This document shows positions 1 through 64,000 of a DNA stretch of 64,000 nucleotides, piece after piece. The notes below the pieces were generated by a model. It made no database searches and was not told where the DNA came from. It saw nothing but the letters and a program-made list of their open reading frames with translations. This DNA is from Fructilactobacillus ixorae (lineage in GTDB: Bacteria > Bacillota > Bacilli > Lactobacillales > Lactobacillaceae): positions 992,001 to 1,056,000 of the forward strand of contig NZ_CP097478.1 of NCBI RefSeq assembly GCF_024029915.1, given 5' to 3'. Position numbers and translations under genes: made by a program. Each line of letters opens with the position of its first letter. The first letter of the stretch is position 1.

Positions 1-242
1 ATAACTTGTTTTTCTGAATTATCCTCATTATTCTTATTAACTATATCCAGTACAATTTGACATTGTTTAACAAAAAACGTTTTCCCCGTTCCCCATTTTC
101 CATCGATTGCAATCGACCATGGACCGTTTAGACTATTTAACATCTCTAGGAAATGAAAAACATTGCTATTTCTTCCTGTCGTATCATGGATAATTGATTC
201 TTTAAGATTGTCCGTCGTCGGCTGTAAATCAAATTTTTCCAA
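1..242 (-). CDS. KAP family P-loop NTPase, N-terminal part (cut by window edge)
   Basis: The first 80 codons of a minus-strand gene run off the left edge of the window. The start is TTG at 242-240. An in-frame TAA lies immediately before it, so translation cannot begin further upstream, and AAGGGG sits eight bases ahead as the ribosome site. Around residues 46-57 the protein reads IAIDGKWGTGKT, a Walker A motif with the W-G pair typical of KAP P-loop NTPases, preceded by a short N-terminal region containing TGRNSNVF. KAP proteins are ATPases, often membrane-associated, and many bacterial members sit in mobile or defence loci. The Walker B part is outside the window, so completeness cannot be judged. 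A TATAAT at 293-288 is a possible -10 box; its -35 is poor. Family assignment rests on the motif and its surroundings. Confidence 0.7.
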   Translation of the reverse strand, partial: MEKFDLQPTTDNLKESIIHDTTGRNSNVFHFLEMLNSLNGPWSIAIDGKWGTGKTFFVKQCQIVLDIVNKNNEDNSEKQV

Positions 243-380
243 TTATTTAACCCCTTAAATATCAAATATGACAATTTAATCATCACTATTATATCCTCAA
301 TTAAATCATTAGCGAATCCTGCCCAAAAATGTTAGCATTTAGTTGTACACCATCAAATTTAACAGAATGGAGTCCTTCTC

Positions 381-854
381 ATGCTCAACTCAATTTACGA
401 TTACCAAACTAAAGAACTAAACGGCGATCCGATTAACTTTGCCGATTTTAAAGGTAAAGTTATTCTCGTGGTTAACACCGCCAGCAAGTGTGGTCTAGCC
501 GGTCAGCTCAAGGATCTAGAAAAGTTATACCACGAATATCACGACCAAGGATTAGAAGTCATTGGTTTCCCATCCAACCAGTTCTTGATGGAATTGAAGG
601 ATTCGAAAAACATCACCGAGTACTGCCAGGTCCACTACGGAGTAACCTTCCCCATCACCGAAACCATCAAGGTTAATGGCGAAGATACCGATCCATTATT
701 TGCCTACTTGAAAAGGGAATCCGGTCACGGTCCAATTAAATGGAACTACACCAAGTTCTTGATTGGCAAAGATGGCCAGTTGCTTCATCGGTATGCGCCA
801 ATTACTAACCCTGCCAAGTTAGAACCAGCTATCAAAAAAGCACTCCAAGCATAA
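381..854 (+). CDS. Glutathione peroxidase family protein (probable thioredoxin-type peroxidase)
   Basis: This 157-residue cytosolic protein has the size and motifs of the glutathione peroxidase family, which reduces hydrogen peroxide and lipid or alkyl hydroperoxides. The peroxidatic cysteine is Cys37 in NTASKCG. The WNYTKFL motif supplies Trp121 and Asn122 of the active-site tetrad. Cys82 lies where thioredoxin-dependent members carry the resolving cysteine, so thioredoxin rather than glutathione is the likelier reductant. The tetrad glutamine normally follows the NQF motif; here the residues read NQFLMEL, with Met70 at the position where related lactobacilli appear to have Gln. That may lower activity. 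GGAG lies a few bases before the ATG. The gene is monocistronic and ends in a bidirectional terminator shared with the converging OYE gene. Confidence 0.88.
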   Translation: MLNSIYDYQTKELNGDPINFADFKGKVILVVNTASKCGLAGQLKDLEKLYHEYHDQGLEVIGFPSNQFLMELKDSKNITEYCQVHYGVTFPITETIKVNGEDTDPLFAYLKRESGHGPIKWNYTKFLIGKDGQLLHRYAPITNPAKLEPAIKKALQA

Positions 855-856
855 AC

Positions 857-898
857 AAAAAAGACCCCGGGAAGAAATCCTCCTGGGGTCTTTTCTTT
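857..898. terminator. Bidirectional terminator between gpx and the OYE gene
   Basis: The arms AAAAGACCCC and GGGGTCTTTT close an imperfect hairpin with A and T tracts on both sides, so it can terminate the two converging genes. Confidence 0.85.
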
Positions 899-902
899 TG
901 CG

Positions 903-2078
903 TTATTTTTTAATTGATTCCCCGTTTGGTAACGGTGGTAACCCGTTATCGGGCAAGGAGAATGAGTCTAACAAGCCCTTGGTCCAGGCCGTTTGTTTCA
1001 ACTGTGCTGGCGAAATCTCGTGTACAATTTCGTCGGCTCGATGATGAGATACCTTGTCTCCAAACAACGGGTCAATCAAGCTACCACGGGCCATCCCGAC
1101 CATATCCATGTAGTGGTTAACGGCATCCAACGCAGCTTCGGCGCTAAAGACGCTACCGACTGCCAGCACCTTAGTTTCAGCATCCAGCGATTCCCGATAG
1201 ATTTGCGTGTAACTCAGCTTGCTATCATTGGGGCCATCATAATAGTGTCCAAAGATGGAGACATGCAAGTAGTCGAGTTGGAGCTGGTTAAGTTCCTTAA
1301 CTAACTGGTTAGAATCAGAAATCGAATACCCGCTCCCGTCTTGATGTGGCTCTTCCGGACTAATCCGGTAACCAACGATAAAGTCTTGGGGTGCGTATTT
1401 AGCAACCACACGCAGAACTTCCTTCGTAACCGCGAGGGGAAAGCGCATCCGCTTAGCTAACGATCCACCCCACTCATCGGTCCGTCGGTTGGAATACGTC
1501 GACATGAATTGTTGCAATAGGTAATGGTTGGCACCGTGAATTTCCACCCCATCAAAGCCAGCTTCAATGGCGCGTTTTGTCGCTAACCCAAAATCCTTGA
1601 TGATGGCTTCAATCTGCTGAGTAGTTAACTCTCGCACATCATAGTTCAAACTCGGGGAAGTAATAGCACTGGGACCGAAGGCGTACCCATGCTTGGCAGC
1701 AAATCCATTACTTCGCAGGCCACCATGATTGATCTGTAGAATGGCTTTGGCCCCATCCTGCTTCATGGCCTTAGCAAGTGCCTTAATCGAGTCGAGGTGC
1801 TCGTCGTCATAAATCCCAAGTTGTTCACCAAACGGACCGCCACCACTCGGTCCCCCGTTTTCGCTAACGTAATGATACTCGGTGATCAGCATCCCCGCTG
1901 TCTTACTCCGGGCCGCATAGTACTGCAGTGTATCAGCAGTTGCTCTTCCATCTGCCGTTCCCGACGAAGTTAGCATTGGAGGCAGAAACAAGCGTCCCTG
2001 GACTTCGACGCCGCGCCGAAACTTCACTAAATCCGTTAATTGTCGTGTGATGATGGATTCCTCCTTAAATAAAGCCAT
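903..2078 (-). CDS. NADH:flavin oxidoreductase, old yellow enzyme family (YqjM-like)
   Basis: The protein has up to 391 residues and is an FMN-binding TIM-barrel oxidoreductase that should reduce activated alkenes or similar electrophiles with NAD(P)H. Family signatures are QINHGG near residue 118, the block GFDGVEIHGANHYLLQQF, and the following SNRRTDEWGGS. Near the C-terminus GMARGSLIDP contributes to FMN phosphate binding. The start is uncertain. The first ATG (2078) has no ribosome site, whereas a strong AAGGAGG lies inside codons 4-7 and points to two ATC codons at 2054-2049. The natural start may have been lost or may be non-canonical. A TTGCTA-N16-TATAAT promoter lies upstream. A remnant of a related gene's 3' end is found at 4094-4144. 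Confidence 0.85.
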   Translation of the reverse strand: MALFKEESIITRQLTDLVKFRRGVEVQGRLFLPPMLTSSGTADGRATADTLQYYAARSKTAGMLITEYHYVSENGGPSGGGPFGEQLGIYDDEHLDSIKALAKAMKQDGAKAILQINHGGLRSNGFAAKHGYAFGPSAITSPSLNYDVRELTTQQIEAIIKDFGLATKRAIEAGFDGVEIHGANHYLLQQFMSTYSNRRTDEWGGSLAKRMRFPLAVTKEVLRVVAKYAPQDFIVGYRISPEEPHQDGSGYSISDSNQLVKELNQLQLDYLHVSIFGHYYDGPNDSKLSYTQIYRESLDAETKVLAVGSVFSAEAALDAVNHYMDMVGMARGSLIDPLFGDKVSHHRADEIVHEISPAQLKQTAWTKGLLDSFSLPDNGLPPLPNGESIKK

Positions 2079-2108
2079 TTTGTCATAAATGCTAACATTG
2101 ATAGCTAA

Positions 2109-2136
2109 ATTATAGCTGGATTCCGTGAAATAGCAA
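2109..2136 (-). promoter_or_regulatory. Promoter of the OYE gene
   Basis: On the minus strand, TTGCTA (2136-2131), a 16-base spacer and a perfect TATAAT (2114-2109) lie about 30 bases before the first possible start codon. Confidence 0.6.
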
Positions 2137-2193
2137 TGATATTGCCTACTTTTAGTAAGTTAAACCAAAAAATTCCCCGCCTAATTTACTACG

Positions 2194-2260
2194 AACAAAA
2201 TAATTTTGTTGTTACTTGATAAGGCTTCAGCTACCTCAAGCAGGGGATTCCTTATCCCTG
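2194..2260 (+). other. Palindrome and hairpin in the leader of the broken ClC gene
   Basis: The 17-base palindrome AACAAAATAATTTTGTT is at 2194-2210. A hairpin CAGGGGAT/ATCCCTG is at 2241-2260. Both lie in the untranslated stretch before the ClC start at 2344. The palindrome could be an operator and the hairpin part of an RNA leader. I could not match the stretch to a fluoride riboswitch or any other known class. Confidence 0.35.
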
Positions 2261-2343
2261 TTGGTTATGCTATTCTTACTACAATAACGTTTTTACGTAA
2301 CCCTATTCATGCAAAGAGGCCTACCAATTTTGGAGGAATAGAA

Positions 2344-3564
2344 ATGAATAAAGTAAGTGGTCTAGCTTTCACATACATAGCGGTTTTAAGCATCATCATT
2401 GGTCTCGTTATTGGCGCTTATTTACAAATTATCAATTGGATTATTGAATTTACCTGGCACGAGTTGCCGGGTCTTTTGGGGATCAAGCAAGTGATTTGGC
2501 CCTGGCTTTTTTGTCTGCCAATGGGAATCGTGATCGGCCTGTTGCAAAAGTACTTGGGTCAATATCCCCTAACCATTGAAGAGGTCTTAGCTCAAGTTAA
2601 AACCGAAGGTCACTTTGGCTATCACAATTGGTGGCGAATCGTAGTCTTAGGATTGGTGATTCTTGGTGCTGGTGCCAGTGTCGGACCAGAAGCAAGTGCC
2701 ACCGGGATTTTTGCAGGAATGGTGTACTGAATAGGTTGCCGTTATAAATTAGCCGTACATTCAGTAGAAAATACGCAAAATAAATCACTGCTTCAACAAC
2801 TGCATCTAATTATTTGGCAACGAATAAAAGATTGTCCCAACCAAATTACCACCACATCAATTACGAATTATTTTGCGAGTAAACGCCAAAAACAAATTTA
2901 CTACAGTGCCTGGATTTTATTTGGCCTGCTTGGTTTATTTACTTTCTTCTTCTTTTTCCCGCAAGAAGGCGTGATTGGAATTCATACTCCTTCGCTCAAT
3001 TGGAAATGGCAAGGAAACCTCGTGGTTATCCCGGCATTAGTAGTTGGTTGGGCCTTTGGTTGGCTATTCGTTAAATCTGGAAAATGGTCCGAAAAAGTAA
3101 TCGGTAATTTCAATTATCCCGTCATCGAGGGCTTTCTCGGTGGAGTATTATTAGCGGTTGGAACATTGATAAGTAAGGATGTTTTATTTTCTGGTGAATT
3201 CAACATTCAATCATTTGCTAGTCACGTAACCCAAGCGCCCATTTATTCGTTAATCGCCATTGCACTTGCCAAAACGATAACAACCAACCTCGGCTTTTCC
3301 CTCGGATGGCGTGGTGGAACCATTTTCCCAGCTATTTTTACTAGCTTAGCCGTTGGCGGAATTGTAGCGCAATTAGTCGGTCCAATGCCACATTTAACCG
3401 TAACTCTAATCATGGCTGTCGCCCTAACGATAATTATTGGACAACCAATCGTAAGCATTGTTTGCTTAACCCTAGTTTGTCCCGTCCAATTTCTACCGTT
3501 TGTAATTGTTACAACTTACTTAACCCATTGGGTTGTCAACCGCTGGACTTTTTTACGTCCATAA
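2344..3564 (+). pseudogene. ClC-family chloride/ion channel, interrupted by an in-frame TGA
   Basis: The reading frame runs from ATG 2344 (with GGAGGAAT before it) to the stop at 3562-3564, about 406 codons, a normal size for a compact ClC protein. It is broken by one TGA at 2728-2730. The downstream frame is the same one, so this is a nonsense change and not a frameshift. Before the stop lies GAGASVGPEASATGIF, matching the ClC GxxxGPE motif. After it lie GWRGGTIFPAIF, the second ion-path motif, and several hydrophobic segments. The residues around the stop read MVY-stop-IGCRYKL, so a Trp codon (TGG to TGA) is the simplest origin. As it stands only a 128-residue N-terminal piece would be made. 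Confidence 0.8.
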
Positions 3565-3782
3565 TCATAATCTTATTTTCACAGATTTATACATAAACCT
3601 GATAACCCTTGTATATATCAAAATATGATTTTTCGTAATCATGCTTCTTGCCAATCAATGATTGAATAATATAATTTTTAATTATCGCAGATTTATACTT
3701 AGATTTACTTCTAAATAATTAAGGTGAACCTACGCTTGTTATCATCAATTGGAACTTCAACAATCTAAAGATCCATAGCCCA

Positions 3783-4046
3783 TCATCCGTTTACCATCCA
3801 ATCATGAAAGTCAGGATGTTTTGGGGCATCATAATGCCCATCCTTATCAAATTCAACCCTTTCGACTGAAACTTGCTTCAGCAAATTAGACCAATCTAAC
3901 GAGTTAGGAATCTTTTTTAATGAAATTTGATCTCGGTTAACTTCTAAAGACAATTTGGTGCCTTTTTCAAGTCCCAAATCCTTTCGAACAAAAACGGGAA
4001 TAACAATTTGATCCTTTTGTGAAATATTAATTATTTTGGGTTTCAT
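3783..4046 (-). CDS. AbrB/SpoVT-type (MazE-like) antitoxin-like DNA-binding protein
   Basis: This 87-residue protein starts at the second available ATG, seven bases after GGAGGG; the longer form would place that ribosome site inside the coding region. Residues 3-45 (KIINISQKDQIVIPVFVRKDLGLEKGTKLSLEV) follow the swapped-hairpin AbrB pattern, in which a short strand, the QIVIP turn and a G-L-x-x-G-T-K segment bind DNA as a dimer. The C-terminal 40 residues resemble the toxin-binding tails of MazE/PemI-type antitoxins. No intact toxin gene follows: the 200 bases downstream contain only short broken frames. It is therefore an orphan antitoxin or a stand-alone regulator in a decaying region. Confidence 0.7.
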   Translation of the reverse strand: MKPKIINISQKDQIVIPVFVRKDLGLEKGTKLSLEVNRDQISLKKIPNSLDWSNLLKQVSVERVEFDKDGHYDAPKHPDFHDWMVNG

Positions 4047-4093
4047 GCAATTTCCCTCCAAGAAAAAATAAATCTTCCGGCCTACTTTTTACT

Positions 4094-4144
4094 AATATTT
4101 TTTAATTGAATCGCCATTCGGTAACGGTGGAGTTAATTTATCAC
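4094..4144 (-). pseudogene. Remnant of the C-terminus of a second OYE-family gene
   Basis: On the minus strand this short stretch reads DKLTPPLPNGDSIKKY-stop. The intact OYE gene at 903-2078 ends GLPPLPNGESIKK-stop, and the nucleotide match extends over about 35 bases with a few differences. Nothing upstream on this strand continues the reading, so only the last 15 or so codons remain. The rest was presumably deleted or replaced by the genes now next to it. Confidence 0.6.
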
Positions 4145-4157
4145 TAAGCATAATAAA

Positions 4158-4655
4158 TTATATCGCCTCATCTTTAGTAAGGTAGGCAGTATTATAACAG
4201 TTTATCATCCATTTAGGTGTTGGTTTCTTCCCGGCAATAAACCATTCGATAATGGTCGGACGAATAAAAGCCCAGTACCCACCTCTGCCTTGTAATCCAT
4301 CAGCTTCTCTGGAAATTAATGTATGTAAAATTGAATGTTCAATTAAATTACAGTAGACAAGTCTATCGGCTTTTTGAACTGTAAACGGATACCCGAAAGA
4401 TTTTATGATTTTCGGTGTTGAAAGTTGAATATATTTATCTTCGTCAATGTGATGGATATAAAGTCCTTCATCAGTACGACTAATTTCCTTTGTCTTTATT
4501 AAGGTCTTCCGGTTCTCCTTTAAAAAATCAACATACATTTTCTCCGAATAATAATCTTTAGTAGATTTTCCATACTTATTTAAAAGCGATTTAACTGCTG
4601 ATTGATAATCTAAATCTAATAATTGCTTTGCTTCTTCTAATTTTTCTTTGCTCAT
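4158..4655 (-). CDS. HNH-like hypothetical protein
   Basis: This 165-residue protein starts at ATG 4655, eight bases after ATGAGG; a longer frame upstream has no ribosome site. Residues around 65-115 read IHHIDED, then DRLVYCNLIEHSILHTLI. A His-His-Ile-Asp strand followed by a conserved Asn and an H-x3-H helix is the layout of a beta-beta-alpha-metal (HNH) nuclease core, although the usual cysteine pairs are missing. Similar uncharacterised proteins occur in mobile regions of lactic acid bacteria. The N-terminal 50 residues are charged and probably helical. Its neighbours are a pseudogene and an orphan antitoxin, which fits an accessory island. A nuclease role is inferred from the motif only. 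Confidence 0.5.
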   Translation of the reverse strand: MSKEKLEEAKQLLDLDYQSAVKSLLNKYGKSTKDYYSEKMYVDFLKENRKTLIKTKEISRTDEGLYIHHIDEDKYIQLSTPKIIKSFGYPFTVQKADRLVYCNLIEHSILHTLISREADGLQGRGGYWAFIRPTIIEWFIAGKKPTPKWMINCYNTAYLTKDEAI

Positions 4656-4725
4656 TAAAGATTCCTCATTTACATCTTCTAATTGAAATAAAAACACAAT
4701 CCTCTTTACAAGAATCGTGTTGTCA

Positions 4726-5303
4726 TCATTGATACCTAGCTTTCAGCAATTCAGCAAATTTTTCGGGATATCCATACATTTTTTTTGCCATTACTTGTTA
4801 TCCCTGCCAAATAGAACCAATTAATTTTCATATTTAGCGTTTCCGTTTGAAGTAAGTCACCATCAATGTAGTCATACAACACATCTCCATCTCCCATATA
4901 AAACGCTTGGAAGTAATTCATACTACTAATGATTTGACGATTAGTTTTTTTATCAAAACAAATGAAATCATCTTCATCCGCATACCTATCGATTAAGTGT
5001 TCCATCTCTTTATATTCGGCGTAGATGTAATATAAATAGCCAATGATAATTTGTCCCAATTGATTAATTTATTGATCTTAAACATAAACGACAATAATCG
5101 TAAACTTATTAGCAATAATTACAAAGATGCAAGTAACGTATTCTCTCAAAATAGAAAATTTTCGTGCCCCACTAATGAATCTGATCTTCAGATTGCTGTT
5201 CTTTAGTGTGCATCACTGTATTTTTGAAAAATGGATCAGAGATTTGCTCAGGTAAACTTAGATGATAACTTGCAAGCGTCTTTTTGGTTCCGTATATAAT
5301 CAT
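4726..5303 (-). pseudogene. DUF6933-like protein gene, inactivated by several mutations
   Basis: The pieces form one decayed gene. It starts at ATG 5303 (AAAGGA before it) with MIIYGTKKTLASYHLSLPEQ, and meets TAG at 5174-5172. It continues in the same frame as WGTKIFYFERIRYLHLCN, then shifts frame near 5120 into NKFTIIVVYV, and crosses two TAA codons (5080-5078, 5071-5069). It then runs open through QLGQIIIGYLYYIYAEY and CFDKKTNRQIISSMNYF. At an eight-A run (4786-4779) it shifts again; one A fewer would restore KKMYGYPEKFAELLKARYQ-stop at 4726. The reconstructed product of about 190 residues resembles the DUF6933 family as I remember it, with a TKK start and a later W-x-x-K-x-F-Y-F segment. 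Function is unknown. Confidence 0.6.
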
Positions 5304-5442
5304 GAGGATTTTCCTTTATTTTAATAGAATTAAAAATTAATAACCAGATGTTAAAAATCATAACTAATGAAATAACACTAGAGTTTTTGAAAACAATTCT
5401 AAATAAATTTACATTTATAGTGGTCATTAAAATATAATTATC

Positions 5443-6651
5443 TTATCGCCAAATATGTGAAATTTCTTCATTACAATTTAAAATATTCTTTATATATTTA
5501 GCCAGATTAATTCTTCTAACCATTTCTTTTATTGAATCATCTTTTAATTCAATAGAATTTTTATCTAAATTAAGGCTTAATCTACTCTTATATCTAGAAA
5601 TATCATCATCACTAGGAACAATTTTTTCATAAACTTCATCTAAATGATTATTTAAAAAAGATTCTACTTCTTTTTGTTCTTCTTTATTTTCATAAACAAC
5701 AATTGAATTTGCATACTGTGATAATTCACTTTCATCAGGGGATATAAAACTAACCAAATTATTTATTAATTTCTCTAGTTTAAATCTGAAAGAATCCAAC
5801 AAATAATAATTATAAAACATATCATGTTGAGTAACTAAATCTGGTAATCCAATTGAACCAACATATGGACAAACAACTTTAAATCTACATCCATCTAAAT
5901 TAACAATTGGAATTTCCTTAAATGTCTCATTATTATATTTCAAATGAGCAACATCCCATACTAAACTAGTATCTAATTGATCTAAAGAATAAGAAGCTAC
6001 TTTAATATTAGCTAATTCATCACTTATAAAAACTATCTTATAATTTGAATCAATTAAATATCTTATAATTTCTTCATCGTCAACTTCATAATATTCCCAA
6101 TTTGCATAATCTAATAGTTTCTTCTCAAATTTTTCAGGAAATTTAAGATCAAATCCTAAATGTTTTTCCCATAAATTTAAAACTTTAGAATAGCTTGCGG
6201 TTCTATTAGTAGGTGTATTTGTATCTGCTTCCCTCATAAAAATCTGTCCAGGATGAACAATTGATTTGCTACCATATCTTTTTAATTCTTTTAAAAAAAT
6301 GGGAACCTTATCAGTATCTTTTATTTTTAAAACATCAATTTCATGACCCTGAATATTTAAAGTTTCAACTTTAATAGATGGAGCTTCAGGTTCTATTGGT
6401 AAATTATTTAAGAAATCTGTTATTTGTTGAGTATTATATCTATTATTATCATTTTCAACACCAACAACATTGCATGTTTTATCCTCAACACCAAAAATCA
6501 AATAACAGTCATGATGATGAACAGTATTAACAAAACTAAAGATATCTTTAATCATTTCAGCTTTGTGATTTTTAGAATACCACTCTTCCTTAAAATCATG
6601 ATAATCATCTTCAGGAACTTCAATTAATTTTAATAATTCATCACTATTCAT
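5443..6651 (-). CDS. AlbA_2 (Schlafen-type) domain putative ATP/nucleic-acid-binding protein
   Basis: This 402-residue protein is strongly AT-rich compared with the adjoining rlmD. Residues 8-130 fit the AlbA_2 domain shared with Schlafen proteins: DYHDFKEEW, then KAEMIKDIFSFVNT, then CYLIFGVED with VVGVEND and QQITDFLNNLP. AlbA_2 proteins are predicted ATP- or nucleic-acid-binding factors, often transcriptional regulators or defence proteins. The remaining 270 residues have no motif I recognise. The ATG lies only seven bases after the rlmD stop codon, with a weak AGTAGG as ribosome site, so it is probably transcribed with rlmD. Its base composition and position suggest acquisition by insertion at the 3' end of rlmD. 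Domain call is fairly secure; function is unknown. Confidence 0.68.
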   Translation of the reverse strand: MNSDELLKLIEVPEDDYHDFKEEWYSKNHKAEMIKDIFSFVNTVHHHDCYLIFGVEDKTCNVVGVENDNNRYNTQQITDFLNNLPIEPEAPSIKVETLNIQGHEIDVLKIKDTDKVPIFLKELKRYGSKSIVHPGQIFMREADTNTPTNRTASYSKVLNLWEKHLGFDLKFPEKFEKKLLDYANWEYYEVDDEEIIRYLIDSNYKIVFISDELANIKVASYSLDQLDTSLVWDVAHLKYNNETFKEIPIVNLDGCRFKVVCPYVGSIGLPDLVTQHDMFYNYYLLDSFRFKLEKLINNLVSFISPDESELSQYANSIVVYENKEEQKEVESFLNNHLDEVYEKIVPSDDDISRYKSRLSLNLDKNSIELKDDSIKEMVRRINLAKYIKNILNCNEEISHIWR

Positions 6652-6658
6652 TTTTTAC

Positions 6659-8038
6659 CTACTTCCGCGTAAACACCGTCACACTCTCCACATGTGGCGT
6701 CTGTGGGAACTGGTCCACCGGTTGGACCGGTTGATCAATCGCGTAACCCCCGTCAAGCAACAACTGCGCATCACGCACCAACGTGGCTGGATTACACGAA
6801 ACGTACACCAGCCGTTCTGGTTGCATCTTCACGGCACTCTCGATGAAGCTGGCGTCCAACCCTTTCCGGGGCGGATCCACCACTATTACGTCCGGTTTAA
6901 TCCCGTCCGCTTCCCACTTTTGCATCTGGTCCTCGGCCTTCCCGGTCACAAAGGTTACGTTTTCAATGTGATTCAGCTTGGCGTTCGTCCGGGCATCCTG
7001 GATGGCTTCCTTGACCACGTCAACGCCGTAAACGTGCTTCACTTGTGGCGCCATTGCAAGTGAAATCGTCCCAATCCCACAGTAGGCATCGATTACGATA
7101 TCATCCTTGGTCAACTGCGCCTTCTCAATCGCTAACGAATACAGTTTTTCCGTTTGCACCGGGTTAACCTGGTAAAACGATAACGGTGAAATCAAGAACT
7201 TCGTGTCTAACAGCTGGTCCATGATGTAGTCTTTTCCCGCCAGCACCGTGTTCTTGTCTCCTAGTAATCGGTTCCCAGTGCTCAGGTTGACATTCACAAT
7301 CAAACTGTCCAAGTGCAGTAATTTTTCCTGAATCGCGGCCGTAATTTCGGTGGCCCGCGGAAGATGCCGGTCGTTGATTACCAACACCACCATCAGCTCG
7401 TGGCTATACTTCCCGTACCGGACCATGATGTTACGCACCACGCCCTGGTGGGTCGTTTCGTTGTAAGCCGGCAGTTGAAAGTCCCGTAAGACATCGCGGA
7501 CCTTTACAATGGCATCATCAATTGTTGGATCCTGAATGTAGAAGTCTTCGATTGGGATCAAATCGTGACTGTGGCGCCGGTAAAACCCGGTTTCCAACTG
7601 TCCGTGTCGTTCTCGCACCGGAATCTGGGCCTTGTTGCGGTACTGCACTGGATGCTCCATCCCAATCGTCGGGGCCACCTGGACCTGGTTCAAATGGGCC
7701 TTTTGGAACAACTCGGCAATCTGGTGTTGTTTAAACTCCAATTGCTTCGCATAACTCAAGTGTTGTAAGGGCGCAATTCCGGCCTGCGTCAACCGGCGAT
7801 CCACCGTGATTACCCGGTCCGGACTGGCCTGCTTAATCTCGAGTAACTTGGCAAAGGCAAAGTTGCGTTTGACCTTGATCACCTTGACCGTGACTTGTTC
7901 CCCCGGAAGGGCGTCTTCGATAAAGAGCGGGTAGCCGCCGTCCACTTTGGCCACACCCATTCCTTCGTAGGTCAGGTCGGTCACCGCCACGTCGCGTGTT
8001 TCGTTTTTCGTTACTGGTGCTTGCTTCTTTTTGCTCAT
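6659..8038 (-). CDS. rlmD: 23S rRNA (uracil-C5)-methyltransferase, RlmD/RlmCD type
   Basis: This 459-residue enzyme transfers methyl from SAM to C5 of specific uridines in 23S rRNA; Gram-positive members often modify two sites. An N-terminal TRAM domain covers roughly residues 15-75. The SAM-binding loop is DAYCGIGTISLAMA. DPPRKGLD and YVSCNPATLVRD follow, the latter with the catalytic cysteine. The cysteines that hold a 4Fe-4S cluster in E. coli RlmD are absent: the region that would contain them reads RRLTQAGIAPLQHLSY. This cysteine-free form appears common in lactobacilli. The gene follows dagK after a strong terminator and has no obvious promoter of its own. It is followed seven bases later by the AlbA_2 gene. 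Confidence 0.93.
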   Translation of the reverse strand: MSKKKQAPVTKNETRDVAVTDLTYEGMGVAKVDGGYPLFIEDALPGEQVTVKVIKVKRNFAFAKLLEIKQASPDRVITVDRRLTQAGIAPLQHLSYAKQLEFKQHQIAELFQKAHLNQVQVAPTIGMEHPVQYRNKAQIPVRERHGQLETGFYRRHSHDLIPIEDFYIQDPTIDDAIVKVRDVLRDFQLPAYNETTHQGVVRNIMVRYGKYSHELMVVLVINDRHLPRATEITAAIQEKLLHLDSLIVNVNLSTGNRLLGDKNTVLAGKDYIMDQLLDTKFLISPLSFYQVNPVQTEKLYSLAIEKAQLTKDDIVIDAYCGIGTISLAMAPQVKHVYGVDVVKEAIQDARTNAKLNHIENVTFVTGKAEDQMQKWEADGIKPDVIVVDPPRKGLDASFIESAVKMQPERLVYVSCNPATLVRDAQLLLDGGYAIDQPVQPVDQFPQTPHVESVTVFTRK

Positions 8039-8052
8039 TGCTACTCCTTAAC

Positions 8053-8087
8053 AAAAAGTTTTGTCGCCATTCACGACAAAACTTTTT
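8053..8087 (-). terminator. Terminator between dagK and rlmD
   Basis: A 13-bp stem AAAAGTTTTGTCG with a seven-base loop is followed by a T tract on the minus strand. It lies in the 54-base gap between the two genes. Confidence 0.8.
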
Positions 8088-8092
8088 CGTGT

Positions 8093-9037
8093 TTATTCTA
8101 GTAATCGTTGCGGTTCTGGAGGCAGATTGGAAAAAATCGACAGATGTTCCTTGAGATTTTCAAAGTGCATCGGTGCCGTTCCGCCAAACTCGCCGTCCAG
8201 ATTAATCGGCATCTGCAGGTTCGTGTTTTGCTGGGCGACCGTAAAGTGCTTGGTTTTCTTGTAGATAATCCGCGCATCGTTTACGTGCCGCCCCCCGTTT
8301 AAGACCTTCGTCAGTAGCTGGAGAATTTCCATCATATTGCCGGTTTTCACGATGATCATCGTGAAGTTCCCGTCGTTTAACGAGGCGTTCGGAACCACCT
8401 GTTCCAACCCGCCAACCGAGTTGGTCATCGCGAGGAAGAACATCGAGGCTTTCCCCTCGTATTCGCCCCCGTCAAAGGTCGCCTTCATCTCAATTGGCCG
8501 CGCCTGGGGCAGCATCTCCATCGCCTTCACGAGGTAGGCAATGTAGCCAAAGACGGTTTTTAGATCCGAGGGAACGTCGTAGGTTAGCTCGGTCAGACGC
8601 CCGCCCGCTGCAATGTTGATGAAGTACTTGGTAAGCTCATCGTTACTGGCTTTCCCCACGTCCATTGGAATTAAGCGTCCCTGGGTAATTACCCGCGCCG
8701 CTTCCACAAAGTCCGCGCGCGGAATGCCGAGCGCCCGCGCGAAGTCGTTGGTGGTCCCGGCCGGAATAATGCCCAGGTTCGGCCGGTGTTCCAACGGAGC
8801 AATCCCGTTGATCACTTCATTAATGGTCCCATCGCCCCCGGCGGCCACGACCAAGTCAAAGCCTTCGTGAGCGACCCGAGCCGCTTCATCCCGAGCCGAA
8901 TTTTGCTGGGGCGTGGTGGCGTAGGCACTGGTTTCGTACCCGCCCCGTTCTAAAACGTCTAAGATATCAACCAACTTGGCTTTGAGCGTTTCGCGGCCCG
9001 AAGTTGGATTATAAATTACGCGCGCACGTCGTCGCAT
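8093..9037 (-). CDS. dagK: Diacylglycerol kinase (DgkB type)
   Basis: This 314-residue soluble lipid kinase phosphorylates diacylglycerol to phosphatidate, recycling the diacylglycerol released during lipoteichoic-acid synthesis. The nucleotide-binding GGDGT motif is at residues 67-71, followed by NEVINGI and GIIPAGTTNDFARALG, all characteristic of the catalytic domain of the DgkB/YegS family. The C-terminal beta-sandwich contains the NLDGE motif. It is the last gene of the pcrA-ligA-camS-gatCAB operon, 16 bases after gatB, and a terminator follows. Confidence 0.93.
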   Translation of the reverse strand: MRRRARVIYNPTSGRETLKAKLVDILDVLERGGYETSAYATTPQQNSARDEAARVAHEGFDLVVAAGGDGTINEVINGIAPLEHRPNLGIIPAGTTNDFARALGIPRADFVEAARVITQGRLIPMDVGKASNDELTKYFINIAAGGRLTELTYDVPSDLKTVFGYIAYLVKAMEMLPQARPIEMKATFDGGEYEGKASMFFLAMTNSVGGLEQVVPNASLNDGNFTMIIVKTGNMMEILQLLTKVLNGGRHVNDARIIYKKTKHFTVAQQNTNLQMPINLDGEFGGTAPMHFENLKEHLSIFSNLPPEPQRLLE

Positions 9038-9053
9038 CTGGTGCCACCGCCTT

Positions 9054-10478
9054 CTATTGATTTAATGCTTGCATCAGGATTTGGTTTACAACTTTCGGGT
9101 TGGCCTTGCCTTGCGTTTGCTTCATGATTTGGCCCACCAGGAAGCCAACCGCGCGGTCCTTTCCGTTGTGGAAGTCTTCGATTGACTGTTGGTTATTCGC
9201 TAACACATCATCAACGATTGGTTTCAATTCAGCGGGATCAGACAGTTGGATTAAGCCCTTTTCCTTCACAAAGACCTTGGGATCTTCCCCCTGCGTAATG
9301 GCCTTAAAGACCTTCTTGGCCATCTTGGTGGAAATCGTTTCGTCCATCAACATCTTAATCATGGCGGCCAGGGCTTCCGGCGTAATCTTGGTGTTTTCCA
9401 ACTTCACCTGTTGGTCATTCAAGTAGGCGTTCACGTCCCCTTGGAGGTAGTTCGAAGCCATCTTCGGATCACTGCCGAGTTCAATCAAGCGGTCAAAGAA
9501 ATCAGACATTTCCTTGGTTTGGGTTAACACCATGGCATCGTAGTCGGTTAAGCCGAGTTCGTGCACGTAGCGTTCCCGTCGCTTCGCCGGCATTTCTGGC
9601 AAGGCCGTTCGTAACTCGTCAATCCAGGCGTCCGAAATTTCCAAACTCGGGAGATCTGGTTCAGGGAAGTAACGGTAATCATCCTTCCCTTCCTTGACCC
9701 GCATCAAGTAGGTCTTGCCGGTTAATTCGTCGAATCGACGGGTCTCAGCACCAATCGTGCCCCCAGCCATGATTACCTGGGCCTGGCGTTGTTCTTCGTA
9801 GGCGAGCGCCTTACGCACGTAGTTAAACGAGTTCAGGTTCTTCAACTCGATTTTTTGACCGAGTTGGTCACTGCCGACGGGCCGAATCGAGATGTTACAG
9901 TCGACACGCATCGACCCTTCTTCCATCCGCACGTCCGAAATCCCGGTAAATTGGATCCGTTCCCGTAATCCTTCCAGGTAATCGTAGGCTTCTTGGGGCG
10001 TTGTCATTTCCGGTTTCGACACAATTTCAATCAACGGCGTCCCCTGCCGGTTCAAATCGACGTAGGAATACTGGTTACCGTGGGTGTTCTTTCCGGCATC
10101 CTCTTCGACGTGCAACTCTTCGATCCCGACCTTCTTAGTGCCACCGTCCGCGGTCTGCACCTCAATCCACCCGTTCGTAGCAGCTGGCGTATCGTTTTCG
10201 GTCACCTGGTAGCCCTTGGGGTTATCAGGATAGAAGTAGTTTTTCCGGTCAAAGTGGGGGTGCTTTTCAATGTCAGCGTGGAGGGCCAAGGCGGCCGTGA
10301 TCCCATTTGCAATCACCTGCTTGTTAATGGTCGGTAACGTTCCCGGATAACCCCAGTCAATCACGTTGGTGTTTTCGTTGGCGTCGGCTCCATAACTAAC
10401 GGGAGACGGGCTGAAAATTTTCGAATTCGTCTTTAATTCCACGTGGACTTCGAGCCCAATTGTTGTTTCAAAGTTCAT
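9054..10478 (-). CDS. gatB: Aspartyl/glutamyl-tRNA(Asn/Gln) amidotransferase subunit B
   Basis: This 474-residue subunit of GatCAB activates the mischarged Glu-tRNA(Gln) or Asp-tRNA(Asn) with ATP and accepts ammonia from GatA. The family start [12 protein letters not shown], the HVEEDAGKN segment, the [15 protein letters not shown] block and the helical C-terminal YqeY-like tail ([15 protein letters not shown] onward) are all present, and the length is normal. It sits two bases after gatA in the conserved order gatC-gatA-gatB, so the subunits are co-translated. Confidence 0.97.
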
Positions 10479-10480
10479 CC

Positions 10481-11938
10481 TTATTTACCTCCCAACTGTG
10501 GGGTGTGCTGGTGAAAATCAGTGGTTTGTTCAAAAGCGTGTCCCGCTTGGTACAGGGTGCTTTCGGCAAACGGTTTCCCAATCAGTTGCATTCCAATTGG
10601 GAGCCCAGCACTGAACCCAGCTGGTAGTGACATCCCCGGTAACCCGGCCAGGTTGACGGGAATCGTCATCACGTCGTTCACGTACATTTCGGTTGGATCG
10701 GTGCTTTCGGCGCCAATCTGAAAGGCCGTCGTCGGGGCGGTCGGTCCCATGATCAAATCGTGATCCTGAAAGACCTTTTGAAAGTCCTCAATGATTAGCG
10801 TCCGAATCTGCGCCGCCTTCTTAAAGTATTTATCAAACGAACCAGCCGACAGGGCAAAGGTTCCTAACATGATCCGGCGCTTGACTTCGTTGCCAAAGCC
10901 GGTGGACCGGGTCTGCACGTACAGGTCCTCGAGGTTCTTAGCCTCGGGAGCCCGGTAGCCGTACCGAATGCCGTCAAACCGTTCCAGGTTTGAGGAGGCT
11001 TCCGACGACGCTAGGGCGTAGTACGCCATGACCCCATACTTCGCGTGGGGCAAGGAGACCGTTTCCACCGTAGCGCCGAGGGCTTCGTACTGTTTAGCAG
11101 CGGCCCGAATCGCATCTTTTACCGCCGGAGCAATGCCGTCGCCGAGGTATTCTTGGGGTAAAGCAATCCGCATTCCCTGCACACCGTCGTTTAGGTGCGC
11201 CGTAAAGTCCGGAACTTCTTGATCGGAAGAAGTGGCATCGTGGTCATCATGACCCGCAATCGCGTTTAACAGGTAGGCGTTATCCTTAACGGTCCGGGTG
11301 AAAGGCCCCACTTGGTCAAAACTCGAACCAAAGGCAATCAGCCCCCACCGCGAAACCCGGCCGTACGTTGGCTTCATGCCGACCACGCCGGTAAAGGACG
11401 CCGGTTGGCGAATTGAACCCCCGGTATCTGAACCGAGACTAGCCAGCACCTGACCGGCGGAAACCGTCGCTGCCGAACCACCTGAGGAGCCCCCCGGCAC
11501 TGTGGTGAGATCCCACGGGTTCTTCGTCGTTTGGTAAGCTGATTTTTCGGTCGAGCTCCCCATCGCAAATTCATCGAGGTTGGTTTTTCCAACGATGATG
11601 GCACCAGCGGCCTGGAGTTTTTCCACGACCGTTGCGTTAAACAGGGAGTGGAAGTTTTCGAGCATCTTTGACGCCGCTGTCGTCGGCATGTTGGTCGTTA
11701 CTAGGTTGTCCTTGATGGCCACGGGCATCCCGGATAACACGTTCTCGGGATCAATCCCAGCGGCATCCACTGCTTCGGCCTGTTCCACTGCTGCTTCGTT
11801 CATGGCTAAGTAAGCTTGTAAATCGGGTTCCTGCGCTGCAATGTTAGCGAGGGTCTGCTTCGTCAGTTCGGCCGACGTCACGTCCCCGTTCACTAATTGC
11901 TGGTGCACGGACTCTAAATCACGATCAAAATAGTTCAT
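10481..11938 (-). CDS. gatA: Aspartyl/glutamyl-tRNA(Asn/Gln) amidotransferase subunit A
   Basis: This 485-residue glutaminase subunit belongs to the amidase-signature family. The Ser-cisSer-Lys triad is visible: Lys76 in MPVAIKDN, the cis-serine near residue 151 in PGGSSGGSA, and the nucleophile Ser174 in [12 protein letters not shown]. It frees ammonia from glutamine and channels it to GatB, which completes Gln-tRNA(Gln) (and Asn-tRNA(Asn)) in organisms without the direct synthetase. The ATG overlaps the gatC stop as TAATG. Confidence 0.97.
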
Positions 11939-12246
11939 TACTTGTCCTCGCTTTCGTCAATAATGGTTGGGACGCGAATCAACCCGTCGACAGCTTCTGG
12001 TGCGTTCCGTAAGAGCGCATCGCGTTCGCCCCAGTTGTTAGCGACGTCGGGACGCATTACGTTGAGCTGGTCGGTCACGGAATACGTCGGCGTTACGCCT
12101 TCCGTATCAACGGCTTCCAACTTGTCGAGCAGTGCCAACATTTCGTTGAGTTGGTCGGTAAACTGAGCGAGCTCCTGGTCCGCAATTTTCAACTTGGCCA
12201 GCCCCGCAATGTGTTGGGTCCGGGCTTGATCTACTTTTTCACTCAT
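11938..12246 (-). CDS. gatC: Aspartyl/glutamyl-tRNA(Asn/Gln) amidotransferase subunit C
   Basis: This 102-residue stabilising subunit wraps around GatA and GatB. The N-terminal helices ([17 protein letters not shown]) and the extended C-terminal segment ([31 protein letters not shown]) match the family. I chose ATG 12246, seven bases after GGAGG, over a TTG one codon earlier. It is the first of the three gat genes, 23 bases after camS. Confidence 0.95.
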
Positions 12247-12269
12247 CAAACTTCCTCCTTACGTGGTTC

Positions 12270-13385
12270 CTAATAATTGTTAAACACGTGGGCCGTGAAC
12301 TTCTTCTCGTCTTGGCCCCGGTTCAGATAACTCTGCACCCCGTTCGTAGATCCAACCGTGATTTCGATTGGAACGTTGTGGGGCAAGTACTTCTGGGCGG
12401 CCGTCTGCAGGTACTGGGTGAAGCTGTTAATTTCCGTGTAGCTGTAGAACTGGGTCACGATGTTCACGTGCATCCCGGTCAAGGTGCCGTCCGTGTACTG
12501 GGCCTGGGCGGTCACTCCACTCAAATTCGGGAAGTAACTCTGGGCCTTGTTCTTGAACTGCTCAAAGGCGGCTTCATCGTTGGCATTGGGCACCTTTTCG
12601 TTCCCAGCCGTTGGGAAGACGTAGTTACGTTGGTTCACCTTGTTCCAACTAGAGACGCTCGTGGCGCCCCCCCGGTTAACGGAGTAGGCAAAGAAGTTTC
12701 CGCCGACCAGACTGTCATCCGGAGCGGCCTTGTACAAGGCAATTACAATCGGGATGTCCTTGGTTGCTGCACGTTGGCGCATCCGCTTCAAGACCTCGTT
12801 GGCCATTTCCTTCCCCTTGGCCTCGATCTCATCGTCCGACAGGTTCTTGGTATATTGGGCACCGTACTTTTCCTTCGTGTAGTAGTACACGGAATTCAAT
12901 CCGAGCCCAATCGTCATGCCCTTGAGCTGTAACTTGCCACCGTTTTGTTGCAAGAAGTCCTGCTCGTCAATCTGTTGCAGGTACTCTGGAACGATCTTCT
13001 TGTCCGGTTGGTCCGGATTCAGACCCTCGGGGTTCTGCTTGGTTTTGCGGCCAAGCCAGTTATAGGTTTGTTCGGTCGAAATTTGTTGGCCCTCTTGGAA
13101 CACGTACTTGTTCGGCGAAAATTCCTTTTTCGAGATGTCTAACAGCCCGTGTTGAAACCCTTCCAGATTAAACTGGTTGCTGGTTTGTTGTTGGTTCACG
13201 CCGGCAGACTTACTGGTTTGGTAATGGCCGTCCTGAATCACACTCTGGTAGTTATTGTTGGAGTTTGTCCCCGTCAGCTCGGTCTTGGTCGACCCACTGT
13301 TAGAGCTCATCTTATTCTGATTCCCACAGGCGGCCAGCACGATGGCACTCGCCGCCAGCATAATCCCGATTCCAAGCTTTTTCAC
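12270..13385 (-). CDS. camS: CamS family lipoprotein (sex-pheromone precursor-like)
   Basis: This 371-residue exported lipoprotein starts with a charged MKKLGIG, a hydrophobic stretch and the lipobox AIVLAAC, so Cys20 would be lipidated and the protein held on the outer face of the membrane. A low-complexity Ser/Asn linker follows, then a CamS domain to the end. In enterococci and staphylococci the signal peptide of CamS can be processed into a pheromone; whether that happens here is unknown. It lies between ligA and gatC, the usual place in lactobacilli. Confidence 0.92.
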   Translation of the reverse strand: MKKLGIGIMLAASAIVLAACGNQNKMSSNSGSTKTELTGTNSNNNYQSVIQDGHYQTSKSAGVNQQQTSNQFNLEGFQHGLLDISKKEFSPNKYVFQEGQQISTEQTYNWLGRKTKQNPEGLNPDQPDKKIVPEYLQQIDEQDFLQQNGGKLQLKGMTIGLGLNSVYYYTKEKYGAQYTKNLSDDEIEAKGKEMANEVLKRMRQRAATKDIPIVIALYKAAPDDSLVGGNFFAYSVNRGGATSVSSWNKVNQRNYVFPTAGNEKVPNANDEAAFEQFKNKAQSYFPNLSGVTAQAQYTDGTLTGMHVNIVTQFYSYTEINSFTQYLQTAAQKYLPHNVPIEITVGSTNGVQSYLNRGQDEKKFTAHVFNNY

Positions 13386-13407
13386 AACTTCACCTTCCTC
13401 TTCCTGC

Positions 13408-15450
<2,043 letters not shown>

Positions 15451-17712
15451 CTACTTTTCGACCTTTTGAATCGGGGCAAAGGCGGCTAACAGCCGTTTGA
15501 TGCCCTTGTCCGTAAAGGCAATATCGAGTTCCATGTCTTCCCCGGTCCCGTTGACTTTGACCACGGTGCCCTGGCCCCAGGCCTTGTGACTCACTTGGTC
15601 CCCAACCTGCCAGTTTTGACGGTCGGCCCCGGTGCCCGTGGCGGCTTGCACAGCCTTGGGAGCCTGATACGTCGACTTGGTGGCTGCGACGGTGCGGCGC
15701 TGGTACCGGTCATTGTCAAACGGAGTGCTAGGTCCCTTTGCGACCGCGGGTTGACTCAGCTCATTTTCTAACAAATCAGCGTTAATTTCATCCATAAAGC
15801 GCGATGCCGGATTATTTTGGAGCCGGCCATACAACGTTCGGGAGTAAGCGTTAGTTAGATAGAGCTTCGTTTGCGCCCGGGTAATTCCCACGTACGCTAA
15901 CCGGCGTTCTTCTTCTAGTTCATCCGGATTTTCCGTGGCCCGGGCCAGGGGGAAGAGGTTTTCTTCCATTCCAATCATAAAAACCACCGGAAACTCCAAT
16001 CCCTTGGCGGCGTGGAGCGTCATCAGGGTCACCTGCGGAGCGCTTTCATCAACGTCATCCTGCGCGGAAACAAGCGCCAAGTCCGCCAGAAAGTCCACGA
16101 GCCGGTTCCCGGTTTCACTCTGATCCGGATCAAACTTCTCGTCAAAGTCCTGGGTCACGGTCAGAAATTCTTCAATGTTTTCTAAGCGGGCCTGCGCTTC
16201 CAGGTTATTTTCCTGGCGCAGACTGGCAACGTACCCGGTTTTTTCGAGGAGTGCTTCGGTAATCTCCGTCACGGTCTGGTTGGGAACCGCCGCGTGAAGC
16301 TGGGCCATCGTCATCCCAAAGTCGGCAATCGCATTCCGCGCCCGCGCCGAGATGTCATTGGCCAAGGCCACGTTCTGGGCGGCTTCTGATAAGCCCCAGT
16401 CGTTCGCACTCGCAAAGTCCCGCAGTTTCGTAAAGCTCGTCGCCCCAATCCCCCGTTTTGGGACGTTAATCACCCGCTCAAAGCTCAGCGAGTCATTAGG
16501 ATTGGCGGCTAACGTCAGGTACGACAAGATATCCATGATTTCTTTTCGTTCGTAGAACTTGTGACCCCCGACCATCGTGTAGGGAACGTTGGCTTTCAAA
16601 AAGGTTTCTTCAATCACCCGGGACTGGGCGTTGGTCCGATACAAAACGGCAAAATCGTTGTACTTATAATGATGCTTTTGCATCTCTTCCTTAATCTTAG
16701 CCACCACGTACTGGGTTTCATCGCGTTCACTCTGAGCCCGGTAGTAGGTAATCTTCTCGCCCTGCTGGTTTTCGGTCCAGAGGTTCTTATCCTTGCGTTC
16801 TTCGTTGTTTTGGATCACCTGGTTGGCCGCCTGCAAAATCGTTTTGGTAGAACGGTAATTCTGTTCCAGGAGGGTCACATGGGCATCCGGGTAGTCGGAC
16901 TCAAAGTCCAGAATGTTATTCAGGTTGGCTCCCCGCCAACCGTAGATACTCTGGTCGGCATCCCCCACGACGCAGAGGTTGTGGTACTTATCAGCCAGCA
17001 TTTGGACTAACTTGTACTGGGCTTCGTTCGTATCCTGGTATTCGTCGACGTGAATGTAGCGAAACTTTTGTTGGTAGTAGGCTAACACATCGGGAAATTG
17101 TTCCAGGAGTTGAATGGTTAACATGATCAAATCGTCAAAGTCGACCGAATCATTGGCCCGCAGCCGGTTTTGGTACTCTGCGTACACGTCGGCCACCACG
17201 GTGTGAAAGGGATTGCCATCGTCATGGCGACTTCGGTAGTCGGCAGGGGTTTCCAAGTCATTTTTAGCGTTTGAAATCGCCCCTAAAATCGCCCGCGGAT
17301 CGTTTTTCTTGGGATCCAAGTCGAAATCGGACAAAATTCGTTTTACGAGTGTTTTTTGTTCACTGGTTCCCGCAATCGAAAAGGCCTGGTGATACCCTAA
17401 CTTTTCAATGTGACGGCGCAAAATGCGCACCCCGAGGGCGTGGAAGGTCGAAACCCACACGTCGTCGCCGCCGACTTCTAGGAGTTGGTTCACCCGGTCT
17501 TTCATTTCCCGGGCCGCCTTGTTCGTAAAGGTGATGGCCAGGATGTTCCACGGTAACACGTGTTGGGCTTCGATCAGATAGGCAATGCGGTGAGTCAGCA
17601 CCCGCGTCTTGCCACTGCCGGCGCCGGCCATGATTAACAACGGTCCGTTCACAAACTCCACGGCCTCGCGCTGTTTATCATTCATATTCGTTAGCAAGTC
17701 TGCAATCGCCAT
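15451..17712 (-). CDS. pcrA: ATP-dependent DNA helicase PcrA (UvrD/Rep family)
   Basis: This 753-residue SF1A 3'-5' helicase works in repair, plasmid replication and removal of RecA or stalled polymerase. Motif I is GAGSGKT at residues 30-36, motif II is DEYQDTN, motif III is GDADQSIYGWRGA, and motif VI is VGITRAQTKLYL. The divergent C-terminal tail ends in the Tudor-like module (GDQVSHKAWGQGTVV) that contacts RNA polymerase in homologues. It heads the pcrA-ligA-camS-gat-dagK operon. Confidence 0.97.
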   Translation of the reverse strand: MAIADLLTNMNDKQREAVEFVNGPLLIMAGAGSGKTRVLTHRIAYLIEAQHVLPWNILAITFTNKAAREMKDRVNQLLEVGGDDVWVSTFHALGVRILRRHIEKLGYHQAFSIAGTSEQKTLVKRILSDFDLDPKKNDPRAILGAISNAKNDLETPADYRSRHDDGNPFHTVVADVYAEYQNRLRANDSVDFDDLIMLTIQLLEQFPDVLAYYQQKFRYIHVDEYQDTNEAQYKLVQMLADKYHNLCVVGDADQSIYGWRGANLNNILDFESDYPDAHVTLLEQNYRSTKTILQAANQVIQNNEERKDKNLWTENQQGEKITYYRAQSERDETQYVVAKIKEEMQKHHYKYNDFAVLYRTNAQSRVIEETFLKANVPYTMVGGHKFYERKEIMDILSYLTLAANPNDSLSFERVINVPKRGIGATSFTKLRDFASANDWGLSEAAQNVALANDISARARNAIADFGMTMAQLHAAVPNQTVTEITEALLEKTGYVASLRQENNLEAQARLENIEEFLTVTQDFDEKFDPDQSETGNRLVDFLADLALVSAQDDVDESAPQVTLMTLHAAKGLEFPVVFMIGMEENLFPLARATENPDELEEERRLAYVGITRAQTKLYLTNAYSRTLYGRLQNNPASRFMDEINADLLENELSQPAVAKGPSTPFDNDRYQRRTVAATKSTYQAPKAVQAATGTGADRQNWQVGDQVSHKAWGQGTVVKVNGTGEDMELDIAFTDKGIKRLLAAFAPIQKVEK

Positions 17713-17747
17713 TCGATTCGTCCTTTCAAATTCTCAATTGTACTTTA

Positions 17748-17756
17748 ATTATAGCA
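17748..17756 (-). promoter_or_regulatory. Extended -10 promoter of the pcrA operon
   Basis: TGCTATAAT, an extended -10 box, lies about 35 bases before the pcrA ATG and just after the terminator of the preceding gene. No good -35 is visible. Confidence 0.5.
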
Positions 17757-17760
17757 AAAA

Positions 17761-17787
17761 TAGAGCCAGCTGATGGCTGACTCTGCT
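17761..17787 (-). terminator. Terminator after the PurK-like gene
   Basis: On the minus strand AGAGTCAGCC pairs with GGCTCT through an imperfect stem, followed by ATTTTT. It separates the PurK-like gene from the pcrA promoter. Confidence 0.7.
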
Positions 17788-18896
17788 TATTTTCCTTTTT
17801 CTGAGGGAAGATTCAGCAATCCGCTTTGCTGGAGTTGCTGTTTGGTTCGTTCCGGGTCCGTAGTTGGCACCCAGACGCCCCCGGTGCGGGTTGCATCAGT
17901 TGGCGATCGATAGCTAAAGTCAAATTCCCAATCCGGATGTTGCCGGCGGGCGACTAGTGCCGCTGGTTCGGCGTTGGTTGAAAAGCCACACCACTGTTGC
18001 GGAACTAATGGTTCAACGGTGGGCAACGGCAACTCACTGAGGGCACGCAAATGCAACTCGGCCGGGGTGAAATTACAACCCCGGGAGAGACTAACCGTTA
18101 AACTGGATAACGGTAATTGCAGCCCGGTTACGTACAAGAGCCCCGTCGTGGTGAGTAAAAATGCAACCCCAAAGTTGCCAATGGTGCTCAGCGCCTGCCC
18201 GACCTTGCTGGTTGCCTGCTGGAGTGCTGCCGCCAGGTCCGGAGCCAGCGTTTTCGCAGCCATGATCGTCAACAGACGCCCATTGGCCGCTACCGCCACC
18301 GGTGGAAACAGTTTTAGCTCACCAGGTTCCGCTTTGGTAGCGAATACCACGAATTGATGCTGCACGTCTACCGCTGGCACGTAGAGATAACTCCCCTGTC
18401 CGGCTAACGGGGCAAACTGGGCTACATCCGCTGGCGTCTGTAAGCTAAGCTCGGCTGAAATTGAACTACCCTTAATAATTGGAAGAAGCTGAGCTGGTAA
18501 ACCGAGCGTGGCGATCGCGTGGTCGACATCCGCCACCGTAATCACCGTTTGCACCGGGCGGGTGTTTAAATTCAAGGATTGGAAAAAAGCTTGTTCTAAG
18601 GCGCGATCCTGGCTGAGTTCGGTTAGTTCCGACCCCTGCGGAAACCGGGTATACTGCGCAATGGTGGTCAGGATGGACGGAGCAACCGGTTGGGTCACAC
18701 TGGTAACGAGATCACACTGCTGAGCAAAGGCGCGGGTGCCGCTGAGATCGGCGAGCGGATTGGTTGCACCTGCTGGCGTCGCCGGGGCCGTGAACACCTG
18801 CAGCCCCGCTTGTCGGGCAACGGTGGCTAACTGCTGGGCCGGGGCTCCCGTTCCCATGATGCCAAGGCGCTGGCCGGGTTGTAAGGTCGGCATCAT
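17787..18896 (-). CDS. Degenerate PurK-like (ATP-grasp) protein
   Basis: This 369-residue protein has the architecture of PurK, N5-carboxyaminoimidazole ribonucleotide synthetase. It starts PGQRLGIMGTG, where PurK has an LGIxGGGQ loop. ARQAGLQVF, CDLVTSVTQPV and LSQDRALEQAFFQSLNL follow, aligning with PurK's CDVVTYEFENV and QDRLLEKEFL. Late in the sequence ELHLRALSELPLP matches PurK's EQHLRAVLGLPL. The catalytic parts are gone, however: there is no GGYDGKGQ-type loop and no NEIAPRPHNSGH-type metal and substrate motif. It is probably a pseudoenzyme or has another ligand. It overlaps the glucosaminidase gene by four bases (ATGA), so the two are translationally coupled. No purine genes are near. 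Confidence 0.6.
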   Translation of the reverse strand: MMPTLQPGQRLGIMGTGAPAQQLATVARQAGLQVFTAPATPAGATNPLADLSGTRAFAQQCDLVTSVTQPVAPSILTTIAQYTRFPQGSELTELSQDRALEQAFFQSLNLNTRPVQTVITVADVDHAIATLGLPAQLLPIIKGSSISAELSLQTPADVAQFAPLAGQGSYLYVPAVDVQHQFVVFATKAEPGELKLFPPVAVAANGRLLTIMAAKTLAPDLAAALQQATSKVGQALSTIGNFGVAFLLTTTGLLYVTGLQLPLSSLTVSLSRGCNFTPAELHLRALSELPLPTVEPLVPQQWCGFSTNAEPAALVARRQHPDWEFDFSYRSPTDATRTGGVWVPTTDPERTKQQLQQSGLLNLPSEKGK

Positions 18897-19549
18897 CGTT
18901 GTCCCACCTGCCGATCGTATTGATTCAAGTGGTACTTTTCGATAATCTCAATCACCTTTTGGGCGTAACCCGGATCGGTCGCATAGCCCTCACTACTTAA
19001 CGCATTCGCTGAGTCACGGTAGTTATCGGCCTGGACCACATCCCGGTACTGAAGGTTGTTCCAGTCCGTGCCGTTGGCCAAGAGCTTGGCGTGGTCTTCG
19101 ATCGATTCGTCAAAATTATCGTAAACGCGGAACCGGCCGGTCACCATACTGGCCGTACCATCCGTAAACTCGGTTGTTTTCAGTTCGACTCCGCGTTGGT
19201 TCGGGCCCGCTTTCACCCCAAATAAATTGTGATACTGGGCGGCTAACTGACTTTGCCCCCAGTTGGATTCCAAAATTGCCTGGCCCAGCGTAATGCTCGG
19301 CAGGATTTTATATTCCTTCTGCGCTTTTAGCGCTCCGGGCAGGAGTTGGTTAATGAAGGCTTGGTGTTGCTGACTCACGTTCGTTTGCGTGTAACGGGGA
19401 CTCGTAACGTAGTTAATTCCCCACAGGGCGCCTCCTAGTAAGACCACGATTAAAATGATTAGACTAAACCCACCGAATCCGGTTGTTGGTTGCCGTTTTC
19501 GCGGCCGCTTACGGCGTTTGCGATGCGGTCGTTGTTGCTTTTTGGTCAC
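18893..19549 (-). CDS. Membrane-anchored GH73 endo-beta-N-acetylglucosaminidase
   Basis: This protein of about 218 residues has a very basic N-terminus (KKQQRPHRKRRKRPRKRQ), one membrane segment (FSLIILIVVLLGGALWGINYV) and an extracellular GH73 (FlgJ/LytG-like) domain. The catalytic glutamate is in QAILESNWGQS, followed by NLFGVKA and FRVYDNFDESIEDHAKLL, all typical of the family. It should cleave the glycan strands of peptidoglycan and act in cell separation or wall turnover. Two GTG starts compete; I prefer 19549, which has AGGTGG just ahead, over 19558. It is the first gene of a two-gene unit with the PurK-like protein. Confidence 0.87.
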   Translation of the reverse strand: MTKKQQRPHRKRRKRPRKRQPTTGFGGFSLIILIVVLLGGALWGINYVTSPRYTQTNVSQQHQAFINQLLPGALKAQKEYKILPSITLGQAILESNWGQSQLAAQYHNLFGVKAGPNQRGVELKTTEFTDGTASMVTGRFRVYDNFDESIEDHAKLLANGTDWNNLQYRDVVQADNYRDSANALSSEGYATDPGYAQKVIEIIEKYHLNQYDRQVGQR

Positions 19550-19580
19550 GTTTACCACCTGCGTTGTTCAAGATGGTTAA

Positions 19581-19610
19581 ATTGTACTACAAAATAGTTA
19601 AGAATTGACA
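19581..19610 (-). promoter_or_regulatory. Possible promoter of the glucosaminidase gene
   Basis: TTGTCA and TACAAT face the minus strand but with a long 19-base spacer. They overlap the -35 of the divergent plus-strand promoter, so the two would compete for polymerase. Confidence 0.35.
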
Positions 19611-19633
19611 AAAGTGGCGGAATCGTTTATATT
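19605..19633 (+). promoter_or_regulatory. Promoter of the DUF2187 gene
   Basis: Consensus TTGACA (19605-19610), a 17-base spacer and TATATT (19628-19633) lie 35 bases before the GTG start. Confidence 0.75.
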
Positions 19634-19668
19634 TCATAGGTTAACTATACTTGAGGGAGGCGATGACT

Positions 19669-19938
19669 GTGCCAAAGAAGAACGATGAACAAACTGCAAC
19701 CGAAAAGTCACCCTTTGAAATTGGTGACGAAGTATCCTTTCAAATTAAAAAACAAGACTTTACGGGAACCATCGAAAAAGCCTACAAGAACGCTTTCTTA
19801 GTTGGGTTCGAAAGCAGTGATCCAGACATCATTGATACCTACCACAACAAAACGGTGATTAACTGGCAAAACCTAAAGATGGTCAAGCAAGCACCCCGCA
19901 CGAAAAAAGCAGAAGCGCCTGCCGAAGACGACAACTAA
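19669..19938 (+). CDS. DUF2187 family protein (YkvS-like)
   Basis: This 89-residue protein has a small beta-barrel core (FEIGDEVSFQIKKQDFTGTIEKAYKNAFLVGF) that fits DUF2187, followed by DTYHNKTVINWQNLKMV and a charged tail. The fold resembles KOW/SH3-like RNA-binding modules, but the function is not known. I start it at GTG 19669 because GGGAGG lies eight bases upstream; ATG 19663 would be only two bases from that site. It is monocistronic, with its own promoter and terminator. Confidence 0.8.
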   Translation: MPKKNDEQTATEKSPFEIGDEVSFQIKKQDFTGTIEKAYKNAFLVGFESSDPDIIDTYHNKTVINWQNLKMVKQAPRTKKAEAPAEDDN

Positions 19939-19946
19939 AGTTACGT

Positions 19947-19983
19947 AAAAAAAGAACCACCAAACTAAATTGGTGGTTCTTTT
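19947..19983. terminator. Bidirectional terminator between DUF2187 and SPFH genes
   Basis: AAAGAACCACCAA and TTGGTGGTTCTTT form a perfect stem around a six-base loop, with A and T tracts on the two sides. It serves both converging genes. Confidence 0.9.
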
Positions 19984-20829
19984 CTATTGGTCTTGTTTAT
20001 GCAACATCTTGCTGAAACTAGCTAACTGGCCGTAATCGGCGTTGCTGTCGTTTGGAACGACAATCAGATTCCCTTGTTCACCAGCTGCTTTCAGCGCCTC
20101 AATCGATTGCGCATTCAAATACTGCTGGTCAACATGGGCCAAGGCGGCTTGCAACTGTTCAATCCGGTACTGGTCGGCTTCCGCCTGCACCTTGGTCGCG
20201 TAAGCAGCAGCATCAGCGTGAATCTCCGTTTGTTGCTTGTCGGCTTTGGCGGTCGCAATCTTAGCGGCATTCTGGGCTTCGGTGTTCAAGCGAATTTGTT
20301 CCGCGTTCCCTTGGGCTTCTGAAATCGTGGCCTGCTTGTTCTTCGAAGCCGTGATCTGGTTCTCCATTGCCTCGCTAACTCCTTTGGAAGGCGTCAGGTC
20401 CCCAATTTGAACCCGTTCAATCATCACCCCATAGGTGTTGGTGAGATCGCCAATGTTTTGCATTAACTTAGTGTTGATCTTATCGGTTGAATTCAAAACT
20501 TCATCCAAATCCATGCTACCGATGATGTCCCGGAGCGTCCCACTCACCTGGTATGCCATCGATTGAATCGAGTTACTGTTACCGAAGGTGTAACGTTCGG
20601 CATTGGTAATCCGATAGTTCAAGGTTACCTGAATACTAATGCTGGCGTTATCGCGTGTGATCCCGGTTTGGACTGGAAGCGCTAAGGGTTGGGATTGTAA
20701 ACTAACGGTCTTAACCCGTTCAAAAACCGGGATGTAAAAGTGCAACCCACTTTCGAACTGGCGAGAGTACTTCCCTAAGAACGTTACCAAGCCCACGTTA
20801 TTCTGTTGTACAATTTTAATTCCCAGCAT
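19984..20829 (-). CDS. SPFH/Band 7 domain protein
   Basis: This 281-residue protein has an SPFH domain over residues 1-150 (VGLVTFLGKYSRQFESGLHFYIPVFERV, then a strand-rich core and AYQVSGTLRDIIGSMDLDEVL). A long Ala/Gln/Glu-rich coiled coil runs from about 160 to 250. There is no N-terminal transmembrane helix, so it would attach peripherally. SPFH proteins oligomerise on membranes and organise proteases or transporters; no partner protease is adjacent. Its start overlaps the end of the upstream 113-residue gene by 14 bases, which indicates coupling. Confidence 0.88.
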   Translation of the reverse strand: MLGIKIVQQNNVGLVTFLGKYSRQFESGLHFYIPVFERVKTVSLQSQPLALPVQTGITRDNASISIQVTLNYRITNAERYTFGNSNSIQSMAYQVSGTLRDIIGSMDLDEVLNSTDKINTKLMQNIGDLTNTYGVMIERVQIGDLTPSKGVSEAMENQITASKNKQATISEAQGNAEQIRLNTEAQNAAKIATAKADKQQTEIHADAAAYATKVQAEADQYRIEQLQAALAHVDQQYLNAQSIEALKAAGEQGNLIVVPNDSNADYGQLASFSKMLHKQDQ

Positions 20830-21157
20830 AATATTCTCCTTTAGCGACTAGATAGATTTTCTGTTCGGACACTTCCGCTACCACGTACGTTTCATGCGCG
20901 TGACGGTTCGTGTCCACAAGTTGATAAAAGTATAACACACCGTGCAGTTTGACCAACCCGTCGTCCTGCAGCTGGCGGTCCGAAATCTTGGTGCCGACAA
21001 GGTCGGTCATCCCGACCAGTTCTGGTTTCGCAAAGTGCTGCGTGAGGATGGCTTCAATTTCAGCAGCAACGCTGATGCCCTTGGCGCTGGCCAGCATGGT
21101 GATGGTGTGGAGGAGGTCGTTGTTGAGGTGAATGTTGATGTTAGTTTGGGTGGACAT
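20816..21157 (-). CDS. Hypothetical protein with ribbon-helix-helix-like N-terminus
   Basis: This 113-residue protein begins QTNINIHLNNDLLHTITMLASAKGISVAAEIEAILTQHF, a strand followed by two helices as in RelB/Arc ribbon-helix-helix DNA-binding proteins. The C-terminal half (GVLYFYQLVDTNRHAHETYVVAEVSEQKIYLVAKGEY) looks like a small beta domain I do not recognise. A strong AAAGGAGG precedes the ATG. It overlaps the SPFH gene by 14 bases and probably forms an operon with it, perhaps as its regulator. That role is inference. Confidence 0.6.
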   Translation of the reverse strand: MSTQTNINIHLNNDLLHTITMLASAKGISVAAEIEAILTQHFAKPELVGMTDLVGTKISDRQLQDDGLVKLHGVLYFYQLVDTNRHAHETYVVAEVSEQKIYLVAKGEYYAGN

Positions 21158-21243
21158 GATGGCCTCCTTTCGTACTTGTAGTTAAAATAATATTACTGAT
21201 ATTGTAAAAATATAATTAGTTTATATTCTATGATACACTAAAT

Positions 21244-21330
21244 CCAAAGCAAAAACATAGCTTCGGTTGGTAGTCCGGACGTAGCTCATTCGCTATCAGT
21301 ATCCTTCCTCCTAGGGATGTCCAGCTTTGG
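21244..21330 (+). ncRNA. yjdF-type riboswitch (azaaromatic-sensing family)
   Basis: The leader of yjdF is closed by CCAAAGC (21244-21250) pairing with GCTTTGG (21324-21330). Inside are further helices, including TAGC-TCATTC-GCTA. The ribosome site ATAGGAGG follows at 21341-21348. The yjdF RNA motif is known to precede yjdF (DUF2992) genes in Firmicutes and to respond to azaaromatic compounds. I assign it by the closing stem, size and downstream gene, not by a model search. Confidence 0.7.
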
Positions 21331-21358
21331 CAATAAATTTATAGGAGGAATAAACGCC

Positions 21359-21778
21359 ATGTTTGTTCAAAGTCAATTAACCATCATTTTTGATGGATCG
21401 TTTTATCGGGGTATTTTTGAGGTTAACTCGGGGAAAAACTATCAAGTGGAGCAAATTATTTTAGGTAGTTCAGTCCCATCCCTACCACAGCTTTGTGGCT
21501 ACTTGAATCATCATTATCATCAACTGCATTTCACAGAGGTAGCGCAAACAACAGTTAAACATCCGAATAAAATAAACCCCAAACGGCAGCAGCGCGCCGT
21601 ACAAAAACAACTTAAGCAGAAGCATCCAGTCACCAAAGCTCAGGCTGTTTTACAAACCGAATTTGAACAGAAAAAGGTTCAGCGTAAACGAAATCATTCG
21701 CAGTTAAAGCGCGAACATCAGCAACAACAGTTTGAACTAAAGCAACAAAAAAGAAAGCAAAAACATCGTGGCCATTAA
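21359..21778 (+). CDS. yjdF: YjdF family protein (DUF2992)
   Basis: This 139-residue protein has an N-terminal DUF2992 domain (QSQLTIIFDGSFYRGIFEV, then EQIILGSSVPSLPQLCGYL). The tail of about 65 residues is highly basic and rich in Gln and Lys, as in other YjdF proteins. The biochemical role is not established; the associated riboswitch suggests a response to toxic azaaromatic molecules. The ATG at 21359 is ten bases after ATAGGAGG. It has its own leader RNA and a perfect terminator. Confidence 0.85.
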   Translation: MFVQSQLTIIFDGSFYRGIFEVNSGKNYQVEQIILGSSVPSLPQLCGYLNHHYHQLHFTEVAQTTVKHPNKINPKRQQRAVQKQLKQKHPVTKAQAVLQTEFEQKKVQRKRNHSQLKREHQQQQFELKQQKRKQKHRGH

Positions 21779-21810
21779 AAAATCGTCGTCCAAATGGACG
21801 ACGATTTTTG
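21778..21810 (+). terminator. Terminator of yjdF
   Basis: A perfect stem, AAATCGTCGTCC with GGACGACGATTT, a four-base AAAT loop and a T-rich tail. It may also stop the converging nuclease gene. Confidence 0.9.
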
Positions 21811-21929
21811 TTTGCATGTATTATACTTAATATATTTGTTTTAGTTAATTATAGTATTCAAATTAAAATAAATTCGTTAAATTATTTGTACATATATGAT
21901 CATATTTAAGCACATTAGCATCAATTAAT

Positions 21930-23144
21930 CTATTGATTTTTGGGGTATACGATGTAATTAATCGGTTTAAAATTTAGGTATCTATATGGATTTCTAATTA
22001 TATAAAAATTAAATTTGTCGGTTTCTGCTTCATTTCTATATAACCTATATATTAAATAATCCTCACCTTTTTTCCTAGCTATTTGAATTTCATTTTCAGA
22101 CATGAAAAAGGGAGTTTCTTTAGTCTTCGCTGTTGCTTTAACTTCGATAAATAATCTTTTTATTGTCTCTCCACGATCATTAAATATTATTGTTTCAATG
22201 TCATAACCATAACCGTCACCACTATCTTTAGAAATATGATGAACCTCAAAATCATAAACATTAGGATCCTTATCAAGTCGTTCTTTTTCATTCGCTACTA
22301 CTAAATCATCGGCTCCCAAACCCAATTTTATGTTTTCGCTTAGTTCTTTAACATAATCATGTTTACTAATTTTCACCACATGATCAATTTTTTCCAACTT
22401 TTGATCATTAGGAACTTTGGTATCTATCCCCAAAGTCATTTCATAACTATATTCATTATTGAGTAATTCATGATTCGACTCATTATATTTATCATTATTT
22501 ATGATTTGATCATTAGTTTTTACAAAATCTTTTTCATTAATTAAACAAGCAATTAATTCATTAAAAACTTCGATTAGATGTTTTAAATCATACAACAATT
22601 CATTATTGTCAGAATTAGATAAATAATCAAAACTATAATATTTACTGTATATATTTCCTAATTCATATCCTTCCGGTAAATCAGTTTTGATTGTACTATC
22701 ACCAATTAAATTTATTGGGTTATTAGTAAAACCAAACGTATCCTCATTTTTTATAAACTTTAAATTAGATTTCCAATAATTACCAACTTCCTTGATTTTT
22801 TGTTTTGGAAAATTATGCTTAAATCTTGTTTTAAAAAATGTGTATCCTTGATTTAAAGATAAATAAACACCCTTCATATCAGACCTAAATAAGAAGACAA
22901 TATAATAACCCTTTTGAGTAGATGTACTAATATTCTTATTAAAAAGACCCATCCAAGGAACTAATGCCCATTTACTTTGACCACATGAGGCACGTACTTC
23001 AAGATCATTACCTAAAACTATAGATGGAATAGTATTTACTGCTTGGTTTCGCACAAAATTGGCTAATTCATTGGATTTAAATTCTTTATTTTTTTCATTA
23101 TCATAATTTTTTAATATGTCTAATAAATATGTTTTTAGGTCCAT
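21930..23144 (-). CDS. MrcB_N-DUF3883 protein, candidate modification-dependent nuclease
   Basis: This 404-residue protein is much more AT-rich than its neighbours. Residues about 10-165 resemble the MrcB-like N-terminal domain (DUF3578), with VRASCGQSKWALVPWMG, GYYIVFLFRSDMKGVYLSL and GYTFF; such domains are thought to read modified DNA. The C-terminal part from about 285 (LGLGADDLVVANEKERL) is DUF3883-like and contains a PD-(D/E)xK-type active site: Asp315 in GYDIET and Glu334-x-Lys336 in IEVKAT, then FFMSENEIQIA. Reader plus nuclease in one chain suggests type IV restriction without an NTPase. GGAAGGA lies eight bases before the ATG. Only about 26 bases separate it from the rpsI terminator, so it probably depends on readthrough. 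Confidence 0.7.
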   Translation of the reverse strand: MDLKTYLLDILKNYDNEKNKEFKSNELANFVRNQAVNTIPSIVLGNDLEVRASCGQSKWALVPWMGLFNKNISTSTQKGYYIVFLFRSDMKGVYLSLNQGYTFFKTRFKHNFPKQKIKEVGNYWKSNLKFIKNEDTFGFTNNPINLIGDSTIKTDLPEGYELGNIYSKYYSFDYLSNSDNNELLYDLKHLIEVFNELIACLINEKDFVKTNDQIINNDKYNESNHELLNNEYSYEMTLGIDTKVPNDQKLEKIDHVVKISKHDYVKELSENIKLGLGADDLVVANEKERLDKDPNVYDFEVHHISKDSGDGYGYDIETIIFNDRGETIKRLFIEVKATAKTKETPFFMSENEIQIARKKGEDYLIYRLYRNEAETDKFNFYIIRNPYRYLNFKPINYIVYPKNQ

Positions 23145-23170
23145 CTTATATATCCTTCCAATTCAATAAC

Positions 23171-23198
23171 AAAAAACACCCACACCAACGTGTGAGTG
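23171..23198 (-). terminator. Terminator after rpsI
   Basis: A nine-pair stem (CACTCACAC with GTGTGGGTG, one mismatch), a GTTG loop and six T residues on the minus strand lie between rpsI and the nuclease gene. Confidence 0.8.
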
Positions 23199-23220
23199 CC
23201 AAATAAGATTGAAAATAATC

Positions 23221-23613
23221 TTAACGTTTTGAGAATTGACCAGCCTTACGAGCTTTCTTAAGCCCTGGTTTCTTCCGTTCTTTCATCCGTGGGTCCCGAG
23301 TTAACAGACCAGCAGTCTTCAAAGCTTCCCGGAAGTCCGGATCAACTTCGAGCAATGCCCGCGCAATTCCAAGCCGGATGGCTCCAGCTTGACCTGAGAA
23401 GCCACCACCATTTACGTTTACTAACGTATCGTAGTTACCGAGCGTTTCCGTAACGTTGTATGGTTGTAAGATAACTTCCCGCAAGTTTGGGAATGGGATG
23501 TAATCTTCAACATCGCGTTTGTTGACGATCACTTTCCCAGTCCCAGGTACTAAGCGTACACGAGCAACTGAATCTTTCCGGCGACCTGTGCCAGTATATT
23601 GTACTTTAGCCAA
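23221..23613 (-). CDS. rpsI: 30S ribosomal protein S9
   Basis: This 130-residue protein starts [20 protein letters not shown] and ends with the basic tail [11 protein letters not shown] that reaches towards the P-site tRNA. It is full length. It follows rplM after 13 bases, the conserved pair, and carries a terminator. Confidence 0.98.
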
Positions 23614-23626
23614 TTGTGTTTCCTCC

Positions 23627-24070
23627 TTAAATTAGGTTGTTAATATCTAAAACTTCTGGTTTTTGTGCATCATTTTTGTGTTCTTCACCTGCATAAACGT
23701 GAAGTTTCTTAGCAATCTTACGTCCTAATGTACCATGAGGAAGCATTCCTTTTACGGATTGCTCAATTAACTTAGCTGGCTTCTTTTCGCGTAACATGCC
23801 AAATGATTCTTGCTTAATCCCACCAATGTATTGCGTGTGGTGATAGTGCATCTTATCTTTAGCCTTGTGACCAGTTAAAGCCACTTTAGCAGCGTTGATA
23901 ATAATGACATGATCACCAGAGTCAACGTGTGGTGTGTATGTGGGTTTATTTTTACCGCGTAAAACTGAAGCAGTAACGCTGGCAAGTCGCCCTAACGGAA
24001 CGCCTGCTGCGTCAATGATGTACCATTTGTGTTCAATTTCACCGGGCTTAGCCATGTATGTTGTACGCAC
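23627..24070 (-). CDS. rplM: 50S ribosomal protein L13
   Basis: This 147-residue protein starts [20 protein letters not shown], as in homologues. GTG 24070 is used because GGAGG lies eight bases ahead; a longer frame upstream would add 12 non-conserved residues. L13 is an early 50S assembly protein. It has its own promoter and an L13-type leader, giving a transcription unit separate from truA. Confidence 0.97.
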
Positions 24071-24092
24071 TTTTTCTTCCTCCATGTTTCTG

Positions 24093-24140
24093 TGTTTGTT
24101 CGACACCTTATAAGTTTCCGGGGCTTATGTGGGGCAAACA
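24093..24140 (-). ncRNA. L13 leader RNA
   Basis: Nested stems are visible on the minus strand: TGTTTG (24140-24135) with CAAACA (24098-24093), inside it CAC with GTG, and ATAAG with CTTAT around CCCCGGAAA. This structured leader lies between the rplM promoter and its ribosome site and fits the L13 leader known from Firmicutes, thought to be bound by L13 for autoregulation. Confidence 0.65.
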
Positions 24141-24152
24141 ATACCAACTACC

Positions 24153-24181
24153 ATAATACAAAGAATCCCCCGTAATGTCAA
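24153..24181 (-). promoter_or_regulatory. Promoter of rplM-rpsI
   Basis: TTGACA (24181-24176), a 17-base spacer and TATTAT (24158-24153) form a near-perfect sigma-A promoter in the gap after truA. Confidence 0.85.
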
Positions 24182-24194
24182 TCACTTCGCGGAA

Positions 24195-24995
24195 TTAATC
24201 ACGCTCGCGGCGCTTTTTCTCGCTGTGTTTGGGGTCATCTCCCGGGTAATAAACCCGTTTTAAAAAGAGCCCGTGGGCGGGCATCGTGAGCCGGGCCTGC
24301 TGGCGATCCTGGACCGCTAACAGGCGCTGAATGTCATCGACCGGCCGCTTTTTCATTCCGATTTCAACCAGGACCGCGGTCATGATCCGGACCTGGTTGT
24401 ACATAAAGCCGTCCCCATAAAATTCCAACTGAATTTCCTGGGCTGCTTCATCATAAGTGGCCTGGGTGCTAAAGATGGTGCGGATTCGACTTCCCGGTTT
24501 GGCCCCCGCTGCCACAAACGAGGCAAAGTTGTGCGTTCCCACCAGATCCTGAATCGCCGTTTCCATCCGGTTAAAGTCGAGCGGAAAGCGCCAGTGCGCC
24601 GTATAAAACCGCTTAAACGGGTCCGTAAACGGTCCAAGCGCCAAGCGGTACAGATACTTTTTCCCCGTCACGTCGTACCGCGCGTGAAATGTGTCTGAAA
24701 CAATCTCGACGTCCTTAATCTGGATGTCTAAGGGACACATACTGTTGAGGCCCTTCAGCATTTTGTCCGCCGGAATCGGGAACGGAAAGTCGAAATGGGC
24801 AACCTGCGCGAGGGCGTGCACGCCAGCATCGGTGCGACCCGACCCGTACACCCCGAAGGTCCCGTCCGGCTGCTTGGCCATCCGATTCACAAGCTTGGTC
24901 AGCACCCCTTCCACCGTTCGCTGGTGGGGTTGGCGTTGAAAGCCGGCAAACTGGGTCCCATCGTAGGCAAACGTGATTTTATAGCGTTGTGTCAT
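24195..24995 (-). CDS. truA: tRNA pseudouridine(38-40) synthase
   Basis: This 266-residue enzyme converts uridines 38-40 in the anticodon arm to pseudouridine. The catalytic aspartate is Asp56 in GSGRTDAGVHA. YKITFAYDGTQFAGFQ at the N-terminus and FLYNQVRI-like FMYNQVRIM near the C-terminus are family hallmarks. It abuts ecfT (stop TAA then ATG) at the end of the ecf operon. Confidence 0.97.
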   Translation of the reverse strand: MTQRYKITFAYDGTQFAGFQRQPHQRTVEGVLTKLVNRMAKQPDGTFGVYGSGRTDAGVHALAQVAHFDFPFPIPADKMLKGLNSMCPLDIQIKDVEIVSDTFHARYDVTGKKYLYRLALGPFTDPFKRFYTAHWRFPLDFNRMETAIQDLVGTHNFASFVAAGAKPGSRIRTIFSTQATYDEAAQEIQLEFYGDGFMYNQVRIMTAVLVEIGMKKRPVDDIQRLLAVQDRQQARLTMPAHGLFLKRVYYPGDDPKHSEKKRRERD

Positions 24996-25793
24996 TTACA
25001 CCCCTCGCAATCCAATTACAATCAAACCCACCAGCAGAATCAGGCCCAGAGCCGCGGTATCTAAGCGGTGCCAGTGGTACTGGTAGTAGCTACTGCGGGG
25101 CTGACTCGCATCATACCCGCTCGCACCCAGAGCATCCGCCAGGTTATCCGCGTGGCGAAAGGCCGAGACCAGTAAGGGAATGATCAACGCCAGGACGTTT
25201 TTGACCCGGTGCCAGAGCTTCCCGCTGTTAAAGACCACACCCCGGGAGCGCTGGGCGTTCATAATCGTCTGCATCTCGTTCAACAAGGTTGGAATAAACC
25301 GGAGCGCAATTGAGATCATGATTCCAATCATGGCGACCGGGACCCCGACCCGTTTCAAGGGTGTCAGTAACGTTTCAACCCCCTTCGCAATCGCGTTTGG
25401 AGACGTGGTCACCGTCAAAAGCATCGCAACGATAATAATCAGTAAGAACCGGACAAAGATTAAGCCGGCCGTCGTCACCCCAACGCTGGTGACGTTGATC
25501 GGACCCCAGTGCCAGTAGGTCGTGCCTCCGTGGCCAAAGGCCAACTGAATCACAACCGTGAACGCGATTAACCACACAAACGGGCGTAACGAGGTCACGA
25601 GCAGGTGTAATGGCACCTGGGCGAGGCGGACCAGCCCCAGGATGACGGCGGTCAACCAGGCGTAGTTCAGCCCGTTGTTCGCCAGTAAAATCCAGGTAAT
25701 TAACAGCAGCAACCCAACAATTTTTCCGGTGGGATGGAGGCGATGGAGAAGCGAGTGACCCGGCAGGTAGTTTCCAAAAACCAGTTGATTCAT
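24996..25793 (-). CDS. ecfT: Energy-coupling factor transporter transmembrane protein EcfT
   Basis: This 265-residue membrane scaffold joins the two ATPases EcfA1/EcfA2 to exchangeable vitamin-binding S components. It has hydrophobic segments through most of its length and the coupling motif MNAQRSRGV, which contacts the ATPases, followed by ALGASGYDA. Its start overlaps ecfA2 by four bases. Confidence 0.95.
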   Translation of the reverse strand: MNQLVFGNYLPGHSLLHRLHPTGKIVGLLLLITWILLANNGLNYAWLTAVILGLVRLAQVPLHLLVTSLRPFVWLIAFTVVIQLAFGHGGTTYWHWGPINVTSVGVTTAGLIFVRFLLIIIVAMLLTVTTSPNAIAKGVETLLTPLKRVGVPVAMIGIMISIALRFIPTLLNEMQTIMNAQRSRGVVFNSGKLWHRVKNVLALIIPLLVSAFRHADNLADALGASGYDASQPRSSYYQYHWHRLDTAALGLILLVGLIVIGLRGV

Positions 25794-26650
25794 TTGGCCG
25801 CCTCCTTTCGAAGGTGAGCGAGGACCTGGGCTACCAGTTCCAGGCGGGTCAGGGGCAGCTGGTCGAACGTGATCCCCTGGGCTTGGAGCGCACGCCCGAC
25901 CCGCACCGCCCCAGGCAGCACGAACTGGTTCGGTGTGGTTTGAAAGAAGGTTCGAGGCGTCGTGTCCTGGGTAATGCGGCCGGCTTGCAGCACGACCACC
26001 CGCTGCGCATACCGCGCCACGATGTCCATTTCGTGGGTAATCATGATGATGGTAACGTGCTGCTCCCGATTTAAGCTGTGCAGTAATTCCAAAATGGCCC
26101 GCCGCCCATGGCCATCGAGACCGACCGTTGGTTCATCGAGAATCAGGAGCTTGGGTTGGCTCGCCAGCACGCCGGCAAGTGCGACCCGTCGCATCTGGCC
26201 CCCGGATAGTTCAAATGGGGACCGGGACAGTAATTCTGGCGCAATTCCCACCTGCGCCAAACTTGCTCGGGCCTGGCGATCGGCCACCTCCGCGGTCGCT
26301 CCAAAGTTCCGCGGTCCAAAGGCAACGTCCTGGAGCACGGTTTCCGCAAACAACTGCTGTTCAGGGGATTGAAAGACCATCCCCACCTGGGACCGAAGCT
26401 GTTGTAACTGACTGGCCTTGAGCCGGGGCTGGAGTGCAACGCCTAAGACGTCAACCGTCCCCATCTGAGCGAACTGGAGTCCATTCAGAAGCTTCACTAA
26501 CGTTGATTTCCCGCTCCCGGTCGTCCCGACGATTGTTACAAACTCACCTGCAGCCACGCTTAAACTCACGTCATGGAGCGCAGCGTGTGCCACCGGCGTG
26601 TTAACCCCATAGGTATAGTGAACGTGGTTTAAAGTAACTTGGTGAGCCAT
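25790..26650 (-). CDS. ecfA2: Energy-coupling factor transporter ATP-binding protein EcfA2
   Basis: This 286-residue ABC ATPase has Walker A GTTGSGKST, Q-loop VFQSPEQQLFAETV, signature ELSGGQMRR, Walker B LLILDEPTVGLD and switch His in MITHEMD. ALHDVSLSVAAGEF at the N-terminus fits EcfA2 rather than EcfA1. With EcfA1 and EcfT it powers uptake of vitamins and similar micronutrients. It overlaps ecfA1 by 22 bases. Confidence 0.96.
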   Translation of the reverse strand: MAHQVTLNHVHYTYGVNTPVAHAALHDVSLSVAAGEFVTIVGTTGSGKSTLVKLLNGLQFAQMGTVDVLGVALQPRLKASQLQQLRSQVGMVFQSPEQQLFAETVLQDVAFGPRNFGATAEVADRQARASLAQVGIAPELLSRSPFELSGGQMRRVALAGVLASQPKLLILDEPTVGLDGHGRRAILELLHSLNREQHVTIIMITHEMDIVARYAQRVVVLQAGRITQDTTPRTFFQTTPNQFVLPGAVRVGRALQAQGITFDQLPLTRLELVAQVLAHLRKEAAK

Positions 26651-27453
26651 TGAATCAATTCCCTTTCGTTTAAATCATGGTCCGGGACAGGGACGCCGGC
26701 CGTTGCTAAATCACGTTGGACTTGCAAGCTAAACGGCCGTTCCAGCTGTAGCTGCGTCAGGAGCTGGTCCTGCTGAAATAACGCCGCCGGAGTGCCCGTA
26801 AAGGCCACCTGGTGATCAGCTAGCGCCACGACCTGCTCGGCAATCCCTAACATTTCTAAGTCGTGGGTGATGAGCACGATCGTCAGGCCGGTTTGTTGTT
26901 GCAGGCGTTTCACAATCTGGTTGAGTTCAGCTTTAGCCTGGGGGTCCAGCATGCTCGTCGCTTCGTCTAAGATTAAAACTTCGGGCGTCACTGCTAGTGC
27001 ACTGGCGAGAGCAACCCGTTGCTTTTGACCCCCGGAGAGCAAGCCGGGTTCGCGATCCCGGTACGTCCACATCCCCACTTGGTCTAAGGCCGTGCGAACC
27101 CGTTGGTGCATTACGGAACGCGGCACGTTCCGATTTTCCAACCCAAAGGCGGTGTTTTCGGCAACCGTCGCGCCGACAATTTGGTCATCGGGGTTTTGAA
27201 AAACGATCCCGATCCGCTGCCGGAGCCGGGTAATGGTCGTGGCCGTGACTTCTTCCTGATCAAGGAAGATCTGCCCCTGATCGGCCGTCAACAAGCCCGT
27301 TATAAGCTTGGCAATCGTACTCTTCCCACTTCCATTCGCCCCGACCAGGGCAACCGTTTGCCCAGCTGGAATCTGGAAGGAAACCTGCTCCAGCACCGGA
27401 GTTTCCGGTTGGTACGAAAAGTCAACGCCCTGAAATTCAATTGTCGCGGTCAC
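26629..27453 (-). CDS. ecfA1: Energy-coupling factor transporter ATP-binding protein EcfA1
   Basis: This 274-residue ABC ATPase has Walker A GANGSGKST, Q-loop FQNPDDQIVGATV, signature LLSGGQKQR, Walker B LILDEATSMLD and His in LITHDLEM. I use GTG 27453, five bases after AAGGAGGTGG; the longer frame extends into the intergenic hairpin region. It opens the ecfA1-ecfA2-ecfT-truA unit downstream of rplQ. Confidence 0.96.
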   Translation of the reverse strand: MTATIEFQGVDFSYQPETPVLEQVSFQIPAGQTVALVGANGSGKSTIAKLITGLLTADQGQIFLDQEEVTATTITRLRQRIGIVFQNPDDQIVGATVAENTAFGLENRNVPRSVMHQRVRTALDQVGMWTYRDREPGLLSGGQKQRVALASALAVTPEVLILDEATSMLDPQAKAELNQIVKRLQQQTGLTIVLITHDLEMLGIAEQVVALADHQVAFTGTPAALFQQDQLLTQLQLERPFSLQVQRDLATAGVPVPDHDLNERELIQWLTKLL

Positions 27454-27493
27454 TACAACCACCTCCTTGAGATTGGAATTTAATTTTATGTAT

Positions 27494-27594
27494 AAAAAAA
27501 TCACTAAAAGATTGAGGCGCATGGTCAGACCACATTCAAGCTAGACTTGGACCTTCCATCATCATAACGCTTTATACCTCAACCTTAGTGATTC
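27494..27594 (-). terminator. Long-loop terminator hairpin between rplQ and ecfA1
   Basis: On the minus strand AATCACTAAGGTTGAGG (27594-27578) pairs with CCTCAATCTTTTAGTGATT (27517-27499) and is followed by a run of T. The loop is about 60 bases and can itself fold, with CAAG-TCTAG-CTTG inside GGTC/GACC. It is either an ordinary terminator with an unusual loop or a structured regulatory RNA controlling entry into the ecf genes. Confidence 0.6.
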
Positions 27595-27627
27595 AGTGAA
27601 AATATGAAATTAGGGGTAACCTAATCC

Positions 27628-28008
27628 TTAAACAAATTCTAAGATAACCATTTGTGCACCGTCACCACGACGTGGCATCGTCTTCAAAATCCGAGTGTAA
27701 CCACCTTGACGATCTTGATACTTCGGTGCGAGTTCATCAAACAATTTTTGTAATGCCGTCGTAACTTTGATGTCATCGCCGTCTTCTTTCACATCGGCAA
27801 TCGTGTTTTGTAAGTAAGCAGCAGCCCGCCGACGTGCAGCTAAGTCACCCTTCTTACCTAACGTCACCATTTGTTCGGCTAATGATCTCACCGTCTTTGC
27901 TTTAGCTTCGGTCGTTTCGATCCGATCGTTGACGATTAATTCAGTAGTCAAGTTACGAAGCATAGCACGACGAGGGCCTTTTTCGCGACCAAATTTACGA
28001 TAACTCAT
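27628..28008 (-). CDS. rplQ: 50S ribosomal protein L17
   Basis: This 126-residue protein starts [20 protein letters not shown] and contains [11 protein letters not shown]. It is full length and 21 bases after rpoA. It is the last gene of the alpha part of the cluster before the terminator hairpin. Confidence 0.98.
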
Positions 28009-28029
28009 AAGTGGGAGCCTCCTTTTTAA

Positions 28030-28986
28030 TTAGTCTTCTTTACGAAATGATAATCCAAGCCCTTCCAGCTTCTGTTCGATTTCTTCCAGGGACTTACGTC
28101 CGAGGTTGCGAACTTTCATCATGTCAGCCATGGATTTATCGGTTAATTCTTGCACGGTATTAATTCCAGCTCGTTTTAAACAATTGTAAGAACGAACGGA
28201 AAGATCCAATTCTTCAATTGACATTTCGAGCATTTTTTCTTTATGGCTTTCTTCTTTTTCCACCATGACGTTAGCTTGTTGGGCCTTGTCCGTGAGGTCC
28301 ACGAACATTTCTAAGTGTTGTGATAACACTTTGGCTGCCAAGCTAATCGCTTCGGAAGGAGTAATTGAACCATTAGTCCAAACATCGAGAGTCAATTTAT
28401 CAAAGTCATCACGCTGTCCAACACGCGTATCTTCAACCTGATAGTTAACACGTTCGATTGGGGTATAGATCGAATCGACTGGTAACACGCCAATTGGCAT
28501 TTCGTCATTTCTAGCTTTATTTTCTTCAGCTGATACATAACCACGGCCCTTGTTCGCCGTTACCGTCATGTGTAAAGTAGCACCCTCAGCAACCGTTGCA
28601 ATGTGCAAATCGGGATTCAAAATCGTGGTATCACTGTCAGTGACGAGGTCCGCCCCAGTTACATCGGCCGGACCAGTAACGTTCACACTCATCGTGTGGG
28701 TTTCGTTTTGATCGTCTTCACTTTCAATTTTCACTTTCAACTTTTTCAAGTTCAAAATGATCTTTGTGACATCCTCAGTAACCCCTTTAACGGTTGAGAA
28801 TTCGTGTAAAACACCATCAATTTGAACACTAGTAACTGCAGCGCCTGGTAAAGAAGCTAGTAAAACTCGTCGTAGCGAGTTCCCCAAGGTTGTCCCGTAA
28901 CCACGTTCTAATGGTTCGACAACTACTTCACCATAGTTATTTGTTTCTTCAATTTTGTGAATGTTTGGCTTTTCAAATTCAATCAT
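28030..28986 (-). CDS. rpoA: DNA-directed RNA polymerase subunit alpha
   Basis: This 318-residue protein has an N-terminal dimerisation and assembly domain ([14 protein letters not shown] ... [17 protein letters not shown]) and a C-terminal domain ([20 protein letters not shown] ... GRKSLEEI) that contacts UP elements and activators. The start at ATG 28986 matches homologues; a TTG seven codons earlier would add non-conserved residues over the ribosome site AAAGGGG. Confidence 0.98.
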
Positions 28987-29046
28987 TCTAACTTCTACCC
29001 CTTTCAAACAGCGTTGAGTCTATTACAAAATGAGCTTGCATTAATA

Positions 29047-29433
29047 TTAAACTCGACGACGTTTTGGAGGACGGCAACCGTTATGAGGAACTGGAGTAAC
29101 GTCACGAATTGCGGCAACTTCCAGTCCAGTTGTTTGTAAAGCCCGAATTGCAGATTCACGACCCGAACCAGGCCCCTTCACTGCAACTTCCACAGTCTTC
29201 ATACCATGTTCCATGGCTGCTTTTGCGGCCGCTTCAGCAGCCATTTGGGCAGCAAATGGAGTTGATTTCCGACTACCACGGAACCCTAATGCACCAGCAG
29301 ATGACCAAGCAATCGCGTTTCCTTGAACGTCAGTAATCATTACTAAGGTGTTGTTGAACGTTGAGTGAATGTGAGCCACCCCAGCTTCAACGTGCTTTCT
29401 TGCTTTCCGTTTGCGAGTATTCTTCTTAACCAT
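29047..29433 (-). CDS. rpsK: 30S ribosomal protein S11
   Basis: This 128-residue protein contains [15 protein letters not shown] and ends [17 protein letters not shown], the conserved S11 C-terminus. It lies near the mRNA exit and E site of the 30S subunit. It is between rpsM and rpoA in the standard order. Confidence 0.98.
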
Positions 29434-29460
29434 AGGGACTGATAACCTCCTTTTTAATTA

Positions 29461-29811
29461 TTATTTTTTCGTTCTCTTACCTTTTCTGGTCCGAGCATTA
29501 TTCTTCGTGTGTTGACCTCTTGAAGGCAAACCACGACGGTGACGCAACCCACGGTATGAACCGATTTCTGAGAGCCGTTTGATGTTCATGCTAACTTCAC
29601 GACGCAAGTCACCTTCGATGGTGTATTCATCGAGCGCAACCCGGATCTTATCTTCTTGTTCAGGAGTTAAGTCTTGCGTCCGAACGTCTTCTGAAACCCC
29701 AGCTTGTTGCAACACTTTTTGGGCAGTTGTGTTTCCAACTCCGTAAATGTAAGTCAGGGCAATGACAACACGCTTGTTACGTGGTAAATCTACTCCGGCA
29801 ATACGAGCCAT
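29461..29811 (-). CDS. rpsM: 30S ribosomal protein S13
   Basis: This 116-residue protein starts [24 protein letters not shown] and ends in a basic tail with TRKGKRTKK. It contacts the A- and P-site tRNAs and bridges to 50S. It follows rpmJ by 26 bases. Confidence 0.98.
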
Positions 29812-29837
29812 TAATGTCCACCTCCTCTAATTTAAGC

Positions 29838-29957
29838 TTATTTTCCTTGGCGTTGTTTGTGCTTAGCGTTGGCAGAGCAAATTACCATTACTCGACCCTT
29901 GCGCTTAATAATTTTGCAGTTTTCGCACATCTTTTTTACTGATGGTCTTACTTTCAT
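29838..29957 (-). CDS. rpmJ: 50S ribosomal protein L36 (zinc-binding form)
   Basis: This 39-residue protein starts [20 protein letters not shown] and ends KHKQRQGK. Cys11, Cys14, Cys27 and His33 form the zinc site, so it is the C+ paralogue type. GGAGGG lies before the ATG. It sits between infA and rpsM as in other Firmicutes. Confidence 0.96.
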
Positions 29958-29983
29958 TTTATAACCCTCCTAGATAAACGGTC

Positions 29984-30202
29984 TTACTTAAACCGATAAG
30001 TAATGCGACCTTTGGTTAAATCATATGGTGACATCTCAACAGTTACCCGGTCTCCTGGAAGTATCTTAATGTAATGCATTCTAATCTTACCAGAAACGTG
30101 CGCTAAGATTTCGTGGCCGTTTTCAAGTTCGACCCGAAACATGGCGTTTGGTAACGTTTCGGTAATTTTTCCTTCGATTTCAATTACGTTATCTTTCGAC
30201 AC
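29984..30202 (-). CDS. infA: Translation initiation factor IF-1
   Basis: This 72-residue S1-fold protein ([22 protein letters not shown] ... [33 protein letters not shown]) occupies the A site of the 30S subunit during initiation. The length and sequence are standard. A separate promoter lies after adk, so infA and the alpha genes can be expressed apart from the S10-spc genes. Confidence 0.98.
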
Positions 30203-30263
30203 AACAATCCTCCAAAATTTAAATCAATCAAATCCGCTCTAAAAACCGTTCCCAATCCCTACC

Positions 30264-30292
30264 AATATAGCATATTAGCGGGGATTCGACAA
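30264..30292 (-). promoter_or_regulatory. Internal promoter before infA
   Basis: TTGTCG (30292-30287), a 17-base spacer ending in TGC, and TATATT (30269-30264) form an extended -10 promoter in the 98-base adk-infA gap. Confidence 0.65.
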
Positions 30293-30300
30293 CGAAGCTG

Positions 30301-30966
30301 TTATTTGGTGTGCAATTGAGACAACACTTGATTGATTTCCTTAGTAACCTCCGCGATGGCTTGGTTTCCATCCACCGTGTGCAACAAGTTGCGGTTCGAA
30401 TAGAAGTCAATTAATGGGGTATTCATCTTTAAATTAACTTCTAACCGATTCTTCACGGTCTCCGGCTTGTCATCGCTTCGTTGGTAAAAGACATGTCCAC
30501 CACAAACATCACACGTACCTTCAACACGAGGCTTTTTGTACAATTTATGATAAGTAGCACCACAGTTTTTACAAATGAACCGACCAGACAACCGTTCCAC
30601 GAGGGTGTGCGGATCAACATCAATGTTTAACACCGCATCGAGTGGTTTGGCTAACTTGGTGGTCATCTTTTCTAGTTGTTCGGCCTGGACAATGGTCCGG
30701 GGAAACCCATCCAACAAGTACCCGGGCTGGGTATCAGGTTGTTGTAAGCGTTCTTCAACGATTCCACAGGTCACGTCATCGGGAACCAGGTCCCCACGAT
30801 CAATGTACGTTTGAGCTTTCACTCCCAACGGCGTTTGTTGCTTCATTGCCGCCCGGAAGATGTCTCCGGTCGAAATATGAGGAATCCCATACTGCTCTAC
30901 AATAAAATCAGCCTGCGTCCCCTTCCCGGCTCCGGGAAGACCCATAATCAACAAATTCATTGCCAT
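30301..30966 (-). CDS. adk: Adenylate kinase
   Basis: This enzyme of about 221 residues interconverts ATP plus AMP and two [18 protein letters not shown] holds the P-loop. [11 protein letters not shown] is the AMP-binding motif. The LID carries a zinc site of four cysteines (CKNCG ... CDVCG), the Gram-positive type. ATG 30966 lies nine bases after AGGAGG; a second ATG two codons later is also possible. It is 13 bases after secY. Confidence 0.97.
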
Positions 30967-30979
30967 TCGTTTGTGCCTC

Positions 30980-32293
30980 CTACTTTGCCTTGGGATCATT
31001 CTGAATGAACCCGGTATATTCTTGTCGCATGGTTAACCCCTTGATTTGGTTCATGAATTCGATGGTCACTCCCACAATAATCAAGAGGTTCGTCCCACCA
31101 AGTCCAATCGAGCTGTTTAAGTTCCAGACGTTTTGAGCAATCAACGGGATAATTGAAACGACCCCTAAGAATAATGCCCCAATCGTACTTAACCGCATCA
31201 ATAACCGCGAAACGTAATCCTGCGTTCCTCGACCGGGCCACACACCAGGAATGTAACTCCCCTGTTTTTGCAGGTTCTCAGCCAGTTTTTGCGGATTAAC
31301 CTGCACAAAGGCGTAGAAGAACGTGAAGACCACAATAAGAATCGTGTAAAAGGTCGCTCCCATTGAAGTTTGCATGTTAAACAATTCTGATAAGAATTTG
31401 AACCAACCCGACTCACCGTAGTTCTTCGTAAAGAACATCAGAATCGTTTGGGGCGTTGAGATAAAGGCACTGGCAAAGATGACAGGAATCACTCCCGCAA
31501 CGTTCACCTTAAGGGGCAGGTAACTGGAATCAGCTGACCCAGCGGCCCGCCGCGTGTATTGAATTGGAATCCGGCGTTCGGCTTGTTGAACCCAGGTCAC
31601 AAAGGTCACGATGATCAGCATAATGATGATCAACGCTACGATGAAGAGGGCGGGTTTCCACATTTGATCCATGGCCGTTCCCTGAATGTAATCCCGGTAG
31701 ATGCTGTCAAATCCAGTCGGAATGTTCGCAACAATTCCAGCAAAGATAATCATGGAAACTCCTTGCCCAACTCCCTTGTCGGTAATCATGTCCCCCATCC
31801 AAGTGGTTAACATGGTTCCGGCAGTCAGGATCAGCCCAATACTAATGTAAGTTCCAATCCCGGGGTTTTGCACCAGTTTTAAACTACTTAGGGCGTTAAA
31901 ACCGGCCGTAATTCCAATTGACTGGGCAAAGGCGAGGAATACGGTTAGCCGCTTGGTCACTTTATCAAGCTTTAATCGCCCAACTTCTCCCTGCTTCCCC
32001 CATTCCACAAACTTGGGAACGATGTCCATTTGTAATAACTGAACCACAATTTGAGCAGTAATGTAAGGTGAAACTCCCATCGCAAAGATCGAATAATTAG
32101 TTAAACCTCCACCACTGAACATGTTCAAAACGTTAACTAACCCAGAAGAAGCAACTTCTTGAAGTGCCTTTGCGTTAATCCCTGGGACTGTAATGTAAGC
32201 ACCCAGTCGAAACACAGCGAGAACAACCAGCGTGAACAAAATTTTGTTCCGAATGCCTTTGTCTTGGAATGCACTTTTTAAGGTTGATAACAT
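30980..32293 (-). CDS. secY: Protein translocase subunit SecY
   Basis: This 437-residue, ten-helix membrane protein forms the Sec translocation channel. It starts [22 protein letters not shown] and contains [18 protein letters not shown] in the second helix and the cytoplasmic loop motif [11 protein letters not shown]. It shares one base with the rplO stop (TAATG), the usual coupling. Confidence 0.98.
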
Positions 32294-32724
32294 TAGATCA
32301 CCTCAGCTTTACCGCCGGCATCTTCAATTGCTTTTTTCGCACTTGCAGAGAACTTGTTGGCTTGAACCGTCAACTGTTTGTCAAGTTGACCGTTACCGAG
32401 CACCTTGATTCCGTCCTTGAGGTTCCGGATAATCCCAGTTTCTACTAATGCTTCAGGAGTTACTTCGGCACCGTTGTCAAACGCGTTCAGTTCATTAACG
32501 TTCACGATCACAATGTCCTTGCGGTGAATGTTAGTGAATCCGCGTTTTGGAATCCGACGATACAAAGGCATTTGGCCCCCTTCAAAACCTAAACGGGTTT
32601 TGCCACGGGCTTTTTGGCCTTTTTGTCCCCGACCAGACGTTTTACCCTTGCTGGAACGACCACGACCCTTCCGAGTCCGTTCTGAACGTGAACCTGCAGC
32701 AGCTTTTAATTCGTCTAACTTCAT
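32293..32724 (-). CDS. rplO: 50S ribosomal protein L15
   Basis: This 143-residue protein starts [22 protein letters not shown], with a Gly/Lys/Arg-rich N-terminal extension that threads into 23S rRNA. ATG 32724 lies eight bases after GGAGG; a GTG three codons earlier overlaps that site and was rejected. Confidence 0.97.
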
Positions 32725-32754
32725 GAATTGCACCTCCTCTTACTTTAAATGTAA

Positions 32755-32940
32755 TTAATCCTTAACTTGTTCAACGTCAACGAGGTGAGCAATTTTGAAT
32801 AATGCTCCCCGCGTTGCTGCATTATCGGGCTTGATTACACTACTGTTAATCCGGCCTAATCCTAATGCTTCCACAATCTTACGTTGTTTGGGAAGACGAT
32901 GAGCAGCACTGTGAACTAAAGTAATCTTTAATTGAGCCAT
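32755..32940 (-). CDS. rpmD: 50S ribosomal protein L30
   Basis: This 61-residue protein ([35 protein letters not shown]) has the bacterial short L30 form. It is between rpsE and rplO as expected. Confidence 0.97.
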
Positions 32941-32953
32941 CTGTATCTCCTCC

Positions 32954-33457
32954 TTATTCAGCTAAGTGGTCTGCAGAAACACCACGAAGTTCTGAAACTT
33001 CAGTAGCACTCTTCAGTCCCTTTAGCCCTTCGAAAGTTGCCCGGATAACGTTGATTGCTGTGTCAGAACCAAGTCGTTTACTGGTAACATCGTTAATGCC
33101 CGCTAAATCCATCACGGCACGAACGGCACCACCAGCAGCTACTCCAGAACCTTCTTCGGCTGGTTTTAACATAATTTTACCCCCGCCGTAAACTCCAACG
33201 ATTTCGTGGGGAATCGTCGTTCCAACGATAGGAACTTCGATCAAGTTCTTCTTAGCAGCTTCAACGGCCTTCCGAATGGCTTCTGGAACTTCTTGCGCTT
33301 TTCCAGTTCCAAAACCAACGTGACCATTTTTGTCACCAACAACCGCTAGGGCAGCAAACCGGAGCCGCCGTCCACCTTTAACAACCTTTGTAATCCGGTT
33401 GATGGCAACAACATTATCATCTAAATCCAATTTGTTCGGATCAATAAATTTAGCCAT
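32954..33457 (-). CDS. rpsE: 30S ribosomal protein S5
   Basis: This 167-residue protein has the dsRNA-binding-like N-terminal domain ([19 protein letters not shown]) and the C-terminal domain with [19 protein letters not shown]. The loop residues linked to spectinomycin resistance elsewhere look ordinary. It takes part in mRNA entry and decoding fidelity. Confidence 0.98.
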
Positions 33458-33478
33458 GCGAGTGTCTTCCTCCTTTGA

Positions 33479-33835
33479 TTAAAATTCGAGTCCATTTTCG
33501 CGCGCGCCCGATGCTAAGGCAGCCACACGACCATGGTATAAGTAACCACCACGGTCAAAAACAACTTTTTTGATGTTTTTGGCAGTAGCCCGGTCAGCAA
33601 CTAACTTCCCAACGCTGTTCGCTTGTTCCGTTTTGGTGCTTCCAGTTACTTCTTTGTCAAGAGTTGAGGCACTAGCTAGCGTTACACCCGCTACGTCATC
33701 AATTACTTGAGCGTAGATGTTTTTGTTAGAACGGAAAACGTCTAAACGTGGGCACTCAGCAGTACCAGCAATTTTACTACGAACACGAGCATGTCTTACC
33801 TTTCGTGTTTTGTTTTTGCTTGGTTTTGAAATCAA
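33479..33835 (-). CDS. rplR: 50S ribosomal protein L18
   Basis: This 118-residue protein binds 5S rRNA ([21 protein letters not shown] ... [25 protein letters not shown]). The best start is TTG 33835, six bases after GAGGTG, giving the family N-terminus M-I-S-K-P; GTG 33844 lies inside that ribosome site. It follows rplF by 29 bases. Confidence 0.96.
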
Positions 33836-33864
33836 AATAGTCACCTCTATTATCTGTTTAAAAA

Positions 33865-34404
33865 CTACTTACCAGTCTTACCTTCTTTAAGCACAATCCG
33901 TTCGCCTTCGTAACGAATCCCTTTCCCTTTGTAAGGTTCTGGGGAACGAATTGCACGAACTTTAGCGGCAAAATCACCAACGTGTTGTTTGTTAATTCCT
34001 TCGATTTGAATCGTCGTGTTGTCAGGAACTTGCACGTCAAGGTCTTCTGGAAGCGGTACTTCAACGGGGTTGGAGTAACCAACGTTTAAAATTAAGGTTT
34101 TGCCCTTTAATTGGGTCCGGTATCCAACCCCAACTAACTTAAGGTTCTTCTTAAATCCGTTGGCCACCCCTTCAACCATGTTGTTGAAGTTCGCACGGGA
34201 AGTTCCGTGCATGGCGCGCATTTTGTTGTCGTACTTACCAGCTGGTTCGAAGTTAACTTCGTTCCCGTTCACCTTCATTTCCACCATTGGAGAGAAAGTT
34301 TGGGTTAATTCACCCTTAGGACCCTTAACGGTCACTTGGTCACCGTTTTGAGTGACCGTAACCCCTTCTGGGATTTCAACTGTTTTGTAACCAATTCTAC
34401 TCAT
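33865..34404 (-). CDS. rplF: 50S ribosomal protein L6
   Basis: This 179-residue protein has the two duplicated L6 domains and ends with the conserved segment [24 protein letters not shown]. It lies near the factor-binding site of 50S. Standard place after rpsH. Confidence 0.98.
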
Positions 34405-34435
34405 CTGTTAAACACCTCCATTTCCGTTGTGATGA

Positions 34436-34834
34436 TTACCAAACGTAAGCTAACACTTCGCCACCGACTTTTTTGTCGCGAGCTTCTTTGTCAGTGATAA
34501 CTCCGTTTGAAGTTGAGATGATCGCAATCCCTAAACCATTCAAGACCTTAGGAACATCATCTGATTTAACATACGAACGTAAACCAGGCTTTGAAATTCG
34601 TTTCAAGCCCGAAATAACGCGTTCGTCGTTTTTTCCATATTTGAGGAAAACCCGGATTACGCCTTGTTTATCGTCTTCGATGTATTCAACCCGACTGATA
34701 AATCCTTCGCGCTTCAAGATTTCAGCAATATTACGTTTAATTTTAGATGCAGGTACATCAACTGAAGTATGGCGTGCCATGTTGGCATTCCGAATTCGAG
34801 TTAAAAAGTCTGCAATTGGATCTGTCATTGCCAT
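34436..34834 (-). CDS. rpsH: 30S ribosomal protein S8
   Basis: This 132-residue primary 16S-binding protein starts [22 protein letters not shown] and ends [22 protein letters not shown] is the conserved rRNA-binding stretch. Located 32 bases before rpsN's end in transcription order. Confidence 0.98.
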
Positions 34835-34866
34835 TAGCGTGGAACCTCCCTTTTAGTTTGTTTTTT

Positions 34867-35052
34867 CTACCAACTAGCTTTCTTCATGCCAGGAATTTGA
34901 CCCCGGTGGGCAAGTTGACGTAAGCAAACCCGGCATAAGTGGAACTTTTGGTAAACCGCACGAGGTCGACCACAACGTTCGCAACGAGTGTAGTTTTGAG
35001 TAGAGAACTTAGCTGGACGCTTGTTCTTTTCTACCATCGATTTTTTAGCCAA
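34867..35052 (-). CDS. rpsZ: 30S ribosomal protein S14, zinc-binding type Z
   Basis: This 61-residue short S14 has four zinc ligands, Cys24, Cys27, Cys40 and Cys43 (CERC ... CRVC). This is the form used when zinc is sufficient; any zinc-free paralogue would be elsewhere. It sits between rplE and rpsH. Confidence 0.97.
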
Positions 35053-35063
35053 ATTAAAACCTC

Positions 35064-35606
35064 CTATTTAGCGAAAGGCATTCCAAATTGTTTGAGCAAT
35101 TCGTGGCCTTCTTCATCAGTTTTAGCGGTCGTTACCAGCACGATATCTAACCCACGTACTCGGTTAACGTCATCGTAGTTAATTTCTGGGAAAATCAATT
35201 GTTCTTTAATTCCCACCGTGTAGTTCCCCCGACCATCAAAGGAGCGGTTTGGCACCCCATGGAAGTCACGAACTCGTGGTAAGGAAACGTTGATTAATTT
35301 GTCCAAGAAGGCGTACATTTTGTCACCGCGGAGGGTTACTTTAGCTCCGATTGGCATTCCTTCCCGCAGGCGGAAAGCGGCAATCGATTTCTTAGCTTTC
35401 GTAACCAACGGCTTTTGGCCAGCAATTAACGTTAGTTCGTTAACGGCCTCATCTAGGTTCTTGGAATTTGTTACTGCATCACCAACACCCATATTCAAAA
35501 CAATTTTTTCAAGTTTTGGTCCTTGCATAATTGATGAATAGTTGAATTTTTCTACTAGTGCTGGGAGAATTTCTTTCTTATATCTTTCTTCTAAACGAGT
35601 AGACAT
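35064..35606 (-). CDS. rplE: 50S ribosomal protein L5
   Basis: This 180-residue protein binds 5S rRNA in the central protuberance. It contains [29 protein letters not shown] and the C-terminal [18 protein letters not shown]. Full length. Confidence 0.98.
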
Positions 35607-35637
35607 GCGAATTGTTTCCTCCTTTCACTGACAATCG

Positions 35638-35946
35638 TTAGTCGATTGCTTTGTGTGATTTCTTTGAAATACGAACTTTTTTACCATCTTTAACTTCGAT
35701 GCCAACCCGAGTTGGTTCGTTAGTTGATGGGTCGATCAACATTACGTTTGAGGCACTGATCGGTGCTTCAACGTCGAAAACACCACCTTGGGGGTTTCCT
35801 TGCGAAGCCTTTTCATGCTTCTTTACTTTGTTGATTCCTTCAACAACTACGCGGTTATCGGCAGCAATGACTTGGGTGATTTTGCCATCTTTTCCCTTGT
35901 CTTTTCCAGCGATCACGCGCACTTTGTCACCAGTTTTTAAGAACAT
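35638..35946 (-). CDS. rplX: 50S ribosomal protein L24
   Basis: This 102-residue KOW-domain protein ([22 protein letters not shown]) initiates 50S assembly. It includes [19 protein letters not shown] and is full length, between rplN and rplE. Confidence 0.98.
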
Positions 35947-35978
35947 TAATCTGGCACCTCCTTATTTTTGTGATTGGA

Positions 35979-36347
35979 TTAAAGAACTTCAGGCGCTAAT
36001 GAAACGATCTTCATAAAATTGTTATTCCGTAATTCACGAGCAACCGGTCCAAAAATACGGGTACCTTTCGGGCTCTTATCATCGTTAACCAAAACAGCGG
36101 CGTTTTCATCAAAGCGAATGTACGAACCATCGTTACGACGGGAAACCGCCTTAGTTCTTACGATCACTGCTTTGACCACGTCCCCTTTTTTGACAACGCC
36201 ACCTGGTGTTGCTTGTTTAACAGTAGCAACAATTACGTCACCAATTCCAGCATAACGAACTCGTGAACCACCTAAAACTTTGATAGTTAAAAGTTCGCGG
36301 GCCCCAGAGTTATCGGCAACCTTCAAACGACTTTCTTGTTGGATCAT
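35979..36347 (-). CDS. rplN: 50S ribosomal protein L14
   Basis: This 122-residue protein starts [27 protein letters not shown] and ends [12 protein letters not shown]. It forms part of the 30S-50S bridge and the RsfS silencing-factor site. Standard gene order. Confidence 0.98.
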
Positions 36348-36403
36348 AGTAAGTGTGTCCTCCCTTCAGCTTTAAAATCAGAATACGATCAAGTGACACA
36401 AAG

Positions 36404-36670
36404 CTAGATAATAACGGCTTCTTCAACAACATCAACGAGACGGAAGTGGACCGACTTCGATAATGGCCGTGTTTCCATGATTTCAACAATATCGTTCATC
36501 TTAGCCCGATTGTTTTCATCGCGTGCTTTGTACTTCTTGGTGTATTTGATCCGCTTACCATAAGTTGGATGTGTTTTAGTCGTTTCAACGGCAACCGTGA
36601 TGGTTTTGTCCATCTTGTCAGAAACAACTCGACCTCTGTATCTCTTACGTTCATTACGTTCTGCGCTCAT
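36404..36670 (-). CDS. rpsQ: 30S ribosomal protein S17
   Basis: This 88-residue OB-fold primary 16S-binding protein ([33 protein letters not shown]) is full length. GGAGGG lies eight bases before its ATG. Confidence 0.98.
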
Positions 36671-36696
36671 CTACATAACCCTCCTTTTCTCGGATT

Positions 36697-36891
36697 TTAT
36701 TGATTTAATTCCTTTTGCCGCAAAGCTGTTTTGAGCCGGGCGATGGTCTTCCGGACCGTTCTCAAACGAGCGGTGTTTTCCAATTGACCAGTAGCTAATT
36801 GAAACCGAAGATTGAACAATTCCTTTTTGTAATCTTGTTCCTTAGCACGCATTTCGTCAGTGGTTAACTTACTAATTTCTTTAGCCTTCAT
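36697..36891 (-). CDS. rpmC: 50S ribosomal protein L29
   Basis: This 64-residue two-helix protein ([20 protein letters not shown] ... [15 protein letters not shown]) lies at the polypeptide exit tunnel. ATG 36891 is eight bases after AGGTGG and overlaps the rplP end by 11 bases; GTG 36903 is inside that ribosome site. Confidence 0.97.
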
Positions 36892-37315
36892 TTGATTCGC
36901 CACCTACTTCCTCACGTTTAATAATCTTAGTACGAATTGGCAACTTGTTTGAAGCTAAAGTCAAGGCTTTAATGGCCGTCTCTTCGTTAACACCGGCCAC
37001 TTCGAAAAGGACCTTACCGCGCTTAACGGGAGCAACCCATCCAGCTGGACTACCTTTCCCTTTACCCATTCGAACTCCAATACCCTTTTCCGTGTATGAC
37101 TTTTGGGGGAAAATTTTGATCCAAACTTTTCCACCCCGCTTCATGCAACGAGTAATGGCAATTCGGCAAGCTTCAATTTGTCTGTTAGTAATCCAATGTG
37201 AATCAATGGCTTGTAAACCATATTCACCGAAAGCAACGCTATTTCCGCCCTTTGAGTGACCGCGTAATTTACCACGGTGTTCACGACGGTGCTTAACACG
37301 TTTTGGTACAAGCAT
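36881..37315 (-). CDS. rplP: 50S ribosomal protein L16
   Basis: This 144-residue protein starts [19 protein letters not shown] and contains [20 protein letters not shown] near the A-site tRNA. The gene order rpsC-rplP-rpmC is conserved. Full length. Confidence 0.98.
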
Positions 37316-37317
37316 GT

Positions 37318-37980
37318 TTACTTACCTCCCTTACGATTTTCCTCAGGTTTGTCAGGTAAAACTTCACCACGGTTAATCCAAGTTTTCACCCCAATTGAAC
37401 CATAAGTAGTGTGGGCTTCGTTCCATGAGTAGTCGATGTCAGCACGTAACGTGTGCAGTGGAACCCGACCTTCTGAATAACTTTCGATCCGAGCCATGTC
37501 AGCTCCGTTTAACCGGCCAGCTGATTGCGTTTTAACTCCAGTGGCCCCAGCCCGCATTACACCCTTCATTGCTTGGCGCATGGCCCGACGGAATGCTACC
37601 CGACCTTCTAGTTGACGAGCAATATTTTCGCCAACTAAGTCAGCTTCGAGATCTGGCTTCTTGATTTCCACGATGTTGATGTGCACGCGGCGACCAGTTA
37701 ACTTGTTCAAGGCTTGCCGTAAGCTTTCAACTTCTGATCCACCCTTACCAATAACCATCCCAGGCTTAGCAGTGTGAATTGAGATGTTAACCCGTTTCGC
37801 AGCCCGCTCGATATCAATTTCTGATACGGAAGCGTCCGCTAAGCGTTTTTCGAGGTAGCCACGAATCTTCAAATCTTCATTTAAGTATGAAGCGAATTTA
37901 TCGTCATTTGCAAACCATTGTGCTTGCCAACCACGGGTAACACCAATTCGTAAACCATTCGGATTAATTTTTTGACCCAT
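37318..37980 (-). CDS. rpsC: 30S ribosomal protein S3
   Basis: This 220-residue protein has an N-terminal KH domain ([19 protein letters not shown]) and a C-terminal domain with [22 protein letters not shown]. It lines the mRNA entry channel. Two bases separate it from rplP. Confidence 0.98.
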
Positions 37981-37983
37981 GTT

Positions 37984-38340
37984 CTATCCCTCCTTTTGTT
38001 CTGATACTACGATTGTGATGTGACTAGTACGTTTGTTAATGGGAGAAGCAGAACCTTTTGCCCGGGGACGGAACCGTTTTAAGGTTGGTCCTTCGTCGGC
38101 ATAAGCTTCGCTTACAACCAAGGTTTGACCGTCAAGATCAAAGTTGTTTTCTGCGTTAGCAACGGCAGAGCGTAACACTTTTTCCACAACGGGAGATGCC
38201 CCGCGGGGAGTGAACTTCAAGATTGAAGTTGCTTCTGCAACCTGCTTGCCTCTAATAAGATCTAAAACAAGGCGGACCTTACGAGGGGCAATGCGAACAG
38301 TTTTAGCGATTGCTTTTGCTGATGTAACTTGTTCAGCCAT
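37984..38340 (-). CDS. rplV: 50S ribosomal protein L22
   Basis: This 118-residue protein ([23 protein letters not shown] ... [20 protein letters not shown]) has the hairpin that lines the exit tunnel. The macrolide-related loop looks ordinary. Three bases before rpsC. Confidence 0.98.
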
Positions 38341-38355
38341 TAGATATCCTCCTTG

Positions 38356-38631
38356 TTATACAGTTTTTTTGTCGGTATTTCCGTGACCGTGGAATGTCCG
38401 AGTTGGTACGAATTCACCAAGTTTGTGGCCTACCATGTCTTCTTGGATGAACACTGGGACATGATGTCTACCGTTGTAAACTGAGATAGTGTATCCAATG
38501 AAACTTGGGAAAATCGTCGAACGACGTGACCAAGTCTTGATAACCGTTTTCTTTTCTTGGTCTTTTTGCGCGTCAATCTTCTTTAAGAGCGATTGGTCGG
38601 CAAATGGTCCCTTCTTTAAACTACGACTCAT
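38356..38631 (-). CDS. rpsS: 30S ribosomal protein S19
   Basis: This 91-residue protein starts [18 protein letters not shown] and contains [16 protein letters not shown]. It lies in the 30S head with S13. Standard order between rplB and rplV. Confidence 0.98.
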
Positions 38632-38680
38632 TAATGAAACCTCCTCTTCATGTACTGATGGTGCTCAAGCTGCAATTAGC

Positions 38681-39526
38681 TTACATCTTGGAGCCTTTAC
38701 GACGACGTACAATAAACTTGCTTGAACGTGCAGTCTTCTTCCGGGTTTTCTTCCCAGCAGTCTTTTTATGCCATGGAGATAATGGAGATGGGTAACCGAT
38801 TGGGGCTTTCCCTTCCCCACCACCATGGGGGTGATCATTCGGGTTCATTACTGATCCACGAACGTGAGGCCGTTGACCACGGTAACGAGTCCGTCCGGCT
38901 TTCCCCCAGTTGATCAAGGAATGTTCTTCGTTTCCAACCGTTCCAATCGTGGCACGACAAACGGACAGAATCATCCGAACTTCCCCAGAAGGTAATTTAA
39001 CCAAGGAGTACTTGCTACCAGGTTCGTTACTCAATAATTGAGCCGAGTTTCCAGCAGAACGAGCCAATTGACCCCCCTTACCAGGTTTTAATTCGATATT
39101 GTGAATGGTACTACCCACTGGAATATCTTGTAATGCCAACGTGTTTCCGATCTTAATGTCAACATCTTTTCCAGATTCGACAACATCGCCGACCTTCAAG
39201 CCCTTAGGAGCTAAGATGTAAGCTTTAATCCCATCTTCGTAAACAACTAACGCAATGTTAGCGCTCCGGTTAGGATCGTATTCGATCGTCTTTACAGTTG
39301 CTGGCACATCATCATGGTTCCGTTTGAAATCAATCACCCGGTACTTGTGTTTGTTTCCACCACCACGGTGACGGACAGTCATGCGACCGGAGTTGTTTCG
39401 ACCAGCAGTCTTGGAGTTCGCAGCAACTAAGCTCTTTTCCGGCTTGTTCGTCGTAATTTGGCTGTAGTCAATGCTCGTCATATTCCGCCGACCGTTAGTG
39501 GTTGGTTTATATTTCTTTAAAGCCAC
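38681..39526 (-). CDS. rplB: 50S ribosomal protein L2
   Basis: This 281-residue protein needed for subunit joining and peptidyl transfer starts [21 protein letters not shown]. The conserved loop [17 protein letters not shown] holds the universally conserved histidine. Full length. Confidence 0.98.
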
Positions 39527-39550
39527 GTTGTTTCCCTCCTATTCTATGAG

Positions 39551-39838
39551 TTATTCTTCAGAGAATAATTTGATTTCGTCTGAATCGTTGGTGAGCGTTA
39601 CGATTGCTTTCTTTCGTTTCTTGGTAAAACCAACGTAACGACCTTGCCGTTTTTCTTTCCCGCGCACGTTCATCAAGTTCACTTTTTTAACCTTAACGCC
39701 GAAGATTTCTGCAACTGCGTCGCGAACTTGGTTTTTGTTTGCTCGTAAATCAACATCAAATGTGTACTTCTTTTCATCCATCCGGTCGGTTGAAGCTTCG
39801 GTGATAACCGGACGTAAAATAATATCTCGTGCATCCAT
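39551..39838 (-). CDS. rplW: 50S ribosomal protein L23
   Basis: This 95-residue protein ([26 protein letters not shown]) docks trigger factor and SRP at the tunnel exit. Its ATG shares one base with the rplD stop (TAATG). Confidence 0.98.
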
Positions 39839-40461
39839 TATGCGAGCACCTCCTCTACTTGAGAAAGAGCAGCTTTGGTAATAATAACTTTTTGACTGTT
39901 CAAGACGTCTAAGGCGTTAACCCCTTTACCACTAATAACTTTAACGTTATCAAGGTTGCGTGCTGAACGAGCTGCATTGTCGTTACCGTCTTCCAAAACT
40001 ACTAGCGTTTTCGTAGCTGCATCAAGATTCTTCAACAGGTTAGCAAATTCCTTCGTCTTTGGTGCATCAAAGCTGAGAGAATCAACCACGAGTAAATCAC
40101 CGTTAGCAACTTTTTCAGAGAGTACTGATTTAACAGCTAATCTCGTAACCTTCTTTGGTAAGTGGTAGCTGTATGAACGAGCTTGTGGCCCGAAGACAAC
40201 TCCTCCACCAACCCATTGTGGTGACCGAATTGAACCTTGACGCGCACGTCCCGTTCCCTTTTGTCTCCATGGTTTCTTTCCACCACCACGAACTTGACCT
40301 CTGGACTTAGTTCCGTTGGTTCCTTGGCGGAGGGAAGCGCGTTGCATTACCACTGTGTCGAAGACAACGGCTTCGTTGGGTTCAATGTTGAAAATGGCTT
40401 CGTTTAATTCCACTTCACCATTTTTACTTCCATCTTGTTTATATAATGATACGCTTGTCAT
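39838..40461 (-). CDS. rplD: 50S ribosomal protein L4
   Basis: This 207-residue protein has the tunnel-lining loop [32 protein letters not shown]. In other bacteria L4 also represses its own S10 operon through the leader RNA, and a fitting leader hairpin is seen before rpsJ here. Confidence 0.98.
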
Positions 40462-40479
40462 TTACGGTTCCTCCTTTCT

Positions 40480-41115
40480 TTATTTTCTTGATTCGCTAGC
40501 AGCTGTCCGAACAGTTACTAGGGTTTTGTTAGCACCTGGAACATTTCCTTTGATCAATAAGACGTTGTTTTCAACGTCAGCCTTAACGATTTCAAGGTTT
40601 TGGATGGTAACCGTTTTGTTACCCATCCGACCAGGTAATTTCATGCCTTTAACCACGCGGTTAATGATAACCCCTAATGAACCAGGGCGACGGTGGTAAC
40701 GGGAACCGTGCGTAGCCGGTCCACGGCGTTGACCATCTTTGTGGATGTTACCTTGGTAACCATGACCTTTAGTAGTACCCGTAACGTCAACGATGTCACC
40801 AGTTGCAAAGGTGTCAGCCTTAACTTCGTCACCAACTTTGTAGTCTCCCAAGTCGACATCGCTGATTTCACGAATGAAGCGCTTAGGAGTAGTATTTGCC
40901 TTTTTAACATGACCTTGTTCAGGCTTGTTGCTTAATACTGAACGTTTGTCGTCAAACCCAAGTTGGATTGCTTCGTAACCGTCCGTTTCGTTGTTTTTAA
41001 CTTGTAAAACAACGTTCGGCGTTACATCAACAACAGTTACTGGTACCAGCTCACCGTTGTCAGCAAACACTTGCGTCATGCCGACCTTTTTCCCTAAGAT
41101 TCCTTTTTTGGTCAT
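40480..41115 (-). CDS. rplC: 50S ribosomal protein L3
   Basis: This 211-residue protein starts [31 protein letters not shown] and contains [17 protein letters not shown], the loop reaching the peptidyl-transferase centre. Second gene of the S10 operon. Confidence 0.98.
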
Positions 41116-41144
41116 GAGTACACCTCCAATATTTTGTAATTAAA

Positions 41145-41453
41145 TTAAAGTTTGATTTCGATATCCACACCACTAGGCAAGTCTAACTTCATTAATGAGT
41201 CGACCGTCTTTGGAGTGGGGTTCAAAATATCAATTAACCGCTTGTGGGTTAACATTTCGAATTGTTCCTGCGCCTTACTGTATTTAAATGGTGATGCTAA
41301 CACAGTGTATAAAGCTCTTTCCGTTGGCAGTGGAATTGGACCAGCAATGTTGGCCCCAGTTCTTTGTGCCGTTGCTACAATCTTGTCAGCAGCTTGATCT
41401 AAACTGCGGTGTTCGTAAGCTTTCAACCGGATACGAATTTTTTCTTTTGCCAT
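41145..41453 (-). CDS. rpsJ: 30S ribosomal protein S10
   Basis: This 102-residue protein starts [26 protein letters not shown] after GAAGGAGGG. A frame extending 23 codons upstream overlaps the leader hairpin and is not conserved. S10 also pairs with NusB in antitermination. It is the first gene of the S10-spc-alpha unit. Confidence 0.97.
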
Positions 41454-41496
41454 AATTATCCCTCCTTCGTCTATTTTCCAAAAATTGACTAACTCC

Positions 41497-41555
41497 GTAG
41501 AAATTACCGGCGTCCCTGCCATGGCAAAGCGGCCGGGTGTGCCGCAACCTTCTAC
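41497..41555 (-). ncRNA. S10 operon leader hairpin
   Basis: On the minus strand GTAGAA (41555-41550) pairs with TTCTAC (41502-41497) at the base of a GC-rich irregular hairpin that includes CGGCACACCCGGCCG and TTTGCCATGGCAGGG. It lies between the S10 promoter and rpsJ. In E. coli and Bacillus relatives L4 binds such a leader; I infer the same here. Confidence 0.55.
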
Positions 41556-41613
41556 ATCAACGCTATCCGCTCAATTTAGGGCACACTGTCCCCCATAATT
41601 TAAGCACTATTCC

Positions 41614-41642
41614 ATCTTACTTGATAAACGCTGATCTTTCAA
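41614..41642 (-). promoter_or_regulatory. Promoter of the S10-spc-alpha operon
   Basis: TTGAAA (41642-41637), a 17-base spacer and TAAGAT (41619-41614) lie about 160 bases before rpsJ and just after the fusA terminator. Confidence 0.75.
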
Positions 41643-41663
41643 GGGTTTTCGCCGAAGAAAGCA

Positions 41664-41702
41664 AAAAAGTTTTGCCAGCAAATTGCCAGCAAAACTTTTT
41701 TG
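41664..41702 (-). terminator. Terminator of fusA
   Basis: AAAAAAGTTTTGC and GCAAAACTTTTTT form a long stem around a TGGCAATTTGCTG apex, on the minus strand directly after fusA. Confidence 0.9.
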
Positions 41703-41720
41703 GTAGGAGACAAAGCCCGC

Positions 41721-43814
41721 TTAGGCTTCGCCACCGTTTTGTTTAATAATATCTTCTTGAATGTTCTTTGGAACGGCCGTGTAGTGGTCAAATGACATCG
41801 TAAACGTTCCCCGACCTTGAGTAGCCGAACGCAGGTCCGTTACGTATCCAAACATTTCTGCCAATGGAACCATGGCGTGAATGTCTTCGGCCCCATCACG
41901 AGCTTCCATTCCTTCGATGTTCCCCCGCCGAGCGGTAACTTGACCCATGACGTCACCCATGTATTCTTCTGGAACCCGGATATCAACCTTCATGATTGGT
42001 TCCAAAATCTTAGGATCAGCTTTCTTAGCTGCTTCTCTGAGGGCTAATGAAGCGGCAATCTTGAAGGCTGCTTCACTAGAATCGACATCATGGTAACTAC
42101 CATCGTATAACTTGGCTTTCAAGTCAATCAATGGGTATCCGGCTAGAACCCCGTTTTCCATGGCTTCTTTTAAACCTTGTTCAACAGATGGAATGTATTC
42201 ACGAGGCACAACCCCACCAACGATGGCGTCTTCAAAGGAGAAGCCTTCTCCTTCAGCACTGGGCGTGAATTCGATGTAAACGTCACCATATTGACCTTTA
42301 CCACCAGATTGCCGTACGAACTTACCTTCGGCACTAACTTGCTTGCTGAAGGCTTCCCGGTACGCAACTTGAGGAGCCCCGATCGAAGCGTCCACGCCAA
42401 ATTCACGGCGCATCCGTTCGATGATGATGTTCAACTGTAACTCACCCATTCCGGCAATGATTGTTTGACCCGTTTCTTGGTCAGTATTTGCTTGGAAGGT
42501 TGGATCTTCTTCAGATAGTTTTTGTAAGGCCGTGTTCATCTTGTTTTGGTCGGCCTTGGTCTTTGGTTCGATGGACACTTGGATCACTGGTTCTGGGAAT
42601 TCCATTGATTCCAGAATCAACGGGTGATCTTGGTCCGTCAAGGAGTCCCCGGTCGTGGTGTTCTTCAACCCAATCGTAGCGGCGATATCACCAGAGAAGA
42701 CTTCTGGGATTTCTTGGCGTTGGTCAGAGTGCATTTGCACCAACCGACCGGCCCGTTCGCGTTTGCCCTTGGTAGCGTTCAAGATGTACGAACCAGATTC
42801 CAACGTTCCCCGGTAAACCCGGATAAAGGTCAACCGACCAACGTAAGGGTCCGTCATGATCTTGAAGGCCAAGGCCGCGAAGTCACCGTTATCGTCAGCG
42901 CGAACTTCTACTTGGGCATCGTCATTTTCGGGATCAGTAGCCATGTAAGGACGAACTTCTAGTGGAGATGGCAGGTAGTCAATCACACCGTCCATCATCA
43001 TTTGCACCCCTTTGTTCTTGTAAGCTGATCCAGCGTAAACTGGGTACAATTCCAAGTTCAAAGTGGCTCGCCGAATTCCACCTTTGATGTCTTCTTCGGT
43101 TAGTTCTTCACCTTCTAAGAATTTACCCATTACGTCATCATCAACGTCGGCAACGGCTTCAATCATGCTTTCGCGAGCAGCTTGGGCCTTTGCTTGGTAG
43201 TCAGCTGGAATCTCAACCGTATCCCAGTTTTCCCCTTCTTTATCTTCGTCATAGATGTAAGCCTTCATCTTCACAAGGTCAATAACCCCAGCGAAGTCGG
43301 CTTCAGCCCCAATCGGAACTTGCACCGGCACGGCGTTAGCGTGTAACCGGTCTTTAATGGTTTGCACGGACCAGTCAAAGTCGGCTCCCATTTTATCCAT
43401 CTTGTTGATGAACACAATCCGGGGAACACTAAAGTCCGAACATTGCCGCCAAACCGTTTCAGTTTGGGGTTCTACTCCGGCTTCACCATCCATTACCACG
43501 ATTCCACCATCAAGCACCCGGAGGGAACGTTCCACTTCGGCCGTGAAGTCCACGTGTCCGGGAGTATCGATGATGTTAACTCGGTAGCCTTTCCATTCGG
43601 CCGTCGTAGCGGCTGATTGGATGGTGATTCCCCGTTCTTTTTCTTCTTCCATGAAATCCATTTGGGAAGCTCCATCATGAGTTTCACCAATTTTGTGGAT
43701 CCGACCCGTGTAGTAAAGTACCCGTTCAGTCGTCGTGGTTTTCCCAGCATCGATGTGGGCCACGATCCCGATGTTACGGGTTTTGTCTAACGGAAATGCA
43801 CGTTTGTTAGCCAT
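41721..43814 (-). CDS. fusA: Elongation factor G
   Basis: This 697-residue translational GTPase drives translocation and, with RRF, ribosome recycling. The G1 motif is [10 protein letters not shown]3 is DTPGHVDF and G4 is NKMDKMG; domains II-V follow with normal length. It is the last gene of rpsL-rpsG-fusA, behind a hairpin with a T run in the rpsG-fusA gap. Confidence 0.98.
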
Positions 43815-43843
43815 GTTAAACTCCTTTATTTTCTAATCATTCG

Positions 43844-43869
43844 AAAAAAGTGGCTAAATAATTAGCCAC
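43844..43869 (-). terminator. Terminator-like hairpin between rpsG and fusA
   Basis: GTGGCTAA and TTAGCCAC pair around a short TTAT loop, followed by six T residues on the minus strand. It lies 30 bases before fusA, with no room for a new promoter, so it may only reduce fusA transcription. Confidence 0.65.
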
Positions 43870-43900
43870 CTCACCTTGCCAATCTGTAATCAGCAGCTGC

Positions 43901-44371
43901 TTACCAACGGTAATGAGCGAAAGCCCGGTTGGCTTCGGCCATTTTGTGAGTATCTTCCCGTTTCTTCACTGCTGCTCCAGTGTTGTTTGAAGCATCGATA
44001 ATTTCTTTTGCAAGCCGGTCCGTCATGGTGTGTTCCCCACGTAACCGGGCGTAGCTAACAATCCAACGTAACCCTAAAGTAGTTCTCCGGTTGGGCCGAA
44101 CTTCGATCGGAACTTGGTAGTTTGATCCACCAACCCGCCGTGCCTTAACTTCCAGCACTGGCATTACGTTTTTCATTGCTTCTTCAAAAACTTCCACTGG
44201 ATCGTTACCAGTTTGGTCTTTGATTTCTTCAAATGCACCGTATAAAATTTCTGATGCAGTTCCTCGCTTACCATCTAACATCAAGTGGTTGATTAACTTC
44301 GAAACCAACTTTGAGTTATAGATTGGATCAGGAAGGATTTCGCGTTGTTGAACTTTTCCTTTTCTAGGCAT
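43901..44371 (-). CDS. rpsG: 30S ribosomal protein S7
   Basis: This 156-residue primary 16S-binding protein starts [31 protein letters not shown] and ends [14 protein letters not shown]. It lies at the E site. Located between rpsL and fusA. Confidence 0.98.
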
Positions 44372-44397
44372 CTAAAGGTCCTCCTCAATTAGTCGAT

Positions 44398-44817
44398 TTA
44401 TTTCTTGTCCTTCGGCCGCTTCGTACCGTACTTCGAACGTCCTTGACGACGATCTTGAACTCCGGCAGTATCAAGCGCACCACGGATAACGTGGTAACGA
44501 ACCCCAGGTAAATCCTTAACCCGACCACCACGGATTAAGACCACACTGTGTTCTTGTAAGTTGTGACCAATTCCAGGAATGTAAGCCGTTACTTCGTACA
44601 AGTTGGAAAGCCGCACACGAGCGTACTTCCGCAAGGCCGAGTTAGGCTTCTTTGGTGTCATCGTTCCCACACGAGTAGCAACTCCCCGTTTTTGTGGTGA
44701 GGCATTTCGCGTTGGTTTCTTCTTGTAACTGTTGTAGCCGAAGCCAAGGGCTGGCGACTTTGATTTAGAACTTCTAGATTTACGACCTTTTCTAACTAAT
44801 TGGTTAATGGTAGGCAT
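44398..44817 (-). CDS. rpsL: 30S ribosomal protein S12
   Basis: This 139-residue decoding-centre protein starts [16 protein letters not shown]. The streptomycin-related loops [11 protein letters not shown] and [13 protein letters not shown] keep the wild-type lysines. It opens the str operon. Confidence 0.98.
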
Positions 44818-44918
44818 CTAAAAAGTCCTCCTTTCGTAAAATTTGAGTTGTAAGTCCACACATCCAGGCGGACCATTTTTTGGATAAAATAACTTAACTT
44901 AAGATAAGCACAATGAGT

Positions 44919-44947
44919 AGCTTACCACGCTCTCTTGCTCCTGTCAA
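44919..44947 (-). promoter_or_regulatory. Promoter of rpsL-rpsG-fusA
   Basis: TTGACA (44947-44942), a 17-base spacer and TAAGCT (44924-44919) lie about 100 bases before rpsL, back to back with the prepilin peptidase gene. Confidence 0.8.
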
Positions 44948-44987
44948 CCGCGCTTACGTATTTCTCCTTAGTTAAAGGAGGAGTTGG

Positions 44988-45662
44988 ATGGGATTAATTT
45001 GGTTTTATTGGGGCTGTTGCTGGGGCTCATTTTTAACCGTAGTGGGAACAAGGATGGGCGCGGGGAAGCCGTTTTGGCGGGGGCGCTCCTACTGTCAGAC
45101 CTGCGGGCAGCAACTACGCTGGTGGGAACTGCTTCCCCTGGTGAGTTTCATTTGGCAACGGGGCCACTGTCGCACCTGTCACGTGCGGCTACCAGTTCAC
45201 CTGCTCGGTTGGGAACTAACCGCCGGCAGTTGCGTACTGCTTAGCCCGCCGACTAGTTGGGCGAACGTCAGTTGGTTAGCCTTCTTACTGGGCTTGCAAC
45301 TTTTAAGTACCTTTGACGCCACCTGCCGGTGCTTTCCGGGCTGGGGTCTCATTCCCCTGGTTGGTCTGGGGTTACTAGTTACCATTCACTCGCAACTGGT
45401 CTGCCTGGTCATCAGCAGCGGGTACCTCTGCTTGTTAATTATGAACCGACACGAACACTGGTTAGGCAACGGCGACCTCGACGTGTTGTGGTTATTGTTA
45501 CTCGTTTTTCCGCTCTCAACCTGGTGCCTGATCGTGTTGGGCGCGGCCCTCGGTGGCCTAGGATTACTCGCGTGGCGACGCCAGCGGACCCTGCCGTTCT
45601 TACCAGTCTTATTTGTTAGTACCCTGCTGGTGTTGGCTGGGGCTAGTTGCTTCCCCTTGTAA
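44988..45662 (+). CDS. Prepilin peptidase (A24, ComC/PilD-like)
   Basis: This 224-residue membrane protein is an aspartic protease that cleaves and usually N-methylates prepilin-like leaders of the competence pseudopilus. It starts with a hydrophobic helix ending GSFLTVVGTRM. The cytoplasmic zinc loop has CQTC and CRTC with WWELLPL between them. The two catalytic aspartates are expected in STFDATCRCFP and in LGNGDLDVL. Several more membrane segments follow. AAAGGAGG lies before the ATG. Its substrates (comG-type genes) are not in the window. This position between rpsL and rpoC is common in lactobacilli. Confidence 0.88.
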   Translation: MGLIWFYWGCCWGSFLTVVGTRMGAGKPFWRGRSYCQTCGQQLRWWELLPLVSFIWQRGHCRTCHVRLPVHLLGWELTAGSCVLLSPPTSWANVSWLAFLLGLQLLSTFDATCRCFPGWGLIPLVGLGLLVTIHSQLVCLVISSGYLCLLIMNRHEHWLGNGDLDVLWLLLLVFPLSTWCLIVLGAALGGLGLLAWRRQRTLPFLPVLFVSTLLVLAGASCFPL

Positions 45663-45675
45663 TTCAGCGTAAGAT
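45647..45675 (+). promoter_or_regulatory. Promoter of xpt
   Basis: TTGCTT (45647-45652), a 17-base spacer and TAAGAT (45670-45675) overlap the end of the prepilin peptidase gene and would give a leader of about 120 bases. Confidence 0.55.
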
Positions 45676-45697
45676 AAACAGCAAAGCCAACTACTTA

Positions 45698-45776
45698 TCT
45701 ATGGTCAGCAGCGGCTGACCGTTTCTAATTTGAACCGCAATTCGCAACTATCAGTGGGAAGGTACCACGCTCACCA
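45698..45776 (+). other. Unidentified structured leader of xpt
   Basis: The closing pairs ATGGT (45701-45705) and ACCAT surround a hairpin GGTCAGC-AGC-GGCTGACC and a second hairpin GTGG-GAAGGTA-CCAC. The conserved core of the purine riboswitch is not present. The leader may sense another ligand or be a protein-binding or attenuation structure. Confidence 0.4.
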
Positions 45777-45802
45777 TGGGCTTTTTATTTAGGGGGAACA
45801 TT

Positions 45803-46375
45803 ATGGAAGCACTTAAACATGCCATTGAAACACAGGGAACCGTTTTACCGGGTAACATCTTGAAGGTCAACTCCTTTTTAAACCACCAAATCGATCCGCA
45901 ACTGATGCAACAAATCGGTACTACCTTTGCCGAAGCGTTTAAAACCGCCGGAATCACGAAGGTGTTGACCGTGGAAGCCTCGGGAATTGCACCTGCGGTC
46001 ATGACCGGACTGGCTATGCACCTCCCGGTCGTGTTCGCCCGAAAAAGTAAGTCGTTAGTGGTGAAAGACGACGTCTATAGTGCGGAAGTGTACTCCTACA
46101 CGAAGCACACAACCAACCACATCTACATTGAAAAGCCCTTTTTGCAGCAAACCGACCGGGTGTTAATCATTGACGACTTTTTAGCTAACGGTGAAGCCAC
46201 GAAGGGGTTAATCACGATCACGGAGACCGCTGGAGCCAACGTGGGTGGGATCGGCATCGTGATTGAAAAGACCTTTCAATCAGGTGGGGCCTATCTGCGA
46301 GAGCACGGCTATCCGGTCGTTTCCCTGGCCCAAATTGCCTCGTTAGCCGAGCAAACGGTGACGTTTGCCGACTAA
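45803..46375 (+). CDS. xpt: Xanthine phosphoribosyltransferase
   Basis: This 190-residue enzyme makes XMP from xanthine and PRPP for purine salvage. The PRPP-binding motif is VLIIDDFLANGEA. VEASGIAPAVMTGLA and FARKSKSLVVKDDVYSAEVYSYTK are typical of Xpt. ATG 45803 follows GGGGGA; a longer frame from 45776 runs into the leader and is not conserved. It has its own promoter, a structured leader and a shared terminator with rpoC. Confidence 0.95.
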   Translation: MEALKHAIETQGTVLPGNILKVNSFLNHQIDPQLMQQIGTTFAEAFKTAGITKVLTVEASGIAPAVMTGLAMHLPVVFARKSKSLVVKDDVYSAEVYSYTKHTTNHIYIEKPFLQQTDRVLIIDDFLANGEATKGLITITETAGANVGGIGIVIEKTFQSGGAYLREHGYPVVSLAQIASLAEQTVTFAD

Positions 46376-46396
46376 TTCAGAATATAGAGTAAAAAG

Positions 46397-46432
46397 AAAA
46401 AAGGACGATTACATGCTGTAATCGTCCTTTTT
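46397..46432. terminator. Bidirectional terminator between xpt and rpoC
   Basis: AAAAAGGACGATTACA and TGTAATCGTCCTTTTT form a perfect 16-bp stem around TGC, with A/T tracts in both directions. Confidence 0.9.
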
Positions 46433-46444
46433 CAGTTCCAGTTT

Positions 46445-49400
46445 TTATTCAGGTGCGTCGTCGTGATCCACGTTCGCCGTTGGATCAGAAGCGGCGGGAA
46501 CCTCTTGGTCAGTTGCTTGCCCCAGTTCTTCTGGTTCGATGTCTTCATATTCATGAACACCCGTTCCAGCTGGTAACAACTTCCCGATAATCACGTTCTC
46601 TTTCAGTCCAATCAACGGATCGACCTTGCCCCGAATGGCAGCATCGGTCAAGACCCGCGTGGTTTCTTGGAAGGAAGCAGCGGAGAGGAAACTGTTCGTT
46701 TCGAGCGCTGCCTTGGTGATTCCTAGTAGCACTGGGCGAGCCGTGGCTGGTACTTTTCCAGTCATCACGGCATCCCGGTTTTGTTCCTTGAAATCATCAA
46801 TGTCAATCAAAGTCCCTGGCAGAATGTCAGTGTCGCCCGGATCCATGACCCGCACCTTCCGTAACATCTGCCGCACCATGATTTCGGCATGCTTATCGTT
46901 CACTTCCACCCCTTGACGCCGGTACACTTCTTGCACGGCCGTCAGGAGGTAGGTTTCCGTTGACAGGGTATCCCGAATCTTCAACAGTTCCTTTGGATCA
47001 ATCGAACCTTCGTTCAAGGCTTCTCCCCGGCGGACCGTGTCACCCTCAGCAACGCGCATCCGTGCTGTCAATGGAACCTTGTACTTTCTGGTATCGGCTT
47101 TTCCTTGGATCGTGATTTCCTTAACCCCTTCAGCCGGATCCTCTTCGATTAATTCAACCACCCCAGTTACTTCACTGATGGTTGACTTCCCTTTTGGATT
47201 CCGAGCCTCAAAGATTTCTTGAACCCGGGGCAGCCCCTGGGTAATATCAGTGTTACTTGCAACCCCTCCCGTATGGAAAGTCCGCAAGGTTAACTGCGTT
47301 CCGGGTTCCCCGATTGATTGGGCAGCCACCGTTCCGACTGCTTCTCCAACTTCAACCTCATCACCAGTGGCGAGGTTTTGCCCGTAACAACGTTCACAAA
47401 CCCCGTGGGCAGTATTACAAGTGAAGGCCGACCGAATTTCAACGGCTTCAATTCCGGCATCAACAATTTCTTGCGCCTTCTTGTCGTCAATCATGTCGTT
47501 CGGACGCACAATTATTGCTCCCGTTTGCGGGTTTTTGACCGTCTTCATGGCATTCCGACCGAGAATCCGGTCATAGAGGGGTTCAATCATTTCGTTCCCC
47601 TCTTTAATGGCCGTTACGGTCAAACCACGGTCGGTCCCACAATCTTTTTCCCGAATGATGACGTCTTGAGCCACGTCAACCAACCGCCGGGTTAAGTACC
47701 CTGAGTTGGCCGTCTTCAAGGCCGTATCGGTCATCCCTTTCCGGGCCCCGTGGGTTGAAATGAACATTTCCAACACGGACATTCCTTCCCGGAAGTTCGA
47801 GGTAATCGGCAGCTCCATGATTTTTCCATCCGGAGAAGCCATCAAGCCCCGCATTCCGGCTAACTGCGTAAAGTTAGAGATGTTTCCCCGGGCTCCTGAA
47901 TCGCTCATCATAAAGATTGGATTTTCTGGATCGAAGTTCTTCATCAGTTGATCTTGGATTTCATCCCGCGCATCGTTCCAGACGTTCACAACCCGTTCGT
48001 AGCGTTCTTGATCGGTAATCAGTCCCCGCCGGAATTGCTTCGTAATCGTGTCCACCTTTTTGTGCGCAGCTGCGACAACTTCGGGCTTTTCACGCAGGTT
48101 CATGATGTCGGCCATTCCGACCGTCAACCCGGACTTCGTGGATTCATCGTTTCCGAGATCCTTGATCCGGTCCAGCAATTCAGAGGTTTCTGTCACCTTG
48201 TACTGGTTGTAAACTTCGGCAATGATGTCTGATAAAAAGCTCTTCTTGAAGGGTTTCACCAGTTCAGCATTGTCAATGTACTCGTGAATGTTTTCGCCGG
48301 GTTCCAAGAAGTAGTTATCCGGAACGTAACCATGTAAGTTCGTTTCCGTTGGTTCGTTCAGGTAGGTAAAGGCCTTCGGTAAAATCTTGTTGAAAACCAC
48401 TTTACCGACGGACGTCACCATGATCTTATCCTGTTGGTCATCCGTAAAGGGTTTATCTGGATAAGCAGCGGCCGGAATCCCGATCCGACTGTGCCAGTGA
48501 ACCAAACCGTCGCGGTAAGCCAATTCCACTTCGTCTGGGTCGTTGAAGATCATGCCTTCACCTTCCCGACCGGCTTCTTCCATCGTCAGGTAGTAGTTCC
48601 CAATTACCATATCTTGGGATGGGGCCACCACTGGTTTTCCGTCCTTAGGTGCCAAAATGTGCCCGGCAGCTGCCATCAAGAGCCGTGATTCTGCTTGGGC
48701 TTCGTCAGATAACGGCACGTGGATGGCCATCTGGTCTCCATCAAAGTCGGCGTTGTAAGCGGCACAAACTAGGGGATGCAACCGCATTGACTTCCCACTT
48801 ACCAGCACCGGTTCAAAGGCTTGAATTCCTAACCGGTGCAGCGTTGGGGCCCGGTTCAAGAGAACGGGGTGTTCTTTAATTACGTCAGGCAGAACGTCAA
48901 AGACAACGTCATCCTTACGTTCGATTTCCCGTTTTGCGTTCTTAACGTTGGAAGCTAAGCCCCGTTCCACCAGTTCATGCATGATGAATGGTTTGAACAG
49001 TTCGAGTGCCATGGAAACTGGCAGTCCCATTTGACTTAACTTCAGCCACGGTCCCACGTCGATTACGGAACGACCAGAGTAGTCGACCCGTTTTCCCAGT
49101 AAGTTTTGCCGGAATCGCCCTTGCTTCCCCTTCAAGAGGTGCGACAAGGACTTCAGTGGCCGATTTCCTGGACCAGCGACCGGACGACCACGCCGCCCGT
49201 TATCGATCAACGCATCAACGGCTTCTTGGAGCATCCGCTTTTCGTTTTGGACGATAATGCCGGGGGCGTGCAAATCTAGCAGGCGTTTCAACCGGTTGTT
49301 CCGGTTAATGACCCGCCGGTACAAGTCGTTTAAATCGGAGGTTGCAAACCGACCCCCTTCGAGTTGTACCATCGGCCGTAAGTCAGGTGGCATCACGGGA

Positions 49401-50092
49401 ATAGCATCCATAACCATCCACGCCAGTTCGTTTCCAGACGTCAAAAAGGCTTCCAGAATGTCTAAACGGCGAATGGCGCGGGTCCGTTTTTGGCCGGTTG
49501 CGGACTTCAGTTCCGCCTTTAACTCGGTGACCTCTTTTTCGAGGTCCACGTCATCGAGCAACGTCCGAATGGCTTCGGCTCCGATTTCAGCATGGAACCG
49601 GTTGCCGTATTCCCGCTTTTTGTCCCGGTATTCTTGTTCCGTCAGGAGTTGTTTCTTTTCCATCGGGGTGTTGCCGGGATCGGTCACTACGTAAGCCGCA
49701 AAGTAAATGACTTCTTCCAGCGACCGGGGGCTCATGTCCAACACTAGCCCCATCCGACTTGGGATTCCCTTGTAATACCAAATGTGGGTTACCGGAGCAG
49801 CTAATTCGATGTGACCCATGCGTTCACGCCGAACCTTAGCCCGCGTCACTTCTACTCCACACCGATCACAGACAATTCCCTTGTACCGGATCCCTTTGTA
49901 CTTGCCACAGGCACATTTCCAGTCCTTGGTTGGTCCAAAGATCCGTTCGTCGAATAATCCGTCTTTTTCAGGTTTCAGCGTCCGGTAGTTAATGGTTTCT
50001 GGTTTTTTCACTTCTCCAAAGGACCAACTACGAATGGTCTCTGGAGCGGCTAAACCAACTTGCATGCTCTTAAATTTGTTGACATCAACCAT
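46445..50092 (-). CDS. rpoC: DNA-directed RNA polymerase subunit beta'
   Basis: This 1215-residue catalytic subunit has an N-terminal zinc finger (Cys60, Cys62, Cys75, Cys78). The magnesium-binding [10 protein letters not shown] lies near residue 450. A second cysteine cluster [14 protein letters not shown] lies in the C-terminal half. The acidic tail is short. ATG 50092 lies seven bases after GGAGGG; an ATG two codons earlier sits too close to that site. It follows rpoB by 23 bases. Confidence 0.98.
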
Positions 50093-50115
50093 TGGCATTC
50101 CCTCCTTACTCAGTT

Positions 50116-53100
50116 TTACTGATCTTGTTGCTCAGCGTCATCAGGGCTAGCGGCGTGACTGGCTTCTGGTTCGGCTTCGGTTTGTTTGGCAGCTTGTTCG
50201 TGCGCCACCTTGTTTAAAGCGTTTACGTTGACAACTTCATCGTCTTCATCCATATCACGGAGATCGATTGGTTGGTGGTTAGCTCCTAACACCTTCATGT
50301 CTAATCCAAGGGCTTGCAATTCTTTGACAAGTACCCGGAAGGATTCCGGAACTCCGGGTTTGGGAATTGGATCCCCCTTCACGATGGCTTCGTAGGTTTT
50401 AACCCGGCCCACCACGTCATCGGACTTGTAAGTCAAAATTTCTTGGAGGGTGTGCGCAGCCCCGTATGCTTCCAGGGCCCAAACTTCCATTTCACCGAAC
50501 CGCTGACCCCCAAACTGAGCTTTTCCACCCAGTGGTTGTTGCGTAACCAAGGAGTACGGTCCAATGGAACGAGCGTGAATCTTGTCTTCTGACATATGGT
50601 TCAGCTTCAGGTAACCCATGACCCCCACGGCGACTGGCTTATCAAATGGTTCTCCCGTCCGACCGTCGTACAGGATCGTCTTACCGTCGTGGGACATGCC
50701 GGCTTCGCGAACCGCGTCCCAAACGTCGGCACTGGTTGCCCCATCAAAGACTGGTGAGGAAACGTGAATTCCCAGTTTCTTCGCTGCCATTCCGAGGTGC
50801 ATTTCTAGCACCTGACCAATGTTCATTCGCGATGGAACTCCCATGGGACTCAGTAGAATGTCAACTGGAGTTCCATCCGGCATGTATGGCATGTCTTCTT
50901 CTGGAACCACGATGGACACCGTCCCCTTGTTTCCGTGCTTACCGGCCATCTTGTCTCCGACTTGCAACTTCCGTTTTTGGGCAATGTAAACCCGGACCAT
51001 CTTGTTAACGCCCGGTTGGAGTTCGTCCCCGTTTTCACGCGAGAAGACCTTTACGTCTTGAACCACCCCGTCGGCACCGTGCGGCACCCGCAAGGAAGTA
51101 TCACGAACTTCCCGTGATTTTTCTCCGAAGATGGCGTGTAAGAGCCGTTCTTCAGAAGATAATTCCGTCATTCCCTTTGGAGTCACCTTTCCGACCAGGA
51201 TGTCTCCGTCATGAACTTCTGCCCCAATCCGGACAATCCCATTTTCGTCGAGGTCCTTTAAGGCGTCCTCGCCCACGTTCGGAATTTCGCGGGTCATTTC
51301 CTCAGGTCCTAACTTGGTGTCACGCGTTTCTGATTCGTACTCTTCAATGTGAATCGAAGTGTAAGCATCTTCTTTAACGAGTTTTTCGCTAATCGCGATG
51401 GCATCTTCGAAGTTGTAACCCTGCCAGGTCATGAAGGCCACCGTTGGGTTTTGACCCAAGGCCAATTCGCCATTTTCCATGGCTGGTCCGTCGGCGATGA
51501 TTTCGTCAGCATCAACGTGATCACCAGTTTTGACGATTGGCGTTTGGTTGTAGTTCATTCCGTTGTTAGAACGCATGAACTTTGTGAGTTCGTAGGTATC
51601 TAACGTGCCGTTGTCGCGCCGAATCTTGATTTCACGTGCATCAACGTATTCCACCGTTCCCGGGTACTTCGCAATCTTAGCGACTCCCGAGTCATGGGCT
51701 GTCTTGTATTCCATTCCCGTTCCCACTAGAGGAGCGTGTGGATTTAACAATGGAACCGCTTGCCGTTGCATGTTAGAACCCATCAGGGCCCGGTTGGAGT
51801 CATCGTTTTCCAAGAACGGAATACATGCCGTAGCCACGGAAACCACTTGCTTAGGCGAAACGTCCATGTAGTCAACGTCATCGGTGTTGGCTTCCACGTA
51901 TTCGGACTTATCCCGTGCCATTACTTCGTGATCGCGGAAGGAACCGTCGGGATTCAACGGCGAGTTGGCCTGGGCAATCACGTATTTATCTTCGTCGCCG
52001 GCCGTCAGGTAATCAATCTTGTCGGTTACCTTGTGGGTATTCCAATCCACCCGCCGGTATGGTGATTCAATAAAGCCGTACTTATTAACCCGCGCGTATC
52101 CAGAGAAGGAGTTAATCAACCCAATGTTTGGACCTTCGGGCGTTTCAATCGGACAAATCCGGCCGTAGTGGGTATAGTTAACGTCTCGAACTTCGTACCC
52201 AGCCCGGTCCCGGGTGATTCCCCCCGGCCCTAGGGCGGAAAGCCGCCGTTTATGGGTCAATTCCCCTAACGGGTTCGTTTGGTCCATGAACTGAGATAGT
52301 TGCGAAGAACCAAAGAATTCCTTTACAGAGGCTACCACCGGCCGAATGTTAATCAGTTGTTGGGGCGTTACCGTGGCCGTATCTTGAATTGACATCCGTT
52401 CCCGGACCACCCGTTCCATTCGGGATAACCCGATCCGGAATTGATTTTGCAACAATTCGCCCACCGAACGAACTCGTCGGTTGCTCAAGTGGTCGATGTC
52501 ATCAACTGAGCCGAGCCCTTCTTGCAGGTTAAAGAAGTAGTTCACCTGGGCTAGCATGTCAGCTGGGGTAATGTGCTTGTAATCCAAGCTAATGTTGTCA
52601 TTGCCAACTACGGGAACCACTTTTTCAGGATCCGCATTGGAATAAACCTTAATGATTTGAACCGTTACGGGGTCCGTTACAACTGCTTCGGCAGCCGGGG
52701 TAAACGTGTAGGCCTTGAAGTCAGGGCGATCCAAGTATGGAGCCAGTTGCTTCATGAGTTCCTTTTCCACGATGTCACCCTTGTTGGCGATAATTTCACC
52801 CGTATCTGGATCCGCGAGGGTTTCTGCTAACGCAGCTCCCATCAAGCGGTTCTTTAGGCTCAACTTTTCGTTGGTCTTGTACCGACCCACGGGTGCCATG
52901 TCATACCGCTTAGGATCAAAGAAACGAGTCGTTAACAGGTTCCGCGAGGATTCAGCCGTCTTCGGTTCCCCGGGACGCAACCGTTCGTAGATGTCCTTCA
53001 GTGCTTCTTCAACCCGGGAATCGCTGGCATCCTTGTGAACGTCCTTTTCCAAGGTTAGGTTCAAAGTATCACTCGTGGAACCAAAGATTTCGGTAATTTC

Positions 53101-53751
53101 GTCATCAGAACCAAACCCGAGCGCCCGCACTAATTCAGTGATCGGTAGCTTTCGCGTCCGGTCAATCCGGATGTACGAAATGTTTTTGGCATCCGTCGCA
53201 AATTCCATCCAAGCCCCCCGGTTAGGAATCACCGTGGCACTGTAAATTTCACGACCGTTTTTATCCAGTTCCTTGTGGTAGTAAGCCCCAGGAGAGCGAA
53301 CTAATTGCGAAACAATTACTCGTTCTGCTCCATTAATAATGAAGGTTCCCTGGTCAGTCATCAGGGGCAAGTCCCCAAAGAAAACGTCTTGGGTCTTGAT
53401 TTCCCCGGTTTCATGATTAGTTAGTTTGAGGGTCACGTGCAGGGGAGCGGAGTAGTTAACTTCGTGAGCCCGTGCTTCCGCAACCGTGTACTTCGGTTCC
53501 AACAGTTGGTAATCAACGAAGTCTAACGATAACTTCCCTTGGAAGTCGTCAATCGGCATGATGTCTTTAAACATCTCACGGAGCCCTTCGTCTAAGAACC
53601 AGTTGTAAGAATCGGTTTGCACCTCAATCAAGTTGGGGAGGTCTAAGACCTTCTTGATTCTGGCGTAACTCCGCCGGGTTCTATGTTTCCCGTACTTAAC
53701 AACGTTACCGGCCATTGCTTGCGGTGTGTTGACCTTCAAGTCTTCTGCCAA
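50116..53751 (-). CDS. rpoB: DNA-directed RNA polymerase subunit beta
   Basis: This subunit of about 1211 residues starts at TTG 53751, nine bases after AAGGAGG, giving [23 protein letters not shown]. The long open frame upstream covers the leader and is not coding. The rifampicin pocket [15 protein letters not shown] ... [13 protein letters not shown] has the sensitive residues (Asp, His, Ser) in place. A GTG three codons earlier is an alternative start. Confidence 0.97.
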
Positions 53752-53831
53752 GCTGTTCACCCTCCTTATAAATCTCGCGAACTGAAATGTTACAATTTGA
53801 TTACAATTGCGGTAAAATCCCAATTTTAAGC

Positions 53832-53869
53832 AAAAAAAATCCAAAAACAAGTCGAAAACTTATTTTTGG
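53832..53869 (-). terminator. Attenuator-like terminator in the rpoB leader
   Basis: On the minus strand CCAAAAATAAGT pairs with ACTTGTTTTTGG around TTTCG and is followed by a run of eight T. It lies between the rpoB promoter and the start codon, so it can stop transcription before rpoBC. A Lactobacillales rpoB leader motif (Lacto-rpoB) has been described; I cannot confirm a match. Confidence 0.65.
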
Positions 53870-53938
53870 CTTCTTATAAACGCCATTACGGACAATAGAT
53901 CGCAATCGCACATTTCAATTCATAGTCAATACTACTGT

Positions 53939-53967
53939 AGTATACAATATTAACCAGCAAACGTCAA
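53939..53967 (-). promoter_or_regulatory. Promoter of rpoB-rpoC
   Basis: TTGACG (53967-53962), a 17-base spacer and TATACT (53944-53939) lie about 190 bases before rpoB, directly after the clpC terminator. Confidence 0.8.
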
Positions 53968-53971
53968 CGAA

Positions 53972-54000
53972 AAAGCCAGGTGACTAACCGTCCCTGGCTC
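53972..54000 (-). terminator. Terminator of clpC
   Basis: AGCCAGG and CCTGGCT pair around a 12-base loop, followed by TTTTTC on the minus strand. Confidence 0.8.
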
Positions 54001-54005
54001 CTTTT

Positions 54006-56471
54006 TTAAACTAACTTTGGTGTTTTACTCGTTAACGTAATTTCATTTTTACGGGCGCCCACCGTAATCCGGGCGCCAGGTTTAAACTTCCCGGCCAGCA
54101 GGGCTTCACTCAGCGGGTCTTCAATCAGCGTCTGGATGGCCCGCCGCAGCGGTCGTGCTCCGTACTCTGGTTGGTACCCCTTGGCAACCACCGCATCGAT
54201 GGCCGCCGGCGTGATGCGAATTTCGTACCCCTGGGCTTTGACCCGGTTAACCAACTGCTTCGTCAGTAACTTCACAATTTGGTGTAACTCTGGTTTCGTG
54301 AGGGAGTGGAAGTACACGGTCTCATCAATCCGGTTCAAGAATTCGGGACGGAAGAACTGCTTGACCTGTTCGTCAATTACCTGCTTCATTTCCCGATCCC
54401 GGTCCTTCATTTGGGCCGTTTCAAAGCCAACCGTCTTTTGTTGTTGCAAGGCGGTCGCTCCCAGGTTCGAGGTCATGATGATAATCGTATTGCGAAAATC
54501 AACCTTCCGGCCCTTGGAATCAGTCAGGTACCCGTCATCAAGAACCTGCAAGAGCATGTTAAAGACATCCGGGTGCGCCTTTTCCACCTCATCCAGGAGG
54601 ACGACGGAGTACGGGTGGTTCCGAACCTTTTCGGTCAGTTGCCCCCCTTCGTCATAGCCAACGTAACCTGGAGCTGATCCGACTAACCGACTGGTGGAGT
54701 ATTTCTCCATGAACTCACTCATGTCAACCCGGATCATATCCGCTTCCGATCCAAACATCGTGGCTGCCAATTCCTTAGCGAGTTCCGTTTTTCCCACTCC
54801 CGTAGGACCGAGGAAGAGGAACGACCCAATCGGTCGGTTGGGATCCTTCAAACCACTGCGCGCCCGCCGAACGGCCCGCGCCACGGCAGAGACAGCTTCA
54901 TCCTGACCAATCACGTGCTTGTGCAAGTTGGCTTCCAAATTAATTAACTGTTCGGAATCTTCTCGTTGCAACTTCGTAACCGGAATCCCGGTCCACTCTG
55001 CCACAATCCGCGCCACGTCTTCCGCATCTTCTTGTAATTCGTACTGATGGTTGGTGTTTTCTTGTTTGCGTTGCTTAGCACTTTCCGCCTGTAACCGCTC
55101 TAATTCTTGTTCGAGCTCCTGTTCGTGCGTTCGAATCGTAACGGCATCGTCAAAGCGTTGGTCTTCAATTGCTTGATCCTTTTTTTGCCGTGCGGTTTCC
55201 AGTTCCTGTTGTTTTTTCAGTACCGGACTGGTCCCCTGCAGTTCGTCAATTCGAACCTTGGCAGCGGCCTCATCCATTAAATCGATGGCCTTATCCGGCA
55301 GAAACCGGTCGCTAATGTAGCGCTGCGATAAATCAACCGCTGCGTCCAGCGCTGCGTCCGTAATTTGAACGTGGTGATGTTCCTCATAACGTGGCCGTAA
55401 ACCCCGAAGAATTTCCTTAGCTTCGGCTGGAGTGGGTTCGTTAACTTGAATCGTCGCAAACCGACGTTCTAACGCCGCATCTGATTCAATGTGTTTTTGG
55501 TATTCGTCGAGGGTGGTTGCTCCAATCATTTGCAGTTCCCCCCGGGCAAGGGCGGGCTTCAAGATGTTAGAAGCATCAATGGCGCCCTCTGCGCCCCCAG
55601 CTCCAATCAGGGTGTGGAGTTCGTCAACAAACAGGATGACGTTCCCACTGCTTTGGATTTCGTTAATCACTTTCTTCAAGCGATTTTCAAATTCACCCCG
55701 ATACTTGGTGCCCGCAACTAGCGAACCCATGTCTAACATCATAATGCGCTTGTTCAACATGTCCTCGGGAACGGCCTTTTGCACGATTTTCTGGGCTAAG
55801 CCTTCGGCAATCGCAGTTTTCCCAACTCCCGGTTCCCCGATTAACACTGGATTATTCTTGGTCCGACGGCTCAGGACCTGGATGGCCCGTTTGATTTCAG
55901 CATCCCGCCCCACAATTGGATCAAGTTGCCCATCCCGTGCAACCTTGGTCAGATCCTTCGCAAGTGAATCAAGGGTCGGAGTTTGGCTTTCCGCATTCCG
56001 TTGTTCCTGCGCGCTACCCACGCCCTGGTCCGGAACGCCCATCTTACGAATGGTAATCTTGCGTACTTGTTCGGGAGTCGTGCCCAGCCCAACCATGATC
56101 CGGGCTGCAACGCCCTTTTCATCGGTTGTCAGTGCCAACAACAGGTGTTCTGGTCCCATCTTTAAGCTCCCGTACTGTTGGGCAATTTTGCCGGCAAGCG
56201 CAATTAGTTCCCGCAGTTTGGGGGAATAATTCAAATACGTGGCTGGTTCAGCAGTTAGGTTGCCATACCCCACCCGTTGTTCAATTTCTTCTAAAACATC
56301 CTGATCGGTAATCGAAAGTTGCGTTAAGGTTTCGTAGGCAATCCCGTTTTTTTCGAGGGTTAATGCTAACAGGAGGTGTTCGGTTCCCACTGCCTGGTGT
56401 TTAAAGCTGCGGGCTTGGTCCTGAGCAAGGCCCAGTACTCGTTTAGCACTGGGAGTTAATGAATCTGCCAT
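54006..56471 (-). CDS. clpC: ATP-dependent Clp protease ATP-binding subunit ClpC
   Basis: This 821-residue Hsp100 unfoldase feeds substrates to ClpP. Two N-terminal Clp repeats cover residues 1-145. The first AAA+ module has GEPGVGKT near residue 210. A middle coiled coil includes the UVR-like EDQRFDDAVTIRTHEQELEQELE. The second module has GPTGVGKT. It is co-transcribed with ctsR, 19 bases upstream, and so should be under CtsR heat-shock control. Confidence 0.97.
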   Translation of the reverse strand: MADSLTPSAKRVLGLAQDQARSFKHQAVGTEHLLLALTLEKNGIAYETLTQLSITDQDVLEEIEQRVGYGNLTAEPATYLNYSPKLRELIALAGKIAQQYGSLKMGPEHLLLALTTDEKGVAARIMVGLGTTPEQVRKITIRKMGVPDQGVGSAQEQRNAESQTPTLDSLAKDLTKVARDGQLDPIVGRDAEIKRAIQVLSRRTKNNPVLIGEPGVGKTAIAEGLAQKIVQKAVPEDMLNKRIMMLDMGSLVAGTKYRGEFENRLKKVINEIQSSGNVILFVDELHTLIGAGGAEGAIDASNILKPALARGELQMIGATTLDEYQKHIESDAALERRFATIQVNEPTPAEAKEILRGLRPRYEEHHHVQITDAALDAAVDLSQRYISDRFLPDKAIDLMDEAAAKVRIDELQGTSPVLKKQQELETARQKKDQAIEDQRFDDAVTIRTHEQELEQELERLQAESAKQRKQENTNHQYELQEDAEDVARIVAEWTGIPVTKLQREDSEQLINLEANLHKHVIGQDEAVSAVARAVRRARSGLKDPNRPIGSFLFLGPTGVGKTELAKELAATMFGSEADMIRVDMSEFMEKYSTSRLVGSAPGYVGYDEGGQLTEKVRNHPYSVVLLDEVEKAHPDVFNMLLQVLDDGYLTDSKGRKVDFRNTIIIMTSNLGATALQQQKTVGFETAQMKDRDREMKQVIDEQVKQFFRPEFLNRIDETVYFHSLTKPELHQIVKLLTKQLVNRVKAQGYEIRITPAAIDAVVAKGYQPEYGARPLRRAIQTLIEDPLSEALLAGKFKPGARITVGARKNEITLTSKTPKLV

Positions 56472-56490
56472 GAATAAGTTCTCCCTTCGT

Positions 56491-56964
56491 CTAGCATTCG
56501 TACCGTAACCGCCCCAGGAGGGCTTTTAGGACGTTTGCTCTAACTTTTTCTTCGGTTTCAGCATCGGCAACTGCAATTGCCTCTTGAGATAAGATGGAGG
56601 AAATCATATTCACCTCACGGGCCGATAACATCTGGTTGTTATACAAGGTCGTGAGGATTTCTTCTTCATCCTTTTGGGTAATTCGGTTGCCAATGGACGC
56701 CACCAGTTGCTCGAAGACATCAGCATCGCTGGCAAGGTCAATTTGTTCAATCCGAATGTAGCCACCCCCACCGCGCTTGCTCTGCACCACGTAACCATCG
56801 CGCAGGGTAAAACGGGTCTTGATGACATAATTAATCTGAGAAGGCACCACGTCAAAATGATCCGCAATGTCGGAACGGCGAATTTCCACTTCAGCAGTAT
56901 CCGCACTAAGTAACATTTGCTTTAAATATGCTTCGATTGTATCTGACATACTTCGATGTGTCAT
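56491..56964 (-). CDS. ctsR: Transcriptional repressor CtsR
   Basis: This protein of about 157 residues is the class III heat-shock repressor. The N-terminal winged helix (SDTIEAYLKQMLL ... IRRSDIADHFDVVPSQINYVIKTRF) and the glycine-rich wing KRGGGGYIRI are typical. The start is uncertain: ATG 56964, ATG 56982 and ATG 56949 are all in frame, and the ribosome site is not decisive. It is the first gene of ctsR-clpC. An operator-like repeat overlaps the transcription start, which fits autoregulation. Confidence 0.93.
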   Translation of the reverse strand: MTHRSMSDTIEAYLKQMLLSADTAEVEIRRSDIADHFDVVPSQINYVIKTRFTLRDGYVVQSKRGGGGYIRIEQIDLASDADVFEQLVASIGNRITQKDEEEILTTLYNNQMLSAREVNMISSILSQEAIAVADAETEEKVRANVLKALLGRLRYEC

Positions 56965-56983
56965 AACCTCATCCCATCTCATC

Positions 56984-57000
56984 TCTGACTAATCTTGACA
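56984..57000 (-). promoter_or_regulatory. CtsR operator
   Basis: The minus-strand sequence TGTCAAGATTAGTCAGA contains two GTCAAA-like repeats ten bases apart, close to the CtsR consensus RGTCAAA-NAN-RGTCAAA with a few mismatches. It lies just downstream of the ctsR -10 box. Confidence 0.6.
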
Positions 57001-57003
57001 TTA

Positions 57004-57031
57004 ATTATATAATATCCACAGCAAATAACAA
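57004..57031 (-). promoter_or_regulatory. Promoter of ctsR-clpC
   Basis: TTGTTA (57031-57026), a 16-base spacer and TATAAT (57009-57004). Confidence 0.7.
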
Positions 57032-57060
57032 GCAAAGGGACTTCGTGACCGTGCTGATAC

Positions 57061-57093
57061 AAAAAAGGTACCGCTCCAAATGAGCGAATACCT
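57061..57093 (-). terminator. Terminator of the tRNA operon
   Basis: AGGTA and TACCT plus CGCTC and GAGCG form an interrupted stem, followed by six T on the minus strand, after tRNA-Pro. Confidence 0.8.
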
Positions 57094-57118
57094 CGTTGTT
57101 GGTTAAGATTAAATTAAA

Positions 57119-57192
57119 TCGGGAAGACAGGATTCGAACCTGCGACCCCCTGGTCCCAAACCAGGTGCTCTACCAAGCTGAGCTACTTCCCG
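57119..57192 (-). tRNA. tRNA-Pro (anticodon UGG)
   Basis: The cloverleaf has acceptor arms CGGGAAG/CTTCCCG, T arm with GGTTCGAATC, and anticodon loop TTTGGGA between CCTGG and CCAGG, so the anticodon is TGG. CCA is not encoded. Last gene of the operon. Confidence 0.96.
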
Positions 57193-57197
57193 AGCAA

Positions 57198-57271
57198 TGC
57201 ACCTAGCAGGAGTCGAACCTGCAACCTTCTGATTCGTAGTCAGACACTCTATCCAATTGCGCTATAGGTGC
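57198..57271 (-). tRNA. tRNA-Arg (anticodon ACG)
   Basis: Acceptor arms GCACCTA/TAGGTGC; anticodon loop CTACGAA between TCTGA and TCAGA gives ACG, expected to be read with inosine at position 34. Confidence 0.96.
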
Positions 57272-57287
57272 AAAATATAAATGCAAA

Positions 57288-57373
57288 TGCCGCGGACCGG
57301 GATCGAACCGGTATGGTCATTACTGACCGCAGGATTTTAAGTCCTGTGCGTCTGCCAATTCCGCCACCGCGGC
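57288..57373 (-). tRNA. tRNA-Leu (anticodon UAA)
   Basis: An 86-base class II tRNA with a long variable arm; acceptor arms GCCGCGG/CCGCGGC; anticodon loop CTTAAAA gives TAA. Confidence 0.96.
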
Positions 57374-57394
57374 AAAAGAAAAAGCAACTAAAAA

Positions 57395-57466
57395 AGCGGA
57401 AGACGGGGTTCGAACCCGCGACCTCCACCATGGCAAGGTGGCGTTCTACCACTGAACTACTTCCGC
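57395..57466 (-). tRNA. tRNA-Gly (anticodon GCC)
   Basis: Acceptor arms GCGGAAG/CTTCCGC; anticodon loop TTGCCAT between CCACC and GGTGG gives GCC. Confidence 0.96.
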
Positions 57467-57470
57467 ATAA

Positions 57471-57544
57471 TGCCGACTAGAGGACTCGAACCTCCGACCT
57501 CATCATTACTAGTGACGCGCTCTAGCCAACTGAGCTAAGTCGGC
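57471..57544 (-). tRNA. tRNA-Thr (anticodon AGU)
   Basis: Acceptor arms GCCGACT/AGTCGGC; anticodon stem CGTCA/TGATG with loop CTAGTAA gives AGT. Confidence 0.93.
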
Positions 57545-57556
57545 AAAAATAATGGA

Positions 57557-57639
57557 TGCGGACGAAGGGACTCGAACCCCCACGTCTCAAAGACACTAGA
57601 ACCTAAATCTAGCGCGTCTGCCAATTCCGCCACGTCCGC
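57557..57639 (-). tRNA. tRNA-Leu (anticodon UAG)
   Basis: Class II tRNA with a long variable arm; acceptor arms GCGGACG/CGTCCGC; anticodon loop TTTAGGT gives TAG. Confidence 0.96.
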
Positions 57640-57658
57640 ATGTTATTATTTTTACAAA

Positions 57659-57731
57659 TGAGCCGTGGCAGGTTCGAACTGCCGACCCTCTGATTAAAAG
57701 TCAGATGCTCTACCGGCTGAGCTAACGGCTC
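57659..57731 (-). tRNA. tRNA-Lys (anticodon UUU)
   Basis: Acceptor arms GAGCCGT/ACGGCTC; anticodon loop CTTTTAA gives TTT. Confidence 0.96.
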
Positions 57732-57737
57732 ATATAA

Positions 57738-57810
57738 TGGAAGATACAGGGATCGAACCTGTGACCTCCTGCTTGTAAGGCAGATGCTCTCCCAGCTGAG
57801 CTAATCTTCC
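57738..57810 (-). tRNA. tRNA-Val (anticodon UAC)
   Basis: Acceptor arms GGAAGAT/ATCTTCC; anticodon loop CTTACAA gives TAC. First gene of the operon; no rRNA precedes it. Confidence 0.96.
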
Positions 57811-57855
57811 ATGAGATGAGAAGCAAAACAATTACATCGTTTTGACAACTATTAA

Positions 57856-57884
57856 ATCATAGCATCAGTTGGAAAAACCGTCAA
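57856..57884 (-). promoter_or_regulatory. Promoter of the tRNA operon
   Basis: TTGACG (57884-57879), a 17-base spacer ending in TGC, and TATGAT (57861-57856) lie about 45 bases before tRNA-Val. Confidence 0.75.
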
Positions 57885-57980
57885 CATCTTTTTTTGCTTT
57901 TTTTGTGTGGTAATCCCAAAGCACAAGTCTTTTCCTTATATTGCTGTCAAACTGGAGCGCGGCCACCTGCCGTCTCCTAA

Positions 57981-59018
<1,038 letters not shown>

Positions 59019-59030
59019 GCTTCCCGTTCA

Positions 59031-59070
59031 AAAAAGAACCGTCTCGGATGTCCGAGACGGTTCTTTTTTA
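59031..59070. terminator. Bidirectional terminator between ldh and the aminotransferase gene
   Basis: AAAAAAGAACCGTCTCGGA and TCCGAGACGGTTCTTTTTT form a long perfect stem with a small loop, usable by both converging genes. Confidence 0.92.
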
Positions 59071-59073
59071 ATT

Positions 59074-60240
59074 TTAATGCTTAGCACAGTAGATTTGTAA
59101 ACGCTGCACCGCTTCGTGCAGGTTATCCATACTAGTGGCATAGCTCGCCCGCACGTAGCCTTCCCCACCGGCCCCAAAGCTGGAACCGGGAATCAGACCA
59201 ACCTTCGCCGTTTGTGCCACGTCCTGACAGAAGGCCGCGCTATCAAGGTGAAACCGGTCCGGGATCTTAGCAAAGAGGTAGAACGCCCCCTGGGGTTTTT
59301 CACACTGAAAGCCAAGGGCTTGCACAGCTGTGTACAGATAGTCCCGTCGCCGTTCGTATTCCGCCCGCATCGACGCGGCATCGTCCATCCCATTGCCAAA
59401 CGCCTCCGCGGCGGCCACCTGCGCCGCAGTCATCACGGAGGTCGACATCAGTTCCCGCACCTTGGCAATCTCAGCGACGAGGGCTGCCGGGCCCGCGATG
59501 ACTCCAATTCGCCACCCGGTCATCGCATGGGACTTTGAAAGGCCGTTAAATAGAACCGTCTGCTCGGGGAGGTACTTGGCAAATGAAACGTGCCGACCCG
59601 TGTAGGTTAACTCACTATAAATCTCATCGCTCACCACCACGAGGTCCGTGTGCGCCACAACTTGCGCGAGGGCGGCAATTTGACTGGCCGAGTAACTGCG
59701 CCCAGTCGGATTGGACGGAAAATTCAGCAGTAAGACCTTCGCACGGGGATGCGCCGCTAACGTTGCTTGCAACCGCGCGGGCGTTAAGAGAAATCCGTCT
59801 GGTTCGGTATTAATTTCAACTAAGTGACCCTCATTCAATTCCACCAAGGAGTCATAAACCGGAAAAGCCGGGGTTGGAAGTAACACTTCGTCGCCAGGCC
59901 CGACGAGCGTTGCCAACGTAGCGTACATCGCTTCGGTTACCCCGTTCGTAATCACCACCTGGTTGGTCGGATCGTAATCAAGCCCGTACCGATCGTTCAA
60001 ATAAGCGGTGGCAGCGGTGCGGGTGGCCAGGCGTCCCCACGTTTCTGTATAGTGACTCTGATCCGCCGTAATCGCCGCGATCCCTGCCTGCTTAACGTGC
60101 TCTGGCGTCGGAAAATCCGGTTCTCCGAGGGTTAAGGAAACTAAATCCGGAATCTGCGCCAATTGTTCGCTAAAGCCGTAGATATCTGATAATCGGGTGT
60201 TGCGAACGTTGGGTTGAACTGCTTGTGCTAAATTTACCAT
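59074..60240 (-). CDS. PLP-dependent class I/II aminotransferase
   Basis: This 388-residue protein belongs to the fold-type I aminotransferases of the AraT/PatA type. NGVTEAMYATLATLVGPGDEVLLPTP, the NFPSNPTG motif, SDEIYSEL and the PLP-lysine segment NGLSKSHAMTGWRIG are all present, and a C-terminal arginine lies in YVRASYATS. Likely substrates are aromatic amino acids or N-acetyl-diaminopimelate; the sequence does not separate these. ATG 60240 was chosen because GGGAG lies ten bases before it and homologues begin here. It is divergent from pepX. Confidence 0.85.
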   Translation of the reverse strand: MVNLAQAVQPNVRNTRLSDIYGFSEQLAQIPDLVSLTLGEPDFPTPEHVKQAGIAAITADQSHYTETWGRLATRTAATAYLNDRYGLDYDPTNQVVITNGVTEAMYATLATLVGPGDEVLLPTPAFPVYDSLVELNEGHLVEINTEPDGFLLTPARLQATLAAHPRAKVLLLNFPSNPTGRSYSASQIAALAQVVAHTDLVVVSDEIYSELTYTGRHVSFAKYLPEQTVLFNGLSKSHAMTGWRIGVIAGPAALVAEIAKVRELMSTSVMTAAQVAAAEAFGNGMDDAASMRAEYERRRDYLYTAVQALGFQCEKPQGAFYLFAKIPDRFHLDSAAFCQDVAQTAKVGLIPGSSFGAGGEGYVRASYATSMDNLHEAVQRLQIYCAKH

Positions 60241-60363
60241 CTTAAACTTACTCCCACTACATTTATTTTCATCTTTCATCTAGTTATTAATTATTTTACA
60301 CTATTCTTAAAGCGCTAAACTGAAATTCAGTTCGCCCGTCCCCATTTTACCCAAGGAGTCCTT

Positions 60364-62712
60364 ATGAAAATTAATCAATTTGCCCAACTTACCAACGTGG
60401 CTCCCGCTCAGATTGAAGCGGAACTTGCCCGAGTGGGTTTCACCACCACGGCTACGACCATGAAAGCAGCCCTGCACGATTTCTGCCGAACGGTCCACTG
60501 GGAATTGACTAGTGCAGCAGCGCTCACCGCACAGCTGGACCAACTGCTCGCTACCCCGACCCAGACCATCCCAACCTTTTTACAGAGTGACAATCCGCTG
60601 ACCACGGCAAGCTTTACGCGAATTGCGCTCCAATTACTGGGCTTTCAAGCGGGTCCTGATTTTAACCTGGCCGAACCAGTGGCGAGTTGGAAGCAGTTGG
60701 GATTGGCGCCCCTACCAGCCATCCAGGACGTTGCCACCTTGCAACAAGCCTGGTACCAGTTGCTCACCACGCATACGCCGGGCGGATTAACCTACCTCGA
60801 TCAACTGGCCGCCCAGGGCTACTTTACTCAGACGCAGTTTGACCACCACCGGCCGCTTTTTTTTAATGGCAAAGCCCAGGCCGTGTTCAACGTCCGCGAT
60901 TTTCACTATGAAACGGTCTTTGTGGAAACGGACTTTGATAGCGACGGAGACGGGCACAACGATTTCCTCAAAGTGGAGATTACCCGTCCGGCTGCTTCCG
61001 GACCAGTTCCCGCCGTCTATACGGCCTCACCTTACGATCAAGGGGTTAATGAGGCGCTCGGGACGCACCTCACCCACCACGTTGACGTTCCGCTCACTGA
61101 CAAACCGGCCAACCGCTTTGTTCCAGCCGAACCAGCACCGTTAACGACGGGAGCCCCGCACCACGTCCGCGGGTCGGCCCCGCACGCCACGTTAAGCCAT
61201 GAACCCCATCCCGGTTACACCCTCAACGACTTTCTGTTACCCCGGGGGTTTGCCAGCGTCTATGCGGCTGGAATCGGAACCCTTGATTCGGATGGCCTCC
61301 AAACGTGTGGTGATCCCTACCAGACGGCCAGCACGATTGCCGTCATCGAATGGTTGCACGGGGACCGCCGGGCCTTTACCAACCGCACCGACGGCATCAC
61401 CGTTGCCGCAAACTGGTGTAGTGGGGAAGTAGCAATGACCGGACGCTCATACCTCGGGACGTTGGCAATTGCGGCTGCCACAACGGGCGTTGCTGGGTTA
61501 AAAACGATTATCCCAGAAGCTGCCATCTCTTCGTGGTACGACTACTACCGGGAAAACGGGTTAGTGGTAGCCCCGGGTGGGTTTCAGGGTGAAGATGCCG
61601 ATGTCCTCGCAGGAGAAACCTTCTCCCGGAGTCTGCGCCCCGGTGATGAGTTACAAACTCGACCAGCTTTTACCGCCCAACTGCGAGCTCTTCAGGCGGG
61701 CCAAGACCGCGCCACTGGAAACTATAATCAGTTTTGGGACGACCGAAACTACCGGAACCAGGACGATCAGATTCGCGCCGACGTGTTACTGGTCCATGGC
61801 CTCAACGACTGGAACGTCAAACTTAAGAACGCTGGTAACTTTTGGCAGGACATCCAGCACCTTCCAATCAGTAAAAAGCTGATTCTCCACCAGGGGCAAC
61901 ACATGTACCTAAACGCCTTTCCGTCCTTTGACTATTCCGACTTAGTCAACCTCTGGTTAAGTAACAAGCTCGCCGCCGTAAACAACCACGCCGATACAGT
62001 GTTGCCAACGGTGATTGTTCAGGACAACGCGACTCCAGAGACCTGGCACGCCCAACCAAACTGGTTCAGTGCCGATTCTAAGGACCACGAGCTCCACTTT
62101 GACCATTCTCAGTGGACACAGGCCTATCCGGAAAAGCACTTTGCTGCTTACTGTCAGCACCCCAAGCGGTGGGAAACGCAGCTCACCACCCTGGCAGATC
62201 CGACCCTAGCCGACCAACGAACGGTTGCCCAGCTTGAGTTTGATCACGAGCTAACCATTAACGGAACGGTGCGCCTCACGCTTGCCGTTAATAGCGACCA
62301 CCCGGTGGGGATGATCAGCGCCCAGCTGGTGGACGTTGGCAACGCCCGACGGTTGCAGCCCGCGCCCACCGTTTCCGCTCCAAGAGGCCTACCCCTTGGA
62401 TATCAGTGGTATCAAGATGACGTCCGGGAGTTCCAGCTAGAACCGACCCCCAGCGACCACAAAACCATTTCCCGGGTCCACCTCAACTTCCAAAATCGAA
62501 CGAGTCCTGCTGTGACCGAACCCCTGAAACCAGGCCAGTTTTATCGGTTAACTTTAGACTTTCAACCGGTGTACTACCACCTGCCCCGGGGCCGTCAGTT
62601 AGCAGTAGTGCTCTACGCCACGGACTTTGAGATGACCACCCGGAGTAATCAGGAGATTACCTACACTTTAAAGAACAGCACTGGCACCCTAACCATCCCG
62701 GAACAAGCATAA
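60364..62712 (+). CDS. pepX: Xaa-Pro dipeptidyl-peptidase
   Basis: This 782-residue cytosolic serine peptidase (family S15) releases X-Pro dipeptides from proline-rich peptides such as those from casein. The nucleophile is Ser362 in TGRSYLGTLA. The acid is expected in VLLVHGLNDWNVK and the base in LHQGQHMYLN. A lactobacillus-type N-terminal helical domain covers about 150 residues and a C-terminal jelly-roll follows the alpha/beta-hydrolase core. AAGGAG lies before the ATG. It is monocistronic. Confidence 0.96.
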   Translation: MKINQFAQLTNVAPAQIEAELARVGFTTTATTMKAALHDFCRTVHWELTSAAALTAQLDQLLATPTQTIPTFLQSDNPLTTASFTRIALQLLGFQAGPDFNLAEPVASWKQLGLAPLPAIQDVATLQQAWYQLLTTHTPGGLTYLDQLAAQGYFTQTQFDHHRPLFFNGKAQAVFNVRDFHYETVFVETDFDSDGDGHNDFLKVEITRPAASGPVPAVYTASPYDQGVNEALGTHLTHHVDVPLTDKPANRFVPAEPAPLTTGAPHHVRGSAPHATLSHEPHPGYTLNDFLLPRGFASVYAAGIGTLDSDGLQTCGDPYQTASTIAVIEWLHGDRRAFTNRTDGITVAANWCSGEVAMTGRSYLGTLAIAAATTGVAGLKTIIPEAAISSWYDYYRENGLVVAPGGFQGEDADVLAGETFSRSLRPGDELQTRPAFTAQLRALQAGQDRATGNYNQFWDDRNYRNQDDQIRADVLLVHGLNDWNVKLKNAGNFWQDIQHLPISKKLILHQGQHMYLNAFPSFDYSDLVNLWLSNKLAAVNNHADTVLPTVIVQDNATPETWHAQPNWFSADSKDHELHFDHSQWTQAYPEKHFAAYCQHPKRWETQLTTLADPTLADQRTVAQLEFDHELTINGTVRLTLAVNSDHPVGMISAQLVDVGNARRLQPAPTVSAPRGLPLGYQWYQDDVREFQLEPTPSDHKTISRVHLNFQNRTSPAVTEPLKPGQFYRLTLDFQPVYYHLPRGRQLAVVLYATDFEMTTRSNQEITYTLKNSTGTLTIPEQA

Positions 62713-62746
62713 AAAAGCAACTCTCACTTCGAGAGTTGCTTTTTTC
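62711..62746. terminator. Bidirectional terminator between pepX and fhs
   Basis: AAAAAAGCAACTCTC and GAGAGTTGCTTTTTT form a perfect stem around ACTTC, serving both converging genes. Confidence 0.92.
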
Positions 62747-62773
62747 ATATTATTATCAAATCGGTCTTGACGA

Positions 62774-64000
62774 CTAAAACAGGCCCTGAATCGTGCCGTC
62801 ATCCGTAATCTTAATTTGTTCCGCGGCCGGATGCTTCGGCAAGCCTGGCATCGTTAAAATGTTGCCGGCCATCGCGACGATAAAGCCAGCCCCGAGCTTT
62901 GGCACTAACTCCCGAATGTGAATTTTAAAATCGGTGGGGGCTCCCAACCGGTTCGCATCATCCGTGACCGAGTACTGCGTTTTGGCCACAATCACTGGTA
63001 AGCGATTCCAGCCCCGGTCGGTCAGCTGTTGGAGTTGTTTAGCCGCTTTCGGGGCCATGTCCACCCCTTGACCACCATAAATTTCAGTCACAATCCGCTG
63101 GAGCTTGGTTAATAAGTCAGCATCTGGCGCATACAGGGGCGTAAAGTCAGCTGGTTGGTCCGTGGCTTTCACCACTCCGGCAGCCAGTGCTTGTGCACCA
63201 GCACCACCGTGGCCCCACACATCAGCAGGATAAGCGGGCACTTCAAGCTGGCGCGCATACTCAACCACCAGCTGGAGTTCTGCATCCGTATCATTGGTAA
63301 ACCGGTTCACGGCCACCACCACCGGGACGCCATACCGTTTCATACTGTGGACATGCCGACCCAAGTTTGCTAGGCCCCGTTGCAGGGCGGCAAGATCCTC
63401 GTGATCAAGTTGATCCTTCGCAAGCCCACCGTGCATCTTAAGGGCGCGAACCGTAGCGACGACTACGATTGCATCCGGATGCTTCCCAAGGAGCGGGGTT
63501 TTGACATCGAGGAACTTTTCGCCCCCGAGGTCGGCCCCAAATCCCGCCTCAGTAACCGTATAATCCGCCTGTTGGAGCGCTAACTGGGTTGCTTGAATGG
63601 AGTTGGTCCCCTGCGCAATGTTAGCAAAGGGCCCACCGTGAACCAAAGCCGGCGTGTGGGCAATCGTTTGCACGAGGTTCGGGAGAATCGCGTCCTTGAG
63701 TAACGTGGCAATCGCGCCCCCGACGCCCAGTTCCGCTACCGTCACCGGGGTTTGGTCGTAGGTATAACCCACCACAATCCGGTTAATCCGGCGTTTTAAA
63801 TCGGAAAGATCGGTTGCCAGCGTTAAAATGGCCATCATTTCCGAAGCAGCCGTAATCTCGAAGCTCCCTTCCTGAGGGACTCCACTCGTTCGACCCCCGA
63901 GCCCGGTCACCACGTGCCGTAACGAGCGATCGTTAACGTCTAGGACCCGTTTAATCACGACTTGACGGGGGTCTAAGTTGAAGGGGTTCCCCTGATAAAT
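62774..64000 (-). CDS. fhs: Formate-tetrahydrofolate ligase, C-terminal part (cut by window edge)
   Basis: The reading frame is open to the right edge of the window, so 408 of an expected 550 or so residues are seen and the N-terminus with the P-loop lies outside. The enzyme makes 10-formyl-tetrahydrofolate from formate and ATP for purine and fMet synthesis. Diagnostic segments are [57 protein letters not shown] and ETYGGQGVD-like [12 protein letters not shown]. The apparent GTG start at 63958 is internal. Confidence 0.97.

Follow-up and report, generated by a model that had tools for sequence, protein, structure and literature searches.

What is encoded by the single, very AT-rich gene lodged behind rpsI in Fructilactobacillus ixorae, how did it come to lie there, and how is it expressed with so little room for a promoter of its own? 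The gene occupies positions 21930-23144 (minus strand) of a 64,000-nucleotide stretch of the genome (contig NZ_CP097478.1, positions 992,001 to 1,056,000), hereafter the window, and an original prediction made from the bare sequence had interpreted it as a one-gene type IV restriction enzyme. Our analysis partly supports that interpretation: the gene is real, intact and foreign-looking, and we consider it probable that it encodes a type IV (modification-dependent) restriction enzyme that works as a single chain without NTP, was acquired horizontally and is carried as cargo in a defence slot behind rpsI, where our scans detected no integrase.

Domain architecture and catalytic core

The gene encodes a protein of 404 aa, predicted to be a single-chain modification-dependent endonuclease. 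The MrcB-like N-terminus and DUF3883-like C-terminus of the original prediction were both recovered by Pfam far above cut-off, as an MrcB_N (DUF3578, PF12102) reader domain at residues 10-197 (22554-23117, minus strand; E 7e-48, 163.1 bits against a cut-off of 25, profile positions 2-181 of 183) and a NOV_C (DUF3883, PF13020) PD-(D/E)XK-type nuclease domain at residues 287-374 (22023-22286, minus strand; E 4e-16, 59.2 bits against 22.1, profile positions 10-85 of 91). Neither a third Pfam domain nor any NCBIfam match was detected in the protein at E 1. The PADLOC matches, to PDC-S36 and TmtA, were confined to the C-terminal half, that to PDC-S36 (E 9e-25) covering residues 246-379 and profile positions 130-259 of 280 and leaving the MrcB_N half unmatched. 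Structure prediction, proposed together with profile searches as a check on both halves, returned a model whose N-terminal end matches the DNA-binding domain of E. coli McrB and whose C-terminal end gives a moderate match to PD-(D/E)XK nucleases, with a low-confidence linker between MrcB_N and NOV_C that is probably flexible.

The anticipated nuclease core, Asp315 ... Glu334-x-Lys336, lies exactly where it had been placed: the codon of D315, the predicted metal ligand, is read at 22200-22202 and the E334-V335-K336 codons, the predicted ExK catalytic motif, at 22137-22145 (both minus strand), and D315, E334 and K336 are invariant in 48/48 aligned sequences (the 404-aa protein and 47 of its 119 matches). 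Modelled fold and conserved Asp ... Glu-x-Lys together argue for membership of the PD-(D/E)XK superfamily. The fold is also similar to that of Holliday-junction resolvases, as might be expected of an ordinary housekeeping or DNA-repair nuclease with no restriction role; such a reading is very improbable, considering that the gene is AT-rich and sporadic among congeners, that the slot is filled by defence systems elsewhere, and that the nuclease is fused to a modified-base reader.

Distribution of the two-domain protein

The MrcB_N-NOV_C architecture is widespread in databases. Among 119 matches to the protein at E 1e-3, counting the Pfam domains listed for each, 77 combine MrcB_N with NOV_C and 20 combine MrcB_N with an HNH domain; the closest relative, named from Fructilactobacillus cliffordii, is 94% identical, and the other two-domain matches are at most 47% identical. 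When the protein was queried against 100 genomes (its own included), 12 gave a match, some to one half only, and 80 of the 136 loci from the genome scan were kept, spanning Listeria, Leuconostoc, Fructobacillus, Staphylococcus, Psychrobacter and others. An obligate partner gene was ruled out, as clustering of the genes within 4 kb found no neighbour common to more than four of 23 family loci; those that recur are a Schlafen-group helicase (three loci) and an EF-G-like protein (three to four). In Psychrobacter, copies of the two-domain gene lie 140 bp (L022) and 244 bp (L025) behind guaA, named by Pfam in the former and by likeness of the protein start in the latter, guaA being another housekeeping gene whose 3' end hosts the two-domain gene. 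Our literature search retrieved no paper recognisable as a description of MrcB_N-NOV_C enzymes, some of the name searches being weak tests and subscription papers mostly out of reach.

Base composition and selection

As claimed, the gene is far more AT-rich than its surroundings, with 25-29% GC in 500-bp windows against 48% for the whole window and a GC3 of 0.19 against 0.42 for rpsI; the AT-rich stretches of the window (below 32% GC in 500 bp) are 3551-4100, 4201-6750 and 21551-23300. Since gene GC is lower than locus GC in 21 of the 23 loci taken as two-domain (equal, to two decimals, in the other 2, and lower by at least 0.05 in 14), AT-richness is a habit of the family and no special mark of the source genome (G000). 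The original prediction had named presence in all relatives with matching base composition as evidence against it; the gene was found in two of the ten genomes of the genus, G000 and G004.

Between these two copies dN is 0.027, dS 0.115 and dN/dS 0.23, and the gene is under purifying selection. The corresponding dS is 0.284 for rpsI and 1.65 for one flanking gene, and in both of these G001 is nearer to G000 than G004 is, even though G001 holds a Hachiman system behind rpsI. Identity between G000 and G004 stays at ~0.96 across the gene and the spacer on its 3' side and is ~0.8 beyond window position 21778, a drop that falls at the 3' end of the yjdF gene and so at the right edge of the cargo; on the left side there is no drop, rplM and rpsI being ~0.95 identical. 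Taken together, the dS and identity patterns fit an exchange of the cassette between species, with the caveat that composition may itself lower dS.

A variable slot behind rpsI

The left flank of the slot is conserved and consists of rpsI (ribosomal protein S9; 23221-23613, minus strand), preceded by rplM (ribosomal protein L13; 23627-24106, minus strand) with an L13 leader at 24089-24145, both genes named by reading. On the right flank lies a gene of 113 aa (20816-21157, minus strand) without a Pfam match, shared by G000, G001, G004, G006, G008 and G009; between it and the MrcB_N-NOV_C gene stands a yjdF-type DUF2992 gene (21317-21778, plus strand) preceded by an azaaromatic riboswitch (21239-21340). 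This riboswitch-gene unit (21239-21778) is convergent to the restriction gene. The statement that no NTPase gene stands beside the MrcB_N-NOV_C gene holds for these four neighbours, among which no DNA methyltransferase gene was read either.

Comparison of the rpsI 3' flank in all ten genomes of the genus, proposed as a further check, revealed differing cargo behind a conserved rpsI, the rpsI proteins of the five occupied genomes (G000, G001, G002, G004 and G005) being 98-100% identical. G000 carries the MrcB_N-NOV_C gene and G004 the same gene with PDC-M39A/B; G001 carries Hachiman (HamA in two overlapping ORFs, and HamB) with a 333-aa protein that has weak HATPase and zero PADLOC matches; G002 a 1528-aa type ISP restriction-methylation protein; and G005 SIR2 and HerA with a 267-aa protein without match. 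The site is nearly empty in G009, with ~93 bp from rpsI to the next core gene, and G003, G006, G007 and G008 have other genes there (D-lactate dehydrogenase in G006) that lay outside the defence scan. Right flanks fall into two sets, one in G002 and G005 and another in G000, G001 and G004. In the five occupied genomes these cargo genes point in the same direction as rpsI and start past its terminator; the yjdF gene of G000 runs opposite. With defence cargo in 5/10 congeners, of four kinds besides PDC-M39, the site has the character of a defence hotspot.

Two of these cargoes have features of their own. The HamA ORFs of G001 (L100) encode 159 and 149 aa and may be inactive or misassembled, and the type ISP gene of G002 (L101 2820-2890) opens with 13 tandem ACAAG copies, the upstream ATG being out of frame with the long ORF in the assembly, which suggests phase variation.

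Control loci in the same five genomes set rpsI apart: AT-rich cargo follows it in 5/5, against 0/5 each for L20, S15 and L12 and 2/5 for L19, and the share of the 3 kb immediately downstream that recurs in another genome averages 0.13 for rpsI against 0.99 for L20, 0.97 for S15, 0.96 for L12 and 0.59 for L19. Given its AT-rich cargo and conserved fraction, L19 (rplS) may be a second slot. The very AT-rich genes that follow rplS are in G001 (L190 591-2597, GC 0.24; product P-loop NTPase-like by eye) and G005 (L193 4545-5819, GC 0.21), and both have zero PADLOC matches. A further apparent defence slot lies within the window itself, where a 402-aa, 25% GC gene (5443-6651, minus strand; PADLOC PDC-S50, E 4.5e-100) starts 7 bp past the gene at 6659-8038, read as 23S rRNA (uracil-5) methyltransferase-like; in G005 the place behind the corresponding methyltransferase is taken instead by a gene (L109 5404-6555) for a NOV_C protein whose N-terminal region is different. 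No literature on an rpsI defence slot in lactobacilli was found, again with subscription papers mostly out of reach.

Mobility and integration

The address itself is not new, because the rpsI 3' end is an integration site in other Bacillota, sometimes with restriction-modification genes. According to the available portions of the respective reports, it is used by the Macrococcus mecD islands (PMC5341023), the E. faecium esp island (PMC2858755), IMESag-rpsI (PMC5704250) and S. suis integrative mobilisable elements with an orphan adenine methyltransferase (PMC12479173). In the same partial texts, repeats of the rpsI 3' end border both mecD-1 (PMC5341023) and the esp island (PMC2858755), and the mecD paper describes a stretch with a putative type III restriction-modification system bounded by direct repeats (PMC5341023).

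These precedents would suit a gene left behind by an integrative mobilisable element or island which had attached at the rpsI 3' end and since lost its integrase, a history that we nevertheless judge unlikely on three grounds. A search for attachment repeats, in which the rpsI 3' end and terminator were locally aligned to as much as 6 kb of downstream sequence (4.1 kb for G000), gave no score over the shuffled maximum in 7/7 genomes. The cargo starts past the terminator in all five occupied congeners. Finally, no integrase was called among the scanned cargo proteins, of which HamA, HamB, SIR2 and HerA were scanned by PADLOC only. The two hallmarks of an rpsI-integrated island, an integrase and a duplicated rpsI 3' end, were thus not found in the cargo proteins and downstream stretches covered.

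Expression

A terminator-like hairpin (23175-23200, minus strand; -16.3 kcal/mol, z -3.7) follows rpsI and delimits the cargo on the left; inspection by eye shows a T-run hairpin behind rpsI in 10/10 congeners, weakest in G007. The scant promoter room noted at the outset was confirmed, in that 30 nt, with GGAAGG upstream of the ATG, separate the hairpin stem from the start of the MrcB_N-NOV_C gene, and a consensus scan of the minus strand over 23144-23260 returned no sigma-70-like site. The gene may be dosed by read-through of the rpsI terminator. A competing explanation, in which transcription of the cargo starts at a minimal extended -10 promoter that overlaps the T-run of the terminator, is a serious contender that we place somewhat behind even chances. 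An extended -10 element can work without a good -35, and TGTTATAAT sits in the T-run of G002 and G005; however, the equivalent bases in G000 and G004 are TGTTATTGA, a poor -10, and two-hexamer scans gave no site in the cargo direction at the T-run of G000, G004 or G005.

Proposed mechanism and host methylation

The domains, fold, invariant catalytic residues, purifying selection, foreign-looking composition, terminator-like hairpin and congeners' other defence systems at the site are shown by the analysis. For the preferred reading, a type IV restriction enzyme, a mechanism can be outlined. The MrcB_N domain would flip out and inspect a modified base, most likely cytosine, and the NOV_C PD-(D/E)XK domain would then cut the DNA nearby, a step that probably takes a dimer or the binding of two sites. 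The cassette would be swapped between species by recombination in the conserved flanks, and its transcription would depend either on leakage past the rpsI terminator or on a minimal promoter that overlaps this terminator.

No cognate methyltransferase stands beside the gene, as is characteristic of type IV systems. Two families of DNA cytosine methylase were sought in the genome and neither exceeded its cut-off, for which reason the host is probably safe: PF00145 had no match, and PF01555 matched below cut-off only, inside the rRNA-methyltransferase-like gene at 6659-8038. Host methylation was discarded as a test, since PF00145 is missing from 9/10 congeners and its lack in the carriers is consequently uninformative. 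A variant in which MrcB_N senses modified phage DNA and NOV_C then degrades DNA indiscriminately, that of the host included, would make the protein an abortive-infection nuclease; we give this little credence.

The rpsI flank in other genera

Beyond the genus, the rpsI flank was fetched from 60 of 125 matching genomes in 39 genera, two loci being shortened by contig ends. The first PADLOC scan took in 20 of the 32 AT-rich ORFs that lie at most 2.6 kb from rpsI, from 15/60 loci, and within this partial set most had no PADLOC match, six ORFs in four loci matching at 1e-10. Defence matches in the fetched flanks comprise a Tmn-like NTPase 132 bp from rpsI (L115), a split PDC-S56 at 1.1-1.8 kb (L116), AbiJ at 2.0 kb (L147), and, in L127 (G027, 1085-5770), a 253-aa DpnI_C-domain protein at 230 bp and a 1102-aa DpdF-like helicase at 1.6 kb, along with a sigma-factor-like protein; the MzaA match in L127, counted among the six, looks like a sigma-factor fragment. 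DpnI_C is a domain of a modification-dependent enzyme. Ordinary near ORFs included a transporter (L120), a LysR regulator (L125) and a PRD/Mga-type regulator (L111), and a 1217-aa nSTAND protein (L161) and a PIN_8 protein (L143) had zero PADLOC matches. Farther from rpsI, 0/10 scanned AT-rich ORFs matched (10 of 16 taken), a near-to-far enrichment that is suggestive (p ~0.065 by hand), the near set having longer proteins, up to 1217 aa.

Seven genomes (L171-L177) were added from genera already sampled and picked partly for their matches, which makes this set biased; the scan covered L172-L175. In L173 a type II restriction-modification set, made up of two methyltransferases plus a restriction enzyme, lies 157 bp from rpsI, and by eye the right flank is shared with L115. 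L174 has an AbiU-like protein at 1.5 kb and an AbiO/Nhi-like protein at 5.2 kb, and L175 a type III methyltransferase at 4.7 kb; L172 had zero PADLOC matches behind rpsI.

A broader hypothesis can be offered tentatively, and we would sooner bet against it than for it. In this view, Lactobacillaceae would keep slots that need no integrase at the 3' ends of translation-related operons, at rpsI above all but also at rplS and an rRNA-methyltransferase gene. Short AT-rich defence cassettes, oriented like the operon, would be exchanged there by recombination in the conserved flanks, with terminator leak from the ribosomal operon providing a low, growth-linked dose of nucleases that would otherwise be toxic. 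MrcB_N-NOV_C would be the most compact of these cassettes and represent a new class of nuclease, GTP-free and dependent on cytosine modification. The findings as a whole, if right, would provide a small reader-nuclease that combines the McrB reader with independence of GTP and is useful for mapping modified cytosines, help to understand the limits on foreign DNA in these bacteria, offer a predictable address for unknown defence genes in a food- and insect-associated family, and suggest a way of dosing lone nucleases that can be put to the test.

Comparison with known systems

The closest point of reference for the reader domain is McrBC, whose McrB N-terminal DUF3578 domain (e.g., 3ssc, 6gcd) is matched here, with Y41 of McrB replaced by Gln. 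McrBC depends on an AAA+ GTPase domain and a separate McrC partner, whereas the present protein has two Pfam domains, no such neighbour, and its nuclease fused directly to the reader. DpnI-like and other winged-helix fusions, as described in the available part of the report (PMC11037411), likewise join reader and nuclease in one chain without an NTPase, but those enzymes recognise N6-methyladenine through a winged helix (PMC11037411), whereas the present protein pairs an MrcB_N reader with a NOV_C nuclease. The PADLOC candidate PDC-S36 is alike in its C-terminal region, with the MrcB_N half unmatched. The rpsI-integrated islands (mecD, esp and IMESag-rpsI) share the address and a variable foreign cargo, sometimes with restriction-modification genes or an orphan methyltransferase; in the available parts of their descriptions they have integrases and, where stated, repeats including the rpsI 3' end, whereas here neither was found and the cargo lies past the terminator. 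What looks new is the combination: a GTP-free McrB-type reader-nuclease together with an integrase-less-looking rpsI slot that is filled with differing defence systems in several genera of Lactobacillaceae.
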